Positions 1 through 64,000 of a DNA stretch of 64,000 bases are shown here, in pieces (position 1 is the stretch's first letter; each line of letters starts with the position of its first letter). Below the pieces are notes generated by a model. The model was not told the origin of the DNA and searched no databases. It was given only the letters and a program-made list of their open reading frames with translations. The position numbers and the translations under genes were made by a program. This stretch comes from Pirellulales bacterium (GTDB lineage Bacteria; Planctomycetota; Planctomycetia; Pirellulales; PALSA-1355): contig JALHMI010000003.1 in the NCBI GenBank assembly GCA_022844125.1, positions 124,001-188,000 on the forward strand. Reading direction: 5' to 3'.

Positions 1-300
1 GACGTCGATTTGCTCGCCAACCTGGAACGAACGATAGAAGCTGCCGATGCCGTACTCCCGAAGCAGGAACCGCTGGTTGGCCGCGTAGCGCGGCGCCACG
101 CGGGCCTGAACGGTCAACACGCCCTCGGCGAAGTCGATATCCAGCGAATCGCGCTCGACCCCGGGAACGTCCATCACCAGGGTGAGCTCGTTCTCACTCT
201 CCAGGATGTCGACGTTCGGTCGATAAGCGAGACCCGAATTGGTCGGCTGCTCCGCGGTCGGGGTTTCCTGCACTTGTGGTTCTTTGGTTTCACTTGTCAT
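1..300 (-). CDS. Hsp20/alpha-crystallin small heat shock protein, partial (3' end off the window)
   Basis: This is an ATP-independent holdase chaperone of the Hsp20 family, cut at the left edge after 100 codons. The visible part has a short polar N-terminus, then the start of an alpha-crystallin domain: 'RPNVDILESENELTLVMDVPGV' style strands from about residue 30, with the family pattern of an acidic 'D-I-L-E' strand, 'PGV', and 'GVLTVQAR' at about residues 60-67. The start at 300 is set by an AGGAG ribosome-binding site 8 bases upstream. It lies 89 bases downstream of a second Hsp20 gene in the same direction, so the two are probably co-transcribed. The C-terminal I-x-I anchor cannot be seen. 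Confidence 0.88.
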   Translation of the reverse strand, partial: MTSETKEPQVQETPTAEQPTNSGLAYRPNVDILESENELTLVMDVPGVERDSLDIDFAEGVLTVQARVAPRYAANQRFLLREYGIGSFYRSFQVGEQIDV

Positions 301-389
301 GGATTGATGCTCCTGTTCTCTGAACGTCGCGATCAGGGACGACGCGACAGGGTCGTGTGATAAAGTGAGGTCTGTTGCGAATCGTTTGC

Positions 390-833
390 TTACTCCGCGG
401 CCCGGATGGCGATCTTCTTGGGCTTTGCGCTTTCGGCCTTGGGGAGTTTCACGAGCAGGACGCCGTCGCGGAGACTCGCTTCGACGCGCTGGGCATCGAC
501 TTCAAACGGGAGGCGGACAACACGATTGAACTGCCCGGCCCCGCGCTCTTGCCGGTGAAACGCGACGCCTTCGCCAGCCATCGTGCTGCGGCGACCTTGA
601 ATCGTGAGATCGCCGACCATGACCGAGATGTCGAGATCGTCGGACTTTACCCCGGGAAGCTCGGCTTCGGCGAACAGCGAGTCGCCGTCCTCCCAAACGT
701 TGAGCGCTGGAAAACCTGCCGCGGTGGGCGCCACGGGACGACTGCCGCGACCGAAGAAGTCCTGAACCAACCAATCCATCTCATTCCGAAGTTGGGCGAC
801 CGGTGAACCCGTGTTGAGACGCCTGAGTACCAT
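390..833 (-). CDS. Hsp20/alpha-crystallin small heat shock protein
   Basis: Small heat shock protein of 147 residues, the usual size for a bacterial Hsp20. Residues about 40-145 form the alpha-crystallin domain: 'ALNVWEDGDSLFAEAELPGV' strands, then 'LTIQGRR', 'FNRVVRLPFEVD', and 'DGVLLVKLPK' near the end. A C-terminal 'KKIAIRAAE' supplies the I-x-I-type motif used for oligomer assembly. The open frame runs up to 962, but GGAGGT lies 8 bases before the ATG at 833, while the upstream candidates have no good site, so 833 is chosen. It probably forms a stress-induced pair with the Hsp20 gene just downstream. Confidence 0.9.
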   Translation of the reverse strand: MVLRRLNTGSPVAQLRNEMDWLVQDFFGRGSRPVAPTAAGFPALNVWEDGDSLFAEAELPGVKSDDLDISVMVGDLTIQGRRSTMAGEGVAFHRQERGAGQFNRVVRLPFEVDAQRVEASLRDGVLLVKLPKAESAKPKKIAIRAAE

Positions 834-1009
834 GGGAATCGACCTCCGCATTGTGAGCCTTGTCTCTAGTTCAAAAAGGGCGAATTCTCGCGCCCCGGCT
901 TCGGGCTCGGCGGTCCGCGCCCGAACGGGACGGTGTGCTTGAAATGACTGGATGCGTGGCATCCGATCCGTTAGTTAAGCAACGGGAATGCCAAACGCGA
1001 CGCACTATC

Positions 1010-1022
1010 GCAAGTTACTTGC
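1010..1022. other. 13-base perfect palindrome upstream of the hsp20 pair
   Basis: GCAAGTTACTTGC is a perfect palindrome with a central T, lying about 180 bases upstream of the hsp20 start at 833. It could be a regulator site, but no known heat-shock operator (CIRCE, for example) matches it. It is recorded only as a visible structure. Confidence 0.2.
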
Positions 1023-1067
1023 AGCAAGGCACTTAGGGCGAATAGCAATTGCCGATGAAAGAGACAA

Positions 1068-1102
1068 GCGGCCTGCCAAAATGACAGGCCGCCTGCTTTT
1101 TT
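1068..1102. terminator. hairpin with T-run, probable transcription terminator
   Basis: GCGGCCTG at 1068-1075 pairs perfectly with CAGGCCGC at 1085-1092 across a 9-base loop, followed on the plus strand by six Ts (1097-1102). It sits just past the stop of the minus-strand surface-protein gene, so it most likely ends that transcript. However, the T-run is on the plus-strand side, and on the minus strand the hairpin is followed only by the weaker TTGTCTCTTTC. Confidence 0.6.
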
Positions 1103-1117
1103 GAAACGTCGTTTGGT

Positions 1118-3019
1118 TTAGAGAGTCGAGAGCGACAAATCCAACTCCGCGTCCTCGTCGTCCTCCGCTTCGGCGACGACCAGCGATTCAGCGTCGACCG
1201 GTTCGAGGATCAAGCTGGCAATCGCCGCGTCGACTACCGCAATCGGCGCCGAAACGGTGGCGGCCGGCAATGCCGCCAGTGGTTCGGCTGGCGGTACGAC
1301 CACCGATTCGATGGCGAGCGCCGAGGCTACCGCCGACTGAGAATCGTCGGTATCGGCCGCCATCGGGTCTCCCGGCGGCGTCCAGGTAAGGTTCCGCGTC
1401 AGGAAGCCGGCATTGAAACGTGCGATTAGTTCATCGCCGGCACTCACGGCGCCATCCTTATTGAAGTCGTAGATATTTGTGAGGGGTTGGAGGAACGACG
1501 GGTTATTGCGCGTGGCGAGGGCGTCCGCGGCGGCGGTGGAAACAATCGTGGGTGGCGAATTAATGAATGTATCTCCAAGGCGGCTACCGAAGAAGAACAC
1601 GTCGCTTGCGGCCAGGTTCGTATTGGTGTTGAACCCACCCAGTGTGTCGTTGCCTTCGAAGATTACCTGCAGCCAGGTATTTTCAATGGCATTATTGGCC
1701 CAAATGATCGTGATCCGGTCGCTGCCGCCGACACCTTCGCCTGCACGCACGCTAACGCTCACCGGGGCGGGCGCCTCGGTCCAGGCGCCAACATCACTGC
1801 TCGTGCCCACCTTGAATGTGAAATCGGCGGCCGTGATCGCGCCGGCCGTACCGTCGATGTCAACCATGATGCCATTGATGCCCTTGGCATAGCTGCTGAA
1901 CGCCGAGGTGGGAGCCGTGATGCTGCCAGTGAACTGCAAGGCGACCTTGTCAGTCGCGATCGCATTGTCGTCGGATGGATTCGCGCCGGTTGTATTCCCA
2001 TCAAACTTCGAATGGTTGTAGAACAGGTGCCGGCCGACGGGCATCGCGACCGGTTCATCCACCGGCAGGAATGCGATGCCGGTGGGAGTTCCAATGCCGG
2101 AGACCAGCGTTTCGATAAACGCGCCCGTCGTGGGATTGTAGCGCTGGATCGCGCCGTTCAGATTGTGATCAGGCGACAGACCGACCAGCAGATCGCCATT
2201 CTCGGCAAACGCCAGCGCGCTGGGTTGCGGCGGATATCCTGCGGAGCTGCCAGTGCCGACGGGCGTCGTCAAATTGATGAATTGGCTGTAAGCATCCTCG
2301 CTCACGTCGTAAAGGAGCACCTGGTGGTGATCCAGCGGATCCTGACCTAGCGTAATGTCGCCAATCAGGATGTCGCCATCGGGGCGCACGAGCACGGCGG
2401 CAGGGTTGAAACCTGCGCCCTGGCCGATGAGCACCGTCAAATTGTTGTCGTCGTCGTAACGATTGAGACCCTGGAAGAACAGGTCGCCGACGATCAGGTC
2501 CCCATCGTCCTCGAAATCGAACCCACCCGGCGCATACGTGAGCTGCAGGGTTTCGGCGGCGAGGTACTGCTGGGTGAGCGAGTTGGTGTCGAACTGGAAG
2601 ATCGCGGCGGACTGCAAGTCGCCCACATACAGGTTACCGTTCGGTCCGAATGCGAGTGCCGACGGGGCCTGGAGCGGTGCTGGCGTTGAGTCGCCTGCGC
2701 CGAGCATTCCCAGCAGGGTTCCATCGTTGTCGTAGTGCAGCACGCCGCCCGCAAACAGGCTGCTGACGTAGAAGGTGCCGTCCGGCGCCACGGCCACGCC
2801 CTGGACCATACCGACCATGGGGCCAGTCGGAACACCGCCGGCCACGGGGTCAAACTGATCATCGTAGCGCAATACGCTGAGGCCGCCCGTGTCGTCGAAC
2901 ACGCTGACCAGCATGTCCGCAGCCAGCATCATGCGGCATTCGAGTACCTCGGCGGCGAAACAGACGGTGGAGCTTCCACAGTGGTTAGTCGAGCGACGAG
3001 TCTTGGTGGTGTAAGTCAT
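1118..3019 (-). CDS. secreted/surface beta-propeller protein with LEPR-like signal and dockerin-like C-terminus
   Basis: Exported protein of 633 residues. The N-terminus is basic and has 'LECRMMLAAD' at about residues 26-35, the variant signal seen at the start of many planctomycete cell-surface proteins (LEPR-type). Residues about 45-320 hold NHL/SMP-30-like repeats such as 'PSALAFGPNGNLYVGD' and 'PAAVLVRPDGDILIGD'. A second domain starts with 'LFYNHSKFDGN' and continues through 'GINGIMVDIDG', a module I recall from other planctomycete surface proteins. Near residues 540-560 'DFNKDGAVSAGDELIARFN' resembles one dockerin/EF-hand calcium loop. The open frame extends to 3271, but the family N-terminus fits the ATG at 3019. 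The role is unknown; adhesion or surface-complex assembly is an inference. Confidence 0.75.
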   Translation of the reverse strand: MTYTTKTRRSTNHCGSSTVCFAAEVLECRMMLAADMLVSVFDDTGGLSVLRYDDQFDPVAGGVPTGPMVGMVQGVAVAPDGTFYVSSLFAGGVLHYDNDGTLLGMLGAGDSTPAPLQAPSALAFGPNGNLYVGDLQSAAIFQFDTNSLTQQYLAAETLQLTYAPGGFDFEDDGDLIVGDLFFQGLNRYDDDNNLTVLIGQGAGFNPAAVLVRPDGDILIGDITLGQDPLDHHQVLLYDVSEDAYSQFINLTTPVGTGSSAGYPPQPSALAFAENGDLLVGLSPDHNLNGAIQRYNPTTGAFIETLVSGIGTPTGIAFLPVDEPVAMPVGRHLFYNHSKFDGNTTGANPSDDNAIATDKVALQFTGSITAPTSAFSSYAKGINGIMVDIDGTAGAITAADFTFKVGTSSDVGAWTEAPAPVSVSVRAGEGVGGSDRITIIWANNAIENTWLQVIFEGNDTLGGFNTNTNLAASDVFFFGSRLGDTFINSPPTIVSTAAADALATRNNPSFLQPLTNIYDFNKDGAVSAGDELIARFNAGFLTRNLTWTPPGDPMAADTDDSQSAVASALAIESVVVPPAEPLAALPAATVSAPIAVVDAAIASLILEPVDAESLVVAEAEDDEDAELDLSLSTL

Positions 3020-3297
3020 GATTGTGGTATCAAAAGGTGGGTTGCAACGTGGCAAGGCCGGTAGAATCCGGGGGGCGGCGCTCGGCCTCGCGGAATGTTC
3101 AGCCTCCTGCCAAACACGGGTTAGCGAACTGCGGGTTGACTGATACTGTCGACCCCGGCGCGGCGCGATGCAAGCCCCCGGGGGCGAAATTTGCGCTATT
3201 CCGGAACCGGGCCGGGCGTGACTTGGCCGTGAAATGAGGGATAATGTGCCGACAGCCTTGCGCCTCTTCAACCATTCCCACCCCAGGACTAAAGCGA

Positions 3298-4311
3298 ATG
3301 CGACCTGCTCGTCGCCGGAGTTTGTTTCCGGCCGCTTTTACCTTGGTGGAACTGCTGGTCGTGATTGCCATCATCGGCGTGCTGATCGGGCTGCTACTGC
3401 CGGCGGTGCAGGCCGCGCGCGAATCGGCCCGGCGGACGAGTTGCGTCAATCACTTGCGGCAGCTTGGCGTGGCCGCGCAAAACCATCACGACGCCAAGGG
3501 TGGTCTGCCCTCGGGCGCGGATTCGAAGTCCTGGCCCTCTACGCCGAACAATGCCTGGACGTTCTACCGCTGGTCGTCCCTCGCACACCTGGCACCCTAC
3601 CTCGAAGAAGCCAACGCCCTCGGCCTGCTGGATTTATCGATTCCACTGTACGCCAACACCTTTGACGTTACGCCCCAAAATAAGCCGGGAGTGGCACAGG
3701 TCGTGCCGCTGTTTTTGTGCCCCAGCGATCTGGGGCACGTCGTTGCACCAGGCTTTGGACCGACGAATTACGTGGCCTGCTCGGGCACCGGCGCCGGCGG
3801 CGGGACGCCCTTCAACACCGACGGCGTATTCTACGTCAACTCGCGCACGCGACTGGCCGAGATCACCGACGGCACCAGCCACACCGCACTCATGAGCGAG
3901 AGCATTCTGGGCAACCCCAGGGGGACGCCGCTCGTGCGCGATCCGGAGGTCGATTACAAGTGGGCCCTCTCGGCGCCGCTGACAGAACTCTTCTGCACAA
4001 ACACGCCGCAATGGAACGTGTCCGATCCACGTGGCTTCGCCTGGGTGAGTGGCGAGTATCGCTGCGCTTCGTACAACCACTATGAGACGCCGAACTCGAC
4101 GAAGCCCGACTGCATGGGCACCAGACTGGGTGGCGGTCCGCAGTTTCAATTCTCCGCGTACGGGTGGCGTGCTGCGCGGAGTCGGCATCCCGGCGGCGTG
4201 AACGTGCTGTTGGCGGATGGCGCGGTACGGCCCGTGAATGAAGAGATCGATCCCGCGGCGTGGCGGGCTCTGTCAACCCGTGCGGGCGGCGAAGTGACAA
4301 CTGGCGAGTAG
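3298..4311 (+). CDS. DUF1559 protein with type IV pilin-like N-terminus
   Basis: Planctomycete pseudopilin-like protein of 337 residues. The N-terminus is a prepilin cleavage/methylation segment, '[20 protein letters not shown]', at residues 14-33, followed by '[15 protein letters not shown]'. The DUF1559 body ends in the H-X9-DG motif ('[12 protein letters not shown]', about residues 300-311). The residue before the expected cleavage site is Ala rather than the usual Gly. The start at 3298 is preferred over 3244 because AGGA lies 8 bases upstream and the pilin segment then begins at the usual distance. These proteins occur in large numbers in planctomycetes and are thought to be envelope or pseudopilus components; their real function is not established. 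Confidence 0.88.
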
Positions 4312-4409
4312 TCGGCGGCGGATTGTTTTTCTGCTAAGCTGCTGCGAGCGGCTTACCACCGCGTGCCAGGTTCTTCTCGCAAGTTCGCAATTCACTAGCG
4401 TCAGCAGCC

Positions 4410-5021
4410 ATGTTCTTCGCATTCGATGGATTGGATGGGACCGGCAAGTCCACGCAGATGGACCTCTTTGTCACGTGGTTGATGGAGAGTGGATACGATG
4501 TCGTCCGCTGCATTGATCCGGGTACCACGCCCGTGGGACAGCGGATTCGCGAGCTGCTGCTCGGCGACGAAGTGCCGATCGGACGGATGAGCGAAATGCT
4601 GCTGTTCATGGCGGCCCGCGCGCAGCTAGTCGAGAGCGTCATCAAACCGGCACTCAACGCGGGAAGGACCGTCGTCTCGGACCGGTTCTTGCTTGCCAAC
4701 CTGGTCTACCAGGGGTATGCCGGCGGCCTCAATGTCGACGCGATTCGCGAGATTGGCCGCGTTGCCACTCAGGGCACTTTGCCGGACATCATGTTCGTGC
4801 TCGACATGTCGCCGCAGCTTGCCGCCGAGCGAATGCAGCGCGAGCGCGACCGGATGGAAGATCAGGATGCAAGCTACATTGAACGACTGCGCGCCGGTTT
4901 CCTTACGGAGGCCGCCTGCGATCCGCGCATCGTGGTGATCGATGCAGCGCGGGATATCGAGAGCGTGCAGGCGGAAATTCGCGCTGCTGCGAGTCGCGTT
5001 CTCGGCACCCGCGCGAATTAG
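4410..5021 (+). CDS. tmk: thymidylate kinase
   Basis: Phosphorylates dTMP to dTDP with ATP, an essential cytosolic step of dTTP synthesis. The 203-residue length is normal. The P-loop 'GLDGTGKST' is at residues 7-15, the 'DR' of the dTMP-binding DR[YFH] motif at 91-92 followed by 'QGYAGG', and an Arg-rich LID ('ERMQRERDRMED') at about 135-150. There is no clear ribosome-binding site before the ATG. It stands about 100 bases after the DUF1559 gene and converges on the VOC gene, with only 25 bases between the two stops. Confidence 0.95.
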   Translation: MFFAFDGLDGTGKSTQMDLFVTWLMESGYDVVRCIDPGTTPVGQRIRELLLGDEVPIGRMSEMLLFMAARAQLVESVIKPALNAGRTVVSDRFLLANLVYQGYAGGLNVDAIREIGRVATQGTLPDIMFVLDMSPQLAAERMQRERDRMEDQDASYIERLRAGFLTEAACDPRIVVIDAARDIESVQAEIRAAASRVLGTRAN

Positions 5022-5046
5022 CTACCGCGGCGCGATCCCTTGCTGC

Positions 5047-5448
5047 CTACACGTACGCCGGCGTCGGCGGGTAGGTGGCGATCTCGATGTGGTGGCCGTC
5101 CGGATCGCGGAAGAAAATCTGCGAAATGTTGCGATCAACAACGACGTTTTTGCGATAGGGGATGCCGAATTGCTTCAGGAGCTCCTCGGCCCCTTCGAGA
5201 TCATTGGTGTTGAGAGCCAGGTGATCCCCGCGGGTGTCGATGTCGCCTTCCGGATCGCTGGCCGAGGGGCTTTGGATTAGGTGGATCATGATCCCGTAGT
5301 TGTAGAGCCAGGCCCCCGGAAAATCGAAGTTGGGGCGGGAGACTTCGCGGAACCCCAGCACTTCGCGATAGAACTTGCGACTCTCTTCGAGCCGTTTGGT
5401 TTTACGGCCGACGTGGTTTACGGCGGTGATCGGAAGCGATTGAGACAC
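5047..5448 (-). CDS. VOC-superfamily (glyoxalase/bleomycin-resistance-like) protein
   Basis: A 133-residue protein with one vicinal-oxygen-chelate fold made of two beta-alpha-beta-beta-beta modules. Likely metal ligands are His12 ('NHVG'), His76 ('RGDHLAL') and Glu122 ('GHHIEIA'), matching the usual H/H/E set, and 'FFRDPDGHHIE' is the classic C-terminal signature. Members include lactoylglutathione lyases, dioxygenases and fosfomycin-resistance enzymes, and the sequence does not settle the substrate. The gene stands alone, convergent with tmk. Confidence 0.85.
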   Translation of the reverse strand: MSQSLPITAVNHVGRKTKRLEESRKFYREVLGFREVSRPNFDFPGAWLYNYGIMIHLIQSPSASDPEGDIDTRGDHLALNTNDLEGAEELLKQFGIPYRKNVVVDRNISQIFFRDPDGHHIEIATYPPTPAYV

Positions 5449-5711
5449 GGCGGTGCGACTCCGGTGTGATGGCTGCGGCAGGACGAGTTGCAGGAGGCGC
5501 TATGTCAGACTCCGGCCGGGCCCGCTAGCGCCGCTGGCAATATAGTCGCCCCGAGCGTGCGGGAGCAACGATCAGCCCCCTTGCTCTGCGGTGGGGTTGT
5601 AGCGATTTTCTCGATTAGCCGGCTACCGCCGGCCGATACGACCCTGTAAGGGGAATCACCGCGGCGGGCGAATCGACATTTGCCGCCGCCATGGTTAGGG
5701 GGGAGTTTCGC

Positions 5712-6233
5712 ATGGTTCGCAAGCTTGCGCTGTCGCTCGTGCTGCTGGCTGGGTGCCTGAGTCAATTCGGGTTCGCCTTTGACCGCACTCCCTGGCCCTG
5801 CGGCAGGACCTATTACGGCTGCCAGTGTGGATGCGTGTTCTGGCACGAGTGGTTCAGCCACAAGCCATGCTGCTGCGAACCATGCAACCAGTGCGGGCAA
5901 TTCACCCAGTCAAACAATCCGTATGTTGTGACTGGCCCGCACTACACGCGGTTTGGTGAAGTGTACAGCGACGGCAGCGGTTCAAACCGTCCGGGAGCGA
6001 TTGGAGAGCTGTACAACGGGCCGAACTCGAGTGAGCCCACGCCGGCACAGCCCACCCCGGCCGCGCCGGGTGTGATGGAAGACATGGGCCCCGGGCCCGG
6101 CGGTCCGACGACGATGATGCCGCGAAGCCGAATGACCACGGCGCAGCGCTCTGACTCGGGTGGGCAGTTTGATTCGATGCCCTCTTCCCGTACGATGGGA
6201 AGGCCGTCGCGAACGAGGCTGTTCACCCGCTAA
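5712..6233 (+). CDS. Cys-rich exported protein, function unknown
   Basis: A 173-residue protein with a hydrophobic leader (MVRKLALSLVLLAGCLSQ...). The leader contains LAGC at about 12-15, which could be a lipobox, although the hydrophobic stretch continues and a signal-peptidase-I site is also possible. Residues about 30-65 hold roughly a dozen Cys in patterns such as 'CQCGC' and 'CCCEPCNQC', suggesting disulfides or metal binding. The rest is Pro/Gly/Ser/Thr-rich and probably disordered. A GGGGGAG site 6 bases before 5712 favours this start over 5691. I do not recognise a family beyond similar small planctomycete proteins. Confidence 0.7.
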   Translation: MVRKLALSLVLLAGCLSQFGFAFDRTPWPCGRTYYGCQCGCVFWHEWFSHKPCCCEPCNQCGQFTQSNNPYVVTGPHYTRFGEVYSDGSGSNRPGAIGELYNGPNSSEPTPAQPTPAAPGVMEDMGPGPGGPTTMMPRSRMTTAQRSDSGGQFDSMPSSRTMGRPSRTRLFTR

Positions 6234-6307
6234 GGCGGCGGGTGCCAAACGGTTAGCCTCTGGGCCCCTTTCGGCGGTCGAGTGCACGTTACAGGCATCG
6301 GCGCGCC

Positions 6308-8005
6308 ATGCGGACTTCCGGCATCGACGCTTTTCTCCACATGCTGGCCGAGGCCGGCGTGCGGTACGTGTTCGGCAATCCCGGCACGACCGAGCTTCCG
6401 CTGAACGACGCGCTGGTGCGCGACCAGCGCATCAAATACATCCTGGGGCTCCAGGAAGTTCCCGTCATGGCGATGGCCGACGGCTATGCGATGGCCGGCC
6501 GGCAACTGGGCGTCGTGAATCTGCACATCAGTTGCGGGCTCGGCAATGCGATGGGCATGCTCTACAACGCCTTTCGCGAGGGAACGCCGCTGTTGGTAAC
6601 GGCCGGCCAGACCGACCGCCGGTTGCGGTTTCAGGAACCGATTTTGTACGGCGACATGGTTGCCGTGGCCAAACCCTGGACGAAGTGGTCGGTTGAAGTC
6701 GAGCGGATCGAGGACCTGCCGCTGGCGCTCCGAAGGGCTATGCAGATCGCGTTGACTCCGCCCACGGGGCCGGTGTTTCTGTCGATTCCAGTCGACATCC
6801 AGATGGAGACGGCGGAGCTCGATCTGACACCGTCAGCGCCGCTCTCTTATCGTGTCAGGCCGCCGCAGGAGGACATCGAGCGCGCGGCGCGCATACTGTC
6901 CGAGGCGAAGAACCCGGCGATTCTGGTCGGCAGTCGCGTCCAGGAAGCGGACGCCGTGAAGGAACTGGTGAGCGTGGCCGAACGCCTGGGTGCGCCGGTC
7001 TATTCGGAACCGCCGCACGCGCACGGCCGGCTCGGCTTTCCGGTGGATCACCCGCTGTATGGCCAGACGATTCCGCTGTGGGCCAATGAAATTGCCGGGC
7101 ACCTGGCAGAATTCGATGCGCTGCTCGTCGTGGGAATGGACCTGCTTCGGGAGTATGTCTATCACGGACCCGAACCGGCGATTCCGCGCTCGCTGAAGAT
7201 CGTGCATTTGGATGAGAGTTCGGAACAGATCGGGAAAAACTTTCCGGTAGCGGCCGGCGTGCTGGGTGACACAAAGCTGGGGCTAGCCGAACTGGACGCC
7301 CAACTGGGCAAGTCAATGAACGACGCCGATCGCGCCGCGGCAGCCCAACGTGCGGAGAACCGCGGCCGCTTGCATCACCAGGCGCGCGAACAACTGAAGA
7401 GTAAAATTGCCGCGCGGCGGAGTGATCGCCCGCTGGCTGGCGGTGTACTGATGTCGGCGCTGGCCGGCGTTCTGCCAGAGAATGTCGCCGTGATCGAAGA
7501 AGCCGTGACGACGACGAACACGACGCTGCATCGGCTTGGCGCGCTGAAGAACACGAGCGGGTATTTTGCCCATCGCGGTTGGGCGCTCGGCTGGGGGCTC
7601 GGTTGTTCGCTCGGCGTGAAGCTCGCCTGGCCCGAGCGGCCGGTGCTGGCGATTTTAGGCGAGGGCGCCGCAATGTACGGCATCCAAGGACTTTGGTCCG
7701 CCGCGCATCACAAGCTGCCGGTTACCTTCGTGATTTGTAACAACGCCCAGTACCAGATTCTGAAAGCCGGCGCAGCGGGGTTTGGATTGCCCGCGGCCAA
7801 GGCCGGCAAGTTCGTGGGTATGGACCTTCGTGAACCGGAGATCGACTTCGTGGCACTCGCTCAATCGCTGGGCGTGTACGCGGAGCGAGTGTCCGAACCG
7901 GATGAACTTGCGGCGAAAGTGAAGTCCTCGCTGGCCGCCAACGACATCCCTCGCCTGTTCGACGTACCCATCGCCCGTTCGACTGCCGGGCCGGGTAGCC
8001 CCTGA
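6308..8005 (+). CDS. thiamine-diphosphate-dependent enzyme, benzoylformate decarboxylase-like
   Basis: A 565-residue enzyme with the three-domain ThDP fold (PYR, central, PP). The N-terminus resembles benzoylformate decarboxylase: 'FGNPGTTELP' at about 19-28, the catalytic-Glu region 'LQEVPVMAMADGYAMA' at about 48-63, and 'NLHISCGLGNAMG', where the His matches the active-site His of that enzyme. The C-terminal ThDP motif spans 'GEG' to 'NN' with normal spacing, but the first metal-binding Asp of the canonical GDG is Glu. Pyruvate oxidase, acetolactate synthase-like or 2-oxoacid decarboxylase activity are all possible, and the neighbours do not point to a pathway. No ribosome-binding site is evident. 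Confidence 0.85.
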   Translation: MRTSGIDAFLHMLAEAGVRYVFGNPGTTELPLNDALVRDQRIKYILGLQEVPVMAMADGYAMAGRQLGVVNLHISCGLGNAMGMLYNAFREGTPLLVTAGQTDRRLRFQEPILYGDMVAVAKPWTKWSVEVERIEDLPLALRRAMQIALTPPTGPVFLSIPVDIQMETAELDLTPSAPLSYRVRPPQEDIERAARILSEAKNPAILVGSRVQEADAVKELVSVAERLGAPVYSEPPHAHGRLGFPVDHPLYGQTIPLWANEIAGHLAEFDALLVVGMDLLREYVYHGPEPAIPRSLKIVHLDESSEQIGKNFPVAAGVLGDTKLGLAELDAQLGKSMNDADRAAAAQRAENRGRLHHQAREQLKSKIAARRSDRPLAGGVLMSALAGVLPENVAVIEEAVTTTNTTLHRLGALKNTSGYFAHRGWALGWGLGCSLGVKLAWPERPVLAILGEGAAMYGIQGLWSAAHHKLPVTFVICNNAQYQILKAGAAGFGLPAAKAGKFVGMDLREPEIDFVALAQSLGVYAERVSEPDELAAKVKSSLAANDIPRLFDVPIARSTAGPGSP

Positions 8006-8065
8006 CGTATAATTGCGGTTGGTTTCCGAACTCGCGCGGCTTCCGCAAAAAGACATTCGCTGGTC

Positions 8066-8818
8066 ATGCCATTAGCTCCGCTTAAGCCCTGGGTCGATCG
8101 TTGGCGCGAAAGGTCGTTGCCGGAACTGCCGGTGTTGGTAGCGATCGTGCTGATCGCCGCTCTGAGCTGGGGATTTATCGAGCTTGCCGACGAAGTCCTC
8201 GGTGGCGACACGCAGCATTTTGACCAGGCGGTGATCGAAGCGCTACGCGACCCCAACGATCCACGATTGCCACGCGGTCCAAGCTGGCTGGCGGACGCGG
8301 CCCGCGACGTCACGGCCCTGGGCAGCCCGGCCGTGTTGGCCCTGACAGTGATCGTCGTTACCGGCTACCTGGCGATGCTCAAGCGCTGGCGGACGATTGC
8401 GGTACTGCTGGCTGCGGTGATCAGCGGCGCGATTTTGACGGCGCTGCTCAAGCAAGGCTTCGGCCGCGAGCGCCCGCCCTCAGGCTCGGCCCTGCAAGGC
8501 ACGCACTCGCTCAGTTTTCCGAGCGGGCACTCGCTCTCCGCGGCGCTGGTGTACCTGACGCTGGGGGCCATGCTCGCGCGTGTGATGCCCACCTGGAAGC
8601 TGCACGTGTACGTCATCGGGATGGCGCTTGCGGTGACGATTCTGATTGGCTCGACGCGAGTCTACCTTGGCGTGCACTATCCGACCGACGTGCTGGCCGG
8701 TTGGACCGTCGGCTCGGCCTGGGCGCTGTTGTGGTGGCTGATCGCGCGCAGGACAATTCGCCACGGTGAGCCGGGCGCCGAACAACTCAAGGTTGAAGGC
8801 GCTGCCAATGCGAACTGA
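8066..8818 (+). CDS. PAP2-family membrane phosphatase
   Basis: A 250-residue membrane protein with about five to six transmembrane helices and the three PAP2 motifs: K129-x6-R136P137, P152-S-G-H155, and S196-R-x6-H204-x3-D208. His155 and His204 are the expected catalytic residues. Family members dephosphorylate lipid phosphates such as undecaprenyl pyrophosphate or phosphatidate at the membrane surface. A perfect TATAAT lies at 8008-8013, but without a convincing -35 box. The 3' end overlaps the next gene by 11 bases, so the two are translationally linked. Confidence 0.9.
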   Translation: MPLAPLKPWVDRWRERSLPELPVLVAIVLIAALSWGFIELADEVLGGDTQHFDQAVIEALRDPNDPRLPRGPSWLADAARDVTALGSPAVLALTVIVVTGYLAMLKRWRTIAVLLAAVISGAILTALLKQGFGRERPPSGSALQGTHSLSFPSGHSLSAALVYLTLGAMLARVMPTWKLHVYVIGMALAVTILIGSTRVYLGVHYPTDVLAGWTVGSAWALLWWLIARRTIRHGEPGAEQLKVEGAANAN

Positions 8819-9308
8819 ATATCGAGTCGAGATCGACTGCAAGCCTCAAGAGTTGTGGCCATTTCTGGACGAAGCCGACAAGCAGCGAGCGTGGCTCACT
8901 ACGTTGGTCGATATCGTGCCCACGAGCAAGCAGCAGCGCGCCGTCGGTTCGACGTTCGACTTGCGCGTACGCGAGGGGCGACGCCTCACCAACTACGAAG
9001 GGCGGATCAACGCCTACGATCCGCCGCGGCATCTGGGCGTTTCTTTCTGGGGCGGCGCATTTCCGCCGAACATGGTGATGCGCGTCGACTACCGGATCGC
9101 CGAGTTGCCAACCGGCTGCCGCTTGGAGTATTACGCAGAAGTGAATCTCGACAAGCTGCGCGGGCCCATCAAACTCGCCCTCCCCATCGCGCGGGTGTTC
9201 ACCTACTTCCAGCTTCGGCACTTCATGCGGAATTTGAAACGCGTGGCCGAAGAATCTACCCGGGCCGGCGGTGGGAAGCAGCCGCCGCAAAACAAAAAGT
9301 CCAGCTAG
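8808..9308 (+). CDS. SRPBCC-family (START-like) protein
   Basis: A 166-residue protein with the polyketide cyclase/dehydrase-like SRPBCC pattern: 'TEYRVEIDCKPQELWPFLDE', then 'GSTFDLRV', 'YEGRINAYDPPRHLGVSF' and a C-terminal amphipathic helix. These proteins bind hydrophobic ligands, often lipids, and sometimes act as enzymes. The start is placed at the ATG at 8808, where the fold begins, overlapping the PAP2 stop by 11 bases. The pairing with a lipid phosphatase makes a role in lipid handling reasonable, but this is inference. Confidence 0.75.
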   Translation: MRTEYRVEIDCKPQELWPFLDEADKQRAWLTTLVDIVPTSKQQRAVGSTFDLRVREGRRLTNYEGRINAYDPPRHLGVSFWGGAFPPNMVMRVDYRIAELPTGCRLEYYAEVNLDKLRGPIKLALPIARVFTYFQLRHFMRNLKRVAEESTRAGGGKQPPQNKKSS

Positions 9309-9339
9309 GTGCTGTAATCCTGAGGCGGTCGTCCGTTCG

Positions 9340-9369
9340 TTGACACTCCCGGAAAACCGCCAGTAGAAT
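9340..9369 (+). promoter_or_regulatory. sigma-70-type promoter for acs
   Basis: TTGACA at 9340-9345 and TAGAAT at 9364-9369 with an 18-base spacer, about 57 bases before the acs start. It is close to consensus and correctly placed; not experimentally known. Confidence 0.6.
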
Positions 9370-9426
9370 CGAGCCTTCTCCCGGGCAAGATTCTGAAGTT
9401 TTCTAGAGCGGAAAGCGGGTGCGACG

Positions 9427-11379
9427 ATGGCGGAGGATAACGGCGGGCAGCTCGATACGGTGATGCAAGAGACGCGTGTCTTTCCGCCGCACCCCGACTT
9501 TGTGGCCAACGCGCGGATCAGCTCGCTCAAAGCCTATGAAGAACTCTGGGGAGACGCAGCCGGCGACATCGAAAAGTTCTGGGGCAAGTTCGCCCAGGAA
9601 CTGCACTGGTTCGAGCCGTTCACGAAAGTGCTCGACTGGAACTGTCCGGACGCCAAGTGGTTCATCGGTGGCAAGACGAACGTCTCACACAATGCGCTCG
9701 ATCTGCACCTGAACACCTGGCGGAAGAACAAGGCCGCCCTGATCTGGGAAGGGGAGCCCGGCGACACCCGCACGCTGACTTACCAGCAGCTTCATCGCGA
9801 AGTTTGCAAGTTTGCCAACGTGCTCAAGGGGCTGGGCATTGGACCCGGCGACGTGGTGTCGATCTACATGCCGATGGTCCCGGAGCTGGTCGTGGCGATG
9901 CTGGCCTGCGCCCGAATCGGCGCGGTGCACTCGATCATCTTCGCGGGCTTTTCGGCCGAGGCGATTGCCGATCGCAACAACGACGCCAAGGCCAAGCTGC
10001 AGCTCACGGCCGACTATGGTTGGCGGCGCGGGCAGGAGCTAGCGCTGAAGAAAAACGTCGACGAGGCGCTCAAGAAGTCGCCCACGGTTAAGGATTGCAT
10101 CGTGCTCAAGCGGGTCGGTAACCCCGTGCACATGCAGGCCGGGCGCGATCTGTGGTGGCACGACCTGATGGCGGAAGCCTCGGCCGATTGCCCCGCCGAA
10201 CCGCTCGACAGCGAGCACCCCCTGTTCATCCTCTACACCAGCGGCTCGACCGGCAAACCGAAGGGCATTCTGCACACCACGGCGGGTTACAACCTGTACG
10301 TAAAGAAGACGTTCGAGTGGGTCTTCGATCATCACGACGAAGACATCTTCTGGTGTACCGCCGACATCGGCTGGGTCACCGGCCATAGCTACGTGACTTA
10401 TGGTCCGCTCACGGCCGGCGCCACGGTGATGATGTATGAAGGCGCGCCGAACTGGCCGGATGAAGGCCGCTTTTGGGAACTGATCGAGAAGTACCGGCCC
10501 ACGATTTTTTACACCGCGCCGACGGCGATTCGCTCGTTTATCAAATGGGGCGATCACTGGGTCGACAAGCGCGACCTTTCCAGCTTGCGGCTCCTGGGAA
10601 CGGTGGGCGAAGGGATCAATCCCGAAGCCTGGATGTGGTACCACAAGAAAATCGGCGCCCAGCGCTGCCCGATCGTCGACACCTGGTGGCAAACCGAAAC
10701 GGGCGGAATCATGATGAGCCCCCTGCCGGGCGCCATTCCGACCAAACCGGGTAGTTGCACCAAGCCGCTGCCGGGCATCGTGCCGGCCATCGTCAACGCG
10801 GCCGGCGAGCCCGTTCCGCAGGGTCAAGGGGGCTGGCTCGTGATGACGAAGCCTTGGCCTGGGATGTTGCGCGGCATCTGGGGCGATCCCGAGCGATTCC
10901 GCGAACAGTACTGGTCGAAGGTGCCGGGCAAGTACCTGGCCGGCGACAACGCCCGCTGCGATGCCGATGGCTACTACTGGATCATGGGCCGGATCGACGA
11001 CGTGCTGAACGTGGCGGGACATCGCCTGAGCACGATCGAGATCGAGAGCGCCCTGGTCAGTCATCCGAACGTGGCCGAAGCGGCGGCGGTCGGCCGGCCC
11101 GACGAGATCAAGGGCGAAGCCGTGGCGGTATTCGTGACGCTCAAAAGCGGTACACCGAACGAATCACTTCGCAAGGAGCTGCGCGATCACGTGCGGAAGG
11201 AGATCGGCGCGCTCGCCCAACCGGACGACATCCGCTTCACCGCAGCGCTCCCCAAGACGCGCAGCGGCAAGATCATGCGGCGGCTATTGCGCGACATTGC
11301 CAGCGGCAAAACGACCACCGGCGACACCACGACGCTGGAAGATTACACGGTGCTCGCCAAGCTGCGGGATGAGGAGTAG
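9427..11379 (+). CDS. acs: acetyl-CoA synthetase
   Basis: AMP-forming acetate-CoA ligase: acetate + ATP + CoA gives acetyl-CoA + AMP + PPi, in the cytosol. The 650-residue length is standard. Visible are the N-terminal ACAS segment, the P-loop-like A3 core '[11 protein letters not shown]' at about 270-280, 'TWWQTETGG' at about 420, the '[20 protein letters not shown]' hinge region, and near the C-terminus '[10 protein letters not shown]', whose Lys (about 616) is the usual acetylation-controlled catalytic residue. It has its own promoter. Its last 96 bases are overlapped antisense by the read-through end of the broken mazF-like gene. Confidence 0.96.
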
Positions 11380-11713
11380 GGCTGCCCAGACAATTCCCAA
11401 CGCTTCCTTCAGTCCAAAGTCCACCGACCGCATCACGTCATCGGGCAATCGACCAATGACGCGTGATATCAGACGTCGCTCAAGCGTCGCAAGGTTTGTG
11501 CAACTGACAACGGAGGGCATCAGAAGGCCCGTTCCGGCAGCTTCAGCCGGATCGACTAGAACTTGAGCAGACTCACCGACGTGACGAGTCGTTGTCGTGA
11601 TCCCGGCTAGGACCGTATTTGCCATCCGACGATTGAACGCGTCGCTTTGCACGACGACAGCCGGGCGCCGCTTGAAACCCAACCAGAACGACGTCACCGC
11701 GGCGCACGTTCAT
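11284..11713 (-). pseudogene. mazF: MazF/PemK-type toxin gene, frameshifted
   Basis: Remnant of an mRNA-interferase toxin. From the ATG at 11713 the first frame reads 'MNVRRGDVVLVGF', a canonical MazF N-terminus. The rest of the family ('KRRPAVVVQSD', 'AGITTTTRH', 'LMPSVVSCTNLATLERRLI', 'GLKEALGI') continues in another frame from about 11673. The usual loop of some 8-10 residues between 'F' and 'KRRP' is missing, so a short deletion of non-multiple-of-three length is likely. The family's normal end falls near 11392; the frame then runs on to 11284, antisense to the acs 3' end. The start overlaps the antitoxin stop as ATGA, as in intact TA operons. Translation from the GTG at 11697 would give a toxin lacking the RRGD strand. 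Confidence 0.8.
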
Positions 11714-11973
11714 AGTTCTTCAGATTCGCCTTCGACACCGTTGTAAACATCGAGTGCGGGATCGTCCCAAATCTCTCGAAACGCCTCTTGCTGCGCGACA
11801 TAGGTGACTTTGACGTCCCACTCATCGACGACAAGCAGCGACTGAACCTGGCTGAACTGTTCTTGACTTAACAGATAGAACAGCTGATTGGAGTTCGGAT
11901 CGACGACCGTAACGGGGCGTCCGCCGCACTCCTCCACTGCTGTTCACTGTTCATCGGTAAGCTTGGGTGTCAT
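11710..11973 (-). pseudogene. antitoxin gene of the MazEF-type pair, early stop codon
   Basis: The frame starts at the ATG at 11973 with 'MTPKLTDEQ', then hits TGA at 11946-11944 and resumes 'TAVEECGGRPVTVVDPNSN' to a normal stop at 11710. The resumed part resembles a class of small planctomycete antitoxins I recall, with an acidic C-terminus ('YNGVEGESEEL') that would cover the toxin. One base change (CGA to TGA) explains the stop. A shorter 75-residue product could start at the GTG at 11937. The stop overlaps the toxin ATG by 4 bases. Both partners are damaged, so this locus is probably decaying. Confidence 0.7.
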
Positions 11974-11979
11974 ATGAGG

Positions 11980-11985
11980 ATTATA
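11980..11985 (-). promoter_or_regulatory. -10 box (TATAAT) of the toxin-antitoxin operon
   Basis: A perfect TATAAT lies 6 bases before the original antitoxin ATG at 11973. Transcription would begin at or next to the start codon, giving a leaderless mRNA. No ribosome-binding site is present, and no good -35 box is seen. Confidence 0.5.
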
Positions 11986-12023
11986 CCCCACTGCAAACAT
12001 CGCCGCTCGAATGATGTCCCGCC

Positions 12024-12992
12024 CTATTCCGGAAACAGCTTCGTCGACAGGTAGCGTTCGCCGAGGTCAGGCAGGATGCAGACGATTGTCTTGCCTTGGT
12101 TCTCAGGCTGCTTGGCCAGGTGCAGAGCAGCCCAAGCGGCGGCGCCACAGCTAATTCCGCACATGAAGCCTTCCTTCTGGGCGAGCTGCCGCGAAGTTTC
12201 CATCGCGTCTTCGTCGCCCACGGTGACCACGCTGTCGATGATGTCGACATTCAGCACCGGCGGTATGAAACCGGCGCCGATCCCCTGGATCATATGCTTG
12301 CCGGGCTTCAGATCCTGGCCAGCTTTGCGCTGAGTGATCACCGGGCTGTTTGCTGGCTCAACGGCCACAATCTTGATACCAGGCTTGCGTTTCTTGAGCA
12401 CTTCGCCCACGCCTGTGATCGTGCCGCCAGTGCCCACGCCGGCCACGAAGATGTCGATGTCCCCGCCGGTGTCGCGCCAGATTTCTTCGGCCGTGGTCTT
12501 GCGGTGAATCTCGGGGTTCGCGGGATTGCTGAACTGCTGGGGCATGAACCAGTTCTTGTTTTCTTTGAGCAGCTCGTCGGCCTTTCGCATGGCGCCGGGC
12601 ATGCCATCGGCGGCCGGGGTGAGGATTACTTCAGCGCCGAAAGCCTTCAGCAGCCGGCGACGCTCGAGGCTCATGCTTTCGGGCATCGTAACCTTCAGCT
12701 TGTATCCGCGAGCCGCGCACACGTACGCGAGCGCGATACCCGTATTGCCGCTGGTAGGCTCAATGATGACGGTATCTTTATTGAGTTTGCCATCGCGTTC
12801 GGCGGCATCGATCATCGCCCGGCCGATGCGATCCTTCACGCTCCACAGCGGGTTGAAGTTTTCCAGTTTGGCGATCACGGTGGCCACACAGCCCTCACTG
12901 ATGCGGCGAAGCTTCACCAGCGGGGTGTTGCCGATGCAGCGGGTGATGTCGTCGCTAATGCCGGCGTGCTTGGTTTCCGTGGCGGTGGCCAT
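12024..12992 (-). CDS. cysK: cysteine synthase (O-acetylserine sulfhydrylase)
   Basis: PLP enzyme joining O-acetylserine and sulfide to give cysteine and acetate. Length is 322 residues, as usual. The Schiff-base Lys is K53 in 'SVKDRIG', the substrate loop 'TSGNTG' lies at 80-85, the phosphate-cup '[10 protein letters not shown]' at about 180, and 'GISCGAA' near the C-terminus. A GAGGAG site sits 5 bases before the ATG, and a near-consensus promoter lies upstream at 13055-13084. It is a single-gene unit here, with no cysE nearby. Confidence 0.95.
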
Positions 12993-13054
12993 GACTTCTC
13001 CTCAAAGTAGAAACGTGCAAATCGATCGATTCGAGCCGCATGGCTGAACCGGCG

Positions 13055-13084
13055 ATTATATCGCGATTAGAAAAAACGGGTCAA
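13055..13084 (-). promoter_or_regulatory. sigma-70-type promoter for cysK
   Basis: On the minus strand TTGACC (13084-13079), an 18-base spacer and a perfect TATAAT (13060-13055) lie about 60 bases before the cysK start. Its position and match make it a good candidate. Confidence 0.6.
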
Positions 13085-13128
13085 CGCCGCATCTTGTGCG
13101 GTTCAGGTAGGCTTGGCTTGCGCAACGC

Positions 13129-13854
13129 CTATTCCTTTCGCTGCGCAAACATCCAGTCCAGCAGTTCGCCCGAGGTGTAGGCCGGCGTCCAGCTATCGTG
13201 CCCCACGCCGGCCAGCTCCGTGTAGCGTGGTGCCCCACCGGCGGCACGGACGGCATCGATCATGACGCGCGAACGGCTCACGGGCACCACGTCGTCCGCA
13301 TTGCCGTGCCAGGCCCAGACGGGAACGTTAACGAGTCGATCGGCGTACAACTCGTCCCCACCTCCGCAGATCGGCGCGACGGCAGCCCAGCGCTCGGCGG
13401 CCCGAGTTCCTAAATCCCAGGAGCCATACCCTCCCATGGAAAGGCCGGTCAGATAGAGCCGATGCTTGTCTATCGGAAAGCTCGCGAGGACGTCGTCGAT
13501 CGCCGCGAGCACGGCCTGCATCATTGGTCCTGGCTCGACCCGCGGCGCGCAGCGATCCAAGGCACGTGGCGTTTCGACCCAGTAGGTGTTTGCTCGGCAC
13601 TGCGGAGCAAGCAGATGGCAGGGGTACTTCGCGCGGTGGTCCTCAGTGGCGAGCCAGCTCGGCAGGTAGCGGAGCTGGGCCTCGTTATCCGAGCCGCGCT
13701 CGCCTGCCCCGTGCAAGTAGACCACCAGAGGAAAGAGCTGGCCCGACTGCCCCCCGGCGGGCTCCATCAGACGGTAAGGATAGGTCCCGCCAGCCAGGGC
13801 CGAAACCGGGACTGTGCGACTGGCATAGAGTTTCTCAATCTGGGAGTCGATCAT
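13129..13854 (-). CDS. alpha/beta-hydrolase esterase (prolyl-oligopeptidase/PHB-depolymerase-like)
   Basis: A 241-residue cytosolic hydrolase. The core shows 'VVYLHGAGERGSDN' (oxyanion region), the nucleophile elbow 'GLSMGGYGSW' with the catalytic Ser, 'WHGNADDVVPV' with the acid Asp, and 'GVGHDSW' with the catalytic His. This arrangement is typical of planctomycete phospholipase/carboxylesterase-like proteins. There is no signal peptide from the ATG at 13854; the frame extends to 13932, but the added residues do not look like the family. Substrate unknown. Confidence 0.8.
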   Translation of the reverse strand: MIDSQIEKLYASRTVPVSALAGGTYPYRLMEPAGGQSGQLFPLVVYLHGAGERGSDNEAQLRYLPSWLATEDHRAKYPCHLLAPQCRANTYWVETPRALDRCAPRVEPGPMMQAVLAAIDDVLASFPIDKHRLYLTGLSMGGYGSWDLGTRAAERWAAVAPICGGGDELYADRLVNVPVWAWHGNADDVVPVSRSRVMIDAVRAAGGAPRYTELAGVGHDSWTPAYTSGELLDWMFAQRKE

Positions 13855-13997
13855 GGGCTGGCTACCGGGAGTCAGAATGTGCTCAAAATGCTGAAAATTA
13901 CGGCCCTTAGCTCGCGTTTTGCGCGAGTGCAAGTGATGGACAGCGGGCGCGCGGCGGTGCTAAACTTGAAATGGTACCTATCTCTTTCGGAGGGACT

Positions 13998-16943
13998 ATG
14001 TCGACCACTTCTTGTCCGCGCTGCTCCGCACAGGTAACTCTACCCGTGGGCGTGAGCAATGATGCCACGGTCCGCTGCCCGTTGTGTCATGCCCACTATA
14101 CGCTGGCTGACGCGCTGGTGAACATGCCGCCCCTGTTGGAAGTGGTCGGCGGCGACGAAGGCGAATCGCTGGCCGCCGACTGGCTTGATGAGCCGCAGTC
14201 CAAAGGACTGGCGGACGACGACGCTCCGATCGCCACCGCGCTGCCCATCGACGAGATGGATGAAGAAGCCAGCGAAGCCGAGACGCTCGAACTGGGCAGC
14301 CTGGAACTGGGCAGCCTGGAGTTGGACGACGAACCCGTGGGCGGAGTCGGTCAGGAAACAGTGGCCGAGGACCTGGGATTCTCGACGATCGAATCACCGG
14401 ACGATCTCGAACTTAAAGCAGCCCTCCCGGCGGATGACGATGACGTGCTCGATGGTGACGACATCCTGGGCGAACTCAGTGGCGACGACCTGACCGCCGG
14501 TCCGGCCGAAGAAGAAGAACTGCCGCTCGATTTCGGCGAAGAGCTCTCAGCCGAAGCGGCAGGCGCCGAAACGATGGAATTCAGTGCCGAATCGCTGGCC
14601 GGGTTTAGCGAGTCGGACGCCGGGGAGTTGAAGTTCGACCTCGATTCCGAGGCCGATGACGCGGGGGGCGCCACGATCGACTTCTCCGCCCCGCTCGAAG
14701 AGAAGGACGAGTTTGGTGAAGCCAAGGTGGACGAACTCGCCTTCGATTCCATCGACAGCGAAGGCGAGACCGTGCGGTTCGAACCCAGTGCGACCGGATT
14801 TGGTGGGGAAGAATTGAAGTTTGACGATCCGCTGGCGAGTGAAGCGCCCGAGGGGGACGAGCTGCGCGAGTTCGAAGACTTGCGTTTCGAGCCGTCGGAC
14901 GAAGCGACGGATGCACCAGAGGTGGTGCCCGTAGCGGCGGTGATGGCGGTGACGCCGGGCGAGGCCGCCGAAGAACCCAAGGGAAAGAAGGGCAAAAAGG
15001 AAAAGAAGAAGAAAGAGAAGAAGGTCAAAGTCAAAGCCGAGTCCTCTGGTGATAAGCCCAAGCGGTCACTGGTCGGAGTCTTGGTGGGCATGCTGATCGC
15101 AATTCCCGCCGCACTTTACGGGGCGCTGTGGCTCGGTCGCGACTACGACCTGGTGGGTCTGAGCAATTATCTGCCGGCTGCAGTGCTACCAGGGGAGTAC
15201 AGCAAGAAAACCGTCGTAGCGCAGACCTACGTGCCCCCGGCAGCGTCTATGCCGAGCGTGGATACCGCGCCAGCGGTTGACGAAGCCACGACCCAAACGC
15301 CGGCGGAAGTAGTGCCAGCCGAAGAACTGCCCGCCGGTGATGAAAGCACGGCCCACACGACCGCGCGGCCCGCGACCGACGATCCGGCAACCTCCGAGGA
15401 GATGCCGGCGGATGCCACGGCTGATGTAGCGCCGAGCCTGGCTGAACCGACCGACGCCGCTCCGGCGGACGAGATGCCCGCCGACGCCCCGGCTGAAGCG
15501 GCGTCACCTGCGGAAGATGATCTATTCGCTCCCGCGACCGACACGCCCGCCGCCGAACCAGCGGCCGACTCGCCGGCAGAAGCACCTGCGGAGAGCGATC
15601 CGTTCGCGCCGGCGGAAGAGATGCCTGCCGAGCCAGCCGATGCGGCGGCCGACCCGTTCGCGCCGGCGACTGACGCTCCTGCGACCGAGGCACCCGCCAC
15701 GGACGCCCCGGCCGAAAGCGATCCCTTTGCTCCGGCAGCCGATACTCCTGCCGAACCCACCGCTGACCCAGCAGACGACCTGTTTGCACCGGCGACGGAT
15801 GCTCCAGCTGCTGAGGCTTCGGCCGAGGCGATGCCGGCGGAAGAAACTCCGGCGGCGCCGGCCGAAGACGATCTGTTCGCGCCGGCGACCGATGCTCCTG
15901 CGGCTGAACCTGCCGCGGCTGAACCTGCCGCGCCCGCGGAAGCCGATCCGTTTGCTCCGGCAATTGAGCCAGCCGCGCCGGCAGAAGCCCCCGCTGAAGC
16001 ACCGGTCGAGATGCCCGTTGAAGAGAACGATGCCTTCGCTCCGGCCACGGAACCGGCTGCCGAACTCGCCGCACCGCCCGCTGATACGACGCGACCGGCC
16101 GAGCCCGATCCGTTTGCTCCCAAACCCGTCACGCCTGCGGAAGAGATGCCGGCCGCAGAGGATCCGGCCGATCCGCTGACCGATACTCCAGCACCTGCCG
16201 GCGAGGACGTTCTCGCGCCGGCGCCTGCTGAGGAGATGCCAGCCGCTCCGGCAGCGGAAGACCCGCTTTCGATTCCTGCCGAACCGGCTGCTCCCGAGTT
16301 GCCCACAGACGCTTTCGCCGAACCCGCGCTCCCGACTCCCGCCGTCGATCGCGTTGGACCGCGCAACGTGCAGCCCGTCTCACCGGCGGAGCTGACAGGC
16401 GCAATGCAGTCGGCGTTCGTGGCAAACCAACAATTGATTGCCGCCGAAGCTGCTGCCGATGAGGCCCAGCTTCGCAAAGCCAGGGCGGCGTTCTACGTCA
16501 ACCTGTTCGGAATGGCCGATGCAATCACTGCCGCGCAACAAGGCGCCGGCGCGGCTGAACTCGATCCGCAGCTCCAACAGCTCGCCACGATCCTGAAACA
16601 GCAGTTGACGGCCGATCCACGCAGGCTCGAATCGCTCAAAGTCTTCGGCGCCCGCTGGATCGGTTTCCCCAAGCGCACGACCGATGGCGTGGTGGTTTCG
16701 GGCACCGTCGAGAGCGCGGGGCAGGTCGGACAGCTCTTCCACACCAAGGCCCGCCTGGGTAGCGGTGCGGATGCTCCGCTGGTGACAATCGTTTCCGCAA
16801 CTGATCCGCAACTTGCCAGCGGCGACACCGTAGTGGCGCTGGGCAGCATCGTTCAGCGGCCGGCCGAGGAGATTGCCGGCTACCAGGGAAGCGATCCGTC
16901 GGTGGTATGGAGCGGCATGGCGATGAAGGTGCCGGCCAACTAA
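13998..16943 (+). CDS. zinc-ribbon membrane protein with long Ala/Pro repeat region, function unknown
   Basis: A 981-residue protein in five parts. Residues 1-35 are a zinc ribbon with C6-x2-C9 and C27-x2-C30 (MJ0042-like). Residues about 50-320 are very acidic and probably disordered. A Lys-rich patch ('KGKKGKKEKKKKEKK') precedes one transmembrane helix at about 358-382. Residues about 415-790 are repeats of Asp/Glu-Ala-Pro built around 'DPFAPA' and 'DLFAPATDAPA'. The last 190 residues form a conserved-looking globular domain ending 'VWSGMAMKVPAN'. GGAGGG 4 bases before 13998 sets the start. The expected topology is zinc ribbon inside and repeat plus C-terminal domain outside, spanning a wide periplasm. 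No function is known to me. Confidence 0.7.
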   Translation: MSTTSCPRCSAQVTLPVGVSNDATVRCPLCHAHYTLADALVNMPPLLEVVGGDEGESLAADWLDEPQSKGLADDDAPIATALPIDEMDEEASEAETLELGSLELGSLELDDEPVGGVGQETVAEDLGFSTIESPDDLELKAALPADDDDVLDGDDILGELSGDDLTAGPAEEEELPLDFGEELSAEAAGAETMEFSAESLAGFSESDAGELKFDLDSEADDAGGATIDFSAPLEEKDEFGEAKVDELAFDSIDSEGETVRFEPSATGFGGEELKFDDPLASEAPEGDELREFEDLRFEPSDEATDAPEVVPVAAVMAVTPGEAAEEPKGKKGKKEKKKKEKKVKVKAESSGDKPKRSLVGVLVGMLIAIPAALYGALWLGRDYDLVGLSNYLPAAVLPGEYSKKTVVAQTYVPPAASMPSVDTAPAVDEATTQTPAEVVPAEELPAGDESTAHTTARPATDDPATSEEMPADATADVAPSLAEPTDAAPADEMPADAPAEAASPAEDDLFAPATDTPAAEPAADSPAEAPAESDPFAPAEEMPAEPADAAADPFAPATDAPATEAPATDAPAESDPFAPAADTPAEPTADPADDLFAPATDAPAAEASAEAMPAEETPAAPAEDDLFAPATDAPAAEPAAAEPAAPAEADPFAPAIEPAAPAEAPAEAPVEMPVEENDAFAPATEPAAELAAPPADTTRPAEPDPFAPKPVTPAEEMPAAEDPADPLTDTPAPAGEDVLAPAPAEEMPAAPAAEDPLSIPAEPAAPELPTDAFAEPALPTPAVDRVGPRNVQPVSPAELTGAMQSAFVANQQLIAAEAAADEAQLRKARAAFYVNLFGMADAITAAQQGAGAAELDPQLQQLATILKQQLTADPRRLESLKVFGARWIGFPKRTTDGVVVSGTVESAGQVGQLFHTKARLGSGADAPLVTIVSATDPQLASGDTVVALGSIVQRPAEEIAGYQGSDPSVVWSGMAMKVPAN

Positions 16944-16980
16944 GCCCACGGATGAATGGTGGTCGCGAGGGAGCGTGACA

Positions 16981-18057
16981 ATGACCGACGAAACAGCGCA
17001 CAGTGACGGGGGGTCGCCCGAATCCGAGAGCGCGGAACAGGCGAGTCCCGCGCGGACTGCGTACGAGCACCTGTCGTATCTTTTGTCGCTGCCGGAGCGC
17101 GTCGTGCGAGGCGGTTCGGGCCTGGTCGGCGGGATGGCGCGTGAAAGCGCGGAGCTCTTGGTGCCGCAGTCTTTTCAGAGTTCGCGGACCTACAGCACAA
17201 TGGTCCGCCAGATGCTCGACTTCATGGTCCACGACGTCGGCGGTGTGCCGTCGGGCGAGACTCCGAGTTCCACGGCGGAAGTTGACAACTACGTGGCGCG
17301 CAAAGCGGTCGGCAACTTTCTCGACATGGCCTCGATGGCCACGCTGCACATCTCGCCGCTGGTTATTCTGGCCGCGGTGAGCGACGTGGCCTATGGCTCG
17401 CAGAATTATCTCAAGGAACTCGCTGAAGAGCTCAAGCAGCAAGGCGTGATCGATCGTCAGTCGCGTATCGATCATGTGAACGACTTGCTGGGCGCCGTCT
17501 CGCACGCCACGGCCAAGACCAGCGAAGCCTTCGACACGCCGCCGCTGTCGATTGAAGGCCTCCGACAAACGCTGGCCGAAACGAAGGCCGCCATCGCGGC
17601 CGGTGCGAAGGGCGAGATTCCCAGCGAAGCGGAAGTCGACCAGATGTGGCGACAAATGCGTGAGATCGCCGAACGCGAGGGGGTCGATCTGCTAGCCGTG
17701 GGCGGGGCAACGACGATCCAGTCGCTGGGAAAGTTCGCCACGGTTTCGCGCGGCGCGCTCTCAACGGTACGCGTGACCGGTCGGCTCTTCGACAAGCATG
17801 TGCTCGACCATTACTCGCAATCCCTATCGGAAATCCAGCAAAGGGGCTTCTATCCCTCGATCGCCGACTCCTGCGAACCGTATCTCGCTGCCGTCTGGGA
17901 CAATTTCGCCTGCAGCCGTCGCACGGTCACCGAGAACTTGCTGGATGGCACTCTCATCGGCAGCGGCTTGAACACGCTCAGGGCGTGGATATCGAAGCCG
18001 GCTGAGCCAGAGGCATCCCCCGGCTCGGACTCGAAACCCGAAGCTGGCACCTCCTGA
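16981..18057 (+). CDS. conserved hypothetical protein
   Basis: A 358-residue protein without a signal peptide. Residues 1-25 are acidic and polar; the middle is largely helical ('YEHLSYLLSLPERVV', 'NFLDMASMATLHISPLVILAAVSDVAYGS'), with one moderately hydrophobic segment at about 120-140 that may contact membranes. The C-terminal tail is Pro/Glu/Ser-rich. GAGGGAG 7 bases before the ATG at 16981 fits better than the GTG at 16975. It begins only 37 bases after the zinc-ribbon protein and is probably in its operon. I do not recognise a family. Confidence 0.6.
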   Translation: MTDETAHSDGGSPESESAEQASPARTAYEHLSYLLSLPERVVRGGSGLVGGMARESAELLVPQSFQSSRTYSTMVRQMLDFMVHDVGGVPSGETPSSTAEVDNYVARKAVGNFLDMASMATLHISPLVILAAVSDVAYGSQNYLKELAEELKQQGVIDRQSRIDHVNDLLGAVSHATAKTSEAFDTPPLSIEGLRQTLAETKAAIAAGAKGEIPSEAEVDQMWRQMREIAEREGVDLLAVGGATTIQSLGKFATVSRGALSTVRVTGRLFDKHVLDHYSQSLSEIQQRGFYPSIADSCEPYLAAVWDNFACSRRTVTENLLDGTLIGSGLNTLRAWISKPAEPEASPGSDSKPEAGTS

Positions 18058-18120
18058 ATCGTCGCCGTACACGGCAGCCAGGATTGCGTGAGGCGCGAGG
18101 CTCACCTAGAATTGATCATC

Positions 18121-18135
18121 TGAGAACGAGTCTCA
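18121..18135. promoter_or_regulatory. putative Fur box of the feo operon
   Basis: TGAGAACGAGTCTCA is an inverted repeat (TGAGA/TCTCA) resembling the 7-1-7 Fur site. It lies 18 bases before the feoA ATG and just after a -10-like TAGAAT at 18107-18112, so it would cover the start of transcription. Iron-dependent repression of feoAB by Fur is common in bacteria; here it is inferred from sequence only. Confidence 0.45.
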
Positions 18136-18153
18136 ATAAGCAGACGGCGATCT

Positions 18154-18396
18154 ATGAGCGATGTGCACGAACTGGTCCCTTTGAACCTGCTTAGCGCCGG
18201 GCAATTGGCCCTGGTCGAGCAGGTGCTGGGCCAACCCGACGTGGTGCACAGGCTCGAAGAACTCGGGCTTCGCGGTGGTGCTGCGGTCGAAATGGTGCAG
18301 GCGGGAAGTCCCTGCATTATCCGGCTCAGCGGGAACAAGTTGTGCTTGCGGGCAGACGAACTCGTGAGTGTGCTCGTGCGGCGAGGAACCGGATAG
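18154..18396 (+). CDS. feoA: FeoA-family protein (first copy)
   Basis: An 80-residue SH3-like protein of the ferrous-iron uptake system, thought to bind FeoB in the cytoplasm and modulate transport. 'LNLLSAGQLALVEQVLG', 'RLEELGLRGGAAVEMVQAG', 'CIIRLSGNKLCLRADELVSVLV' follow the FeoA fold in order, including the '(L)xELGLxxG' and 'hhhxxxxxxLalr' signatures. It is followed immediately (1-base overlap) by a second feoA. Confidence 0.88.
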   Translation: MSDVHELVPLNLLSAGQLALVEQVLGQPDVVHRLEELGLRGGAAVEMVQAGSPCIIRLSGNKLCLRADELVSVLVRRGTG

Positions 18397-18623
18397 TGAC
18401 CACGTTGGCGGTACTGCCCATCGGAGAATCGGCGCGAGTTCGCGAGATCGACGCGAGCGATGAAATCGGCGTGCGGTTGCTGGAGATGGGGCTCACGCCG
18501 GGGATCGAAGTCGTGGTCATCGGTACGGCGCCCCTGGGCGATCCACTTGAGATCGAGCTGCGCGGCTACCGCCTGAGCCTCCGTAAGTGCGAAGCCGCCC
18601 GCGTCGACGTCGAGCCAGTGTAG
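18396..18623 (+). CDS. feoA: FeoA-family protein (second copy)
   Basis: A 75-residue second FeoA: 'LPIGESARVREID', 'GVRLLEMGLTPGIEVVVIGTAPLGDPLEIELRGY' and 'LSLRKCEAARVDV' give the complete SH3-like pattern and match the family better than the first copy. The GTG start at 18396 overlaps the first copy's stop as TAGTG, which implies translational coupling. The longer frame from 18342 adds non-homologous residues. Two separate FeoA proteins suggest a heteromeric or two-site regulator of FeoB. Confidence 0.88.
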   Translation: MTTLAVLPIGESARVREIDASDEIGVRLLEMGLTPGIEVVVIGTAPLGDPLEIELRGYRLSLRKCEAARVDVEPV

Positions 18624-18735
18624 TACTCCCGCCACGGCAGCCGACGCGACCCAGGCACCGTGTCCTGCCGCCAGCGAGTGTCCTCCCCGCTAGTAATGTT
18701 CCCGCGCTTCGGGCAATGCCCGCGAAAGCTTGTCG

Positions 18736-20976
18736 ATGACCGAGCGGCCGAAATTCACCGTCGCCCTGATTGGGAATCCCAACACGGGGAAATCCACGCT
18801 CTTTACGGCGCTGGCCGGCGTACGCCAGCGTGTGGGAAACTATCCGGGCGTGACCGTTGAAAAGAAGCTCGGCGGCATGCACTTCGAAGGCCGACAGTTT
18901 CAACTGATCGACCTGCCGGGTACATACAGCCTCGCGCCGCGTTCGCCGGATGAGATGGTCGCCGTCGACGTGCTGCTGCACCGACGCGACGACACTTCGC
19001 GCGTGGATGCGGTGCTCTCGATCGTCGACGCAAGCAACCTCGAGCGGAATCTGTACCTGGTCAGCCAGGTGCTCGAGCTTGGGCTGCCGACGGTCGTGGC
19101 TCTGAACATGACCGACATCGCCCGCAGCCGGGGCCTGACGATCGACCTTGAGCGGCTGCGCCAGCGGCTGGGTATTCCGATCATCGAGATTCAGGCCAAC
19201 CGGCGGATTGGCATCGACGAACTCAAGCGGGCTCTGGCAAGCGCCGCCGAAGCGAAACCGACCGAGCGTCGCAGTCCGTTTCCGGACGCGTTTCAGGCGG
19301 AAACCGCACAACTGCAGACGAGCTGGAGTGCGAATGGAAAACGTGCGGAATTGCCGCGCTACCTGGCCGAGCGTCTGCTGCTTGATACCAGTGGCTACCT
19401 TCAAGACGCGCTGGCCAATGATGAACATAACGGGGTAGCGTTCGAAGAGATCAAAGCCGCGCGCGGTCGTCTGTCCGCCGCGGGGCTGCCGGTTCCGGCT
19501 GTGGAAGCCCAGGCTCGCTATGGCTGGGTGGCCGAAGTGCTCTCAGGCGTCGTCACGCGCCCTGCCAAGCGTCCTGTCTCGAGCAGCGATCGGCTCGACA
19601 GGTTCCTGACGCACAAGCTGTGGGGAACGATCGTCTTTGCGATTCTGATGTTAATTGTTTTCTCGTCGGTGTTCATCTTTGCCGATCCGGTGATGGGACT
19701 GATCGATGGCTGGATCGGCTCGCTGGGCGAATTCGTGGGCAATTTAGTGCCTGAAGGTCCGCTGCAGTCGCTCCTGGTCGATGGCATCATCGGCGGCGTC
19801 GGCAGCGTCCTGATCTTTCTACCGCAGATCGTGTTTCTGTTTTTTTTCCTGGCTGTGCTGGAAGACTGCGGATACATGGCCCGCGCCGCCTACCTGATGG
19901 ACAAGCTGATGGTCCGCGTGGGCCTGAGTGGCAAGTCGTTCATTCCGCTGCTCTCGTCGTTTGCCTGCGCGATTCCCGGGGTCATGGCCACGCGCGTGAT
20001 CGAGAATCGCCGCGACCGCTTGACGACGATCCTAGTGGCGCCGCTGATGAGTTGCAGCGCGCGGCTGCCGGTCTACGCGATTCTGATCGGCGCGTTCATT
20101 CCGGCCACAACCGTCCTCGGCTTTTTGCCGCTCCAGGGAGTGACGCTCTTTGCCATGTACGTGCTGGGAATGGTCGTGGCAGCGATCGTGGCACTGGTGC
20201 TCAAGCGAACGCTGCTACGCGGGCCGACGCCGCCGTTCGTAATGGAGCTGCCGACTTACAAGTGGCCCTCCCTGCGCAACGTGCTGCAGCGTATCGGAGA
20301 GCGAGCCTGGTCGTTTATCTATCGTGCGGGAACGCTGATCTTCGCGGTCTCGGTGCTGATCTGGGCGGCCGCCTATTATCCGCGCAATTCCGTCGAGGTG
20401 TCCGAGACGCTGGCTCCGCGGCGCGATGCCCTGGCGGCGGAACTCGAGAAGCTGCCGGAAGATTCGCCGCGTCACGCGGAGTTGAGCGAACAACTCGGTG
20501 ACCTGGAAAATGAGATCGCCGCGGTCTACCAGCGCGACAGCTACCTGGGCCGGGCCGGCCGGTGGATCGAGCCGGCTGTTCGCCCGCTGGGCTGGGACTG
20601 GCGGATCGGCTGCGCGGCCATCGCTTCGTTTCCTGCCCGCGAAGTCGTGATGGGCGTGCTGGGCGTGATCTACAACCTGGGCGGCGATCTCGACGTGGGC
20701 GAAGAGTCCGATCAGGATCGCCTGGGAACCCGGATGAAAGCCGCCGTGTGGGACGATACAGGCGAGCCGGTCTATAATATCCCGGTGGCCCTGTCGATCA
20801 TGGTGTTCTTCGCGCTGTGTGCCCAATGTGCGGCGACGCTGGTCGTGATCTCGCGCGAAACGAACAGTTGGCGGTGGCCGATCTTCACGTTCGTGTACAT
20901 GACGACGCTGGCCTACCTTGGCGCGCTACTGACGTATCAAATTGGGATGCGACTACCGGCATTTATTAGCGGCTAA
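18736..20976 (+). CDS. feoB: ferrous iron transporter B
   Basis: A 746-residue inner-membrane Fe(II) transporter with an N-terminal G-protein domain. G1 is 'GNPNTGKST' at 13-21, G3 'DLPGTYS' at about 60, and G4 'NMTD' at about 120. After the GDI helices come about eight to ten transmembrane segments with two Gate motifs, including 'SFACAIPGVMATRVIE' and 'FFALCAQCAATLVV', where conserved Cys line the proposed iron path. A charged periplasmic-type loop ('ELEKLPEDSPRHAEL...') separates the second half. The TTG at 18730 is possible, but ATG at 18736 fits the family. It is the third gene of the feo operon, 112 bases after feoA-2. Confidence 0.95.
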   Translation: MTERPKFTVALIGNPNTGKSTLFTALAGVRQRVGNYPGVTVEKKLGGMHFEGRQFQLIDLPGTYSLAPRSPDEMVAVDVLLHRRDDTSRVDAVLSIVDASNLERNLYLVSQVLELGLPTVVALNMTDIARSRGLTIDLERLRQRLGIPIIEIQANRRIGIDELKRALASAAEAKPTERRSPFPDAFQAETAQLQTSWSANGKRAELPRYLAERLLLDTSGYLQDALANDEHNGVAFEEIKAARGRLSAAGLPVPAVEAQARYGWVAEVLSGVVTRPAKRPVSSSDRLDRFLTHKLWGTIVFAILMLIVFSSVFIFADPVMGLIDGWIGSLGEFVGNLVPEGPLQSLLVDGIIGGVGSVLIFLPQIVFLFFFLAVLEDCGYMARAAYLMDKLMVRVGLSGKSFIPLLSSFACAIPGVMATRVIENRRDRLTTILVAPLMSCSARLPVYAILIGAFIPATTVLGFLPLQGVTLFAMYVLGMVVAAIVALVLKRTLLRGPTPPFVMELPTYKWPSLRNVLQRIGERAWSFIYRAGTLIFAVSVLIWAAAYYPRNSVEVSETLAPRRDALAAELEKLPEDSPRHAELSEQLGDLENEIAAVYQRDSYLGRAGRWIEPAVRPLGWDWRIGCAAIASFPAREVVMGVLGVIYNLGGDLDVGEESDQDRLGTRMKAAVWDDTGEPVYNIPVALSIMVFFALCAQCAATLVVISRETNSWRWPIFTFVYMTTLAYLGALLTYQIGMRLPAFISG

Positions 20977-21197
20977 TGCCCACGCGGTCTGGGTCCGACA
21001 TGCAGCTTGACTATCAAAATCTGCTCGTTCTGGCGATCGTCGCCGCGGCGGTGGTGTATGTCGCACGCCTGGCATGGACATCGATCACTGCCAGAAAGGC
21101 GAGTGCTTGCGGGGCATGCCGCAATTGCGGTTCCAGCGAAAAGGCCCAAGACGTGTTCAGCATCGCGTCGCAAGACAGCAGCGAACGCGCGGGCTAA
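20976..21197 (+). CDS. FeoB-associated small Cys-containing membrane protein
   Basis: A 73-residue single-span membrane protein. One hydrophobic helix ('LLVLAIVAAAVVYVARLAW', about 16-34) is followed by a basic stretch and 'CGACRNCG', a three-Cys cluster, then a polar tail. This architecture matches the small FeoB-associated Cys-rich proteins often encoded after feoB. Its ATG overlaps the feoB stop (TAATG); an internal ATG at 21000 is a possible alternative start. Its stop overlaps the stop of the convergent DUF1573 gene by 4 bases. A role in iron handling or electron transfer is likely but unproven. Confidence 0.75.
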   Translation: MPTRSGSDMQLDYQNLLVLAIVAAAVVYVARLAWTSITARKASACGACRNCGSSEKAQDVFSIASQDSSERAG

Positions 21198-22264
21198 GGC
21201 GTCACTTCTTCGAACGCGCCGGTTTTCTTGCGCACGATCGGCTCGGGCACCGTTGCCGGCGTGGGTGTGGTTGGCGAATCGGCCTTGACCACCTCGGCAA
21301 AGGCGGTGATTGCCGCTGGCGTGCCGCTCTGATCGGTCTTGATGCTGATCTGCTGCGCAATCTGGCCTTCCGTCTCACCCGCCGTGAAGACGACCGGAAT
21401 CAGGTGCACCGTTTTCGCATCCGCCGAATGCTCGATCTGAAAGCACCGAGCGCACTGGATGTCCGTGATCTTGAATGGACGCTTGCCGCGGACCACCAGA
21501 TTTTTCCTCACCTGCTGGCCGGGATTCAGCACGCCCAGGAATAGCTTCTCGGGGCTGATCGTGACTTCCGAAGCGACGCGGCCTTGCAGGTCGACCGGGA
21601 TCTCGCGAGCCTTGGCGTCATTGGTGACCAGGATGAGTTGATCGTGCAAATAGCCGGCTGGAGCGTCATTGGTCAGCCGCACCAGCAGATCGTACGAGAC
21701 ACGTCCGCCGCCGCGGGCAGTTTCCTTCATCTCGACTTCGTACCAGGGATCGGCCGTCTTGACGTCAAGCAGTTTCCAATCGTCGCGGCCGGCGTACGTG
21801 ACGTGCAGCTTCTGCTCTGATTTCGCGCCCTGATCGACGCTGCCGAAATCGATGATGCCCGGCTGGGTCACGACGTCGCTACGAATGAAGGCCGTGATGT
21901 TGAGCTGTACCTGCGCGTGGAACGGCTTATCGAACGTGACGGTGAGCGTGGCCGATTTGTGGCCCGTGAAGTTCTTCGTGTTGAGCTGGGCGACAATCTC
22001 GCCGGATTCGAACGTCTTCAGATCCGACTTGGTGATCTTGGGCGTCGTGCAGCCGCAACTGGAGGTCACGGACTGGATGTGGGCGTCTTCTTCATAGATG
22101 TTCTTGATCACGAACCGGTATTCGGCCAGCGAACCCTTGGCCACGGTGCCAAAGTCGTGGGTCGTGTTGTTGAACATCTTGACGGCCCACTCCTGGGCCG
22201 ACGCGACCGAAGCCAGCAGCGCCAGCAGCAGGGTAAAACCAGCGATCTTCGAGGTGCGTAACAC
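21194..22264 (-). CDS. exported DUF1573 domain protein
   Basis: A 356-residue protein with a clear signal peptide (cleavage after 'ASA', about residue 23). Residues about 30-120 are a DUF1573 Ig-like domain containing 'HDFGTVAKGSLAEYRFVIKN' and the hallmark 'SCGCTTP' with Cys70 and Cys72. Two more beta-sandwich repeats follow ('IDFGSVDQGAKSEQKLHV', 'KLFLGVLNPGQQVRKNLVV'). It is probably periplasmic or cell-wall associated; function is not established. It is transcribed away from the thioredoxin-NHL gene and has a good promoter at 22403-22432. Confidence 0.88.
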   Translation of the reverse strand: MLRTSKIAGFTLLLALLASVASAQEWAVKMFNNTTHDFGTVAKGSLAEYRFVIKNIYEEDAHIQSVTSSCGCTTPKITKSDLKTFESGEIVAQLNTKNFTGHKSATLTVTFDKPFHAQVQLNITAFIRSDVVTQPGIIDFGSVDQGAKSEQKLHVTYAGRDDWKLLDVKTADPWYEVEMKETARGGGRVSYDLLVRLTNDAPAGYLHDQLILVTNDAKAREIPVDLQGRVASEVTISPEKLFLGVLNPGQQVRKNLVVRGKRPFKITDIQCARCFQIEHSADAKTVHLIPVVFTAGETEGQIAQQISIKTDQSGTPAAITAFAEVVKADSPTTPTPATVPEPIVRKKTGAFEEVTP

Positions 22265-22689
22265 GGATGCGTATCTCTCCGATTGCGAGGGGGCGACCTT
22301 GGCGGCCGCCTCATCGTTCTACGAAGCACTTGCCACGGCGTGTGGTAAAACTCGGCAAAACTTGGAGAAAATGCGGGAGGCTGGCGGTTATTTTCTCGGC
22401 CAACTGTACCGCTGTTTGCGTAGAAGTGTCAACTTCGGCTGAAAATGGTATCGGTTATTACGGTTCTTTCGGCTCTGGGGAGCTCTGGTCAAAACTTTTT
22501 CTCGGTCGGACCGCCGAGGGAATGGCGGGTTTGCACGAATTGGAACGTGCCGCAGGCTCCCATAGAACGCCTACTTTTACCCGGCGTTGCCAGCAGAGTA
22601 AGATGATTAGCCTTGGTGGCGAGTCGCTTGTCCAACCGTGTGCCCGCGTCAACGTATTGGAGAGCCCCTTGAACCCTCTGGAGAGACCG
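22265..22689. other. divergent intergenic region, DUF1573 / thioredoxin-NHL
   Basis: These 425 bases contain the minus-strand promoter for the DUF1573 gene. On the plus strand an open frame runs through, but its translation has no family features ahead of the signal peptide at 22690, so I treat it as non-coding. No other structure was recognised. Confidence 0.6.
22403..22432 (-). promoter_or_regulatory. sigma-70-type promoter for the DUF1573 gene
   Basis: On the minus strand TTGACA (22432-22427), an 18-base spacer and TACAGT (22408-22403), giving a leader of about 130 bases to the start at 22264. Confidence 0.55.
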
Positions 22690-24807
22690 ATGCTCCGCTC
22701 CCGCTCGCCCTTCCGTTGGAACCTGTTCGCCGCTGGCATGCTGGCGCTGGTCGTCGTGGTACTTGCCGGAGGACTCATGGCCCGTGCGCAGGAAAAAGAA
22801 GAACCCGATGCCAGTCCTTTCGCCCGCAAGATGAAGGCGCCCTCGCTCGATGGGGGCGTCGAGTGGGTCAACACGGCCGGGCCGATCGACCTCAAAGAGC
22901 TGCGCGGCAAGTTCGTGCTGCTCGACTTCTGGACTTATTGTTGCATCAACTGCATGCACATTCTGCCGGAGCTCAAGAAGCTCGAACACGCGTATCCCAA
23001 TGAGATCGTGGTGATTGGCGTGCATTCGGCCAAGTTTGAAAATGAGCGCGACACGCAGAACATTCGCGACGCGATCGAGCGCCATGAGATCGAGCACCCT
23101 GTGGTCAACGACTCGCGGCACGTGCTGTGGAACAAGTTTGAGGTGAATAGCTGGCCGACGTTGTGCGTGATCGATCCCGAGGGAAATCTCGTGGCCCGCA
23201 ACAGCGGTGAGATAGACTTCGAGACGCTCGACGCGTTCTTCAAGAAGGTGTTGCCATATTACCGCGACAACGGCCTGATGAAGCCCTCGCCGCCACCGCT
23301 CACCGGCAAAGACGCGGGCTATATGCCGCCGGAAACCGCCCTGCTCTACCCCGGCAAGGTGCTGGCCGACGAGAAGGCCAATCGACTGTTCATCGCCGAC
23401 AGCAATCACAATCGGATCGTCATCGCGAAGCTCGACGGAACGCTGGTTGACGTCGTCGGCTCGGGTGAATTGGGAGCCGCCGACGGCGATTTCAAGACCG
23501 CGCAGTTTGACCATCCGCAGGGCATGGCCTTCGATGCCGAAAAGGGTGTGCTCTATGTTGCCGACACCGAGAACCACCTGCTGCGCAAGGTCGACCTGAA
23601 GAAGAAGCAGGTCTCAACAATCGCCGGCACCGGAAAGCAGGCCCGGCTGAATGCCAATGAATTTGTCGCCGGCGCGGGGCCGGGTAAGCTCGTCGGGCGC
23701 GCGTTGAAGACGCCGCTCAACAGCCCCTGGGCCTTGTGGCTGCGGAACAAGGAGTTGTATATTGCAATGGCCGGGCCGCATCAGATCTGGCGAATGTCAC
23801 TGGCGCGGAACGATATTGGTCCCTTTGCGGGCAATGGCCGCGAGGACATCGTCGACGGGCCACACCTGCCTTCGGCTCCCTATGAGCTCGGCTCGTCATC
23901 ATTCGCCCAGCCCAGCGGACTGGCCTCCGACGGTAAGGTGCTGTACGTGGCGGACAGTGAAGGTAGCTCGATTCGTGCCGTGCCTTTCGACACGAACCAG
24001 CCTGTGACCACGGTGGTGGGCACGGCCTGGGCGCCGCAGGGGCGGCTGTTCTTGTTTGGCGATGCCGATGGACAGGGGCAACAAGTCCGTCTGCAGCATG
24101 CGCTGGGGGTCGCGTTTCACGATGGCAAGCTGTACGTGGCCGACACCTACAATAACAAGATCAAAATGATCGATCCGGCGGGCGGAACTTCGGTCACTTT
24201 GGCAGGCACGCTCGAACCCGGCAAAACGGATGATCCGCCCACCTTCGACGAACCTGCGGGCCTCTCCTACGCGGCAGGCAAGCTCTACGTTGCTGATACT
24301 AACAATCATGCGATCCGCACGATTGACCTTAAGTCAAACAAGGTCGCGACGCTCGATATTCGGGGGCTTGCTCCACCGGAAGTCAAACAGAGAGTAGCAC
24401 CGCCCAGCTTCCCAGGCGCCATTCCGGTGACGCTGCCGGCAGCCACGCTCAAGCCGACCGACGGCAAGGTCCGCTTGCAGGTCGACTTGAAGTTGCCCGC
24501 GGGTTACAAAATCAACCCGATCGCACCGCTTCGCTACCTGGTAACCGCCGCCGGCGAGGCGGGACCGATCGACCGGGCCGCAACCGGCAAGCTGGAGCGA
24601 ATCGCCGAGCCGGCTGCCAGTTTTGCCATCGATTTGCCGGCCAAAGCCGCTGGATCGGAAAACCTCGAGGTGGCCGTGGCCTACTACTACTGCCAGGACG
24701 GCAACGAGGGACTGTGCAAGGCGGGGAGCGTGCTGTTCAAAGTGCCTGTGACCGTGGCAGATGCCGGCGAAGCAGCAGCTCCTCTCAGTTTCACGGTCAC
24801 GGAGTAG
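22690..24807 (+). CDS. exported thioredoxin-like / NHL-repeat fusion protein
   Basis: A 705-residue protein with an N-terminal membrane anchor or signal (about 12-32). Residues about 48-180 are a TlpA/thioredoxin-like domain with the redox motif C85-I-N-C88 in 'WTYCCINCMH'. Residues about 200-570 hold NHL beta-propeller blades such as 'NRLFIADSNHNRIVI' and 'GKLYVADTNNHAIRTID'. The final 110 residues resemble a DsbD N-terminal-like Ig domain and contain 'YYYCQDGNEGLCKAG'. The layout matches NHLRC2-like proteins. GGAGAG 5 bases before 22690 and the signal sequence fix the start. It probably acts in the periplasm in thiol-disulfide exchange; the partner is unknown. Confidence 0.88.
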   Translation: MLRSRSPFRWNLFAAGMLALVVVVLAGGLMARAQEKEEPDASPFARKMKAPSLDGGVEWVNTAGPIDLKELRGKFVLLDFWTYCCINCMHILPELKKLEHAYPNEIVVIGVHSAKFENERDTQNIRDAIERHEIEHPVVNDSRHVLWNKFEVNSWPTLCVIDPEGNLVARNSGEIDFETLDAFFKKVLPYYRDNGLMKPSPPPLTGKDAGYMPPETALLYPGKVLADEKANRLFIADSNHNRIVIAKLDGTLVDVVGSGELGAADGDFKTAQFDHPQGMAFDAEKGVLYVADTENHLLRKVDLKKKQVSTIAGTGKQARLNANEFVAGAGPGKLVGRALKTPLNSPWALWLRNKELYIAMAGPHQIWRMSLARNDIGPFAGNGREDIVDGPHLPSAPYELGSSSFAQPSGLASDGKVLYVADSEGSSIRAVPFDTNQPVTTVVGTAWAPQGRLFLFGDADGQGQQVRLQHALGVAFHDGKLYVADTYNNKIKMIDPAGGTSVTLAGTLEPGKTDDPPTFDEPAGLSYAAGKLYVADTNNHAIRTIDLKSNKVATLDIRGLAPPEVKQRVAPPSFPGAIPVTLPAATLKPTDGKVRLQVDLKLPAGYKINPIAPLRYLVTAAGEAGPIDRAATGKLERIAEPAASFAIDLPAKAAGSENLEVAVAYYYCQDGNEGLCKAGSVLFKVPVTVADAGEAAAPLSFTVTE

Positions 24808-24876
24808 GCTCCCCGAGACCCCCGATCGTTCTCGCCGGGCCGGGGGGAACCGGCTCTCGCTGGCCACCTGCTGTCA

Positions 24877-24905
24877 TTGATCGCAAGTGCCGAAATCGGT
24901 ACAAT
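24877..24905 (+). promoter_or_regulatory. sigma-70-type promoter for rpsA
   Basis: TTGATC at 24877-24882, a 17-base spacer and TACAAT at 24900-24905, about 140 bases before the rpsA start. The long leader lacks a ribosome-binding site, as is common for S1 mRNAs, which are often translationally autoregulated. Confidence 0.6.
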
Positions 24906-25043
24906 TTGCGATTCGCCATCAGCCTTGGTGGATCGTCCTTTGTCGGCCGATCGGGTTGAGGGGCAGCGGGACTCGTAAATTGTTTTGTAGCTCTGCCGCG
25001 CGGTTTTTAGCGTGCCGGGGAGCTAGACCACCCAACAAATCAC

Positions 25044-26825
25044 ATGGTAAATCGTAACCTGATTCGCGGCTTGGATCTCAAGCAAGAGGAGTGGGAAGAA
25101 GAACTGGCCCTGGCAATGGGCGGCACCGCCACCGAGGAGATCGATTGGGGTGGCGGTGAACTCTCGGTCAACAAGATCATCGACGGCCGCGTTCTGCGCG
25201 TCGACAACGAGTTCGTTCTCGTTGATGTCGGCTACAAGAGCGAAGGCATCATTCCTCGCAGCGAATGGGAAGAAGATGAGGAACCGCCCGAGGTCGGGCA
25301 ATCTGTCAAGGTCCTCATCGAAGAAGTTGAAGACGTCTTCGGCCGCCAGGACGACGGCCGCGGGATGATCCAACTCAGCAAGCGCAAGGCCGAGAAGATC
25401 GAGGCCTGGCTGAAGGTGATGGAGACCGTTCACGAAAACGACATCGTCACCGGCGTCGTTACCCGCAAGATCAAGGGTGGTCTGCTGGTGGACATCGGCG
25501 TGAACGTGTTCCTGCCGGCCAGCCAGGTGGACATCCGCCGCCCGGCCGACATCGGCGACTATATCGGCCGCACGATCCAGTGCATCGTGCTGAAGATCGA
25601 CGACACGCGGCGCAACATCGTGGTCAGCCGCCGCGCGCTGATCGAGACCGAGCGGGCCGAGAAGAAGTCGCAACTGCTCTCGACCCTCGAGCCGGGTCAG
25701 CTTCGCAAGGGCGTGGTCAAGAACATCGCCGAGTTCGGCGCGTTCGTCGACCTGGGCGGTATTGACGGCTTGCTCCACATCACCGACATGAGCTGGGGCC
25801 GCATCGGTCACCCGTCGGAAATGGTTGCCATCGATCAGGAGATCGAAGTGCAGATTCTGCACGTCGATCGCGAAAAGGAAAAGATCGCCCTGGGCCTCAA
25901 GCAAAAGAGTGCCAGCCCGTGGGAATCGGTCGAGTCGAAATACCCGGTCGGTTCGGCGGTTCGCGGCACGGTCGTGAACGTGATGAGCTACGGCGCGTTC
26001 GTGAAGCTCGAAGAGGGCATCGAAGGCCTTGTGCACATCAGCGAGATGTCGTGGACCAAGCGCATCAGTCATCCGAACGAGCTGGTGCACATCGACGACG
26101 AAATCGACGTCGTGGTGCTCAACATCGACAAGAACAAGCAGGAAATCTCGCTCGGCATGAAGCAGACCCAGGCCAACCCCTGGGACAAGGTGGCCGAACG
26201 CTATCCGCCTGGCACGCTGGTCAAAGGCACGGTTCGCAACCTCACGAACTACGGCGCCTTCATCGAAATCGAAGAGGGCATCGACGGCCTGTTACACGTC
26301 AGCGACATGTCGTGGACCCGCAAGATCAGCCATCCCAGTGAAGTGGTCGAGAAGGGTCAGACCGTCGAGTGCAAAGTGCTCTCGGTCGACCAGCAGCGTC
26401 GCCGCATCGCCTTGGGGCTCAAGCAGCTCGAAGAGGATCCCTGGGCCACAGACATCCCGAGCAAGTATCAGCCCGGCCAACTGGTGACCGGCACCGTCAC
26501 GAAAATCACGAATTTTGGTGTGTTCGTGGGTTTGGAAAACGGCTTGGAAGGCCTGCTGCACATCTCGGAGCTGGCGGACCACAAGGTCGAGAATGCTGAA
26601 GAGATCGTGAAGGTCGGCGACCCGATCGAAGTGAAGGTTCTCAGGGTCGATGCCGGCGAGCGGAAGATCGGCCTCTCGCGGAAGCGCGTCGACTGGGCCG
26701 ACGACCAGATCGAAGCCGAGGCCGAGGCAAACGGCAGTTCGTCGTCAGGCAAGGGTTCGAGCAGTGCTCCGGCAACGGAGCTCAAGGGCGGCGTCGGCGG
26801 CGAGTCGGGTCCGCTGATTAAGTAA
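25044..26825 (+). CDS. rpsA: 30S ribosomal protein S1
   Basis: A 593-residue S1 protein, which brings mRNAs to the 30S subunit. Six S1 (OB-fold) domains can be seen at about residues 45-110, 125-195, 215-285, 300-372, 388-458 and 475-545. The last four carry strong 'GxVxxhxxYGAFVxLexGIxGLhHhSxMSW'-type repeats. A Ser/Gly/Glu-rich tail ends the protein. The length and six-domain layout are typical of Gram-negative S1. It has its own promoter and a perfect terminator, so it is a single-gene unit. Confidence 0.97.
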
Positions 26826-26856
26826 GCGAAAGCTTGCTACAAGTTCGAAGGTACAC

Positions 26857-26895
26857 GACCCCACGGGCTGAGATGTCCGTGGGGTCGTTTTATTT
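26857..26895 (+). terminator. rho-independent terminator of rpsA
   Basis: GACCCCACGG (26857-26866) pairs perfectly with CCGTGGGGTC (26877-26886) over a 10-base loop, and is followed by GTTTTATTT. It lies 32 bases after the rpsA stop. Confidence 0.92.
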
Positions 26896-26917
26896 CGTGC
26901 GGCAGTCTTCCAATCCG

Positions 26918-27003
26918 ATCATAACCCGAAGCGTGAGCGAGGTGGAGTGGCAACTCGCTCGGCACTTCAGCCTCGCTCACGCTCTCACGCGTCGGGTTAT
27001 GAT
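26918..27003. repeat. long imperfect inverted repeat with the planctomycete AACCCGAAGCG-type motif
   Basis: The left arm at 26918-26942 (ATCATAACCCGA then AGCGTGAGCGAGG) is repeated inverted as CCTCGCTCACGCT (26971-26983) and TCGGGTTATGAT (26992-27003). The right arm has 8 extra bases between the two blocks. The core resembles a short dispersed intergenic repeat I recall from planctomycete genomes. It lies between rpsA and the 3' end of the ABC-permease operon, and could also act as a terminator or mRNA-stabilising hairpin. Confidence 0.75.
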
Positions 27004-27031
27004 TCAAGCCTCCGAGTCTCGGACGGTGAGA

Positions 27032-28489
27032 CTACAAGCGGCGATCGAAGTCGATCCGCGTCCACAGTCGCCACATGCAGGCGACGATGACTGCGCTGAC
27101 AATTGCCGGAATCAACATCAGCGGTATCGCCGCGCTCGGGTCGGAGTCGAACTGCAGTTGCCGGGCCGAACGACCCAGCAGCGCGCCAAAGGGAATACCC
27201 CCTAGAAGAAACATGCCGAACGCGATCACCAGTCCCAGCCATCGTTGTTCGATGACCACGATGATGGAGGTGAAAGCCAGGCACGCCAGCCATAATGCGC
27301 CGGAGAGGAACACAAGCAAGGACGTCGTCTCGGCCCAGTCTGGGATCAGTCCTTGCCACGCCGACGCAGAAAACCATTCGTCGCGCAGTTGGAAGGAAAG
27401 GGTAGCAATCGCCCCCGCTGTGAGAGCGGGCGGAATCAGGTCCGAGGCGAGGGAGGCCGCCCACTCGCGTTGCAGCACAGTGCGAGATATCGGACGAAGC
27501 GATTCGACATCCAGGCAAGTCAGCCGCTTGCGCCACACAAAAGCAATTTGAATGCAGACAACGAATAGCACAAAGGTTGGGTAAAGCCCAAGACGCAGCG
27601 GCGTCGGTGTTTGCCGGAAGAGCGGCGAGATGACCGGCAGGATCCAGGGGAAAATCGCGATTACAATCGATCCGGCGACGACAGCCATCACCGGGAGGGT
27701 TCGAGGATTACCCACTCTCCATCGCAAGACGCGATTCCAGAGCGACGACTTTGGCGACGGTCCCTTCCAATTCTCAAGGAAACTCTCAAGCGACCACTCG
27801 ACCCAATTCGAACTGCGCTCGAATGACGTCGTCGCCCGGCCGGCCACGTTTCCGAAAGTGGCCCTTGCGCCCGCCAGGCCTTGCAACGTCTGGCAGGCGC
27901 GCCAGGCGTACGCCGTCCCAATCAGCAGCAGGCCGTGAAGCAACTGCGAGTTGGTGAGCCAGCCGACCGGCATAAACAACAGCGGAAAAATCACCAGTGC
28001 CCCCAGTCCCAGCAGTTTATCCAGCGGGCTGGACTCCATCGCCTGTCCCAGGTGTCTTTGCGCCGTCAGGTTGACGCCGGCGCTGAACAGACAGCCAGTC
28101 ATTCCCACCGCGAGAAAAAGCCCGGGCAAAAGCGGCACTCCAGCGGTCCACGTGCAGATAAGCACGCCGGCAACGATGATTCCCAGCCAATTCAGGCCCA
28201 CCAGGAAATGAGCGCGATGAAAGCAGGGTGCTAAATGACTCGCCGGATTTCGAAATTGCCGTGCAAGAACTCCGCCTACTCCCATCGCCGAGGTCGCCGG
28301 ACCGAGCCCAACAAACCAGGGCAATTGTGATGGCGCCGGAATGTTGGCCTCGGCGGGCGCAAGGTCCAACAACGTCAGCACAGACAGCGTAACGAGGCCC
28401 TGGACAATCAGGCCAGCGAAAGCGAGCAACGCCAGAAATCCCTTATTCGTGAAGTAGGTCGCCAGCACCCAGAAGAGCTGTTGTCGCAT
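27032..28489 (-). CDS. ABC transporter permease-like membrane protein (shorter paralogue)
   Basis: A 485-residue polytopic membrane protein with roughly ten to twelve hydrophobic segments and no LRR insert. It is a paralogue of the upstream 716-residue protein. Shared landmarks are the start 'FWVLATYFTNK', 'AMGVGGVLARQF' after the first spans, 'VWRKRLTCLDVESLRPISR' in the middle, and the end 'CMWRLWTRIDFDRR'. The ATG at 28489 is chosen because it aligns with the paralogue; the TTG at 28498 is less likely. It is the last gene of the GntR-ABC operon and probably pairs with the ATPase at 30699-31583. The cargo is unknown. Confidence 0.7.
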   Translation of the reverse strand: MRQQLFWVLATYFTNKGFLALLAFAGLIVQGLVTLSVLTLLDLAPAEANIPAPSQLPWFVGLGPATSAMGVGGVLARQFRNPASHLAPCFHRAHFLVGLNWLGIIVAGVLICTWTAGVPLLPGLFLAVGMTGCLFSAGVNLTAQRHLGQAMESSPLDKLLGLGALVIFPLLFMPVGWLTNSQLLHGLLLIGTAYAWRACQTLQGLAGARATFGNVAGRATTSFERSSNWVEWSLESFLENWKGPSPKSSLWNRVLRWRVGNPRTLPVMAVVAGSIVIAIFPWILPVISPLFRQTPTPLRLGLYPTFVLFVVCIQIAFVWRKRLTCLDVESLRPISRTVLQREWAASLASDLIPPALTAGAIATLSFQLRDEWFSASAWQGLIPDWAETTSLLVFLSGALWLACLAFTSIIVVIEQRWLGLVIAFGMFLLGGIPFGALLGRSARQLQFDSDPSAAIPLMLIPAIVSAVIVACMWRLWTRIDFDRRL

Positions 28490-28555
28490 AACTTTCAAGC
28501 TCCGGCCACGTTCACCGACGAATCAAGTCACACACTCGCCCAAGATCAACGATTG

Positions 28556-30706
28556 CTAAGACTGACGATCAAAGTCCATCCTCGTCCATTGGTGCCACAT
28601 GCAGGCGAGCACCAGCAAGCTTAAAAGCGATGGCAGCCAGAGCAGCGGCAGCACGTCCCACGCTGTGAGATTTCGCGATGGACCGCCTGCGCGAAACGCC
28701 AAAAGCAGACCCAACCCCGCGCTGTTGACCAGAATGAACGGCACGGCGAGCATGAGGCGCACCCACTGCCGTTCGACGACGACTTGTACCGCGCAGGCCG
28801 CGGCGGTGACGGCCCACAGTGCGGGCGCCAAGATGATGAACGCCTCCAACAGGCTTTGCCAGCCGGGCAATGCCAACAGCCACGCGCCGAGACCAATCGC
28901 ATTCAGGTCCAATTGACTTACCACGGCGATGATGAGCCCGACAATCGCCGAAGGCGCAAGCAGGTCAAGCAGCAGGGCGATGGCCCAATCGCCTTGGACC
29001 ATGCTTCGCGAGAGCGGCCGCAGTGATTCCACGTCCAAACACGTTACGCGTTTGCGCCAAACCAAGGCAACCTGGCCACACACCATCAGCAGTAGAATCA
29101 AAGGTACAAACCAGAGGTTTACCTGTACGGCCATTCCAACATTGGGGCGAGCGCGGCCCAATGCGACGATTACAGCGAGACCTCCAAAAGAGAATACCAA
29201 CATGAACGGAAGCGCGAGCAGCGGCGCGTTGCCGGCCCGCCATCGCTCGAGACGTTTCGACAGCGGCCAGCTGACAGATACCCCGCACCAATCTTCGATC
29301 AGCCGTTCACGCCGCGCGAATGCGTGCATCCTGTCCGCCCTCAGGGGCACCGGTACGGTATTGCGGGGTTGTCTGGAGTCGAGCATGTTTCCGGCAGGCA
29401 ACTGCCGGAGAATCGTGATGCTATGCCAAACGGCCGCACCGGCGAACACGCCGGAGGCCGTTACGATTGCAAATCGCCATTGCTGGGCAAACTCGGTCGC
29501 ACCAGGTATCGCGCCGGAGAAGATCAACACAGGGGTACCCAGTGAGATGATCCAATCCCAAATCCCAGTACGAACAGCGGGGCCGAGTCGACGTTTGTTG
29601 AGATAGTCAACGCCAGCGGAGAAAAAGAACATGGCCGCGGCGCCGCACAGAATGACACTCTGCATCAATGGCTGCCGAGACATCCACATGCTGAATGCCA
29701 TTGCAGCAATGATCGCGCTCAGCCACCCCGCCGCCGTGATTGCGTGTGCGGACAGGAAACCCGGCGCCAGGCGACTGGTAGAACTACCAAATTGATTGGC
29801 GACGACGAGCCCCACTCCCATGGCGAGGACTCCGGGAAAGAATCCCGCGATCCACGGAAGTCGAGTTACAACCTCTGCCGGTTCAACGTTGATTGTGGGA
29901 AGCACCAGGCGAGCTCGGGCGAGCTGATCGAATTGGCTCGGAAGATCAGGTCCACCCACGTAGAATGTTTGCAGATTTGGAGCATTGGCAAGCTGCTTGA
30001 ATCCAGCATCGGTAATAGCTGGATTGAAATAATGGGATCGAATGCCGAAGATTTCGAGATGCGGAAGGTGTGTGAGTTCTCGCAGTACTGCATCGTCGAC
30101 GCCGGCCTGACTTGACATCACAAGAGTCGTCAAATTGGGAAGCGCCGACAATTTCTCAATTCCCCGCACCGGCTGATGTGCTTCTAGATCCAGCCGTTCA
30201 AGGCCTGGAAGTCTCGAAACAGGGGCAAGTTCGAGCGGACCGATGCCACCCAGACTTAGATACTGAATGCCTTGACGCCCGGCCAGTCGGCGTAGCGCAC
30301 GCTCTGGCTCCACTGGAATGTAGTCGATTCGCACAATCCTTAGATTGGGAAACTCGTCCAGCATTTGATAGAACGAATCTGGCGGAGTGGTGACTTCGTA
30401 GCGAACCCCGGCAGGCTTTCCGGCGACATCCTGCCGTTGCTTTTCCATGTCGCCCCACAGGCTTCCCAGGTTGATGTCATCCACCCGATCTTGAAGGTGC
30501 GCCCGTCGAACGGAATCGAGTGAATCGATGGAATAGACCATCAACTGGCCGCGCGGTATCGCCGGAATGTTTGATTCAAGGCGAACCCGTCGCGAAAGCA
30601 AGGCCACCGCGCCGATCACACTCCAAACACATACGATCGCCAGCGCGGCAAGAAACAGCTTGTTCGAAAAGTAAGTTCGCAACACCCACCAAATTTGCCT
30701 ACCCAT
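28556..30706 (-). CDS. ABC permease-like membrane protein with inserted leucine-rich-repeat domain
   Basis: A 716-residue membrane protein. One span at about 17-38 is followed by a soluble segment of about 245 residues. Within it, residues 119-252 form six LRR-like units ('FPNLRIVRID', 'GIQYLSL', 'LPGLERLDL', 'LPNLTTLVM', 'LPHLEIFGI', 'APNLQTFYV'). After this come about ten more spans, homologous to the shorter downstream paralogue ('AMGVGLVVANQF', 'VWRKRVTCLDVESLRPLSR', 'CMWHQWTRMDFDRQ'). The LRR domain is probably outside the cytoplasm and could sense a peptide or protein. The start overlaps the ATPase stop by 8 bases; GGAG lies 9 bases upstream. Function unknown. Confidence 0.75.
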   Translation of the reverse strand: MGRQIWWVLRTYFSNKLFLAALAIVCVWSVIGAVALLSRRVRLESNIPAIPRGQLMVYSIDSLDSVRRAHLQDRVDDINLGSLWGDMEKQRQDVAGKPAGVRYEVTTPPDSFYQMLDEFPNLRIVRIDYIPVEPERALRRLAGRQGIQYLSLGGIGPLELAPVSRLPGLERLDLEAHQPVRGIEKLSALPNLTTLVMSSQAGVDDAVLRELTHLPHLEIFGIRSHYFNPAITDAGFKQLANAPNLQTFYVGGPDLPSQFDQLARARLVLPTINVEPAEVVTRLPWIAGFFPGVLAMGVGLVVANQFGSSTSRLAPGFLSAHAITAAGWLSAIIAAMAFSMWMSRQPLMQSVILCGAAAMFFFSAGVDYLNKRRLGPAVRTGIWDWIISLGTPVLIFSGAIPGATEFAQQWRFAIVTASGVFAGAAVWHSITILRQLPAGNMLDSRQPRNTVPVPLRADRMHAFARRERLIEDWCGVSVSWPLSKRLERWRAGNAPLLALPFMLVFSFGGLAVIVALGRARPNVGMAVQVNLWFVPLILLLMVCGQVALVWRKRVTCLDVESLRPLSRSMVQGDWAIALLLDLLAPSAIVGLIIAVVSQLDLNAIGLGAWLLALPGWQSLLEAFIILAPALWAVTAAACAVQVVVERQWVRLMLAVPFILVNSAGLGLLLAFRAGGPSRNLTAWDVLPLLWLPSLLSLLVLACMWHQWTRMDFDRQS

Positions 30707-31583
30707 GGCCGTTGAGCTCCACGAAGATCTCTTCGAGATTCAGGTCTTCCACGCGGACTTCGGCCTGGTAGCGTTCGGCGAGCTCATCCAGTAGTTCCGG
30801 CGTCACGGTGCTGACCGTGGCCAAGGCGCTGCGGCCGTCGACTTTGGCGGTAAGCAGGCCTGGAATGTCGAGCTCACGGGGAAAGTCATCAATCGCTCGC
30901 ATCCGGAGCCGCTTGACGCGATCCTTCAGTTCATCGAGCTCCGAGAAGCTGGCGATTCGGCCGGCGTGGAGAATGGCGACATGTGTCGCGACTCGCTCCA
31001 GGTCGGAACTGATGTGCGTCGAGAACAGCACGGTTCGATTGCCATCGCGAGCGAGTTCCAGAATCGAACGCAGAAAATCGCGCCGAGCCACGGGATCCAA
31101 GCTCGCAACCGGTTCGTCGAGCACCATCAGATCCGGCCGATGCCCGAGGGCCAGAACGATCGCCAGCGTTTGCAACTGCCCGGTCGAGAGAGCCTGCACG
31201 CGGTCGCTGAGCGGCACACGCCAGCGTTCCACCAGCTCACTGACCCACCGCTCGTCCCAGTCGGGATAAAACGTCGAGGTGTACTGAATCAGGTGCCGGA
31301 CCTTCATCCAATCGAGCTGATGCACGACTTGCGGCACATAGCCCAGGCGTCTTTTCACCTCGGGCGACAGATTCCGCGAATCGTCCCCCAACAGCCGAGC
31401 CGAGCCGCCGTCGGGGCGAACCAGCCCCAGCAGGCACTTGATCAGGGTGCTTTTTCCCGAGCCATTCATGCCCATCAGGCCGACGACGGCGCCGCGCGGC
31501 ACGCGCAGGTCGACACCCTGCAGAACGGGCTTTCGATCGTAGGACTTAGTCAACCCCGCGATGTCGATGGCGATTTGTTCCAC
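30699..31583 (-). CDS. ABC transporter ATP-binding protein
   Basis: A 294-residue ABC ATPase of the CcmA/YtrB type. Walker A 'GMNGSGKST' is at 38-46, the signature is 'LSTGQ' at 132-136 (a common variant of LSGGQ), and Walker B 'LMVLDE' is at 152-157, followed by 'PVASLDP' and the switch His in 'LFSTHISSDLE'. The C-terminal 80 residues are a regulatory extension ending 'NLEEIFVELN'. The GTG at 31583 has AAGGAG 8 bases upstream and overlaps the GntR gene by 34 bases. It most likely energises the two permease-like proteins encoded downstream. Confidence 0.93.
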   Translation of the reverse strand: MEQIAIDIAGLTKSYDRKPVLQGVDLRVPRGAVVGLMGMNGSGKSTLIKCLLGLVRPDGGSARLLGDDSRNLSPEVKRRLGYVPQVVHQLDWMKVRHLIQYTSTFYPDWDERWVSELVERWRVPLSDRVQALSTGQLQTLAIVLALGHRPDLMVLDEPVASLDPVARRDFLRSILELARDGNRTVLFSTHISSDLERVATHVAILHAGRIASFSELDELKDRVKRLRMRAIDDFPRELDIPGLLTAKVDGRSALATVSTVTPELLDELAERYQAEVRVEDLNLEEIFVELNGHG

Positions 31584-31975
31584 GACTGGCGCTCCTTAAG
31601 GTGAGATCGGACGGAGGCGATGAGCTGCGGCTCGGTTAGCCCTAGCTGCATGGCTCTGGTAACCAGCGGCTCGATGAGCGGTGCGAGTTCTTCCTGGCGC
31701 TCGGCGACGGTGGGCAATGTTTCCGGCGGGCGAACCCGCATCCCGGTGCCGCGGACGCGCTCGAGAGCGCCGTCGGCCTCGAGCCGGGCGTAGGCCTTGG
31801 AGACCGTCATCATGTTCACTTCCAGATCGGTGGCCAACTGCCGGATGCTGGGCAGCAGGGCCCCCTGCGGCAGGCGACGACTGGCGATGAGGGCCCGCAC
31901 CTGGTCCATGATCTGGCGATAGATGGGGACGCCGCTGTTGGGCTGGATTTCAAATTCGAGCGAAGCGTCGGTCAC
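31550..31975 (-). CDS. GntR-family (YtrA-type) transcriptional regulator
   Basis: A 141-residue repressor with the short layout of the YtrA subfamily. A winged helix-turn-helix spans residues about 15-81 ('YRQIMDQVRALIASRRL', 'LPSIRQLATDLEVNMMTVSKAYARLE', 'GTGMRV'), followed by a helical dimer tail of about 60 residues with no ligand-binding domain. The GTG start at 31975 follows GGAGGT at 5 bases; the longer frame from 32200 is not homologous. YtrA regulators usually repress their own operon with an ABC transporter, and a nested inverted repeat covers this gene's promoter. Confidence 0.92.
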   Translation of the reverse strand: MTDASLEFEIQPNSGVPIYRQIMDQVRALIASRRLPQGALLPSIRQLATDLEVNMMTVSKAYARLEADGALERVRGTGMRVRPPETLPTVAERQEELAPLIEPLVTRAMQLGLTEPQLIASVRSHLKERQSWNKSPSTSRG

Positions 31976-31985
31976 GGCAAACCTC

Positions 31986-32021
31986 CAACTGCATTGGTGC
32001 ATTATTGTAGTAATGCAGTTG
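31986..32021. promoter_or_regulatory. nested inverted repeat, probable GntR/YtrA operator
   Basis: CAACTGCATT at 31986-31995 and AATGCAGTTG at 32012-32021 are perfect inverted copies. Inside them GCATTA / TAATGC (31999-32004 and 32011-32016) form a second perfect pair. The element covers the -10 box, most of the spacer and the start region of the GntR promoter, so binding would block transcription: the layout expected for autorepression. Confidence 0.65.
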
Positions 32022-32029
32022 CTTGTCAA
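32001..32029 (-). promoter_or_regulatory. promoter of the GntR-ABC operon
   Basis: On the minus strand a consensus TTGACA (32029-32024), a 17-base spacer and AATAAT (32006-32001). Transcription would start near 31994, just before the GGAGGT ribosome-binding site. Confidence 0.7.
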
Positions 32030-32357
32030 GCGGAGCGAACAGCTGGATTCTGCGGGCGCGCTGCAAGTCGCAGAGAACGGCGACGGGCACGCGGCGGCGC
32101 ATAACCGGCACAATGCGCACGCCCCGACGCGCCCGCTGAGATTCCCGGCGTTCTGGGGTCGCCTGGGAGCGAACTTCCGGCCCACCTCAGCCGTCAACAA
32201 TCGGTGGGTTCGGACTGATCGCTAAGTCGTGACCGTGCATCACCTGCCGCACATTCGTCGCACGGCGTCGCTTACGGTAGTTCTTGCAGAGTCGCTGCCG
32301 GGAGCGACGATAGTTGCTTTGTTCAACTTCGGTACATCCCTAGAAGCGCGGAATCGC

Positions 32358-33200
32358 ATGCCCACCACACGACGACGCACCACCTCGGCCGTTCAGACTC
32401 CGCTGGAGACCTACCTCCGCGAGATCAACGAGACCTCGCTGCTCACCGCCGCTGATGAGCACGAACTGGCGACGGCGATCGGCAACGGCGACAGCCGCGC
32501 CCGCGATCGGATGGTCCGCGCCAATCTGCGCCTGGTCGTGAACATCGCTCGCGGTTACACGGGCAAAGGCCTCTCCTTGCAGGACCTGATTGAAGAGGGG
32601 AATCTGGGCCTGCTGCGGGCGGTCGAGGGCTTCGATCCCGGGGTTGGCACCCGGTTCAGCACGTATGCCAGCTATTGGATCAAGCAGTCGATCAAACGGG
32701 CGCTGATCAATACGGCGAAGACGATCCGCATTCCGGCCTACATGGTCGAGTTGCTCTCGAAGTGGCGGCGCGCGACCGCCCGCCTTACCGAAGAGCTGGG
32801 TCGCACGCCGACGCCCGAGGAGATCGCCCGCGTGCTAGGTCTGCCGAAAAAGAAGCTGCCGATCATCAAGAAAGCGATTCGGATCTACAACTCCACGCCG
32901 CAGACCGATCAGACGGACAGCGGCTGGTCGCTGGGCGAAATGGTGATGGACGAACGACTGAAGAGCCCCGACGAGGAGCTGATCGACAGCGACAACCTGG
33001 TGCACGTGCTGCAGATGCTCGAGACGATGGACCCGCGCGAAGCGACGGTGCTGCGAATGCGGTTCGGCCTGGCCGACAATGAGCCCAAGACGCTGAAGGA
33101 GATCGGCGAAGCGCTGGGACTGACCCGCGAACGAGTTCGGCAAATCGAGACCGAAGCGCTCGGCAAGCTGGCCGAAAGTTTGCAGGGTGGCGCAGCGTAG
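32358..33200 (+). CDS. RNA polymerase sigma factor, sigma-70 family (RpoD/RpoS-like)
   Basis: A 280-residue sigma factor lacking region 1.1. Region 1.2 is at about 14-45 ('TPLETYLREINETSLLTAADEHELA'). Region 2 is at about 50-120 with 'RMVRANLRLVVNIARGYTGKGLSLQDLIEEGNLGLLRAVEGFD' and the promoter-melting 'FSTYASYWIKQSI'. Region 3 is at about 125-205, and region 4 at about 220-275 ('REATVLRMRFGL', 'TLKEIGEALGLTRERVRQIETEAL'). A complete regions 2-4 set indicates a housekeeping-like or group 2 factor rather than ECF. The ATG at 32358 matches the family N-terminus. Confidence 0.93.
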   Translation: MPTTRRRTTSAVQTPLETYLREINETSLLTAADEHELATAIGNGDSRARDRMVRANLRLVVNIARGYTGKGLSLQDLIEEGNLGLLRAVEGFDPGVGTRFSTYASYWIKQSIKRALINTAKTIRIPAYMVELLSKWRRATARLTEELGRTPTPEEIARVLGLPKKKLPIIKKAIRIYNSTPQTDQTDSGWSLGEMVMDERLKSPDEELIDSDNLVHVLQMLETMDPREATVLRMRFGLADNEPKTLKEIGEALGLTRERVRQIETEALGKLAESLQGGAA

Positions 33201-33299
33201 TTTCCTGAACAGTCGATGCCACAAATCGCTCATCCGGCATCGAGTTTGCATGCCGATTGAACTGGCGACCATCGGTCAATACCGAAGGAGGTCAGTTCG

Positions 33300-33678
33300 A
33301 TGTCACGCATCTCAAAATGGACACTCGTTGCAGCATTAGGCACCTGCCTAATTCCGGCCAGTCGGGCCGCCGGCCAGACGGCCACGAGCATGGCTGTTTA
33401 TCGGCCCGGTGAATCGCGCACGACCGTCACTGAGGTGAACTACCCTCGCGGTTGGTACGGCGGGCCGCGATACTACGGCTCATCCTACGGGCGACCGTAC
33501 GCGGTACGGCGACCGGACTACGGCTACTATTCCAGGCCGCGCGTCTACAGTAATTACTACGGACCGCGTGTCTATTCGACGCCGTATTATGGCTGGGGCT
33601 ATTACGGCTATGGCTCGCCCTATTATTGGCTATACCTACGGCCGGCCGGCATTCCGCTATGGTGTCGGCTGGTACTAG
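33300..33678 (+). CDS. Tyr/Gly/Arg-rich exported protein, apparently frameshifted near its end
   Basis: A small exported protein with a signal peptide (about 1-24, ending 'ASRAAGQ') and a Tyr/Gly/Pro/Arg-rich body ('YYGPRVYSTPYYGWGYYGYG'). GGAGG 8 bases before the ATG sets the start. In the starting frame, the repeat ends abruptly at about 33627 and continues 660 bases antisense to bamA. One base later the next frame reads 'GYTYGRPAFRYGVGWY' and stops at 33678, in perfect register with the repeat style and 9 bases before the bamA stop. I infer one extra T in TATTATTGG (33621-33629), either a real mutation or a sequence error. Function unknown. Confidence 0.65.
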
Positions 33679-33686
33679 CCTGCCGC

Positions 33687-36600
33687 TTAGCGGCCCATGC
33701 CCACGAAGAAGCTGATATTCTGGATCAAGTCGCCATCGGCACGCTGGATCGGGCCGGCGATATCGATCGCGATCGGGGCGGCGCTGATGGCGGGGATGGT
33801 CACGCGCAGGCCGGCACCCGGCGAGATACGGTAGTCGCTCCAATTGATCGAGATATTCTCTTCAACCGTACCAAAGTCGACGAAGACCACGCCTTTCAGA
33901 GCGTCGTCGGCGGTGATTGGGAACATATACTCCAGCGAGTTAATCCACTGGAAGTTACCACCGACGATGGAAAAGTTGGTCGGATCCAGGTCGCTCGCCT
34001 CTTGCGGCGATGCTCCGCGGAAAAAGAAACCGCGGAGGGTCGAGAAACCACCGGCAAAGAACCGCTCGTAGACCGGCGTGTTGTCGCCGCTAAATCCGAG
34101 TTGGTTGTAGTAGCTGAATGTATGCCGGCCCGTTCCGTCGGGTCGTTCACGCAGCAACCAATGCTTCTGCGCGTTCAGGGTGAACTGCGGATAGAAGAAA
34201 GTGCCCATGAAGTACTCGAACGTGCCGACCGCGTAGTGACCCTCCGTCGGCAGGAACGTGCTGTCGCGCGTATCGTGAGCCAGCGAACTGCGGACACTGT
34301 ACAGTTGCGTGTGACCTGTCGCATCTCGAATTGAGGGAACTTCCGCGGTTTCGTCGTTACTAGGATCAATCAACACGTCTTCTGCTCGCAAACCGATGTT
34401 GCCCGAGAAGTCCGGCGTGAACTGATAACCGAGCGTCACGCGACCGCCGATACGCTGTTCCATCCAGTCCTGATAGAAGCGATTGAAGTAGTAGCCCGAC
34501 AGCCCGAAGCTGACCGGGGTGTCGAACAGGAATGGCTCTGAAAAGTTGAACAGGTAGCGTTGGACCTGCGTACCGGGTGCTGCTTCCAAACGGAATTTCT
34601 GACCGGCGCCTCGCCAGGCTCGACCCGATCGAATGTCTTCCCAACTGGTGGGAAAGCGGCGCCAGTCGAAGTTCTGTTCGTCGAGCACGATCGAGCCGAC
34701 CACGCCGGCATTTGAGTTCACGCCGGCTCCAAACATGAACCGGCCGGTTTGCGCTTCACTGGCGACAATGTCGATGGGCAGCGCCGGCTGTTGCGGCGGC
34801 AGCGACTCGGCTCCCAGGAAACTGCCCGAGGGGGGCGCAACCAGCGGCGGACCGCCAAAGTCGCGCGGCTCGGAAAAATTCTCACGCGGATCGGGAAGCT
34901 GTTCGGCGTACTGAGCCGGCGTCACGGCCGCGCCAGTCGGCGGCGTGCCGACAGTCGCTCCGGTGTAGCCTGGCGTGCCGTACGCTCTGTAAACCGGCTG
35001 GGCGGCCGCAGGCTGCGCGTTGGGCGCCCCAGAGGGCGATCCGTAAGCCGAAGCGGCCGGAGGTTGCTGATACGGCAGGGCGGCAGGCGCGCCCTGGTAC
35101 GGCGATGCGGCAGGCGCAGGTTGATACGGCGAAGTCGCTGCCGGCTGCGGGGCGTACGGCGAAGGAGGCTGTACGTAGGGCTGCGAATTCGGCGGAAGCG
35201 GATTCACCGCCGTTCCACCATAGCCGCCGTAACCGTCCGGGCTTTGACCGCGCACCGCTTGGGGGCGTGTAACGGGCTGACGCAACGGGGCGCTACCAGT
35301 CGGTGCGGGTTGGTGCTGGGGGTATTGCTGCTGCGGTGTCGATTGCGGACGGTAGGTCTGCTGGGGCGTATGGACGGGTGCGCCCAGCACGAATCGCGGA
35401 TTGCCATTCAAGCCACCGCTTCGAGGCTGCTGGGGCGTACGGACTGCGCCATCAGGGCTTTGGCCGCGCACTGCAGGACGGCTGGCCGTGCGTCCGGTGC
35501 CGCGAGTTCCTTTGTCGCCGCCCGCGATATTTTCCATTCCCTCGGGCGGAGAGAACGTCAGCCGCGGAACGTCGCCCTTGGAGGGATCAACGTTGAAGAT
35601 GCCCGCGGCCTGCACGCGGCGTTCGCTGTTGCGGAACTTGCGGATGTCGGCGATGTCGCCCGGTCGGAAGTCGAGGCGATTGAGGATCGTGGACTGCTTG
35701 GTGTGGGGATTGTCACCCTTGATCGTGACGCGAATGTCGCCCACCCGGCACTGCTGCCCTTCCTGCATGTTGTAAATAATATCGACGACGCCCGGCTCGA
35801 GATCGAAACGCAGTTCGCCGACGGCGTCAGCGAACACGTAACCGTTTGAACCGTAAAGATCCTTGATCGTGCCGATATCCTTGTTCAGCACGGACTGGTC
35901 AAACGGATCGCCCGAGGCCAGTCTGAGCGTCGGCATCAGGGCCTCGCTCGGGAAGATCCGATTGCCCATAAACGAGATATTGCGAACGTTATAGCGCGGA
36001 CCTTCGTAGATGTGGAAGGTGACGTCGAGCTTGTTTTCGTCGCGATTGTACTGGAAGTTGCGCCCGACCGTGGCCTTGAAGAAACCCAGGCTGCGGTAGT
36101 ACTCGAGCAACCGTTCGCGGTCTTCATCGAGTGTCTGCTGATCGACTTCGCCCTTGAGCACCCACAGGATGGGCTGCTTCGACTGGATCACTTTCTTCAG
36201 GCGGCCGTCGGGAGCAATCTCCTTGCTGTTCCCCTCGAAGGTGATTTTGCGAAACTTGAGCTTCTTGCCTTCGTTGATCAGGAACACGGCGCCACGGTCG
36301 CCGGGCTTGTCACCTTCGGCGATCTCGACGTTCACGCCGCTGAAGCCTTTGCCTTCGTAGTAGGCTTCGATCTTCCGCGCGGCCTCGCGCACGGCGTAAG
36401 GATCGAACGCGTCGTTCTTCTTCAGGCCGGTTTCTTTGTTCAAGGCCCGCTCGCTCACCGAGTTGCCGAAATAGCGGACGTACTCCAGCACGGGACGTTC
36501 GATGACCTCGAGCGTGATCACGACGCCGCCGGGTACGAACTCCTTGCGGGGCACGACATGCACGAACCAGCTTCGCGAAGTGAGTTTCTTGATGTCTTTC

Positions 36601-36881
36601 TCGAAAGCGGCCTGGTCGAACGCATGACCGATGCGGATCGTCATCGCGTTCAGCACCTTCTCGCGCGAGTGCGTGCGATTGCCTTGGATTTGAATGTCGA
36701 CGACTTGTACGGCGGCCGACATTTGTTCTTCGGCGATGGGCGGAAGCGGCGTCGGAGCCGGCCCAGAGGGGCCGGCAGGCGGCTGAGCGAAGGCGATCGT
36801 CACCCCAACGACCGCGCACGCCAACAGCGCGGCCGACGCTTGGCGCAATAATCCCCAGACCTCGCGGCCGACAGGAGCCAT
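33687..36881 (-). CDS. bamA: outer-membrane assembly protein BamA (Omp85 family)
   Basis: A 1064-residue protein that inserts beta-barrel proteins into the outer membrane. After a signal peptide (about 1-33), POTRA domains occupy about 50-440, with typical starts such as 'VVDIQIQGNRTHSREKVL' and 'VRNISFMGNRIFPSEAL'. Residues about 450-690 are a Pro/Gln/Ala/Gly-rich low-complexity stretch that ordinary BamA proteins lack. The barrel is at about 700-1064 and includes 'GFSTLRGFFFRGASP', a form of the conserved loop-6 (V/I)RG(F/Y) motif, and ends in strands to 'ISFFVGMGR'. The ATG at 36881 places the signal peptide correctly. Its presence shows a diderm envelope. Confidence 0.93.
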   Translation of the reverse strand: MAPVGREVWGLLRQASAALLACAVVGVTIAFAQPPAGPSGPAPTPLPPIAEEQMSAAVQVVDIQIQGNRTHSREKVLNAMTIRIGHAFDQAAFEKDIKKLTSRSWFVHVVPRKEFVPGGVVITLEVIERPVLEYVRYFGNSVSERALNKETGLKKNDAFDPYAVREAARKIEAYYEGKGFSGVNVEIAEGDKPGDRGAVFLINEGKKLKFRKITFEGNSKEIAPDGRLKKVIQSKQPILWVLKGEVDQQTLDEDRERLLEYYRSLGFFKATVGRNFQYNRDENKLDVTFHIYEGPRYNVRNISFMGNRIFPSEALMPTLRLASGDPFDQSVLNKDIGTIKDLYGSNGYVFADAVGELRFDLEPGVVDIIYNMQEGQQCRVGDIRVTIKGDNPHTKQSTILNRLDFRPGDIADIRKFRNSERRVQAAGIFNVDPSKGDVPRLTFSPPEGMENIAGGDKGTRGTGRTASRPAVRGQSPDGAVRTPQQPRSGGLNGNPRFVLGAPVHTPQQTYRPQSTPQQQYPQHQPAPTGSAPLRQPVTRPQAVRGQSPDGYGGYGGTAVNPLPPNSQPYVQPPSPYAPQPAATSPYQPAPAASPYQGAPAALPYQQPPAASAYGSPSGAPNAQPAAAQPVYRAYGTPGYTGATVGTPPTGAAVTPAQYAEQLPDPRENFSEPRDFGGPPLVAPPSGSFLGAESLPPQQPALPIDIVASEAQTGRFMFGAGVNSNAGVVGSIVLDEQNFDWRRFPTSWEDIRSGRAWRGAGQKFRLEAAPGTQVQRYLFNFSEPFLFDTPVSFGLSGYYFNRFYQDWMEQRIGGRVTLGYQFTPDFSGNIGLRAEDVLIDPSNDETAEVPSIRDATGHTQLYSVRSSLAHDTRDSTFLPTEGHYAVGTFEYFMGTFFYPQFTLNAQKHWLLRERPDGTGRHTFSYYNQLGFSGDNTPVYERFFAGGFSTLRGFFFRGASPQEASDLDPTNFSIVGGNFQWINSLEYMFPITADDALKGVVFVDFGTVEENISINWSDYRISPGAGLRVTIPAISAAPIAIDIAGPIQRADGDLIQNISFFVGMGR

Positions 36882-37218
36882 GGACGCTCGCTTGTGAATC
36901 ACGTTGACGAAACTTGGAGATGGGTACGGCAAACTGGTCGCAAGTCCGAGCATCCGCCCTCACTCGAGGTCGAGACGCCAAAGGCTCGCGGTGACTGGCC
37001 GTTTTCTGGTCGATCCGAAGCAAGCAGATGTGATCGCGCTTGGGCTCGGATCGACTAAGCGGCGTAGAAATACTGCAAGCCGCGAAACGCGACAAGACGA
37101 AATTCGCCCACGGGAGACGTTTCTGTGGTCAATTCACGCCGGAACGAACGCTGGCAGCCCGTACTGCTAGCTGCACGTCCCGGCGAAATACGCGAATCGA
37201 ATCGCCACGACCAACGGG
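36882..37218. other. intergenic region, bamA / dnaB
   Basis: These 337 bases lie between the bamA start and the dnaB stop (both minus strand). They must hold the end of the dnaB transcript and the bamA control region, but I could find no good promoter or terminator. Short open frames here look random. Confidence 0.5.
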
Positions 37219-38610
37219 TCAGAACGTGTCGGCAGAGTTGAACTGCTCGAACTCGTCGTACGGCCGGCTCGCGGCGTCGGTGAACCGCGTGAAGTCTTTG
37301 AGCCAGGAGAGCTTCACGTCGCCAGTCGGGCCGTTACGCTGTTTGGCCACAATCAGTTCCGCTTCGCCAGCCACCTTGGCCTTATCTTCTTCGTTCGTGC
37401 AGTAATACTCCTCGCGGTGGACGAACATCACGACATCCGCATCCTGCTCGATAGCACCGCTTTCGCGCAGATGGCTCATCCGCGGCTTGTTGTCGCGGGT
37501 GGCCTCGGCCTGTCGATTGAGCTGCGCGAGGCACATCACTGGCACTTTGAGTTCGCGGGCCAGCCCTTTTAGCCGCCGGGCAATCTTGGCGACCTGCTCC
37601 TGCCGTGGGTCGCGGGAGTTGTCCGGCTCGATGAGCTGCAAGTAGTCGATCACCACGAGACCCAGGTTGCTGCGGCGTTTCAGTCGGCGAGCCGTGGCGG
37701 CGATCTCGGTAATGGTTCGGCTCGGTGTGTCGTCGACAAACAGCGGGGCCTGGCTCATCTCGGCGGCCTTCTCGACCAGCCGACGGCGGTCATCGTTCGA
37801 GATTGAACCATTGCGCAGCCGCATGCCGTTCACCCGGGCCAGCGAGCAGAGCAAGCGGTCGGCTAGTTCAACGGAGGACATTTCGAGGCTCACAAAGAGC
37901 GTGCCGACTCCCTGCGACAGGGCGGCGTGCTCGGCCATGTTCAGCGCAAGGGCCGTTTTGCCCATACTCGGCCGGGCCGCCAGAATCACAAGTTCTGAAT
38001 CATGGAGACCGCCGGTCATGCTGTCAAAATCGCGGAAGCCCGTCTCCACGCCCCCCATGGCGTGCTCCTGCTTCATGCGGGCATCGATCCGGACCATTGC
38101 CTCTTGCAGAATATCGCGAATCGAAGACAGGTCGCCCGTGCCTTGTTGATCAAGGATCGAGAAGATCCGCTGTTCGGCACGGGCCAGCAGTTCCTTGGAT
38201 TCCTCGGCTTCTTCATAAGCGTCGCGAAGAATCTCAGTGCTCGAGTGAATCAAGGCGCGGAGGGTCGACTTGCTTTTGACAATCTCGGCGTAATGCGTGG
38301 CATTGGCGGCGGTCGGCACCGATTGCAGGACTTCAGCCAGGTAGGCCGCGCCGCCCACTCGATCAAAGTCTCCCTTGCTACGCAACCGTTCGACCAGCAG
38401 CGTCATGTCGATTCGGCGGCCTTCGTCGTGCATCTCCCGCAGGTGGCCGTAAATGATCCGATTCGCGTCGTCGTAGAAGTCTTCGGTGCGCACGACGAGC
38501 GCGACATCGTCGCACACGACAGGGAGCAGCAGAATGCTGCCCAGCACGCCGCGTTCGGCCTCGAGGTTGCAAGGCGGCCGGCGGTCGAGAATCTCGGAAT
38601 TGATCTTCAT
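37219..38610 (-). CDS. dnaB: replicative DNA helicase DnaB
   Basis: A 463-residue hexameric helicase that unwinds DNA at the replication fork. The N-terminal domain (about 12-110) starts 'PPCNLEAERGVLGSILL'. The RecA-like C-terminal domain has Walker A 'ARPSMGKTAL' at about 207-216, 'LFVSLEMSSVELADRLL', Walker B-like 'LGLVVIDYLQLI' and 'LKGLARELKVPVMCLAQLNR'. Length is standard. The ATG at 38610 begins at the family N-terminus; the frame extends to 38688. It follows the rplI terminator, so it is probably transcribed separately. No intein is present. Confidence 0.96.
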   Translation of the reverse strand: MKINSEILDRRPPCNLEAERGVLGSILLLPVVCDDVALVVRTEDFYDDANRIIYGHLREMHDEGRRIDMTLLVERLRSKGDFDRVGGAAYLAEVLQSVPTAANATHYAEIVKSKSTLRALIHSSTEILRDAYEEAEESKELLARAEQRIFSILDQQGTGDLSSIRDILQEAMVRIDARMKQEHAMGGVETGFRDFDSMTGGLHDSELVILAARPSMGKTALALNMAEHAALSQGVGTLFVSLEMSSVELADRLLCSLARVNGMRLRNGSISNDDRRRLVEKAAEMSQAPLFVDDTPSRTITEIAATARRLKRRSNLGLVVIDYLQLIEPDNSRDPRQEQVAKIARRLKGLARELKVPVMCLAQLNRQAEATRDNKPRMSHLRESGAIEQDADVVMFVHREEYYCTNEEDKAKVAGEAELIVAKQRNGPTGDVKLSWLKDFTRFTDAASRPYDEFEQFNSADTF

Positions 38611-38784
38611 CGAAAGGCATCCCTGCGCTGGTGAATCGGTAGCAATCGTCCGTCCGTCTAGTTTCCCCCAGAGCGCGGGCGGCAGCAAGCACTGTTGCGG
38701 TGCACAACCTACGGTGACTCACAATGCTTTCGCGCCCGGCGCGAAGTAACTCCCGCCAAGACGCGATTTTAGCCGGCAGAAACG

Positions 38785-38821
38785 ACAAGTGCCCGCACCA
38801 TTGTCTGGCGCGGGCACTTGT
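38785..38821 (-). terminator. terminator hairpin of the rplY-rplI operon
   Basis: ACAAGTGCCCGC (38785-38796) and GCGGGCACTTGT (38810-38821) form a perfect 12-bp stem with a 13-base loop, 50 bases past the rplI stop. On the minus strand it is followed by CGTTTCT, a weak T-tract. Confidence 0.75.
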
Positions 38822-38871
38822 TTACTTAACTGTTGAGAAGCTGTCGAAAACCGCTCGCAGCCGGCTGACAC

Positions 38872-39405
38872 TTACTTCTTCTCGGCGTGCTCTTCGGCGA
38901 TGGTCGGGACAACCCAGACCTTGAGTTCGGCTTCGACCTCGTGGCCCAGGTGGATGTTGACCGTGTAGAGGCCGAGTTCCTTGAGCGGACCCTTGAGGCG
39001 TACCTGATCGGCGGTGATTGTGAACTCGGCCTTCTTGAGGGCGGCCACGATTTCGGGTGCGCCGACTGAGCCGTATAGGTGGCCTTCGTCGTTGGCGTTG
39101 GCCTCGATCGTGATGCTTTGCCGGGCGAGGCTGTCGGCAAGTTGACGCAACCCGGCCATCCGGGCGTTCTGAATCTCTTGCAGCTTGGCGCGATGCTTTT
39201 CGACCATCCGCTTGTGATGGTCGGTGGCGATCGTGGCCAGACCTTGGGGCAGCAGATAGTTCATGGCATAGCCACGCTTCACTTCGACAACGTCGCCTTG
39301 TTGGCCGACGTGATCGACCGACTGAATGAGCAGCAACTCAACGCCGTTGTGCTTGCCGCGCGGAAGCCGCTTGAGACGCGTGCCTGCTTTGGAGGACTTA
39401 GCCAT
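38872..39405 (-). CDS. rplI: 50S ribosomal protein L9
   Basis: A 177-residue bL9. The N-terminal rRNA-binding domain shows the signature 'VELLLIQSVDHVGQQGDVVEVKRGYAMNYLLPQGLA' at about 21-56. A long connecting helix follows, then the C-terminal domain ('LYGSVGAPEIVAAL', 'VNIHLGHEVEAELKVWV'). It is a little longer than the usual 150 residues because of a basic N-terminal extension. The ATG at 39405 is preferred over 39453. It is the last gene of the cluster rplY-pth-rpsF-ssb-rplI. Confidence 0.95.
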   Translation of the reverse strand: MAKSSKAGTRLKRLPRGKHNGVELLLIQSVDHVGQQGDVVEVKRGYAMNYLLPQGLATIATDHHKRMVEKHRAKLQEIQNARMAGLRQLADSLARQSITIEANANDEGHLYGSVGAPEIVAALKKAEFTITADQVRLKGPLKELGLYTVNIHLGHEVEAELKVWVVPTIAEEHAEKK

Positions 39406-39505
39406 GACTCGTGTAACCTCGTTCGAAATTAAATCGCTATGTCTGTGAGCCAACAGGGTGAAGGACCATCGCGGCCCTAGCCAGCCCCCCGGGCATGCCT
39501 ATCAG

Positions 39506-39970
39506 TTAGAACGGAATATCGTCGTCCGGCGGTCCGGCTTCGAACTCATCGTGCACGGGCGCTTGGCCGCCACCACCACCGCCGCCGCGGGCAGGACGTG
39601 AACCACCGCCACCACCGCCCCCCGGCCCACCGCCGGAGCCACCACGGCTGCCGAGCATTTGCATGCGTTCGCCAACCACGCGGAGCTTACTGTTCTTTTT
39701 GCCGTCTTTTTCCCAGGTGTCGAGCTTGAGTCGACCTTCGATCAGCACGCTCGAACCCTTGTTGAGGTATTCGCTAGCGATCTCGGCCTGACGCCCCCAA
39801 AGCGTGACGTCGACGAATGTCGTCTCGTCGACCCATTCGCCGTTCGCGCCCTTGCGGCGATCGTTGACGGCCAGGCCGACTTCGGTGACCGCGGTCCCGC
39901 TGGGAATGTAGCGGAGCTCCGGGTCGCGCGTCAGGTTGCCGACGAGAATGACGCGATTGAAACTAGCCAT
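39506..39970 (-). CDS. ssb: single-stranded DNA-binding protein
   Basis: A 154-residue SSB with an N-terminal OB fold ('[24 protein letters not shown]', '[30 protein letters not shown]') at about 1-108. A Gly/Arg/Pro-rich disordered linker follows, then the acidic tail ending 'PDDDIPF', which recruits replication and repair proteins. It lies between rpsF and rplI, a very common arrangement. Replication and repair of DNA, cytosolic. Confidence 0.97.
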
Positions 39971-40017
39971 TCGTCAGCTCCTTTCTAAGCCTGCTGAGAA
40001 CAACGGAATCTGGGAAG

Positions 40018-40434
40018 TTAATCGATCGCGCTGGGAATGTCGTCGTCGACGATCGGGCCAGCAGGCGCCGCGACAGGCTCCGGAGCGCGACGCTGCAGCG
40101 GCGTGCCACTCTGGGCATGACTGATCAGGGTCTCGGCAATCCGCGGATCGACCTTCAAAAACAGCGTGCGGAGGATGCTTTCGCTGATCTGGCACATCCG
40201 CGAGAGCTCGGTGAGCTTGCCGCTGTCGAGCTTGAAGTAGGTGAGCCAATAGGTGCCCTTGCGCTGGCCGTTGATCGGATACGCCAGGCGACGTTCTTCC
40301 CACAACCGGCTGGCCTGCATCTCGCCGCCCAGCTTTTGAATCATCTCGGGAATCTGGCCCGAAACGCCAGCCGCATCGCGGGAATAGCGGTTCGAATCCA
40401 GAATGAACATGCCTTCGTAAACGTTGACTGGCAC
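40018..40434 (-). CDS. rpsF: 30S ribosomal protein S6
   Basis: A 138-residue bS6. 'YEGMFILDSN' opens the domain, followed by 'IQKLGGEMQASRLWEERRLAYPINGQRKGTYWLTYFKLD', the family core. After about residue 100 there is a Pro/Ala-rich tail ending in acidic 'VDDDIPSAID', longer than in most bacteria. The gene precedes ssb by 47 bases, as in many genomes. Confidence 0.96.
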   Translation of the reverse strand: MPVNVYEGMFILDSNRYSRDAAGVSGQIPEMIQKLGGEMQASRLWEERRLAYPINGQRKGTYWLTYFKLDSGKLTELSRMCQISESILRTLFLKVDPRIAETLISHAQSGTPLQRRAPEPVAAPAGPIVDDDIPSAID

Positions 40435-40516
40435 AACCGCTCTCCTGGTAATTTCGTGAGTCGTTGACTTCGTACTAACGCCCGGCAGTCGCCTGGCGCT
40501 GGCAGCCCAAGGGGTT

Positions 40517-41086
40517 TCAGGCTGCGCTCCCGTTATATTTGTTCATGGCCACCGCGACGCCTTCGCAGACCCATACGGTCACGGCGTCGGCCGCCTCTTT
40601 GATGGCGATTTCAATCTCGTCGATTTCGTTTTTTGCAAACCTGCCCAGCACATACCCGGCGACGTCGCGCCCTGAGGGCGGGCTGCCGATTCCGATTCGC
40701 AGTCTCGGAACATCCTCACCACCCAGGCGATGCAGGATGTCCTTCAGCCCCTTCTGGCCGCCTGACGAGCCGCTGGCCCGAAACCGCAGCTTACCCAGCG
40801 GCAGGTTCAGGTCATCTCCGACCACCAACAGGTCCTTGTGTTCCACCTTGTAAAAGTCCCGGGCCGCCAGCACGCTTTGGCCGCTGAGGTTCATCAGCGT
40901 GTGCGGGCACAATAGCAGGACTTTCTCGCCCCCGATCGAAGCTTCCACCAGTTCTCCGTGGAACGCCACTTTCGGCGGAGTGTTTCCGTATTTCCGGGCC
41001 AGTTCCGCGGCGACGCGAAAACCAACGTTATGCCGCGTTCCTTCGTACTTCCGGCCGAGATTTCCCAATCCAACAACGAGCTTCAT
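40517..41086 (-). CDS. pth: peptidyl-tRNA hydrolase
   Basis: A 189-residue cytosolic esterase that releases tRNA from stalled peptidyl-tRNA. The N-terminal signature reads 'GLGNLGRKYEGTRHNVG'; catalytic His19 is present, but the Pro of the usual GNPG is Leu10. 'LLVVGDDLNLPLGKLR' carries the second catalytic Asp, and 'GSSGGQKGLKDI' is the third conserved block. Its placement between rplY and rpsF is the usual planctomycete order. Confidence 0.95.
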   Translation of the reverse strand: MKLVVGLGNLGRKYEGTRHNVGFRVAAELARKYGNTPPKVAFHGELVEASIGGEKVLLLCPHTLMNLSGQSVLAARDFYKVEHKDLLVVGDDLNLPLGKLRFRASGSSGGQKGLKDILHRLGGEDVPRLRIGIGSPPSGRDVAGYVLGRFAKNEIDEIEIAIKEAADAVTVWVCEGVAVAMNKYNGSAA

Positions 41087-41143
41087 GGGCCAACTACGAG
41101 CTTCATGGGATCCCGAGGCCAGCCCAACATTTCTGTCGGCAGA

Positions 41144-41770
41144 TTATTCCTCGCCCTCTTCTTCGTCCTCAGCCTTGCGACCGATAACTTCCGGCTCGGC
41201 GCCTTCGGCACCGCCTTCGACCTCTTCCTCTTCGCGATGCACCACGCAGTGCACAATGACGTCATCCGGATCGCCGACAAGCTTTGCGCCGTCGGGCAGC
41301 TTCAACTCGCCTGCGGTGATCGCATCGCCGATCTTCAGTTCGCGAATGCTAACGCCGATCTTTTCAGGGATCGACAACGCTTCGCAGTCGATTTCGATTT
41401 CGTGCAGCAAGTGCTCGACGGCCCCGCCGTCTTTCACGCCGGGAGCTTCGCCGCGAAGCTCAACCTTGACCTTCACCTCGACGCGCTCGTGCTCCGACAC
41501 GCGGGCAAAGTCGACGTGCAGCACTTCCACGCCGTACACATCCCACTGCAGTTCGCGAATGAAGGCCTTTTCGTTCACTGCCCCCTTGAGCTCGACGACA
41601 CGACCGCCGTGACGAATGACCGCCGACATTTCGTCGGCCACGATCACCAGACTTTCGTTGGCCTCGCCATGACCGTAGAGGATGGCCGGAATGCTGCCGG
41701 CTTCGCGGAGCCGCTTGGCTTCGCGCTTGCCTCGTGATGCACGCTTCTTGACGTTCAATGCTTCGGCCAT
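41144..41770 (-). CDS. rplY: 50S ribosomal protein L25 (general stress protein Ctc family)
   Basis: A 208-residue bL25 of the long Ctc type. The N-terminal 5S-rRNA-binding domain ('RGKREAKRLREAGSIPAILYGHGEANESLVI') is followed by the beta domain ('VEVKVKVELRGEAPGVKDGGAVEHLLHEIEIDC'). A strongly acidic tail ('EDEEEGEE') ends the protein. The ATG at 41770 matches the family start; upstream Met at 41791 adds nothing conserved. Downstream, pth follows after 57 bases. Confidence 0.95.
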   Translation of the reverse strand: MAEALNVKKRASRGKREAKRLREAGSIPAILYGHGEANESLVIVADEMSAVIRHGGRVVELKGAVNEKAFIRELQWDVYGVEVLHVDFARVSEHERVEVKVKVELRGEAPGVKDGGAVEHLLHEIEIDCEALSIPEKIGVSIRELKIGDAITAGELKLPDGAKLVGDPDDVIVHCVVHREEEEVEGGAEGAEPEVIGRKAEDEEEGEE

Positions 41771-41944
41771 GTCCCTCGTTAATCCTTCCAATAAACCGCA
41801 AATGCCAGTGGGGCAAACCAGTCATTTTCCCGGAATGGCGGAATCTTTCAAGACCGTCCCCAGAAAGAATTTCTCGCGACTTCCGGACGAAAAAGCCCGC
41901 CCAGAAATGCCACACCCCCCATGGCCAATGAAACCGCCGCCGTG

Positions 41945-42889
41945 TTAGTCAAATAGCCGGCTGACCGACTCATTACGATGGATCCGCTTGATTGCCTCCC
42001 CAAGAAGAGGGGCTACGCTCAGGACCTTGATTTTGGGGATCATCGCCTCGGGCCGCAGTGGGATCGTGTCGGTCAGCACAACCTCGTAGATGGGCGACTT
42101 GGCCAACTTCTCAACCGCCGCGCCGACCAACAGACCGTGCGAGGCGGCCACATAAATCCGCGAGGCGCCACGCTGGTGAATCACCTGCGCCGCGCCGCAG
42201 ATGGAGCCGGCCGTGCTAATCATGTCGTCGAACATGATGGCCACCTTGCCCTCGACCGATGCCCCGATGACGTTCTCCTGCTTGGTGTGCAGGGCATCCG
42301 CACGCCGCTTGTCAACGATTGCCAGGGCCGCGTTCAGCCGCTCGGAATGCCCGAGGGCGCGCTTGATGCTTCCTTCGTCGGGACTCACAACCACGAGCTC
42401 CTTGGGATCGAAACCCAGGTCAAGGAAGTACTCGTTCAGCACGGGCGCCGCATACAGGTGATCGACCGGAACGTCGAAGAAGCCCTGAATCTGGGCGGCG
42501 TGCAAGTCCATGGCCAGTACTCGATCAGCGCCGGCCCGAGTGATGATGTTGGCAACGAGCTTGGCCGTGATCGGGACGCGCCCTTCATCCTTGCGGTCCT
42601 GCCGGGCATAGCCGAAGTAGGGAATCACCGCGGTGATCCGCTCGGCACTCGCCCGCTTGCAGCTCTCGATCATGATCAAGAGCTCCATCAGGTTTTCGTT
42701 CACGGGCGGGCAGGTCGGCTGGACCAGGAACACGTCGCGGCCGCGAATATCCTCGTCGACTTTGCAACTGATTTCACTGTCTGGAAAGTTGCCGATCGTG
42801 ATCCGCGCCATCGGCAGCCCCAGGTAATCGCAGATCTTGCGCGTCAGATCGCGATTCGCGCGGCCGCTGAAAATCTTCAAATCGTTCAT
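41945..42889 (-). CDS. prs: ribose-phosphate pyrophosphokinase
   Basis: A 314-residue PRPP synthase: ribose 5-phosphate + ATP gives PRPP + AMP, feeding purine, pyrimidine, His and Trp synthesis. 'FSGRANRDL', 'FPDSEISCKVDEDIRGRDVFLVQP', 'YFGYARQDRKDEGR' (ATP loop), 'DLHAAQIQGFFD' (metal and ribose site) and the PRPP loop 'FDDMISTAGSI' are all present. In the last, Ser replaces the Asp common in class I enzymes, and 'SPDEGSIKRA' also varies. The ATG at 42889 matches the family N-terminus. Confidence 0.95.
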   Translation of the reverse strand: MNDLKIFSGRANRDLTRKICDYLGLPMARITIGNFPDSEISCKVDEDIRGRDVFLVQPTCPPVNENLMELLIMIESCKRASAERITAVIPYFGYARQDRKDEGRVPITAKLVANIITRAGADRVLAMDLHAAQIQGFFDVPVDHLYAAPVLNEYFLDLGFDPKELVVVSPDEGSIKRALGHSERLNAALAIVDKRRADALHTKQENVIGASVEGKVAIMFDDMISTAGSICGAAQVIHQRGASRIYVAASHGLLVGAAVEKLAKSPIYEVVLTDTIPLRPEAMIPKIKVLSVAPLLGEAIKRIHRNESVSRLFD

Positions 42890-43003
42890 GGCAGTATCAC
42901 TTTCGGGTCGCAAACGCCGCAAAACGGCGGGGACGCGGACGGCCAGGTTTCCACGGATCGCAGGAGAGACCGACCACGGCAAGTCTCGATTGTAACGAAA
43001 TGA

Positions 43004-43756
43004 TCAGCCTTTCGCCTTCGACATGGTCCGCATGGCATCCTCGACGACGGCCAACTCCTCCATGCTATTGATCGAAAGCACCTCGCAAGGTTCGAGCACC
43101 GCCAAGGCCCGCACGTCCTTGCCCTCGGCCAATAGCACGCCCGGACAGTCGGTAATGTAGTACTCGCCCTGGGCGTTGTCAGAGCGAATGCCTTCGAGCG
43201 CGCGGAGCAAATCGGGCCCATGGAAGACGTACGTGCTGAGGTTTACCTCGGTAATCTTGCGTTCTTCCGGCGTAGCGTCCTTCTCTTCGACAATGCCGGT
43301 AAACTTGCCGGAAGCGTCGCGAACAATCCGGCCCAGACCGTGCGGGTTCTCTTTATGGGCAGTCCCCAGAATGCAGGCTGACTTGGAACGTTCGTACTCG
43401 GCCAGGAGTTTACGGATCGAACTGGCTTGCATCAGCGGCGAGTCGCCGGCCACGACCACGACCGCGCCGTCGTGCCCGGCGAGGTGTTCGCGGGCGCTCA
43501 TCACGGCGTGACCGGTGCCGCGCTGTTCGGCTTGCTGCGCGAAGCCGACGTCCTTCGCCCCCCCCACCGTTTGCTTCACGTCATCCGCGCGGTAACCAAC
43601 GACGACGACGATCTTGGCGATGCCAGCGTCCCGCAGGGCGTCGATCACATACTCGAGCATCGGCCGGCCCAGCACCGGGACCAGGACCTTGGGCAGCTCG
43701 GATTTCATGCGGGTGCCTTTGCCCGCGGCCATGACGACAGCCAAGGGAGCGTTCAC
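43004..43756 (-). CDS. GlmU-type sugar-phosphate nucleotidyltransferase (uridyltransferase domain only)
   Basis: A 250-residue nucleotidyltransferase. 'VVMAAGKGTRMKSELPKVL' is the signature of GlmU uridyltransferases (GlcNAc-1-P + UTP gives UDP-GlcNAc), and 'AVVVVAGDSPLM', 'EKDATPEERKITEVNLSTYVF' also fit. The left-handed beta-helix acetyltransferase domain of bifunctional GlmU (about 450 residues) is missing, and there is no trace of it downstream. The acetylation step must be encoded elsewhere, or this enzyme acts on another sugar. It lies 114 bases upstream of prs, an arrangement like the glmU-prs pair of many bacteria. Confidence 0.85.
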   Translation of the reverse strand: MNAPLAVVMAAGKGTRMKSELPKVLVPVLGRPMLEYVIDALRDAGIAKIVVVVGYRADDVKQTVGGAKDVGFAQQAEQRGTGHAVMSAREHLAGHDGAVVVVAGDSPLMQASSIRKLLAEYERSKSACILGTAHKENPHGLGRIVRDASGKFTGIVEEKDATPEERKITEVNLSTYVFHGPDLLRALEGIRSDNAQGEYYITDCPGVLLAEGKDVRALAVLEPCEVLSINSMEELAVVEDAMRTMSKAKG

Positions 43757-43928
43757 GTCCTGCCTCTAAAAAATCAGTTGCGGTTGCCAAATAACTGCCA
43801 AATGACCTGGCGGAACTCACCATCTTGGCAAGTGAGCGGCGCAGGTTCTAGTGGCCGTTGGAAAAACGGGTGCGGAACTGCCCGCGGGTCGTCTAGGCAA
43901 GCGACGCGCTAGCGGACCTGTGGTCTCG

Positions 43929-43956
43929 TTGACAGCGGTGGGGGGGCACCTACAAT
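43929..43956 (+). promoter_or_regulatory. sigma-70-type promoter for argB-argD-argF-rph
   Basis: A consensus TTGACA at 43929-43934, a 16-base spacer rich in G, and TACAAT at 43951-43956. Transcription would begin near 43963, about 68 bases before the argB start. No ARG-box-like operator was recognised. Confidence 0.65.
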
Positions 43957-44030
43957 GATACGTTTTCCCCGAAGACAACCCCTCCTGGCAGGCCGATCTG
44001 GCCGCTGGAACCTCGGAGCTTGCGCCCGCG

Positions 44031-44924
44031 TTGCTTACCCCCACGGAAAAGGCCGACGTATTGATTGAAGCCCTGGGCTGGATTCGCCAGTTCCGGGACA
44101 AGGTAACCGTAATCAAGCTCGGCGGAAGCCTGCTGGACGACGTGGATGCCCTGCGGCATCTCCTGGTCGACATCGTGTTCATGGAAACCGTGGGCATGCG
44201 GCCGGTTGTCGTGCATGGGGGCGGTGCTGCAATCAATCGCGCGATGGACGCCGCCGGTCTGACGCCGAAGTTCATTCAAGGCCGCCGCTACACCGACCCC
44301 GCCACGCTCGAGATCGTCGAACGCGTGCTGGGGTACGAAACCAACGAACACATTGCGGATCGGATCGAAGAGTTCGGCGGGCGGGCGGCGCCGCTCAACT
44401 TCCGCACCACGAACGTCCTCTGGGGCGAGAAGCTGACGCTCGCCGGCGAAGGCGGCGAAGGCGGCGAAGAAATTGACCTGGGTTCGGTCGGCACGGTCTC
44501 GAAGGTCGACCGCACCACGATCAACAACCTCTGCTTTGCCGGTACCGTGCCGGTCATTCCCTCGATGTGCCTGGGGCCCAATGGCGAAAAGTTGAACGTC
44601 AACGCTGACACCGCGGCCACTGCCGTGGCGCAAGCAATGGGCGCGGAAAAACTCATCTACATGAGTGACGTGAACGGGGTGCGGCTGAAGAAGGATGATC
44701 CGGAGACGCTCATCCACTCGCTCACCGAAACCGAGGCTCGCGACCTGATCAATAACGGCACGATCGAACGGGGAATGATCCCCAAGGTCGAAGCCTGCCT
44801 CGATACGCTCGACAAAGGCATCCGCAAGATCCACATCATCGACGGCCGCGTGCGGCACGCCCTGTTGCTGGAAATCTACACGAATAAAGGGGTGGGGACG
44901 GAAATCATCAAGGATCGCTGCTAG
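44031..44924 (+). CDS. argB: acetylglutamate kinase
   Basis: A 297-residue kinase that phosphorylates N-acetyl-L-glutamate in arginine synthesis. '[11 protein letters not shown]' (phosphate site) at about 26-36, '[14 protein letters not shown]' (acetylglutamate site), '[29 protein letters not shown]' and '[13 protein letters not shown]' (ATP site) all appear in order. 'GEGGEGGEE' at about 139-147 is a small repeat insertion. The start is a TTG; the frame upstream offers no ATG or GTG after the nearest stop, so TTG at 44031 (or CTG at 43998) must be used. First gene of the operon. Confidence 0.93.
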
Positions 44925-45031
44925 GCCCAGCGGCGGCCGCCCGAACCTGCCGCCGGCCGTAAATGTCCAAGCAGCTTCTACCTGCGGGCACGTTGCACCG
45001 CACGGACCGCAAAACACGGAGAACTCGCACG

Positions 45032-46237
45032 ATGGCAACTGCACAGGCCAGCAAGAAGACCGGCCAGATCATCGACACCTTCGCGAAGTTTGTGGTGCCG
45101 AACTATCGCCGTTACGGCATCGTTCTCGAGCGCGGCGAAGGGAGCTGGGTTTGGGATGCCGACGGCCAGAAGTATCTCGACTTCTTTCCCGGCTGGGGTT
45201 GTAACCTGCTGGGCCATTGCCCCAAGCCGATCGTCGAGGCCGTGCAAGACCAGGTCGCTAAGCTGATTCATGTGCCGAACACCTGGTATACCGAGGCCCA
45301 GGGCCTGTGGGCCAAAATGCTCTCCGAGCGCAGTTTCGGCGGCCAGGCATTCTTCTGCAACTCAGGCACCGAGGCCAACGAAGCGGCGATCAAGCTCGTC
45401 CGGCTACACGCTCCCAAGGGTCGCTACAAGATCATCACTTTTGAAGGTGGCTTTCACGGCCGCACGCTCGGCGCCACTTCGGCCACGGCGCAGCCCAAGT
45501 ATCACGAAGGCCTGGGGCCCTTGATGGCCGGCTTCGTCTACGCTCCATTCGGCGATCTCGAAGCGGTCAGCCGCCTGGTCGACGACGAAACCGCGGCGAT
45601 CATGATCGAGCCGATCCAGGGCGAAGGCGGCGTGAATATTCCGCCCGACGGTTTCCTGCAAGGCTTGCGTTCGATCGCCAACGATCAGGGGCTGCTACTG
45701 GTGTTCGACGAAGTTCAGACCGGTTGTGGGCGCACGGGCGAGTGGTTCGCCTACCAGCACTTTGGCGTCACTCCGGACGTGATGACGCTGGCCAAGAGCC
45801 TTTGCGGTGGCATCGCCGGCGGAGCGCTGCTCACCACGGCCGAGATCGCACCGAGCTTGCGTCCCGGCATGCATGCGGCAACGTTCGGCGGCAACCCGAT
45901 CGCGGCCCGGGCCGGCATCGCGGCACTCGAAATGATCGAACAGGAAAACCTGCTCGCGCACGCCAAGCGACTGGGAGAACTCTTCCGCGAGCGGATGACG
46001 GCCCTCCAAGGCGAATGCGATCTGGTGCAGGAAGTCCGCGTGCAAGGGGTGATGATCGGCGTCGAGCTGTCCATCGATGGCACGCCGGTCGTGCAGGGTT
46101 GCATGGATCGCAAACTGCTGGTGAACTGCACGCACGGCACGGTGATTCGCCTGCTGCCGGCGATGAACCTCACCGAGCAGGAACTGCACGACGGCTGCGA
46201 TATCCTCTGTGAAGTCATCAAGGAACAAACAGGCTGA
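45032..46237 (+). CDS. argD: acetylornithine aminotransferase
   Basis: A 401-residue class III PLP aminotransferase: N-acetylglutamate semialdehyde + Glu gives N-acetylornithine. 'YLDFFPGWGCNLLGHCPKPIVEAV', 'FFCNSGTEANEAAIKLVR' (PLP phosphate), 'VFDEVQTGCGRTGEWFAYQHFGVTPDVMTLAKSLCGGIAGGALL' with the Schiff-base Lys in 'LAKSL', and 'HAATFGGNPIAARAG' are clear. CGGAGAA 9 bases before 45032 sets the start. Ornithine or GABA transaminase activity cannot be excluded, but the argB/argF context settles the call. Confidence 0.95.
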   Translation: MATAQASKKTGQIIDTFAKFVVPNYRRYGIVLERGEGSWVWDADGQKYLDFFPGWGCNLLGHCPKPIVEAVQDQVAKLIHVPNTWYTEAQGLWAKMLSERSFGGQAFFCNSGTEANEAAIKLVRLHAPKGRYKIITFEGGFHGRTLGATSATAQPKYHEGLGPLMAGFVYAPFGDLEAVSRLVDDETAAIMIEPIQGEGGVNIPPDGFLQGLRSIANDQGLLLVFDEVQTGCGRTGEWFAYQHFGVTPDVMTLAKSLCGGIAGGALLTTAEIAPSLRPGMHAATFGGNPIAARAGIAALEMIEQENLLAHAKRLGELFRERMTALQGECDLVQEVRVQGVMIGVELSIDGTPVVQGCMDRKLLVNCTHGTVIRLLPAMNLTEQELHDGCDILCEVIKEQTG

Positions 46238-46284
46238 GTCGCCCGAGGCCAGTTTCGGCCGGCGATTCATTGGGAATCCGTGTT

Positions 46285-47202
46285 ATGCGAAACCTGCTCA
46301 CCGTGGCCGATCTGTCGTCGGCCGAGATCGACCGCATTTTTGCGATCACTGAAGACCTGAAGACGAAGTACACCCAGGGCCGGCGCGACGCGCTGCTTCC
46401 CGGGCGCGTGATGGCGCTGCTCTTCGAAAAGCCTTCGCTGCGGACCCGCGTCAGCTTCGAGGCGGGCATGACCAACCTCGGCGGCAGCAGCATCTTTCTA
46501 GGGCAGGAAGCCGGTTTCGGTTCGCGCGAGAGCGTGGCCGATTTCGCCCGAGTGCTCAGTCAGTATGCTGATGTGATCGTCCTGCGCGCCTTCAAGCACG
46601 AGACGGCCACGGAATTGGCCAAGTACAGCACGTGTGCTGTCATCAACGGGCTGACCGATGCCGCGCATCCGTGCCAGGCGCTCGCCGATCTTTACACGCT
46701 CAAGGAGCACATCGGCCGGCTCAAGGGGCACACGCTGGCCTATGTGGGCGACGGCAATAACGTGGCCCGCAGTCTGGCCGAAGGTTGCGGCCGCGTGGGT
46801 TTGAAGTTCGCCATCGCCGCGCCGAAGGGCTATCAGTTCGACAATGAGTTTCGCATGCACCTGAAGCAGGAAGTGCCGCAACTGGAGATGCTGGAAACGA
46901 CCGATCCGGCCGAAGCCGTTCGCGGCGCGGTTGCGGTGTATACCGACGTCTGGACCAGCATGGGCCAGGAAAAGGAATCGGCCGAGCGACGCAAGGTGTT
47001 TGCCGACTACCAGGTGAACGAAAAGCTGATGGCCAAAGCACCCGAGGGAACTCTGTTCCTGCACTGCCTGCCCGCTCACCGCGGCGAAGAGGTGACCGAC
47101 GCCGTGATCGATGGTCCGCAAAGCGTCGTCGTGCAGCAAGCTGGCAATCGCCTGCACGTGCAGAAGGGCGTGCTCGCCTGGATCCTGGGTGCCCAAAGTT
47201 AA
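46285..47202 (+). CDS. argF: ornithine carbamoyltransferase
   Basis: A 305-residue enzyme joining carbamoyl phosphate and ornithine to citrulline. The carbamoyl-phosphate motif is 'KPSLRTRVSFE' (S-x-R-T form, with Leu in place of the usual Thr), and 'HPCQALADLYTL' and 'FLHCLPAHRGEEVTD' (ornithine site) are canonical. ATG at 46285 is chosen over the TTG at 46270. It lies 47 bases after argD; argC, argJ, argG and argH are not in the window. Confidence 0.95.
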   Translation: MRNLLTVADLSSAEIDRIFAITEDLKTKYTQGRRDALLPGRVMALLFEKPSLRTRVSFEAGMTNLGGSSIFLGQEAGFGSRESVADFARVLSQYADVIVLRAFKHETATELAKYSTCAVINGLTDAAHPCQALADLYTLKEHIGRLKGHTLAYVGDGNNVARSLAEGCGRVGLKFAIAAPKGYQFDNEFRMHLKQEVPQLEMLETTDPAEAVRGAVAVYTDVWTSMGQEKESAERRKVFADYQVNEKLMAKAPEGTLFLHCLPAHRGEEVTDAVIDGPQSVVVQQAGNRLHVQKGVLAWILGAQS

Positions 47203-47250
47203 GCTCGCCTGTTGGCGATAGCACTTTTCCTTCTTTCGAAAGAGAGTTTC

Positions 47251-47973
47251 ATGTCCCTGCGACACGACGGCCGGACTCCCGATGCACTGCGCCCCATCAC
47301 GATTGAGCGTGGTTACACGCGGCCGAGCGCCGGCAGCGTGCTGATTCGCAGCGGGCGCACCACGGTGCTCTGCACGGCCAGCGTCGAAAACAACGTGCCG
47401 CCGTGGATGGTCGGCAAAGGTCGCGGCTGGGTAACAGGCGAGTACAGCATGCTGCCCGGCAGCACCAGCCCACGCAAGCGCCGCGAAGTCGGCAAGGTCG
47501 ATGGTCGCACGACCGAGATCCAGCGACTGATCGGGCGCAGCCTGCGGGCAGTGGCCGATCTCGATGCGCTCGGCGAGCGTTCGATCCTGGTCGATTGCGA
47601 CGTGCTCGAAGCCGATGGTGGCACCCGCACCGCCAGCATCACGGGCGCGCTAATCGCCTTGGTGGACGCGATCGGCTCGATTCCGGATCTGGCCAAGTAT
47701 CCGCTCTCCGACAGTGTGGGCGCGATCAGCGTCGGCATGGTCGGCGGACGAGCGGTGCTCGATCTCGACTATGTCGAGGACGTCGATGCCGAGGTGGACA
47801 TGAACGTGGTGATGACCGGCGCGGGACGCTTTGTCGAAGTGCAAGGCACCGGCGAAGAAGCGACGTTCAGCGAAGATGAATTGGCGGCGCTGCTGAAGCT
47901 GGCTCGCGGCGGACTGGCCGAAATTCGCGAGATCCAGCGGAAGGCGCTGGGGGCCGATTGGCCGTTCAAGTAG
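47251..47973 (+). CDS. rph: ribonuclease PH
   Basis: A 240-residue phosphorolytic 3'-to-5' exoribonuclease that trims tRNA 3' ends. '[19 protein letters not shown]' and '[23 protein letters not shown]' (phosphate and RNA site, with the conserved Arg) and '[18 protein letters not shown]' are full matches to the family. AGAGAG lies 5 bases before the ATG at 47251. It follows argF by 48 bases and converges with the yraN gene (13 bases between stops). Confidence 0.95.
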
Positions 47974-47986
47974 TGAATTCCCGAAG

Positions 47987-48415
47987 TCACCTGTACATCT
48001 GACCGCGGCCGACCGCCTCGAAAGCGTTCTGGTAGTAGTCGATCACGGGCTTCCGCGCGCCGTCGGGCCAGGTGACGGCGATCACGTCGAACCGGGCGGA
48101 ATGCTCCAGCAGGTCGTGCCGCTTGAGATAGGCCAGCGCCAGTCGCGTCAGCCGCTGCTGCTTGTCGGCGTCCACGGCCTCGGCCGGATGGCCCGCGCCG
48201 TGCGTGCGACGGGTTTTCACTTCGATGAATACGACCGTCCGGCCGTCAACGGCGATCAAGTCGAGTTCGCCAAACTGGTCGCGCTCGCGGCGGCCGACGA
48301 TCTTCATGCCCCGCCGGCGGACGAATCGCTCGGCGGCGCGTTCTCCGCGGCGGTCGAGCGACTGATAGGTCTGCCAGACGGAACGCAGGCGTGCAATGAC
48401 TCGGCTGAGCTTCAT
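47987..48415 (-). CDS. YraN/UPF0102-family endonuclease-like protein
   Basis: A 142-residue protein with the UPF0102 restriction-endonuclease-like core: 'RRGERAAERFVRRRGMKIVGRRER', 'GELDLIAVDGRTVVFIEVKTR' carrying the PD-(D/E)xK-type Asp and E-x-K residues, and 'AEAVDADKQQRLTRLALAYLKR'. It is thought to act on recombination or DNA-processing intermediates; not proven. The ATG at 48413-48415 is the family start. It is the last gene of the ffh-rpsP-trmD-rplS run, 78 bases after rplS. Confidence 0.88.
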   Translation of the reverse strand: MKLSRVIARLRSVWQTYQSLDRRGERAAERFVRRRGMKIVGRRERDQFGELDLIAVDGRTVVFIEVKTRRTHGAGHPAEAVDADKQQRLTRLALAYLKRHDLLEHSARFDVIAVTWPDGARKPVIDYYQNAFEAVGRGQMYR

Positions 48416-48493
48416 GGCGCACGTACCCCAATTGGTCGGCGCTAACCCAAACATATCACACGTTGGCAGCAACCAAGTCGAGTTAGCCTTCGC

Positions 48494-48862
48494 TTAGCTC
48501 TTCTCGACGACGTCGCCGCGACGCTCACGCAGACGGACCGCCTTGCCGACGCGGTCGCGGAGGAAGTACAGCTTCGCCCGGCGGACAATGCCGCTGCGCT
48601 TGACTTCGATCTTCGCGATCTTCGGCGAGTGCAGCGGGAACTTGCGCTCGACGCCTTCACCGGCCACGATGCGGCGAACCGTGAATGTCTCGCGGGTGCC
48701 GGAGCCGGCCCGGGCGATCACCACGCCATTGAAAATCTGAATCCGCTCTTTCTCGCCTTCGAGAATGCGGGTGTGAACGTCGACGGTATCGCCGATGTTG
48801 AAGGTGGGAACCTCGCCCTTGAGCGACTTTTGCTCGACGAGATTGAGAATCTGCTGGCTCAT
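48494..48862 (-). CDS. rplS: 50S ribosomal protein L19
   Basis: A 122-residue bL19 at the 30S-50S interface. '[33 protein letters not shown]', '[54 protein letters not shown]' is the complete family. It follows trmD as in most bacteria. Confidence 0.97.
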
Positions 48863-48950
48863 GGCATTCAGGCCTTTCTAGTGGTTGCTTACTTGTATGC
48901 TCGCTCGGCAGTAGCCGCAAGGCCCGCGGTTCCCCCACGGGCTGAGCTGC

Positions 48951-49676
48951 TCATTCGCCGTTTTTGGTTTCCGGTTTCGGTTTGTTCTGGCGCTCGGCCC
49001 ACAAATCGGCACGCTTCTCACGCGTTCGTTGGTCACTCTGCTGCTTTCGCCAGCGGGCGATTTCCTCGTGATTGCCCCCCAGCAAAACCTCGGGCACGCT
49101 CAGGCCGCGATACTCGCGGGGCCGCGTGTACTGGGCAAACTCGAGCAGTCGGTCCTCGCCAGAAAAGGAATCCTGTCGGTTACTGTCTTCGTCTCCGAGG
49201 ACGCCGGGGACTAGTCGAGCGATGGCGTCGATCAGCACCATCGCGGCAACTTCGCCGCCGCCCAGGATGTAGTCGCCGATCGAAATCTCGTCCGGCTGCA
49301 AAATCTCTTTCACACGTTCGTCAAAACCTTCGTACCGGCCGCACAGCAGGAGCAGCCGCTGGTGAGCGGCAAGCTCCTCCACGATTCGTTGATCGAGCTT
49401 CCGGCCCTGGGGCGAAAGCATGATCAGGTGGCCAGGTGTATTCGCAGCCTGCTGCACTGCTTCCACACACTCGACCACCGGCTCAACCTTGAGCACCATT
49501 CCCGGGCCGCCGCCAAAGGGTCGGTCATCCACGGTGTTGTGCTTGCTGTTGGCCCAGTCACGTATATTGTGCAGCCCGACTTCGATCAACCCGCGCTCGA
49601 TGGCCAGCTTCACCAAGCTCTGCCCCAAATATCCGCTCAGGATTTCGGGGAACAACGTCAACACGTCGAACCGCAT
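48951..49676 (-). CDS. trmD: tRNA (guanine37-N1)-methyltransferase
   Basis: A 241-residue SPOUT methyltransferase that makes m1G37 next to the anticodon and prevents frameshifting. 'FDVLTLFPEILSGYLGQSLVKLAIERG', 'HNTVDDRPFGGGPGMVLKVEP', 'LLLLCGRYEGFDERV' (AdoMet knot) and 'DEISIGDYILGGGEVAAMVLIDAI' are all present. The C-terminal tail is Lys/Glu-rich. Usually rimM lies between rpsP and trmD; here it is missing and only a 67-base gap remains. Confidence 0.97.
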   Translation of the reverse strand: MRFDVLTLFPEILSGYLGQSLVKLAIERGLIEVGLHNIRDWANSKHNTVDDRPFGGGPGMVLKVEPVVECVEAVQQAANTPGHLIMLSPQGRKLDQRIVEELAAHQRLLLLCGRYEGFDERVKEILQPDEISIGDYILGGGEVAAMVLIDAIARLVPGVLGDEDSNRQDSFSGEDRLLEFAQYTRPREYRGLSVPEVLLGGNHEEIARWRKQQSDQRTREKRADLWAERQNKPKPETKNGE

Positions 49677-49743
49677 GGCGGCGAGCTCGGCTGGCGGCTA
49701 CTCATCAAATGGCGCGGACGGAACGCTTCGGCCCGCAACAACA

Positions 49744-50184
49744 CTACTCCGCGGCGGCTTCCTCGGTCGATTCGGCCGTCGGAGCTTCTGCCTCGGCTTC
49801 TGCAACCGCAGCCGCCGGGGCGGGTTCCGGTTCCGAACCTGGCACTGGCGGAACGTAAGCCGGTGTGCCCGGATCGGGAACGATGCGCGGCATGGCCAGC
49901 TTCTCGCGAGCGGCGGCCTGAGCCGCGGTGTGCGTGCCTTCCGTGCCGTACTTCTTGATCAGCGTTTTGACCTTCATCGACGGCTGCGCGCCGACGCCCA
50001 GCCAGTACTCGATGCGGTCGGACTTGAGCAACGCCCGCGCGTCGGTCTCGCTGACCATCGGGTCGTAGGTTCCAAGTTCTTCGAGCACGCGCCCGTCGCG
50101 CGGGTTGCGCGAGTCAACGGCACAGATGCGGAAGAAAGGCCGATGTTTGCGGCCCATCATCTTCATACGAATTCGAACTGCCAC
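49744..50184 (-). CDS. rpsP: 30S ribosomal protein S16 with long acidic tail
   Basis: A 146-residue bS16. The first 80 or so residues are the ordinary family ('VRIRMKMMGRKHRPFFRICAVDSRNPRDGRVLEELGTYDP', 'LGVGAQPSMKVKTLIKKYG'). The remaining 60 form an Ala/Pro/Glu-rich extension ending 'STEEAAAE', well beyond the normal 80-90 residues. It follows ffh by 78 bases. Confidence 0.96.
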   Translation of the reverse strand: MAVRIRMKMMGRKHRPFFRICAVDSRNPRDGRVLEELGTYDPMVSETDARALLKSDRIEYWLGVGAQPSMKVKTLIKKYGTEGTHTAAQAAAREKLAMPRIVPDPGTPAYVPPVPGSEPEPAPAAAVAEAEAEAPTAESTEEAAAE

Positions 50185-50262
50185 GCGGTCCTCCTGGATC
50201 GATTTTCTAAGCGGTCTAAAAGTTCTGTGGTTTGACGAAAAGTGTGTACGCGATTGCCTGGC

Positions 50263-51735
50263 TTACTTGCGGCCGTCGCGTTTTTTGCGACGGGCCTCTT
50301 TTTCACGCTGTTTGCGAAGTTTGGCACGCTCGTCCGAGCTGAGCCGTTTGCCGGTGCCGACCTTCGACTTCTGCAGCGTGGCATTGGGGTTGGACATCTG
50401 GCCCTGCAACTCCTTGACCATCCGCATGCGATCGCCCATGCCCATGCTGGCCATGCGGCGCATCATGTCGGCCATACCATCGAACTGCTTAACCAGATCG
50501 CTGACTTCCTTGGCCTCGACTCCGGCGCCGGCGGCGATCCGGCGGCGGCGGCTTTGATCGATGTGCTTCGAGGGATTACGGCGTTCGGCCGGAGTCATGG
50601 AGTCGATGATACCGCCCAGGCGTTTCATGCCCCCTTCGGCATCCACCGAGTCCATCATCTGCTGCATTCCGCCCATGCCGGGGATGAGGCTCATGATCTT
50701 GTTGAGCGGGCCGAGCTTCTTGGTCTGGCTCATCATGCTGCGGAAGTCGTCGAGCGTGAACTCGCCCTTCCGCATCCGCTCTTCCTGCTTGGCCATCTCG
50801 TCCTGGTCGAACTTCTGCTGCGCCTGTTCGACGAGGGTCAGAATGTCGCCCATTCCCAGAATGCGCTGGGCCATCCGGTCCGGATGAAACTCCTGCAGGG
50901 CATCGAGATGCTCGCCGGTGCCGATGAACTTTACCGGCACACCCGTCACGTGCTTGACGCTCAGCACGGCGCCGCCGCGAGCGTCGCCGTCGAGCTTGGT
51001 GAGGATCACGCCGTCCAACTCGAGCGCGTCGTTGAACGCCTTCGCGCTGTTGACGGCATCTTGACCGGTCATGCCGTCGACAACCAGGTACACCTGCTCG
51101 GGCTCGACCCGGCGATCGATCTGGCGAAGCTGCTCCATCAACTCTTCGTCGATGTGCAAGCGACCGGCCGTGTCCAGGATCACGACGTCGTTGCTGTTCT
51201 TCTTCGCCTGCGCAACGGCGGCCTGACAAACAGCGACGGGATCTTTCGCACCCGGCTGCGAATACACTTCGATGCCAAGCTGCTGGCCGATCACGTGAAG
51301 CTGTTCAATAGCCGCGGGTCGCTGAAGATCGGCAGCCACCAGCAGCGGCTTCTTGCCGCGTTCTTTGATCAGCCGGCCGAGCTTGCCAGTGGTGGTCGTT
51401 TTGCCCGAGCCCTGCAGGCCGCACATCATCAGCACGGTCACGCCGGGCTTCAGGTGCAGCGAATGATCCACCGGCCCCATCAGGTCGATCAGCTCGCGAT
51501 GCACGATGCCCACGACCTGCTGGCCGGGATCGAGCGAGCTGAGCACGCGTTCGCCGAGGGCCTCATCGCTGACCTTGGCGATGAAGTCCTTCACCACGGG
51601 GTAGCTGACGTCGGCCTCGAGCAGCGCCTTCTGCACCAGGGCCAGACCATCGCGCATGTTCGAGTCGGTCAGCTTGCTCTTGCCGCGCAGCGTCTTGAAC
51701 GCACCGGCCAGGTTTTCTTGCAAGGACTCGAACAT
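50263..51735 (-). CDS. ffh: signal recognition particle protein Ffh
   Basis: A 490-residue SRP54 GTPase that delivers nascent membrane proteins to the translocon. The N domain (about 1-90) is followed by the G domain with P-loop '[15 protein letters not shown]' at about 105-119, '[11 protein letters not shown]', 'DTAGRL' and '[10 protein letters not shown]'. The Met-rich M domain (about 310-450, '[16 protein letters not shown]') binds signal sequences and SRP RNA. The tail is very basic. It is the first gene of the operon with rpsP, trmD, rplS. Confidence 0.97.
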
Positions 51736-51982
51736 AATGACAGCTTCAACAATCAGGGTGTATTGCGGGCGCTTTAGGCGTGAACGCCCCTGCGGCCGGT
51801 AACAGCGTGAAGCTGCACGGCCAGGGGCAACGCCAGAGCGGCCAAGGACTTACCCCCGAAGACGGATCCGCGCACCGGCGGCCCCCTTGGGGGTCCAAGG
51901 CAAACCCGCATTCTAGCGAAGGCGAGGGCTCGTTTGCAATCCTGCACTTATCGGCAAAGTTGCGGTTCGCAATCCCAAAAGC

Positions 51983-52010
51983 TTGACTTTGGGCGCCGGG
52001 CGGGGACAAT
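51983..52010 (+). promoter_or_regulatory. sigma-70-type promoter for the small conserved gene
   Basis: TTGACT at 51983-51988 and GACAAT at 52005-52010 with a 16-base spacer (or ACAATA with 17). It would give a leader of about 295 bases to the ATG at 52313. Confidence 0.5.
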
Positions 52011-52118
52011 AAATCGTTTTAACTGAGTTGGAAGTTGGTCCCGCCTGAGAAGCTCGCAGCCAGGTCCTGGCGCCTCGATTTGACCGCCGTCCTGTTCCCC
52101 CTGCGAACGATTGGTTTT

Positions 52119-52186
52119 GATCTTGCCCCGTGCGACCTGCCAGGAGGGTCAGGGCCTGCCAAAGGGCCAAAAGGGTCGGCAAGATC
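52119..52186 (+). other. candidate structured RNA element in the leader
   Basis: GATCTTGCC at 52119-52127 and GGCAAGATC at 52178-52186 are perfect inverted copies, closing a 68-base segment. Just inside, CGACC can pair with GGTCG. The interior holds two more small self-complementary pieces, including GGCC...GGCC. The closing stem is stronger than chance would suggest. No known riboswitch family was recognised. Confidence 0.4.
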
Positions 52187-52312
52187 GGTACCGCGAAAGG
52201 CTGAAGGAGCGGTTTTCACCCTCAAATCACTGCGTTACGACTGCCAGGCAGCCCGTTTTGACTCTGCCGGCAGCGTAGCGTGCATTTTTGCGTTATTGGA
52301 GGTTTTGATTCG

Positions 52313-52540
52313 ATGCGGCAAATGCGGAATGTGTTTGAAGCGATCCTGAAGTACGGTCACGACGAAGACTTCGCTCCCAGCAGCGAGGAAGAAGGCTTTA
52401 TCCCCACCGAAGCCCCCGCCGGCTCGAAGGAAAAGCTCGAGATCCTGGCGGCTCGCGTGCTTCGTGGTGAGCCCCTCTGGCACCCGGAAGACCGTGCCGA
52501 CTACAGCGGCCTGACCGGCGCTGTGCGTCCCCGTGAGTAA
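52313..52540 (+). CDS. small conserved acidic protein, function unknown
   Basis: A 75-residue protein without a signal or membrane segment. It starts 'MRQMRNVFEAILKYGHDEDFAP', then an acidic stretch ('SSEEEGFIPTEA'), then 'EKLEILAARVLRGEPLWHPEDRADYSGLTGAV'. The balanced, well-formed sequence, GGAGGT 9 bases upstream, own promoter and perfect terminator all argue for a real, strongly expressed gene. I do not recognise its function. Confidence 0.7.
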   Translation: MRQMRNVFEAILKYGHDEDFAPSSEEEGFIPTEAPAGSKEKLEILAARVLRGEPLWHPEDRADYSGLTGAVRPRE

Positions 52541-52578
52541 TCCCGGCTGAGACCATCGCCGGTGCATGTTCGACTCTT

Positions 52579-52617
52579 GGCACATCGCCCGCGACCCAGG
52601 GGCGATGTGCCTTTTTT
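52579..52617 (+). terminator. rho-independent terminator
   Basis: GGCACATCGCCC (52579-52590) pairs perfectly with GGGCGATGTGCC (52600-52611), loop of 9 bases, followed by six Ts. It ends the small gene at 52313-52540. Confidence 0.92.
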
Positions 52618-52725
52618 GCGCGCTAGAAGATTGCGGCACGAGTAGGCGAAAGCTCCAGCGCGCGGCTGACGCAAGTGCGCTTTGGGAGCTTCGATCCGAC
52701 TGGAGAATCTGAACTACCGCGGCGC

Positions 52726-54423
52726 TTACTTTGCGGTGCTGGCCTGGGCCGATTGAGTTTGCTCGAAAGCAGCCTTCTCGGTCGCCAGCGCATCGAGATG
52801 AGCCTTGGCCGCAGCGGCAGCTTCGGTCGCGGTCTGGCTGGCCTTGGTCTTTTCGGCGAGCACGGCTTCGGCGGCGGCCAATGCCTCGGCCGCCTTCTTG
52901 GCAGCATCAGCCGCGGCAGCGGTGGCGGCCTTCTGCGCTTCGACTTCCGCGGCAGCTTTCGTCGCAACCTCGGCAGCCACGTTAGCCGCGGCAATCTGTT
53001 GCTCCACCCGCATCTGCAAAGTCGGTGGATTCGGCGGCATGTGGGCAACTTGCACTGCATCGGCGGCGTTCCATAACCGGACTTCGCCGAGCCAGTCACC
53101 CGCGATCACGCGGCCGGCGTCGTGGGTGATGGCCACTTCCATCGCCAGGTCACCAAGTGCCGGGAAGTCACGAATTGCTGTCCCGGCCGGATCCCAGAGC
53201 TTCGTCAGCCGATCGCGACCTGCCGAAACGAACTTGCCATCCTGCGCGAACTCGATGGCCGTCACGCCACCACCATGAGCAGCGATGTTTTTGATCTCTT
53301 TGCCGCCTTCCATTTCCCAGAGCTTGATGGTGCCGTCTTCGCTGGCGCTGGCAACCACGTCTGAATCCGGCCGCCAGCTAATGTCGGTCACGCCACCCTT
53401 GTGGCCAGCCAGATTCTGATACTCGCGGGCCGTCTCGGCTTCCCATACAAACAGGCTGCCGTTGCGGTCGGAAGTGGCGAGCAGCACACCATCCGGGCTG
53501 AATTCGACAGCATAGATCCACTCGGTGTGTTTGCGAATCTCGTGCAACAGTTCGCCTTCGGTCGAGTAAATTCGCACCACGCGCCCCGGACCACCCAGCG
53601 CGATTCGGGTGTGGTCTTCGTTGATATCGGCGGCCAGCACCACGTCGAACTCTTCGCCGACTGTGGTCACGCGCTCGCCGGTCTTGACGTCATAGACGGC
53701 GACCATGCCGAGTTTGCCGCCCGTGCCTCCTCCCGCCAGCAGCAGGGTGCCCGAGCGACTGAACTTGAGAACGTGAGGAACGCCTTCGGGAAACGGCAGC
53801 ACAGTGAGCAGTTCAGCCGTGTCGGTGTTATAGAGGGAAATCTGCTTTTGACCCCCAACCGCGGCCAGGGGAGCCCACGGGCCGGCGGCCAGGGCCGTCA
53901 CAGCGCCCGCTCGCGGGGTGTAGACAATCGGCTGACGCAACTTCTTTTCGGGCATCGGCGGCGGACCTTCGGGCTTCGCGCTGCCGGAGCTCGCGCTCAT
54001 TTGCAGCGAGGGTCCTTTCTTGACTTTGGCCACTGAGCCGCTGTTTTCCAGAGCTCCGCCGAGAATCCATTTCTTGATCGTGTCGAGCTTCGCATCGGGC
54101 AGTTTATCCTGCATGGGCGGCATCGCCGGCTCATCGATATGCGCCACCAGGGCCCACAGGCGCGAGCTGTCCGGATCGCCCGGCTCGATGATCGCGCCCG
54201 AGGCGCCTCCTGTCATCGTGGCGCCGTAAGCGGCCAACGAGAGGTCGCTCTTTTTGGTGTCCTGGTTGTGGCAACTGAAGCAGTGCTCGCGGAAGATCGG
54301 TTTGACGTGTTCGTCGTACGTGATCTTCTCGGCAGCCGCTTCATCGGCACGCGCCGCTTGCGTCATGGCAAGCGACGATAAGGCCAGGATCAATCCGCAG
54401 GTAAATGCTGAAGTGAACTTCAT
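52726..54423 (-). CDS. exported cytochrome-c-domain / WD40-repeat protein
   Basis: A 565-residue exported protein with a signal peptide (cleavage after 'ARA', about residue 26). Residues about 38-120 are a planctomycete cytochrome C-like domain with the heme motif 'CFSCH' at about 48-52 and a likely axial Met in 'EPAMPPM'. Residues about 165-470 hold WD40 blades ('GHKGGVTDISWRPDSDVVASASEDGTIKLWE'). The last 95 residues are an Ala/Glu/Lys-rich coiled coil. It is the last gene of the DUF1501 operon, 42 bases after the DUF1549/DUF1553 gene. It may anchor a periplasmic complex that includes the DUF1549/1553 protein. Confidence 0.9.
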   Translation of the reverse strand: MKFTSAFTCGLILALSSLAMTQAARADEAAAEKITYDEHVKPIFREHCFSCHNQDTKKSDLSLAAYGATMTGGASGAIIEPGDPDSSRLWALVAHIDEPAMPPMQDKLPDAKLDTIKKWILGGALENSGSVAKVKKGPSLQMSASSGSAKPEGPPPMPEKKLRQPIVYTPRAGAVTALAAGPWAPLAAVGGQKQISLYNTDTAELLTVLPFPEGVPHVLKFSRSGTLLLAGGGTGGKLGMVAVYDVKTGERVTTVGEEFDVVLAADINEDHTRIALGGPGRVVRIYSTEGELLHEIRKHTEWIYAVEFSPDGVLLATSDRNGSLFVWEAETAREYQNLAGHKGGVTDISWRPDSDVVASASEDGTIKLWEMEGGKEIKNIAAHGGGVTAIEFAQDGKFVSAGRDRLTKLWDPAGTAIRDFPALGDLAMEVAITHDAGRVIAGDWLGEVRLWNAADAVQVAHMPPNPPTLQMRVEQQIAAANVAAEVATKAAAEVEAQKAATAAAADAAKKAAEALAAAEAVLAEKTKASQTATEAAAAAKAHLDALATEKAAFEQTQSAQASTAK

Positions 54424-54465
54424 GGTGATATCAGCACTGAGTGAACAGCGTGTGGGTAGTCAGGT

Positions 54466-57174
54466 TTAGTGGTTGAACAGGTATTCGCGCGAATTGAGCA
54501 CGGCCCAGAAAATGTCATCCAGCGCCGCGCGGGGATTGTCGGCCGCGACCAGCGGTTCAAGCTTCTGCAGCTCCTCGGCCGTGGGCTTGCGTGCCAATGC
54601 GGCGATGTAAATGTTCTCGATGATCTCGGCCGGCTTCTGGCCCGCGTCCAATTGGGTTTGCACCAGCTTGCTCTCGCCGATCTTACGGGCGATCGTGTCG
54701 CCATTAATCATGTGCAAGGCTTGCGAGAGCGTGGGCGAGGTGGTTGCCTCGGACTCGCAGGCCGTCAGACGCGGCGAACGTCCGAAACTGGTCAGGAAGT
54801 AGTTGCTCGTTTGGCCGTCGGCAATCTGCACAGCCCGAGCGCCAATCGGCAGCCCGCCGAACTTATCCGGCACGGCCGTAACCTGGCTCAAGCAGTCGAG
54901 CAGGTTCTCGGCCGGAATGCGGCGGATGCGAGCGGATGCAAAGTTCTTGGTATCCCCCTCATTGCTCGCGTTGGTCTGCGACGCCCGCTGGTAAGTTTGC
55001 GAGTTGGCGATATCGCGCACGAGTTGCTTGAAGTCGTAGTTGTAGCTGGTCAGCTTGTCGCCCAGGGCCTGGAACAGCTCGGGATTGCTGGCCGGATTGC
55101 TGACGCGAATGTCGTCCACCGGTTCCACAATCCCCAGCCCGAAGAAGTGGGCCCAGACGCGATTGGCGACGCTGGTGGCGAAGTACGGGTTCTCGGGCGA
55201 GGCCAGCCATTTCACGAGCACTTCGCGACGATCCTTGCCGGCAACGTCGGGCGTGGCTCCTCCCAGAAACTTCGGCGGCATGACACGCCCGCCCACGGGA
55301 TGAGCCACTTCGCCGCCGCCGGAGTTGAAGACGATGATCTCGCGATAGTCGGCTCCCTGCTTTCGGCCAATCTGCGCGAAGAAGGCCGCGAAGCTGTAGT
55401 AGTCGTTCATCGTCCAGCGGTCGAACGGATGATTGTGACACTGAGCACACTGGGTGCGAATGCCCATGAACACCTGGGCCACATTCTCGGCCGTCTTGAG
55501 CGTGTCGCGTTCGATCTGGAAGTAGTTGGTGGCCGGATTGCTGAACGTGCCGCCGCTCGCACTGAGCAGGTCTTGCACCATCTTGTCGAGCGGCACGTTG
55601 TTCGAAATCTGGTTGGTCAGCCAGTTCGAATACAAAAACGCGCTCTTATAGCTGACATCGTTCGACGATTTGACCATCAAGAGATTGGCCCACTTAAGCG
55701 CCCAGATCTCGGAGAACTCTTTTCGCTCCAGCAGCCGATCGACCAGCTTCGCACGCTTGTCGGGCGAAGTGTCGTTCATGAACTGGTGGTATTCATCAAT
55801 CGTGGGGAGCAGGCCCGTGATGTCGATGGTCACGCGGCGGAGAAACACTTCGTCCGAGCAGACCTCGCTCGGTTGGACGCGTATCTTGTTGAGCTTCGCG
55901 TTCACGAGCTCGTCGACGTAGTTTGCCGGCGGCGTGTGGGGGGCTTCGTACTGAAGTTCCTTCGGCAGCACCAGGGCCTGGCTGCCGACGGTGAAGGTGT
56001 CGAAACGGGCCATCAGGAAAGCTTCACCACGAGCGCCCGCCGTGACCAGACCGTCGGCATCGATTGGCGCCGAGTTGTCATTGTTCGTCAGGAACACGAC
56101 CAGGTTCGTCACATCGCGATCCGTGCCATCGGAGTACTTCGCCCGGGCGATGAACTGCTGCCTGGCCCCTTCGCCTTCGAGCACGACTTTGGGCGGGTAA
56201 ATCTCGAGCGATGCGGAGCTGGCAACTTCGGCAGGGTCGGCAGGCACGCCAGCTTCGAGCCAGCGGAGAATCGTGTTGTAGTACTCACTATCCTGGCTGA
56301 ACCGCTTGCCGCCGGTGTGCGGCACGGTGCCATCGGCTTTCTGCATCAGCAGGCTTTCGCGCGGCAACGCCAGGTTGATCCGGCGGAAGCCGATTTCGTG
56401 CGTGATGCGGTGGTAGTCGCCGTTCGGGTCGTAACCGAACAGCGAGAGATTGAAGCCGTCCTTGCCGCGAGCCGCGCCGTGGCAACTGCCGATGTTGCAG
56501 CCGCTGCGCATGAAGACGGGCATCACGTCGAGCTTGAAGCTGATCGCCCGGTCATCGCGCGCCTGAGCGACCTTCACCGGCAGTTCGACTTTCTGGCCGC
56601 CGTACTCGAGGGCCAGGGTGGTCTCGCCATTATCGACTGGATAGAGCGTGGTTCCTTCGCGCTTAGCGAGCGCCGGGTTTGCGAGCGTGGCGGTCGCCTG
56701 CTTGGTAACGTCGAGCGTCACGCCGTCAGGGCGCGTCGCCACAACGATGAACGCCTGCCGATCGCGAGCTGTGGTCAGATTAATGTCCGGCGGATAGGCC
56801 GCGAGTGTGAACTCCTTCGGCGGTTCGGCGGGGGCCGGCACAGCCGCGGGGGCTGGAGCAGCCTCCGGCCCTGGTTCGGCAGCAGGTGCAGCGGGCGCTG
56901 GAGCAGGTGCAGCGGGCGCTGGAGCAGGTGCAGCGGGCGCTGGAGCAGGTGCAGCGGGCGCTGGAGCAGGTGCAGCGGGCGCTGGAGCAGGTGCAGCGGG
57001 CGCTGGAGCAGGTTCAGCAGGGGGCGCCGCGGCCGGGGCAGCAGCTTCGGGTGCCGCTGCCGCCGCGGGCGGTTCTTCCGCAATCAGCCGACCACTCAGG
57101 GTCAGCAACAATGCGAGGGCCAGGGTCGTTGAGGTGAGGTTCGTTGATGTCAGGGACTGTGTCGTCCGTTTCAT
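54466..57174 (-). CDS. exported DUF1549/DUF1553 protein with Ig-like and cytochrome-like domains
   Basis: A 902-residue exported protein. A signal peptide (about 1-31) is followed by an Ala/Pro linker with six 'APAPAAP' units, then an Ig-like (Big-2) domain at about 115-205. A cytochrome-like segment with C-x4-C-H ('CNIGSCHG', about 225-232) follows, and a second Ig-like domain. DUF1549 is at about 410-620 and contains 'CAQCHNHPFDRW', and DUF1553 is at about 640-890 ('NPYFATSVANRVWAHFFGLGIVEPVDD'). The start overlaps the upstream gene's stop as ATGA. These proteins are hallmarks of planctomycetes; a periplasmic redox role, perhaps in polysaccharide breakdown, is speculation. Confidence 0.92.
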   Translation of the reverse strand: MKRTTQSLTSTNLTSTTLALALLLTLSGRLIAEEPPAAAAAPEAAAPAAAPPAEPAPAPAAPAPAPAAPAPAPAAPAPAPAAPAPAPAAPAPAPAAPAAEPGPEAAPAPAAVPAPAEPPKEFTLAAYPPDINLTTARDRQAFIVVATRPDGVTLDVTKQATATLANPALAKREGTTLYPVDNGETTLALEYGGQKVELPVKVAQARDDRAISFKLDVMPVFMRSGCNIGSCHGAARGKDGFNLSLFGYDPNGDYHRITHEIGFRRINLALPRESLLMQKADGTVPHTGGKRFSQDSEYYNTILRWLEAGVPADPAEVASSASLEIYPPKVVLEGEGARQQFIARAKYSDGTDRDVTNLVVFLTNNDNSAPIDADGLVTAGARGEAFLMARFDTFTVGSQALVLPKELQYEAPHTPPANYVDELVNAKLNKIRVQPSEVCSDEVFLRRVTIDITGLLPTIDEYHQFMNDTSPDKRAKLVDRLLERKEFSEIWALKWANLLMVKSSNDVSYKSAFLYSNWLTNQISNNVPLDKMVQDLLSASGGTFSNPATNYFQIERDTLKTAENVAQVFMGIRTQCAQCHNHPFDRWTMNDYYSFAAFFAQIGRKQGADYREIIVFNSGGGEVAHPVGGRVMPPKFLGGATPDVAGKDRREVLVKWLASPENPYFATSVANRVWAHFFGLGIVEPVDDIRVSNPASNPELFQALGDKLTSYNYDFKQLVRDIANSQTYQRASQTNASNEGDTKNFASARIRRIPAENLLDCLSQVTAVPDKFGGLPIGARAVQIADGQTSNYFLTSFGRSPRLTACESEATTSPTLSQALHMINGDTIARKIGESKLVQTQLDAGQKPAEIIENIYIAALARKPTAEELQKLEPLVAADNPRAALDDIFWAVLNSREYLFNH
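56885..57010. repeat. six tandem 21-base units inside the DUF1549/DUF1553 gene
   Basis: The unit GGTGCAGCGGGCGCTGGAGCA (plus strand) occurs six times without change, encoding 'APAPAAP' heptads in a Pro/Ala linker. The near-identity suggests recent expansion by slippage. Confidence 0.9.
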
Positions 57175-59651
57175 TTCCCTTCTCCTGCCAATTGCGCGGC
57201 GCGCGCGGCTTTGGCTTGTTGTCGTTCCAGGCGGAGTTTTTCCAGCAGGCTCAAGCGTTTTTCCGGCATCGGGGCGGCCTCGGGCATCGGAGCCGGAGCA
57301 GCCGCCACGGGGGCGTCGGCCTTCGGCGGCAGCGGCTCATCGATCCGCAGTTCGCCCGTGCCGAGCGTGTGTACGATGGGTTCGCCATTGGCCACGATCG
57401 TCGCCACGCAGAGCACGGTCGCGTGTTTGCCGACAGGCGAGTTCACCGTGGTGTTCACCGGGAAAACCAACTCGGTCGTATCCTTGGTGATTTCCTTTTC
57501 GACGGTGGTCACCTCGTTGGGCAGGCCGACCATCTGCACCTTGGCGACGCCTTCGAAGTCCTTGGCCTTGGTCATTTTCACCACGATATCCGTGGCCTTG
57601 CCCTTCTCGGTCGTGGAGGCCAGAAATTCGAACGCGACGAACGGCTCGGCAACTTCGAGCGTGGCCATCTGCGAGGCGACGGTGATGTTGCCATCGCCCA
57701 CGGTGGCATCGCCCAGCACCACGATCTTCCACTTGTTCACTTCCGCGCCGCTGTTGGCGGTGAGCGGAATGATGGCTTCCGTCTGCCCTTCCGGAATTGC
57801 AATCGAACCGGAAGATCCAACACCCGGCGGGTTGTAGAGCATCGCCACCGCGATCGGCGCGGTGAACCCTTCCTTCCGCTTGGCGACAATCTTCAACCCC
57901 ATCGAACCGTTTCGCACCAGCGGCACCTTGGGTTCGACGATTTCAATCGTGAACGGCGCCTCGTTCGTCACCGCGGTCGCCAGCCGCTGGTTGTACTGAT
58001 TCCAGACTTCGATGTTGTTCTGCCCCCGGGTGAGCGAAGTCCTCTGATTCAAATGCCCTTCGACCTTCACGTTCGGATCGGCAGGACGTCCAATCACGTC
58101 GACCAGCGCGCCGCCGATCGCTGCGTCCGGGGCGGCCGAAAGCAGCACAGGCACGTCGCTGCGATTGGCGCCGATAGGAAGCGTCTCGACCATCATGCCC
58201 GGCGGCAGGTCCTTGAACTCCAGGTTCAAATCGCCGCCGAAGTCCGCCCGGGCGGCGTTGATCAGAAAGGCCATCCGATTGCCTTGCGGCACCGGAGCCA
58301 CGATGTCGACGTACTGGCTGCGCTCGCTGAGTCCCAGCGTCAGCGCGGGCTCAACCGGCGTCACTTCGACCCGATAGGCGTAAGTCGGCCCGCCCTGGTC
58401 CAGGTGATCGCGCACATGAACGACGTAAGTGTCATCCTCGGGGCACGTGATCCGCACATAGCTGTCCGGTGCCCCGACGTAGCCGCCGATGTCATCGCTG
58501 CCACCGACATTCGCACCACCGACACGGAACACGTTCAGCACGGCATCGAGCGGTGAGCCATGCGCCCGGGCGAACAGCCGCACGTCGAACACTTGCCCCT
58601 TTTTGCCGGTGAACTTGAAGCAGTCGATGTCCTTGGCTTCGCCGATGACGCCGTTCATCGCGATCGGCGCTTCGGCCGAAGTGCCTTCGGCCAGGCTATT
58701 ATTGGGCTCGACTTCCATCACGTTGCCGAACTTTGAGAGGCGAAACAGATTATGCGAGGGGGAAATACCCTTGTCGTCCTGCGCGAAGATGCCGAACTCG
58801 ACCGGCGCCTCGGCCGGAAGTTGAACCTCGTCGGACTTCGCGCCCGCCACATCGCCCAGCCACTGAACGCTGACCTTCTCGCCAACCGGGCCCCCCAGCG
58901 GCAGCGTCGCGAGGGGTCGCGGGAAACGGCCCACGTGCAGCCGATAGCGGCATGAGCCGTTGCCCGCAAATGAAGTTTCACGGGCTTCGATGATGTAGGT
59001 GCCGTCTTCCGGGGCGACGATCGAGGCGATGCAGTCCTGACGCACAAGCGGCGCGTCGTCACTGCGAGCCAGTTCGAAGCGGTCCTTGTCGAGGATCGCC
59101 ACGTAGGGATCGAAGAAAGTGTAACCGAGACGCAGGCCTTCGATCTCGGCGGTAATCCGCTCGCCCTTCTTCACTTCGACGGCGTAGTAGTCGACATCTT
59201 CGTTGTCGGCCGTGCCTTCGACGACCGTGTCGAGCGTAATCTTCTGCGGCGCGGTGAAGTCGCTGTTCGGTTCCGCCTCGTTCACTTGCGTCAAAGCGCC
59301 AACGCTGATCGTCCGCAAGTTCGTGATGCCCGTGGCCGTGCGAATGCGGAGCTGGTGCAATCCCTGCCGGCAGTCGGGCGCGACCACCAGCTTCGCTTTG
59401 ACCGAGTTGCTGTCGGCAGCCGGTTCGAGGCTGGACACCGTAATGCCAGGCTCAAAAAACATCAGCTCTTGAGCATCGGCCAGGCGAGCACCGCCGAAGA
59501 CGACTTCCGTCTCCACGCCTCGTTGCACGCCCAGCGGCGAACTGCCGCCGAAGGCAGGATTGGCGGCCTCGGCCAGCGTGGCTGCGAAGATCGAGCAGAT
59601 CAGCACACCGCCGGCAAGCGCGCAGCGGCACAAACGCGAACCAAAGTTCAT
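57171..59651 (-). CDS. exported protein with pre-peptidase C-terminal-like domains
   Basis: An 826-residue exported protein: signal peptide about 1-28, then an Ig/IPT-like domain ('PAFGGSSPLGVQRGVETEVVFGGARL'). Two PPC-type beta domains follow, at about 135-245 ('NEDVDYYAVEVKKGERITAEIEGLRLG', 'GTYIIEARETSFAGNGSCRYRLHV') and about 310-420 ('KDIDCFKFTGKKGQVFDVRLFAR'). Further beta-sandwich repeats run to about 770, and the C-terminus is basic ('LEKLRLERQQAKAARAAQL'). GAGGT 8 bases before the ATG at 59651 sets the start. It ends overlapping the DUF1549/1553 start by 4 bases. No enzyme motif was seen; a binding or scaffold role is inferred. Confidence 0.85.
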   Translation of the reverse strand: MNFGSRLCRCALAGGVLICSIFAATLAEAANPAFGGSSPLGVQRGVETEVVFGGARLADAQELMFFEPGITVSSLEPAADSNSVKAKLVVAPDCRQGLHQLRIRTATGITNLRTISVGALTQVNEAEPNSDFTAPQKITLDTVVEGTADNEDVDYYAVEVKKGERITAEIEGLRLGYTFFDPYVAILDKDRFELARSDDAPLVRQDCIASIVAPEDGTYIIEARETSFAGNGSCRYRLHVGRFPRPLATLPLGGPVGEKVSVQWLGDVAGAKSDEVQLPAEAPVEFGIFAQDDKGISPSHNLFRLSKFGNVMEVEPNNSLAEGTSAEAPIAMNGVIGEAKDIDCFKFTGKKGQVFDVRLFARAHGSPLDAVLNVFRVGGANVGGSDDIGGYVGAPDSYVRITCPEDDTYVVHVRDHLDQGGPTYAYRVEVTPVEPALTLGLSERSQYVDIVAPVPQGNRMAFLINAARADFGGDLNLEFKDLPPGMMVETLPIGANRSDVPVLLSAAPDAAIGGALVDVIGRPADPNVKVEGHLNQRTSLTRGQNNIEVWNQYNQRLATAVTNEAPFTIEIVEPKVPLVRNGSMGLKIVAKRKEGFTAPIAVAMLYNPPGVGSSGSIAIPEGQTEAIIPLTANSGAEVNKWKIVVLGDATVGDGNITVASQMATLEVAEPFVAFEFLASTTEKGKATDIVVKMTKAKDFEGVAKVQMVGLPNEVTTVEKEITKDTTELVFPVNTTVNSPVGKHATVLCVATIVANGEPIVHTLGTGELRIDEPLPPKADAPVAAAPAPMPEAAPMPEKRLSLLEKLRLERQQAKAARAAQLAGEGK

Positions 59652-59717
59652 CTGAGAACCTCGAGTTAAGAGGGTCGAGCGCATAGCAGGCTGGCTTGCT
59701 GAGTCAGCGGACCCGAG

Positions 59718-59767
59718 CACCGGTGAGCGGCCACGCCGCCACCGGTGGCACCCAGTCACGTGGGTGC
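59718..59767. other. two adjacent hairpins between operon genes
   Basis: CACCGGTGAGCGGC (59718-59731) pairs with GCCGCCACCGGTG (59735-59747) as a 13-bp stem with one bulged A and a 3-base loop. A second stem follows: GCACCCA (59748-59754) with TGGGTGC (59761-59767). They lie in the 136-base gap between the DUF1501 stop and the next start, and may set RNA processing, stability or partial termination within the operon. Confidence 0.6.
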
Positions 59768-59787
59768 ACACCCGGTGACCGCTTGCT

Positions 59788-61092
59788 CTAGACCAGCAGC
59801 TCCTTGCGGACTTTGCCGCCGTCGACGATTTCGATCGGACGATCGCCCGGAGCCATCAGCTCTTTGTCGGCGATGATGCCCAACTGGTAGAAGATCGTGG
59901 TCGCCAGATCGCCCGGGTCCATCTCGTCCTTCTCGGGCTCCGAGGCGACGGCGTTCGACTGGCCGTAGATCATGCCCTGCTTGATGCCACCACCGGCGAG
60001 CACCACGCTGAACACCTTGGGCCAGTGATCGCGGCCGGCCGTGCCGTTGATCTTCGGCGTGCGGCCGAACTCGCTGGACACCAGCACCAGCGTTTCGCTG
60101 AGCAGCCCGGTGCGATCCAGGTCGCGGATCAAGGTGGCGAAGGCCTGATCAAACGCGGGCATCGCGCCCCGCATGCCGGCCGTGATGTTGGTGTGCATGT
60201 CCCAGCCGCCATAGGTCAGCGAGACGAAACGCACGCCCGCGGCCACCAGGCGGCGAGCCATCAGCATCCGCTGGCCGGCTTCGTGCATGCCGTATTCGTT
60301 GCGAATTGCCTCGGGTTCGGCCGCGATATCGAACGCCGCGCGGGCTTTCTCCGAGCTGATCAGGCTGTAGGCCCGGTCATAGAAGGTGTTCATCGCGTCG
60401 AGCGTGTCGGCCTTTTCCTTCTTGGCGAAGTAGTCGTTCACGGCGTCCAGGGCCGAGCGGCGACGTTCGAAGCGGCCGGCGTCGACCCCGTTGGGCAGGT
60501 TCAGGTCGCGAACCGTAAAGCCCTGGCTGGCCGGATCGGCGCCCAGGCTGAACGGGCCGAACGACGAGCTGAGATACCCCGGGCCCGCGTATTCATTCGG
60601 AGCATTCGGAATGCAGACGTAAGGCGGCAGGTTTTCGCGCGGGCCGTACTCGTGGCTCACGACGCTGCCCATGCTCGGATAAACCAGCGCGGGGCTGGGG
60701 CGGCTGCCGGTGAACATGTTGTGCGTGCCGCGCTCATGGGCCGCTTCGCCGTGCGAGAACGAGCGGATGACCGTGATCTTGTCGGCAATCTGGGCCGTTT
60801 GCGGCAGCGTCTCGCAAAACACTTCGCCGGGGATCTTGGTCGGGATCACGCCCATCTCGCCGCGATACTCGATCGGCGAATAAGGCTTGGGATCGAACGT
60901 TTCCTGGTGGGCGATGCCGCCGGGCAGGAAGATGTGGATGATGCTCTTGGCCTTGGCCGGAATAAAGTCGTAGTGCTTCTGCTCAGCCTGGGCCTGCTGA
61001 ATGCGGAAGTAATCGCCGAGGGTGAGTCCCAGTCCGGTCAGCGCGCCGACCGAAAGGAAGCCACGACGATTGATGTTCGAGCGCAAACTCAT
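59788..61092 (-). CDS. DUF1501 protein with twin-arginine signal
   Basis: A 434-residue protein that starts 'MSLRSNINRRGFLSVGALTG', a Tat-type signal (RRGFL), implying export as a folded protein. The body is the DUF1501 sulfatase/alkaline-phosphatase-like fold: 'IIHIFLPGGIAHQETFDPKP', 'VIRSFSHGEAAHERGTHNMFTGSRPSP', 'VRFVSLTYGGWDMHTNI', 'LVSSEFGRTPKINGTAGRDHWPKVFSVVLAGGG'. The conserved His/Asp residues suggest metal binding. AGGGAG 6 bases before 61092 sets the start. It is the first gene of a four-gene operon and commonly occurs beside DUF1549/1553 proteins. Confidence 0.92.
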   Translation of the reverse strand: MSLRSNINRRGFLSVGALTGLGLTLGDYFRIQQAQAEQKHYDFIPAKAKSIIHIFLPGGIAHQETFDPKPYSPIEYRGEMGVIPTKIPGEVFCETLPQTAQIADKITVIRSFSHGEAAHERGTHNMFTGSRPSPALVYPSMGSVVSHEYGPRENLPPYVCIPNAPNEYAGPGYLSSSFGPFSLGADPASQGFTVRDLNLPNGVDAGRFERRRSALDAVNDYFAKKEKADTLDAMNTFYDRAYSLISSEKARAAFDIAAEPEAIRNEYGMHEAGQRMLMARRLVAAGVRFVSLTYGGWDMHTNITAGMRGAMPAFDQAFATLIRDLDRTGLLSETLVLVSSEFGRTPKINGTAGRDHWPKVFSVVLAGGGIKQGMIYGQSNAVASEPEKDEMDPGDLATTIFYQLGIIADKELMAPGDRPIEIVDGGKVRKELLV

Positions 61093-61382
61093 ACGGATCT
61101 CCCTAAGTGTTTGAGGCCGCACAGGGCTTGTTAGCACGGGGCTTGTTCACGCGTGTGCAGTGCCAGCTCGCGAAGACTCGATCGATGCTGTCAGCGCGGG
61201 CGAGCGATGTTGTTTCACGAAGCGTTGCGTTAAACGAACCGTGGGTACTGGGGGGTCAAGTCAGGAACTTGTGGAGGCGGGAAGTTGGGGTGGGCTCGGC
61301 TTCGCCCGGGAGCTTTTTTCGCGGTAAACTCGCGTGTTTACGGCGTGTTTTCGCCAGCTCCCTCAGCGTTACCGTCCCGCTG

Positions 61383-61411
61383 ATGCTAGCCGAGCCCTGA
61401 GGGCTTGTCAA
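61383..61411 (-). promoter_or_regulatory. sigma-70-type promoter for the DUF1501 operon
   Basis: On the minus strand TTGACA (61411-61406), a 17-base spacer and TAGCAT (61388-61383). The leader to the start at 61092 would be about 285 bases. Confidence 0.5.
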
Positions 61412-61543
61412 ATATTAGCGAATTTTTATGCGTTCGGTTTCGGACCCCATTTCCGGCGGTCCGCGAACGTGCAATTTCCGCACCGATAAGAGACCGGAAT
61501 CGCGACGAAAATTCCCGCGCCACCGGCCGAAATTGCGGACATC

Positions 61544-61585
61544 CCAAAGCTCCGGGAATACCTTCCAAAGCCCTGGGAATACCTT
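61544..61585. repeat. two tandem 21-base direct repeats
   Basis: CCAAAGCYCYGGGAATACCTT occurs twice in a row (61544-61564 and 61565-61585, differing at two bases). It lies about 210 bases upstream of the DUF1559 gene and could be a regulator site repeated on two helix turns. Confidence 0.6.
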
Positions 61586-61795
61586 GCCGGGGAAGGAGCG
61601 AATGATCACAGAGCGCTTTACCACTCGCTCCACAGAACGCGGTGCTGCGTAAATGCGCAGACCCATCATTTTCCCCGGAAAACTCTGGACGTTTCCGAGC
61701 GGATCAGCGAAAATGAGGCACTGGGCTGGAGTTAGGGCAAGATCGAACCGGCGAATTCTCGTCGGGTGAAAAAACACAGGGGAGGAGGAAGAGCG

Positions 61796-63052
61796 ATGGC
61801 TCGTCCAAAGAAGTCGCGTGGTTTCACGCTCGTGGAACTGCTGGTCGTGATCACGATCATTGGCATGCTCGTGTCGCTCTTGCTGCCGGCCATTCAGGCC
61901 GCCCGCGAAGCCGGCCGCCGCAGTGTTTGCCAGAACAACATGAAACAGAACGCGCTCGCGTTGATGATGGTCGCGGAGAACAAACGGGCGTATCCAGGAT
62001 ACGTGAATTCGATTGCGACTGGCAATCCTGGCACTCCGAACATTCGCGCTACGTGGGTCGTGTCCATCCTCCCCCAACTCGAACGCAACGACGTTTACCA
62101 GAATTGGCAGAATCCGACAAAGATCATTCAAAACGGCAACTTCCAGAATGTTACTGCCTTCGCAAACAGCTTCTATTCGCCGATGGAAGTGCTGATCTGC
62201 CCCAGCAACTCGAATCCTGATTTAGGCGGCAATCCGTTGTCCTACGTGGTGAATACAGGTTTGTCGAAGACACCGAATGACACAAACGTGCAGAACGGCG
62301 GATCAAACTATCCGACTCAGGCACTGCAATACGTCGTTGAGGACATCAACGCTGGCGTCTTCTTCAACAATTCGAATTGGAACGGTAACACAGCGAACGC
62401 TGGAAATGTCGGACCGACCCCCGGTCCGAAGATGACCCAGGATTTCATCAGCACTCGTGATGGCACCAGCTACACGATCATGATGAGTGAGAACCTGCAG
62501 GCAGGTAACTGGGCACTCGACCCGAATACCCCGGCAGGCACCGTCGCCAACCCGCCCAGTGGTTTTTACAATTCGGATCTTGCTGTACGGCAGAACACCG
62601 GCATGGTCTGGTTTCTCTCCGGCAAAATTAATAACGCCAGTGCCGGAGACGCTTCGATGCCGGACTCACTTTACGCGACCTTCGGTACGGCTGATCCAAC
62701 TCTTCTGCCAGGCATTAATGACAAGTCGCAGCTCGTGACCGGATCGATTCAACTCCAGTACCAAGCTGGAAATAATGCCAATCCGTCCGGCCTGGCTTAT
62801 TCGCGGCCATCCGCCAATCACTCGGGTGGCGTGAACGTTTCATTCTGTGGCGGCAACGCTGGCTATCTCAGCGAGGAAATCGACTACCGGGTCTTCACGC
62901 AGTTGATGACGCCGAACCAGAAGCAGGTCGATATCGCCCCGCCTGGCGGCGGTGGCGGTGCTGTTCTCGCCGGTCAAACCTATGCACAAGGTGGTTGGGA
63001 CAACTCGGCCAATGGCTTGCCATTCTATGTGCTCGACGAGTCGGAGTTCTAA
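61796..63052 (+). CDS. DUF1559 protein with type IV pilin-like N-terminus
   Basis: A 418-residue pseudopilin-like protein. The N-terminus '[19 protein letters not shown]' has a canonical prepilin site after Gly9. 'LLPAIQAAREAGRRSVCQNNMKQ' follows, then the DUF1559 body with 'DFISTRDGTSYTIMMSENLQ' and the H-X9-DG region ('NHSGGVNVSFCGGNAGYL'), here with Gly-Gly in place of Asp-Gly. GGAGGAGG before 61796 fixes the start. A perfect terminator follows, and the next DUF1559 gene begins 208 bases later. Confidence 0.9.
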   Translation: MARPKKSRGFTLVELLVVITIIGMLVSLLLPAIQAAREAGRRSVCQNNMKQNALALMMVAENKRAYPGYVNSIATGNPGTPNIRATWVVSILPQLERNDVYQNWQNPTKIIQNGNFQNVTAFANSFYSPMEVLICPSNSNPDLGGNPLSYVVNTGLSKTPNDTNVQNGGSNYPTQALQYVVEDINAGVFFNNSNWNGNTANAGNVGPTPGPKMTQDFISTRDGTSYTIMMSENLQAGNWALDPNTPAGTVANPPSGFYNSDLAVRQNTGMVWFLSGKINNASAGDASMPDSLYATFGTADPTLLPGINDKSQLVTGSIQLQYQAGNNANPSGLAYSRPSANHSGGVNVSFCGGNAGYLSEEIDYRVFTQLMTPNQKQVDIAPPGGGGGAVLAGQTYAQGGWDNSANGLPFYVLDESEF

Positions 63053-63085
63053 CGGACACTGTCACTCGCTTCTCCTGATCGCCCA

Positions 63086-63124
63086 ACGCCCCGCGCAGAG
63101 CTTTCTTCGCGGGGCGTTTTTTTT
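63086..63124 (+). terminator. rho-independent terminator of the DUF1559 gene
   Basis: ACGCCCCGCG (63086-63095) pairs perfectly with CGCGGGGCGT (63108-63117), loop of 12 bases, followed by eight Ts (63117-63124). Confidence 0.92.
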
Positions 63125-63260
63125 GCGCACGTGCTGCTGCCCGCTTCAGCCAGCGCGACTAACGATGCAACGGAATTGCTGGCAGCAACTGACACTTTCG
63201 GCGAGAATCTGGGAAGTGGCCTGAACGTTCGCGCGCCGACTCAAAGCGGAGGCACCACTC

Positions 63261-64000
63261 ATGCGACACGATCGAAGCGGCCGCGTCTATTTGATGGAAG
63301 TGCTGGTCGCGCTATTCGCGATCGGACTCTTGCTGAGCCTGCTGCTGCCGCTGATGCAGGTTAGCCGAGACGGCGGCCCCGGCTACGGCTGCAAGAACAA
63401 CTTACGCATTTGCTTTTTTGCGCTGAGCCATGTGGAAGACCGCCAGCGGCACTATCCCGGCTACGCCAACGTCGTGGGCGGCAAGCGTGCGAGTTGGGTC
63501 GTGCCGTTATTGCCATACTTCGAACGCCATGATTTGTACGTGACTTGGGACCATTGGGATCCGGATGTCGCCAGGTACGACGCTGAAATGATCAGTCCGA
63601 TCAATGTGCTGATCTGCCCCGCTGACTATGATTCGAAGTCAACGCCCGCCGATCCACTTTCGTACGTCGTGAACAGCGGCTCCGCGCGTTCGGCAAACGA
63701 CTTCATTCCGCCCATGGGAAAGAGCCCACCGTGGGTAGAAGATCGGGCCAGTGGCGTGTTTTTCAATCGCGCTCGTGCCGACTTCAGTGGCGCGATCTCA
63801 CAGCCTGATCCGCGACCGCCAGCTAAAGCTTTCTCGGCCAAGATGGGCCCTGTGATGACCGAAGACTTCATCAATGAACATGATGGGGCGAACTATACGA
63901 TCATGCTGACCGAGAGTTTGCAGGCGGGCGGCTGGGCATATGATCCGTTGGCTCCGGGAAGTCCGATGCGAAGTGAGTTTCAGATGCGGCAAGCAACCAG
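63261..64000 (+). CDS. DUF1559-like protein with atypical pilin N-terminus, partial (runs off the window)
   Basis: At least 246 codons, open at the right edge. The protein parallels the preceding DUF1559 gene: 'HYPGYANVVGGKRASWVVPLLPYFERHDLY', 'SPINVLICPADYD', 'LSYVVNSG', 'MTEDFINEHDGANYTIMLTESLQAGGWAYDP'. The N-terminus is divergent: 'SGRVYLMEVLVALFAIGLLL' instead of '(R/K)[10 protein letters not shown]', so the prepilin cleavage site is off by one residue or lost. GGAGG lies 8 bases before the ATG at 63261. It is probably a tandem duplicate that has diverged. Confidence 0.85.
   Translation, partial: MRHDRSGRVYLMEVLVALFAIGLLLSLLLPLMQVSRDGGPGYGCKNNLRICFFALSHVEDRQRHYPGYANVVGGKRASWVVPLLPYFERHDLYVTWDHWDPDVARYDAEMISPINVLICPADYDSKSTPADPLSYVVNSGSARSANDFIPPMGKSPPWVEDRASGVFFNRARADFSGAISQPDPRPPAKAFSAKMGPVMTEDFINEHDGANYTIMLTESLQAGGWAYDPLAPGSPMRSEFQMRQAT

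Follow-up and report, generated by a model that had tools for sequence, protein, structure and literature searches.

In Bacillus subtilis, the ytrGABCDEF operon places an ABC transporter under a YtrA-type GntR repressor. There the transporter is built from a pair of ATPases, two distinct membrane proteins and a protein that binds the substrate, and the YtrA site has the form AGTGTA-13 bp-TACACT (PMC8060467). Inhibitors of the lipid II cycle induce the operon; in the study concerned, a consistent role in antibiotic survival was not confirmed, and an effect on cell-wall synthesis was seen instead (PMC12772383). Members of the YtrA subfamily are typically encoded at the start of operons for membrane proteins or ABC transporters and recognise long palindromes with half-sites far apart, and the Sulfolobus YtrA has 121 aa (excerpt of PMC6746942).

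Other described systems share single parts with the locus studied here. The permease chain of a mycobacterial efflux pump (8k1m-8k1p; 509-530 residues) gives an end-to-end fold match to the permeases of this locus, and its ATPase, Rv1218c, ranks among the top matches of our ATPase profile (6.2e-42). We take the pump's permease to be Rv1217c; the solved chain is too short to accommodate a head of 245 residues, and the regulator of the pump is of another kind. From the Staphylococcus PmtABCD-PmtR system, PmtR matches the GntR protein (5.6e-16) and PmtA the ATPase (3.5e-48, its best NCBIfam match), both under the cut-off, and PmtCD aligns with the C-terminal half of permease 2 (Z 11.4); unlike the permeases here, those of Pmt are half-size (chain of 247-249 residues), working in pairs, and lack an LRR. 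ABCA1 and ABCA7, eukaryotic single chains with fused ATPases, align with the same half of permease 2 (Z 11.5-12.4), ABCA1 also matches the ATPase profile (4.8e-45), and the first outer domain of ABCA transporters follows span 1 and is not an LRR. The LRR is the fold with which plant and animal immune receptors grip their ligands; plant LRR kinases, internalins and Toll-like receptors have it in common with the head described below, and none of those listed among the matches is joined to an ABC permease.

We analysed a window of 64,000 nucleotides from a Pirellulales genome (contig JALHMI010000003.1) that contains a short operon of this general type (Table 1). Like the B. subtilis operon it combines a YtrA-type GntR regulator with an ABC transporter, and unlike it the transporter has a single ATPase together with a 12-span chain that bears an LRR head. 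All parts are of known kinds; as for their union, among the open-licence papers listed, judged by titles and abstract openings, we found no described system with this layout, in agreement with the first-pass annotation of the sequence, and no prior work on planctomycete YtrA-type systems.

Layout of the operon and its two permeases

Table 1. Position of the operon's genes, protein regions and control elements in the window.
Feature	Position	Strand	Description
GntR regulator gene	31550-31975	-	141 aa, YtrA-type
ABC ATPase gene	30699-31583	-	294 aa
Permease 1 gene	28556-30706	-	716 aa; twelve spans predicted; LRR head in the span 1-2 loop
Permease 2 gene	27032-28489	-	ATG start; no LRR head; twelve long helices in model
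Insert of permease 1	29861-30595	-	residues 38-282, presumably outward-facing
LRR core of insert	29951-30352	-	permease 1 residues 119-252
Conserved loop, span 2-3	29744-29788	-	permease 1 residues 307-321 (P315 and H321 among them); putative coupling helix 1
Conserved loop, span 8-9	29006-29056	-	permease 1 residues 551-567, WRKR..ESLRPLSR; presumed coupling helix 2
Promoter, sigma-70-like	32001-32029	-	TTGACA-17-AATAAT, 11/12
Predicted GntR operator CTGCATTACTACAATAATGCAC	31997-32018	.	22 bases, covers -10 box

The coordinates given by the first-pass annotation are correct by sequence, as are the overlaps of 34 bases between the GntR and ATPase genes and of 8 bases between the ATPase and permease 1 genes, and the gap of 66 bases between the permease genes, which is counted from the ATG at 28489 (the mechanical reading frame of permease 2 opens at a TTG at 28498 and yields 488 aa). 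The operon holds a single ATPase gene and no further gene beyond the GntR regulator and the two permeases. Its ATPase, recognised as such from the outset, matches Pfam ABC_tran (1.4e-25) and carries the Walker motifs GMNGSGKST and LDEP together with the signature LSTGQ, not LSGGQ. PADLOC also matched this protein, and these are generic ATPase matches.

The two membrane proteins, already named as paralogues, agree at 146 of the 457 columns of their alignment (32% identity, E 2e-57), and their N-termini give an additional, separate match. Hydropathy resolves twelve hydrophobic spans in permease 1, the first at residues 19-37 and the next at 285-303, and the same scan by itself resolves fewer than twelve in permease 2. 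AlphaFold2 models both proteins with twelve long helices, at pLDDT 80.4 and pTM 0.76 for permease 1 and at pLDDT 80.3 and pTM 0.82 for permease 2 (the alignment behind the latter, A5, includes the pieces L118:8115-9488 and L110:8184-9545). The models are structurally similar in that both resemble the same pump. In Foldseek, the four best matches of permease 2 are the four mycobacterial efflux pump entries, at modest E values of 1.7e-3 to 2.8e-2, and permease 1 finds the pump at E 1.1e-2. In VIA, where helical bundles with Z below about 13 may share just a common arrangement, permease 2 aligns end to end with 8k1o over 411 of 488 residues (Z 12.6, rmsd 5.8), permease 1 aligns with 8k1p over 425 residues within 1-713 (Z 13.9, rmsd 5.2), and the six-span halves of type V transporters are found in both models, with NosY, PmtCD, ABCA, ABCG and the mycobacterial pump among the listed rows (Z 9.6-13.9). 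The top row for permease 2 is NosFY, whose alignment covers 220 residues in the C-terminal half (Z 13.3); MATE rows score lower (Z 7.8-8.7). The permease family is very divergent, and none of 39 members matches the Pfam ABC2_membrane or ABC-permease families at E 0.1.

Two cytoplasmic loops are kept in permease 1 and permease 2 alike, one of them, between spans 8 and 9, being one of the shared landmarks from which the paralogy had first been read. Among 78 permeases, the most conserved residues include P315 (77/78), H321 and P564 (75/78 each), R567 (67/78), and R553 and L562 (66/78 each). All six are located in the loops between spans 2 and 3 and between spans 8 and 9, which we presume to be the two coupling loops. 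Because both are conserved in each chain, either permease should be able to engage both ATPases alone, which would make a heterodimer of two permeases unnecessary. As modelled, each permease looks like a complete 12-span translocator.

Permease 1 differs by an extra stretch of about 245 residues between hydrophobic spans 1 and 2, which the first-pass annotation described as including six LRR-like units. The single protein stays below the Pfam cut-off of 27 bits with the models LRR_4 and LRR_14, reaching 19.3 bits for the whole of permease 1 and 25.6 bits for the insert alone. A profile of 46 same-site inserts matches solved LRR proteins in the PDB (best E 1e-44), and at E 0.01 Pfam finds LRR_14 in 29 and LRR_4 in 22 of the 46. 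The AlphaFold2 model of permease 1 aligns with solved LRR proteins at Z up to 14.4 over 191 residues and has six strands (124-128, 149-155, 171-176, 194-199, 219-222 and 247-250) at the places proposed for the six units. Profiles, model and structure searches agree, then, on an LRR fold at residues 119-252, with tandem LxxLxxLxL units that form a parallel-strand solenoid. Since the N-terminus is positively charged (R3, R10, K16) and the number of spans is even, the insert should lie outside the cytoplasm, presumably in the periplasm.

Relatives of the operon and the history of the head

The ATPase and a permease stay with the regulator in relatives, a point on which the first-pass reading of the operon had been made to depend. 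Genome contigs were scanned with an alignment of GntR proteins, and the nearest 80 of 181 relatives were analysed. The order GntR-ATPase-permease is present in 74 of these 80 loci; of the remaining six, five are truncated by the ends of their contigs, and the one true exception, L120, an Acidobacteria MAG by its title, has no ATPase next to GntR. Among the 74 loci from these nearest relatives, 45 hold a headed permease whose insert, 218-305 residues long, sits in the same position, a count that includes three loci with broken or odd frames or cut contigs (L062, L067 and L118). One headed form, L111, comes from the genome of Blastopirellula marina DSM 3645, a cultivable planctomycete. At L110, the head is split off as an ORF of its own. 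The short form alone is found in 28 of the 74, including all five Omnitrophota loci, so the basic function does not require a head. A single permease gene is present in 70 of the 74, five contigs ending inside the permease (L062, L066, L107, L121 and L127). More than one permease gene is found in the remaining four: L060 and L087 have two headed permeases each, L091 has a headed and a short one, and L093 has three short ones.

Seven true relatives came from the first searches, a class search with permease 1 from which LRR-only matches were removed and an order search with permease 2. GntR, ATPase and headed permease follow one another in all seven and no second permease was seen, with the proviso that the contig of one (G010) ends just after the permease, so that a second could lie beyond. 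True relatives of the permeases were chosen by eye, for open frame and coverage, and then checked by their neighbour genes; two of nine loci from these searches, L051 and L055, proved to be other proteins. The whole-length search with permease 1, which gave matches in 171 of 297 genomes (own included), was misleading, as most of the listed matches cover the LRR part only. A BLAST search for the gene order with permease 2, which was insensitive, was positive in 4 of 196 genomes, own included, and the family search with permease 2 found this protein in 1 of 4, the own one.

Sampling by profile gave a broader view. With profile A7, at least 71 of 397 genomes of the class sample hold the permease, own included, and the matches, at least 79, comprise at least 45 headed, at least 26 short and at least 8 unclear forms, these classes being assigned by match start and open frame and not by an LRR test. 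In the phylum sample the permease was found in 12 of 392 genomes, once outside the class and there in the short form. It looks as though many planctomycetes carry an apparently self-regulated pump with an LRR-headed permease.

A permease tree was computed from 78 sequences, with the insert columns excluded and eight cut or split ORFs dropped. Permease 1 and permease 2 are sisters on this tree (support 100/99), inside a set of five (100/97) whose other rows are headed. Permease 2 is thus a local duplicate of permease 1, and because the set is otherwise headed, it most simply lost its head after the duplication. Over the whole tree, the headed and short states need 6 changes, at least 5 of which are forced by supported branches. 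The headed permeases of L065 and L069 are nested among short ones (100/99), and an AU test on 35 rows rejects a single headed clade with a p-AU of 2e-8, a value that is too favourable in that the rows were picked after the tree had been seen.

The inserts themselves may point to more than one origin. Against a profile of main-lineage heads, those of L065 and L069, together with L062 and L067, which were grouped with them by eye and not by the tree, score 49-68 bits (best domain). The 12 best of 161 ordinary planctomycete LRR ORFs, a set drawn from permease 1 matches and so biased towards similarity, score 69-93 bits, and of 42 held-out heads from the main lineage, 36 reach 80-206 bits and five stay below 70. 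Since inserts of the L065/L069 type score no better than ordinary LRR proteins, we favour an independent capture of a head at the same loop in this lineage. In the headed permeases, a receptor-type recognition fold is combined with an ABC transporter within a single bacterial protein, and this seems to have happened on more than one occasion in that loop. We entertain, tentatively, the more general picture in which planctomycetes repeatedly graft LRR heads into one exposed loop of a type V permease to make a receptor-gated pump, whose ATP-driven transport would be controlled by ligands bound to the head in the periplasm, heads being gained, lost and perhaps exchanged between lineages.

Possible working of the transporter

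On balance, we favour an ABC transporter of type V that is repressed by its own YtrA-type GntR protein, is built with one permease per ATPase dimer and bears an LRR head for binding or docking in the periplasm. A GntR dimer would sit on the promoter palindrome and block transcription until a signal releases it. The ATPase dimer would pair with one permease chain, itself composed of two halves that have six spans and one coupling loop apiece. In permease 1, the LRR solenoid in the loop between spans 1 and 2 would project into the periplasm and, beside the translocation path, bind either a ligand (a peptide, a lipid-linked molecule or one from the envelope) or another protein as its partner, and this binding would select the substrate or gate the ATPase. 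Permease 2 could use the same ATPase without a head, so that one operon would provide a headed and a head-less pump, and with this pair the cell might make one export or flipping reaction depend on a cue in the periplasm or let it proceed unconditionally. By analogy with known ytr systems, this operon may respond to envelope stress. Natural pairs with and without a head, which occur here even within one operon, make the role of the head directly testable.

It is possible that the LRR head acts as a sensor; substrate binding, docking and gating fit equally. A variant that we consider rather unlikely, though worth keeping in view, is that the head is a docking or anchoring module, attached to peptidoglycan, to a partner in the outer membrane or to a shuttle in the periplasm, and not a ligand sensor. 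LRRs serve widely as scaffolds for binding proteins, and handover through periplasmic domains is known from other ABC exporters. Conservation of the head is similar to that of the membrane part, as would suit a stable partner: the head is less conserved than the membrane part in 11 of 30 pairs with a membrane identity above 35%, and in 258 of all 990 pairs, and there is thus no sign of ligand-driven diversification. Against such a partner, inspection of the neighbour-gene chains by eye brought up no recurring fourth gene.

The first-pass annotation had taken the two permeases for the halves of an exporter that is a heterodimer and has its sensor in permease 1. The two genes do share an operon with a single ATPase gene, and the L091 lineage likewise pairs a headed with a head-less permease. 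However, neither protein models as half of a membrane domain: each is a full chain of twelve long helices that aligns with the complete permease of the mycobacterial pump end to end, and both conserved loops are present in both. One permease gene is the rule in the first relatives (7/7) and in the wider set (70/74, some contigs ending early), and permease 2 is a local duplicate, all of which makes the heterodimer improbable. Equally hard to credit is a regulator of envelope synthesis in place of a transporter, in which the head would read the state of the envelope and the ATP cycle would drive a partner enzyme, a role that has been considered for the Ytr system of B. subtilis: expression of Ytr there has an effect on the synthesis of the cell wall and on the lipid II cycle (PMC12772383) as well as on wall thickness (PMC8060467), but the permease here is similar to a drug pump whose structure was determined with its substrate bound (8k1n), and the make-up of Ytr differs in its two ATPases, two separate membrane proteins and binding protein (PMC8060467).

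Regulator, predicted operator and probable regulon

For the self-repressed type V transporter that we prefer, control of the operon can be described in some detail. The GntR winged-helix domain of Pfam is found at 2.7e-16 (59.4 bits vs a cut-off of 27) and ends at residue 81 of 141. The best PDB match of the GntR profile is 6sbs (121 aa; 8.6e-20), residues 9-130 being aligned to 6-119, and we take this entry to be the Sulfolobus YtrA. As in the YtrA subfamily, the protein is small with a short C-terminal domain (about 50 residues), its gene leads an ABC operon, and the predicted operator is a long palindrome with distant half-sites. The Pfam domain, the 6sbs match and this YtrA-like operator together uphold the YtrA-type control that the first-pass annotation had assigned to the operon. 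The half-sites, GTGTA-12-TACAC, are close to those of the B. subtilis YtrA site.

A search of positions 31900-32300 returned one promoter, that of Table 1, against a mean of 0.0 (sd 0.2) in shuffles, and an outer 10-base inverted repeat around the operator spans about 31986-32021. The pattern GTGYATTA-N6-TAATRCAC, with up to 3 of 16 mismatches allowed, lies upstream of 80 of 81 GntR genes (the window and the 80 loci) against 0.1 per Markov-shuffled set, the regions being from related genomes and not independent. It had been read off 40 of the 81 regions beforehand and is present in 40 of the other 41, L128 being the sole region without it. A TTGAC-like hexamer stands 10-21 bases upstream of the operator in 71 of the 81 regions, an uncontrolled count with seven variants allowed. 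Because the operator is conserved upstream of the GntR genes and covers the promoter, we consider it very probable, from these sequences, that GntR represses its own operon through the predicted site. For planctomycetes, this gives the operator of a YtrA-type system as a precise prediction.

In the source genome, an exact match to the core TGYATTAN6TAATRCA occurs once, at this operon. One further site has a single mismatch; it lies on contig C14 and directly precedes the probable start of a GntR gene that belongs to a second operon of the family, of the order GntR-ATPase-short permease. If up to 2 mismatches are allowed, the genome has 10 sites and the reversed control 4. Probably, then, the regulon comprises no more than these two operons, and a very restricted regulon has been reported for the Sulfolobus YtrA (excerpt of PMC6746942).

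Further GntR-ATPase operons in the genome

The genome holds two further GntR-ATPase operons, L140 and L141 (table below). The predicted operator of L140, the palindrome upstream of its GntR gene, carries one mismatch. The L141 permease has weak matches to ABC2_membrane_3/4, and the region upstream of this operon has a palindrome of its own, TGTACTATCGACATAGTACA.

Coordinates of the two operons (own genome, G000) and of one other gene in the window
Feature	Location	Strand	Description
L140, second system of the same family	G000:C14:201842-204535		GntR, ATPase and 460-aa short permease (no LRR head)
L141, another GntR-ATPase operon	G000:C10:84794-89127		permease of 982 aa, 13 spans
Outer-membrane assembly protein, BamA/Omp85-like	window 33687-36953	-	1088 aa; assigned by eye

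The BamA/Omp85-like protein has a long Pro/Gln/Ala-rich stretch ahead of its C-terminal part.

Variation among related loci

Three related loci (L070, L071 and L078) carry an extra gene, flanked by the GntR gene on one side and the ATPase gene on the other, whose product is 143 aa long and is predicted to have two spans. The L070 permease is 80–83% identical to those of L071 and L078 in the membrane parts but only 57–58% identical in the LRR heads, a sequence divergence that may reflect exchange of the head or rapid change. Locus L098 contains two GntR-ATPase pairs in tandem, and the ATPase ORFs of L062, L100 and L125 are only 240–242 aa long, their C-terminal part being apparently missing.

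A permease in two ORFs

At L110 (7305-9548), the permease is encoded by two consecutive ORFs, the first comprising the head and span 1 (288 aa) and the second the remainder (454 aa). The gene may be naturally split, or its reading frame may be broken.
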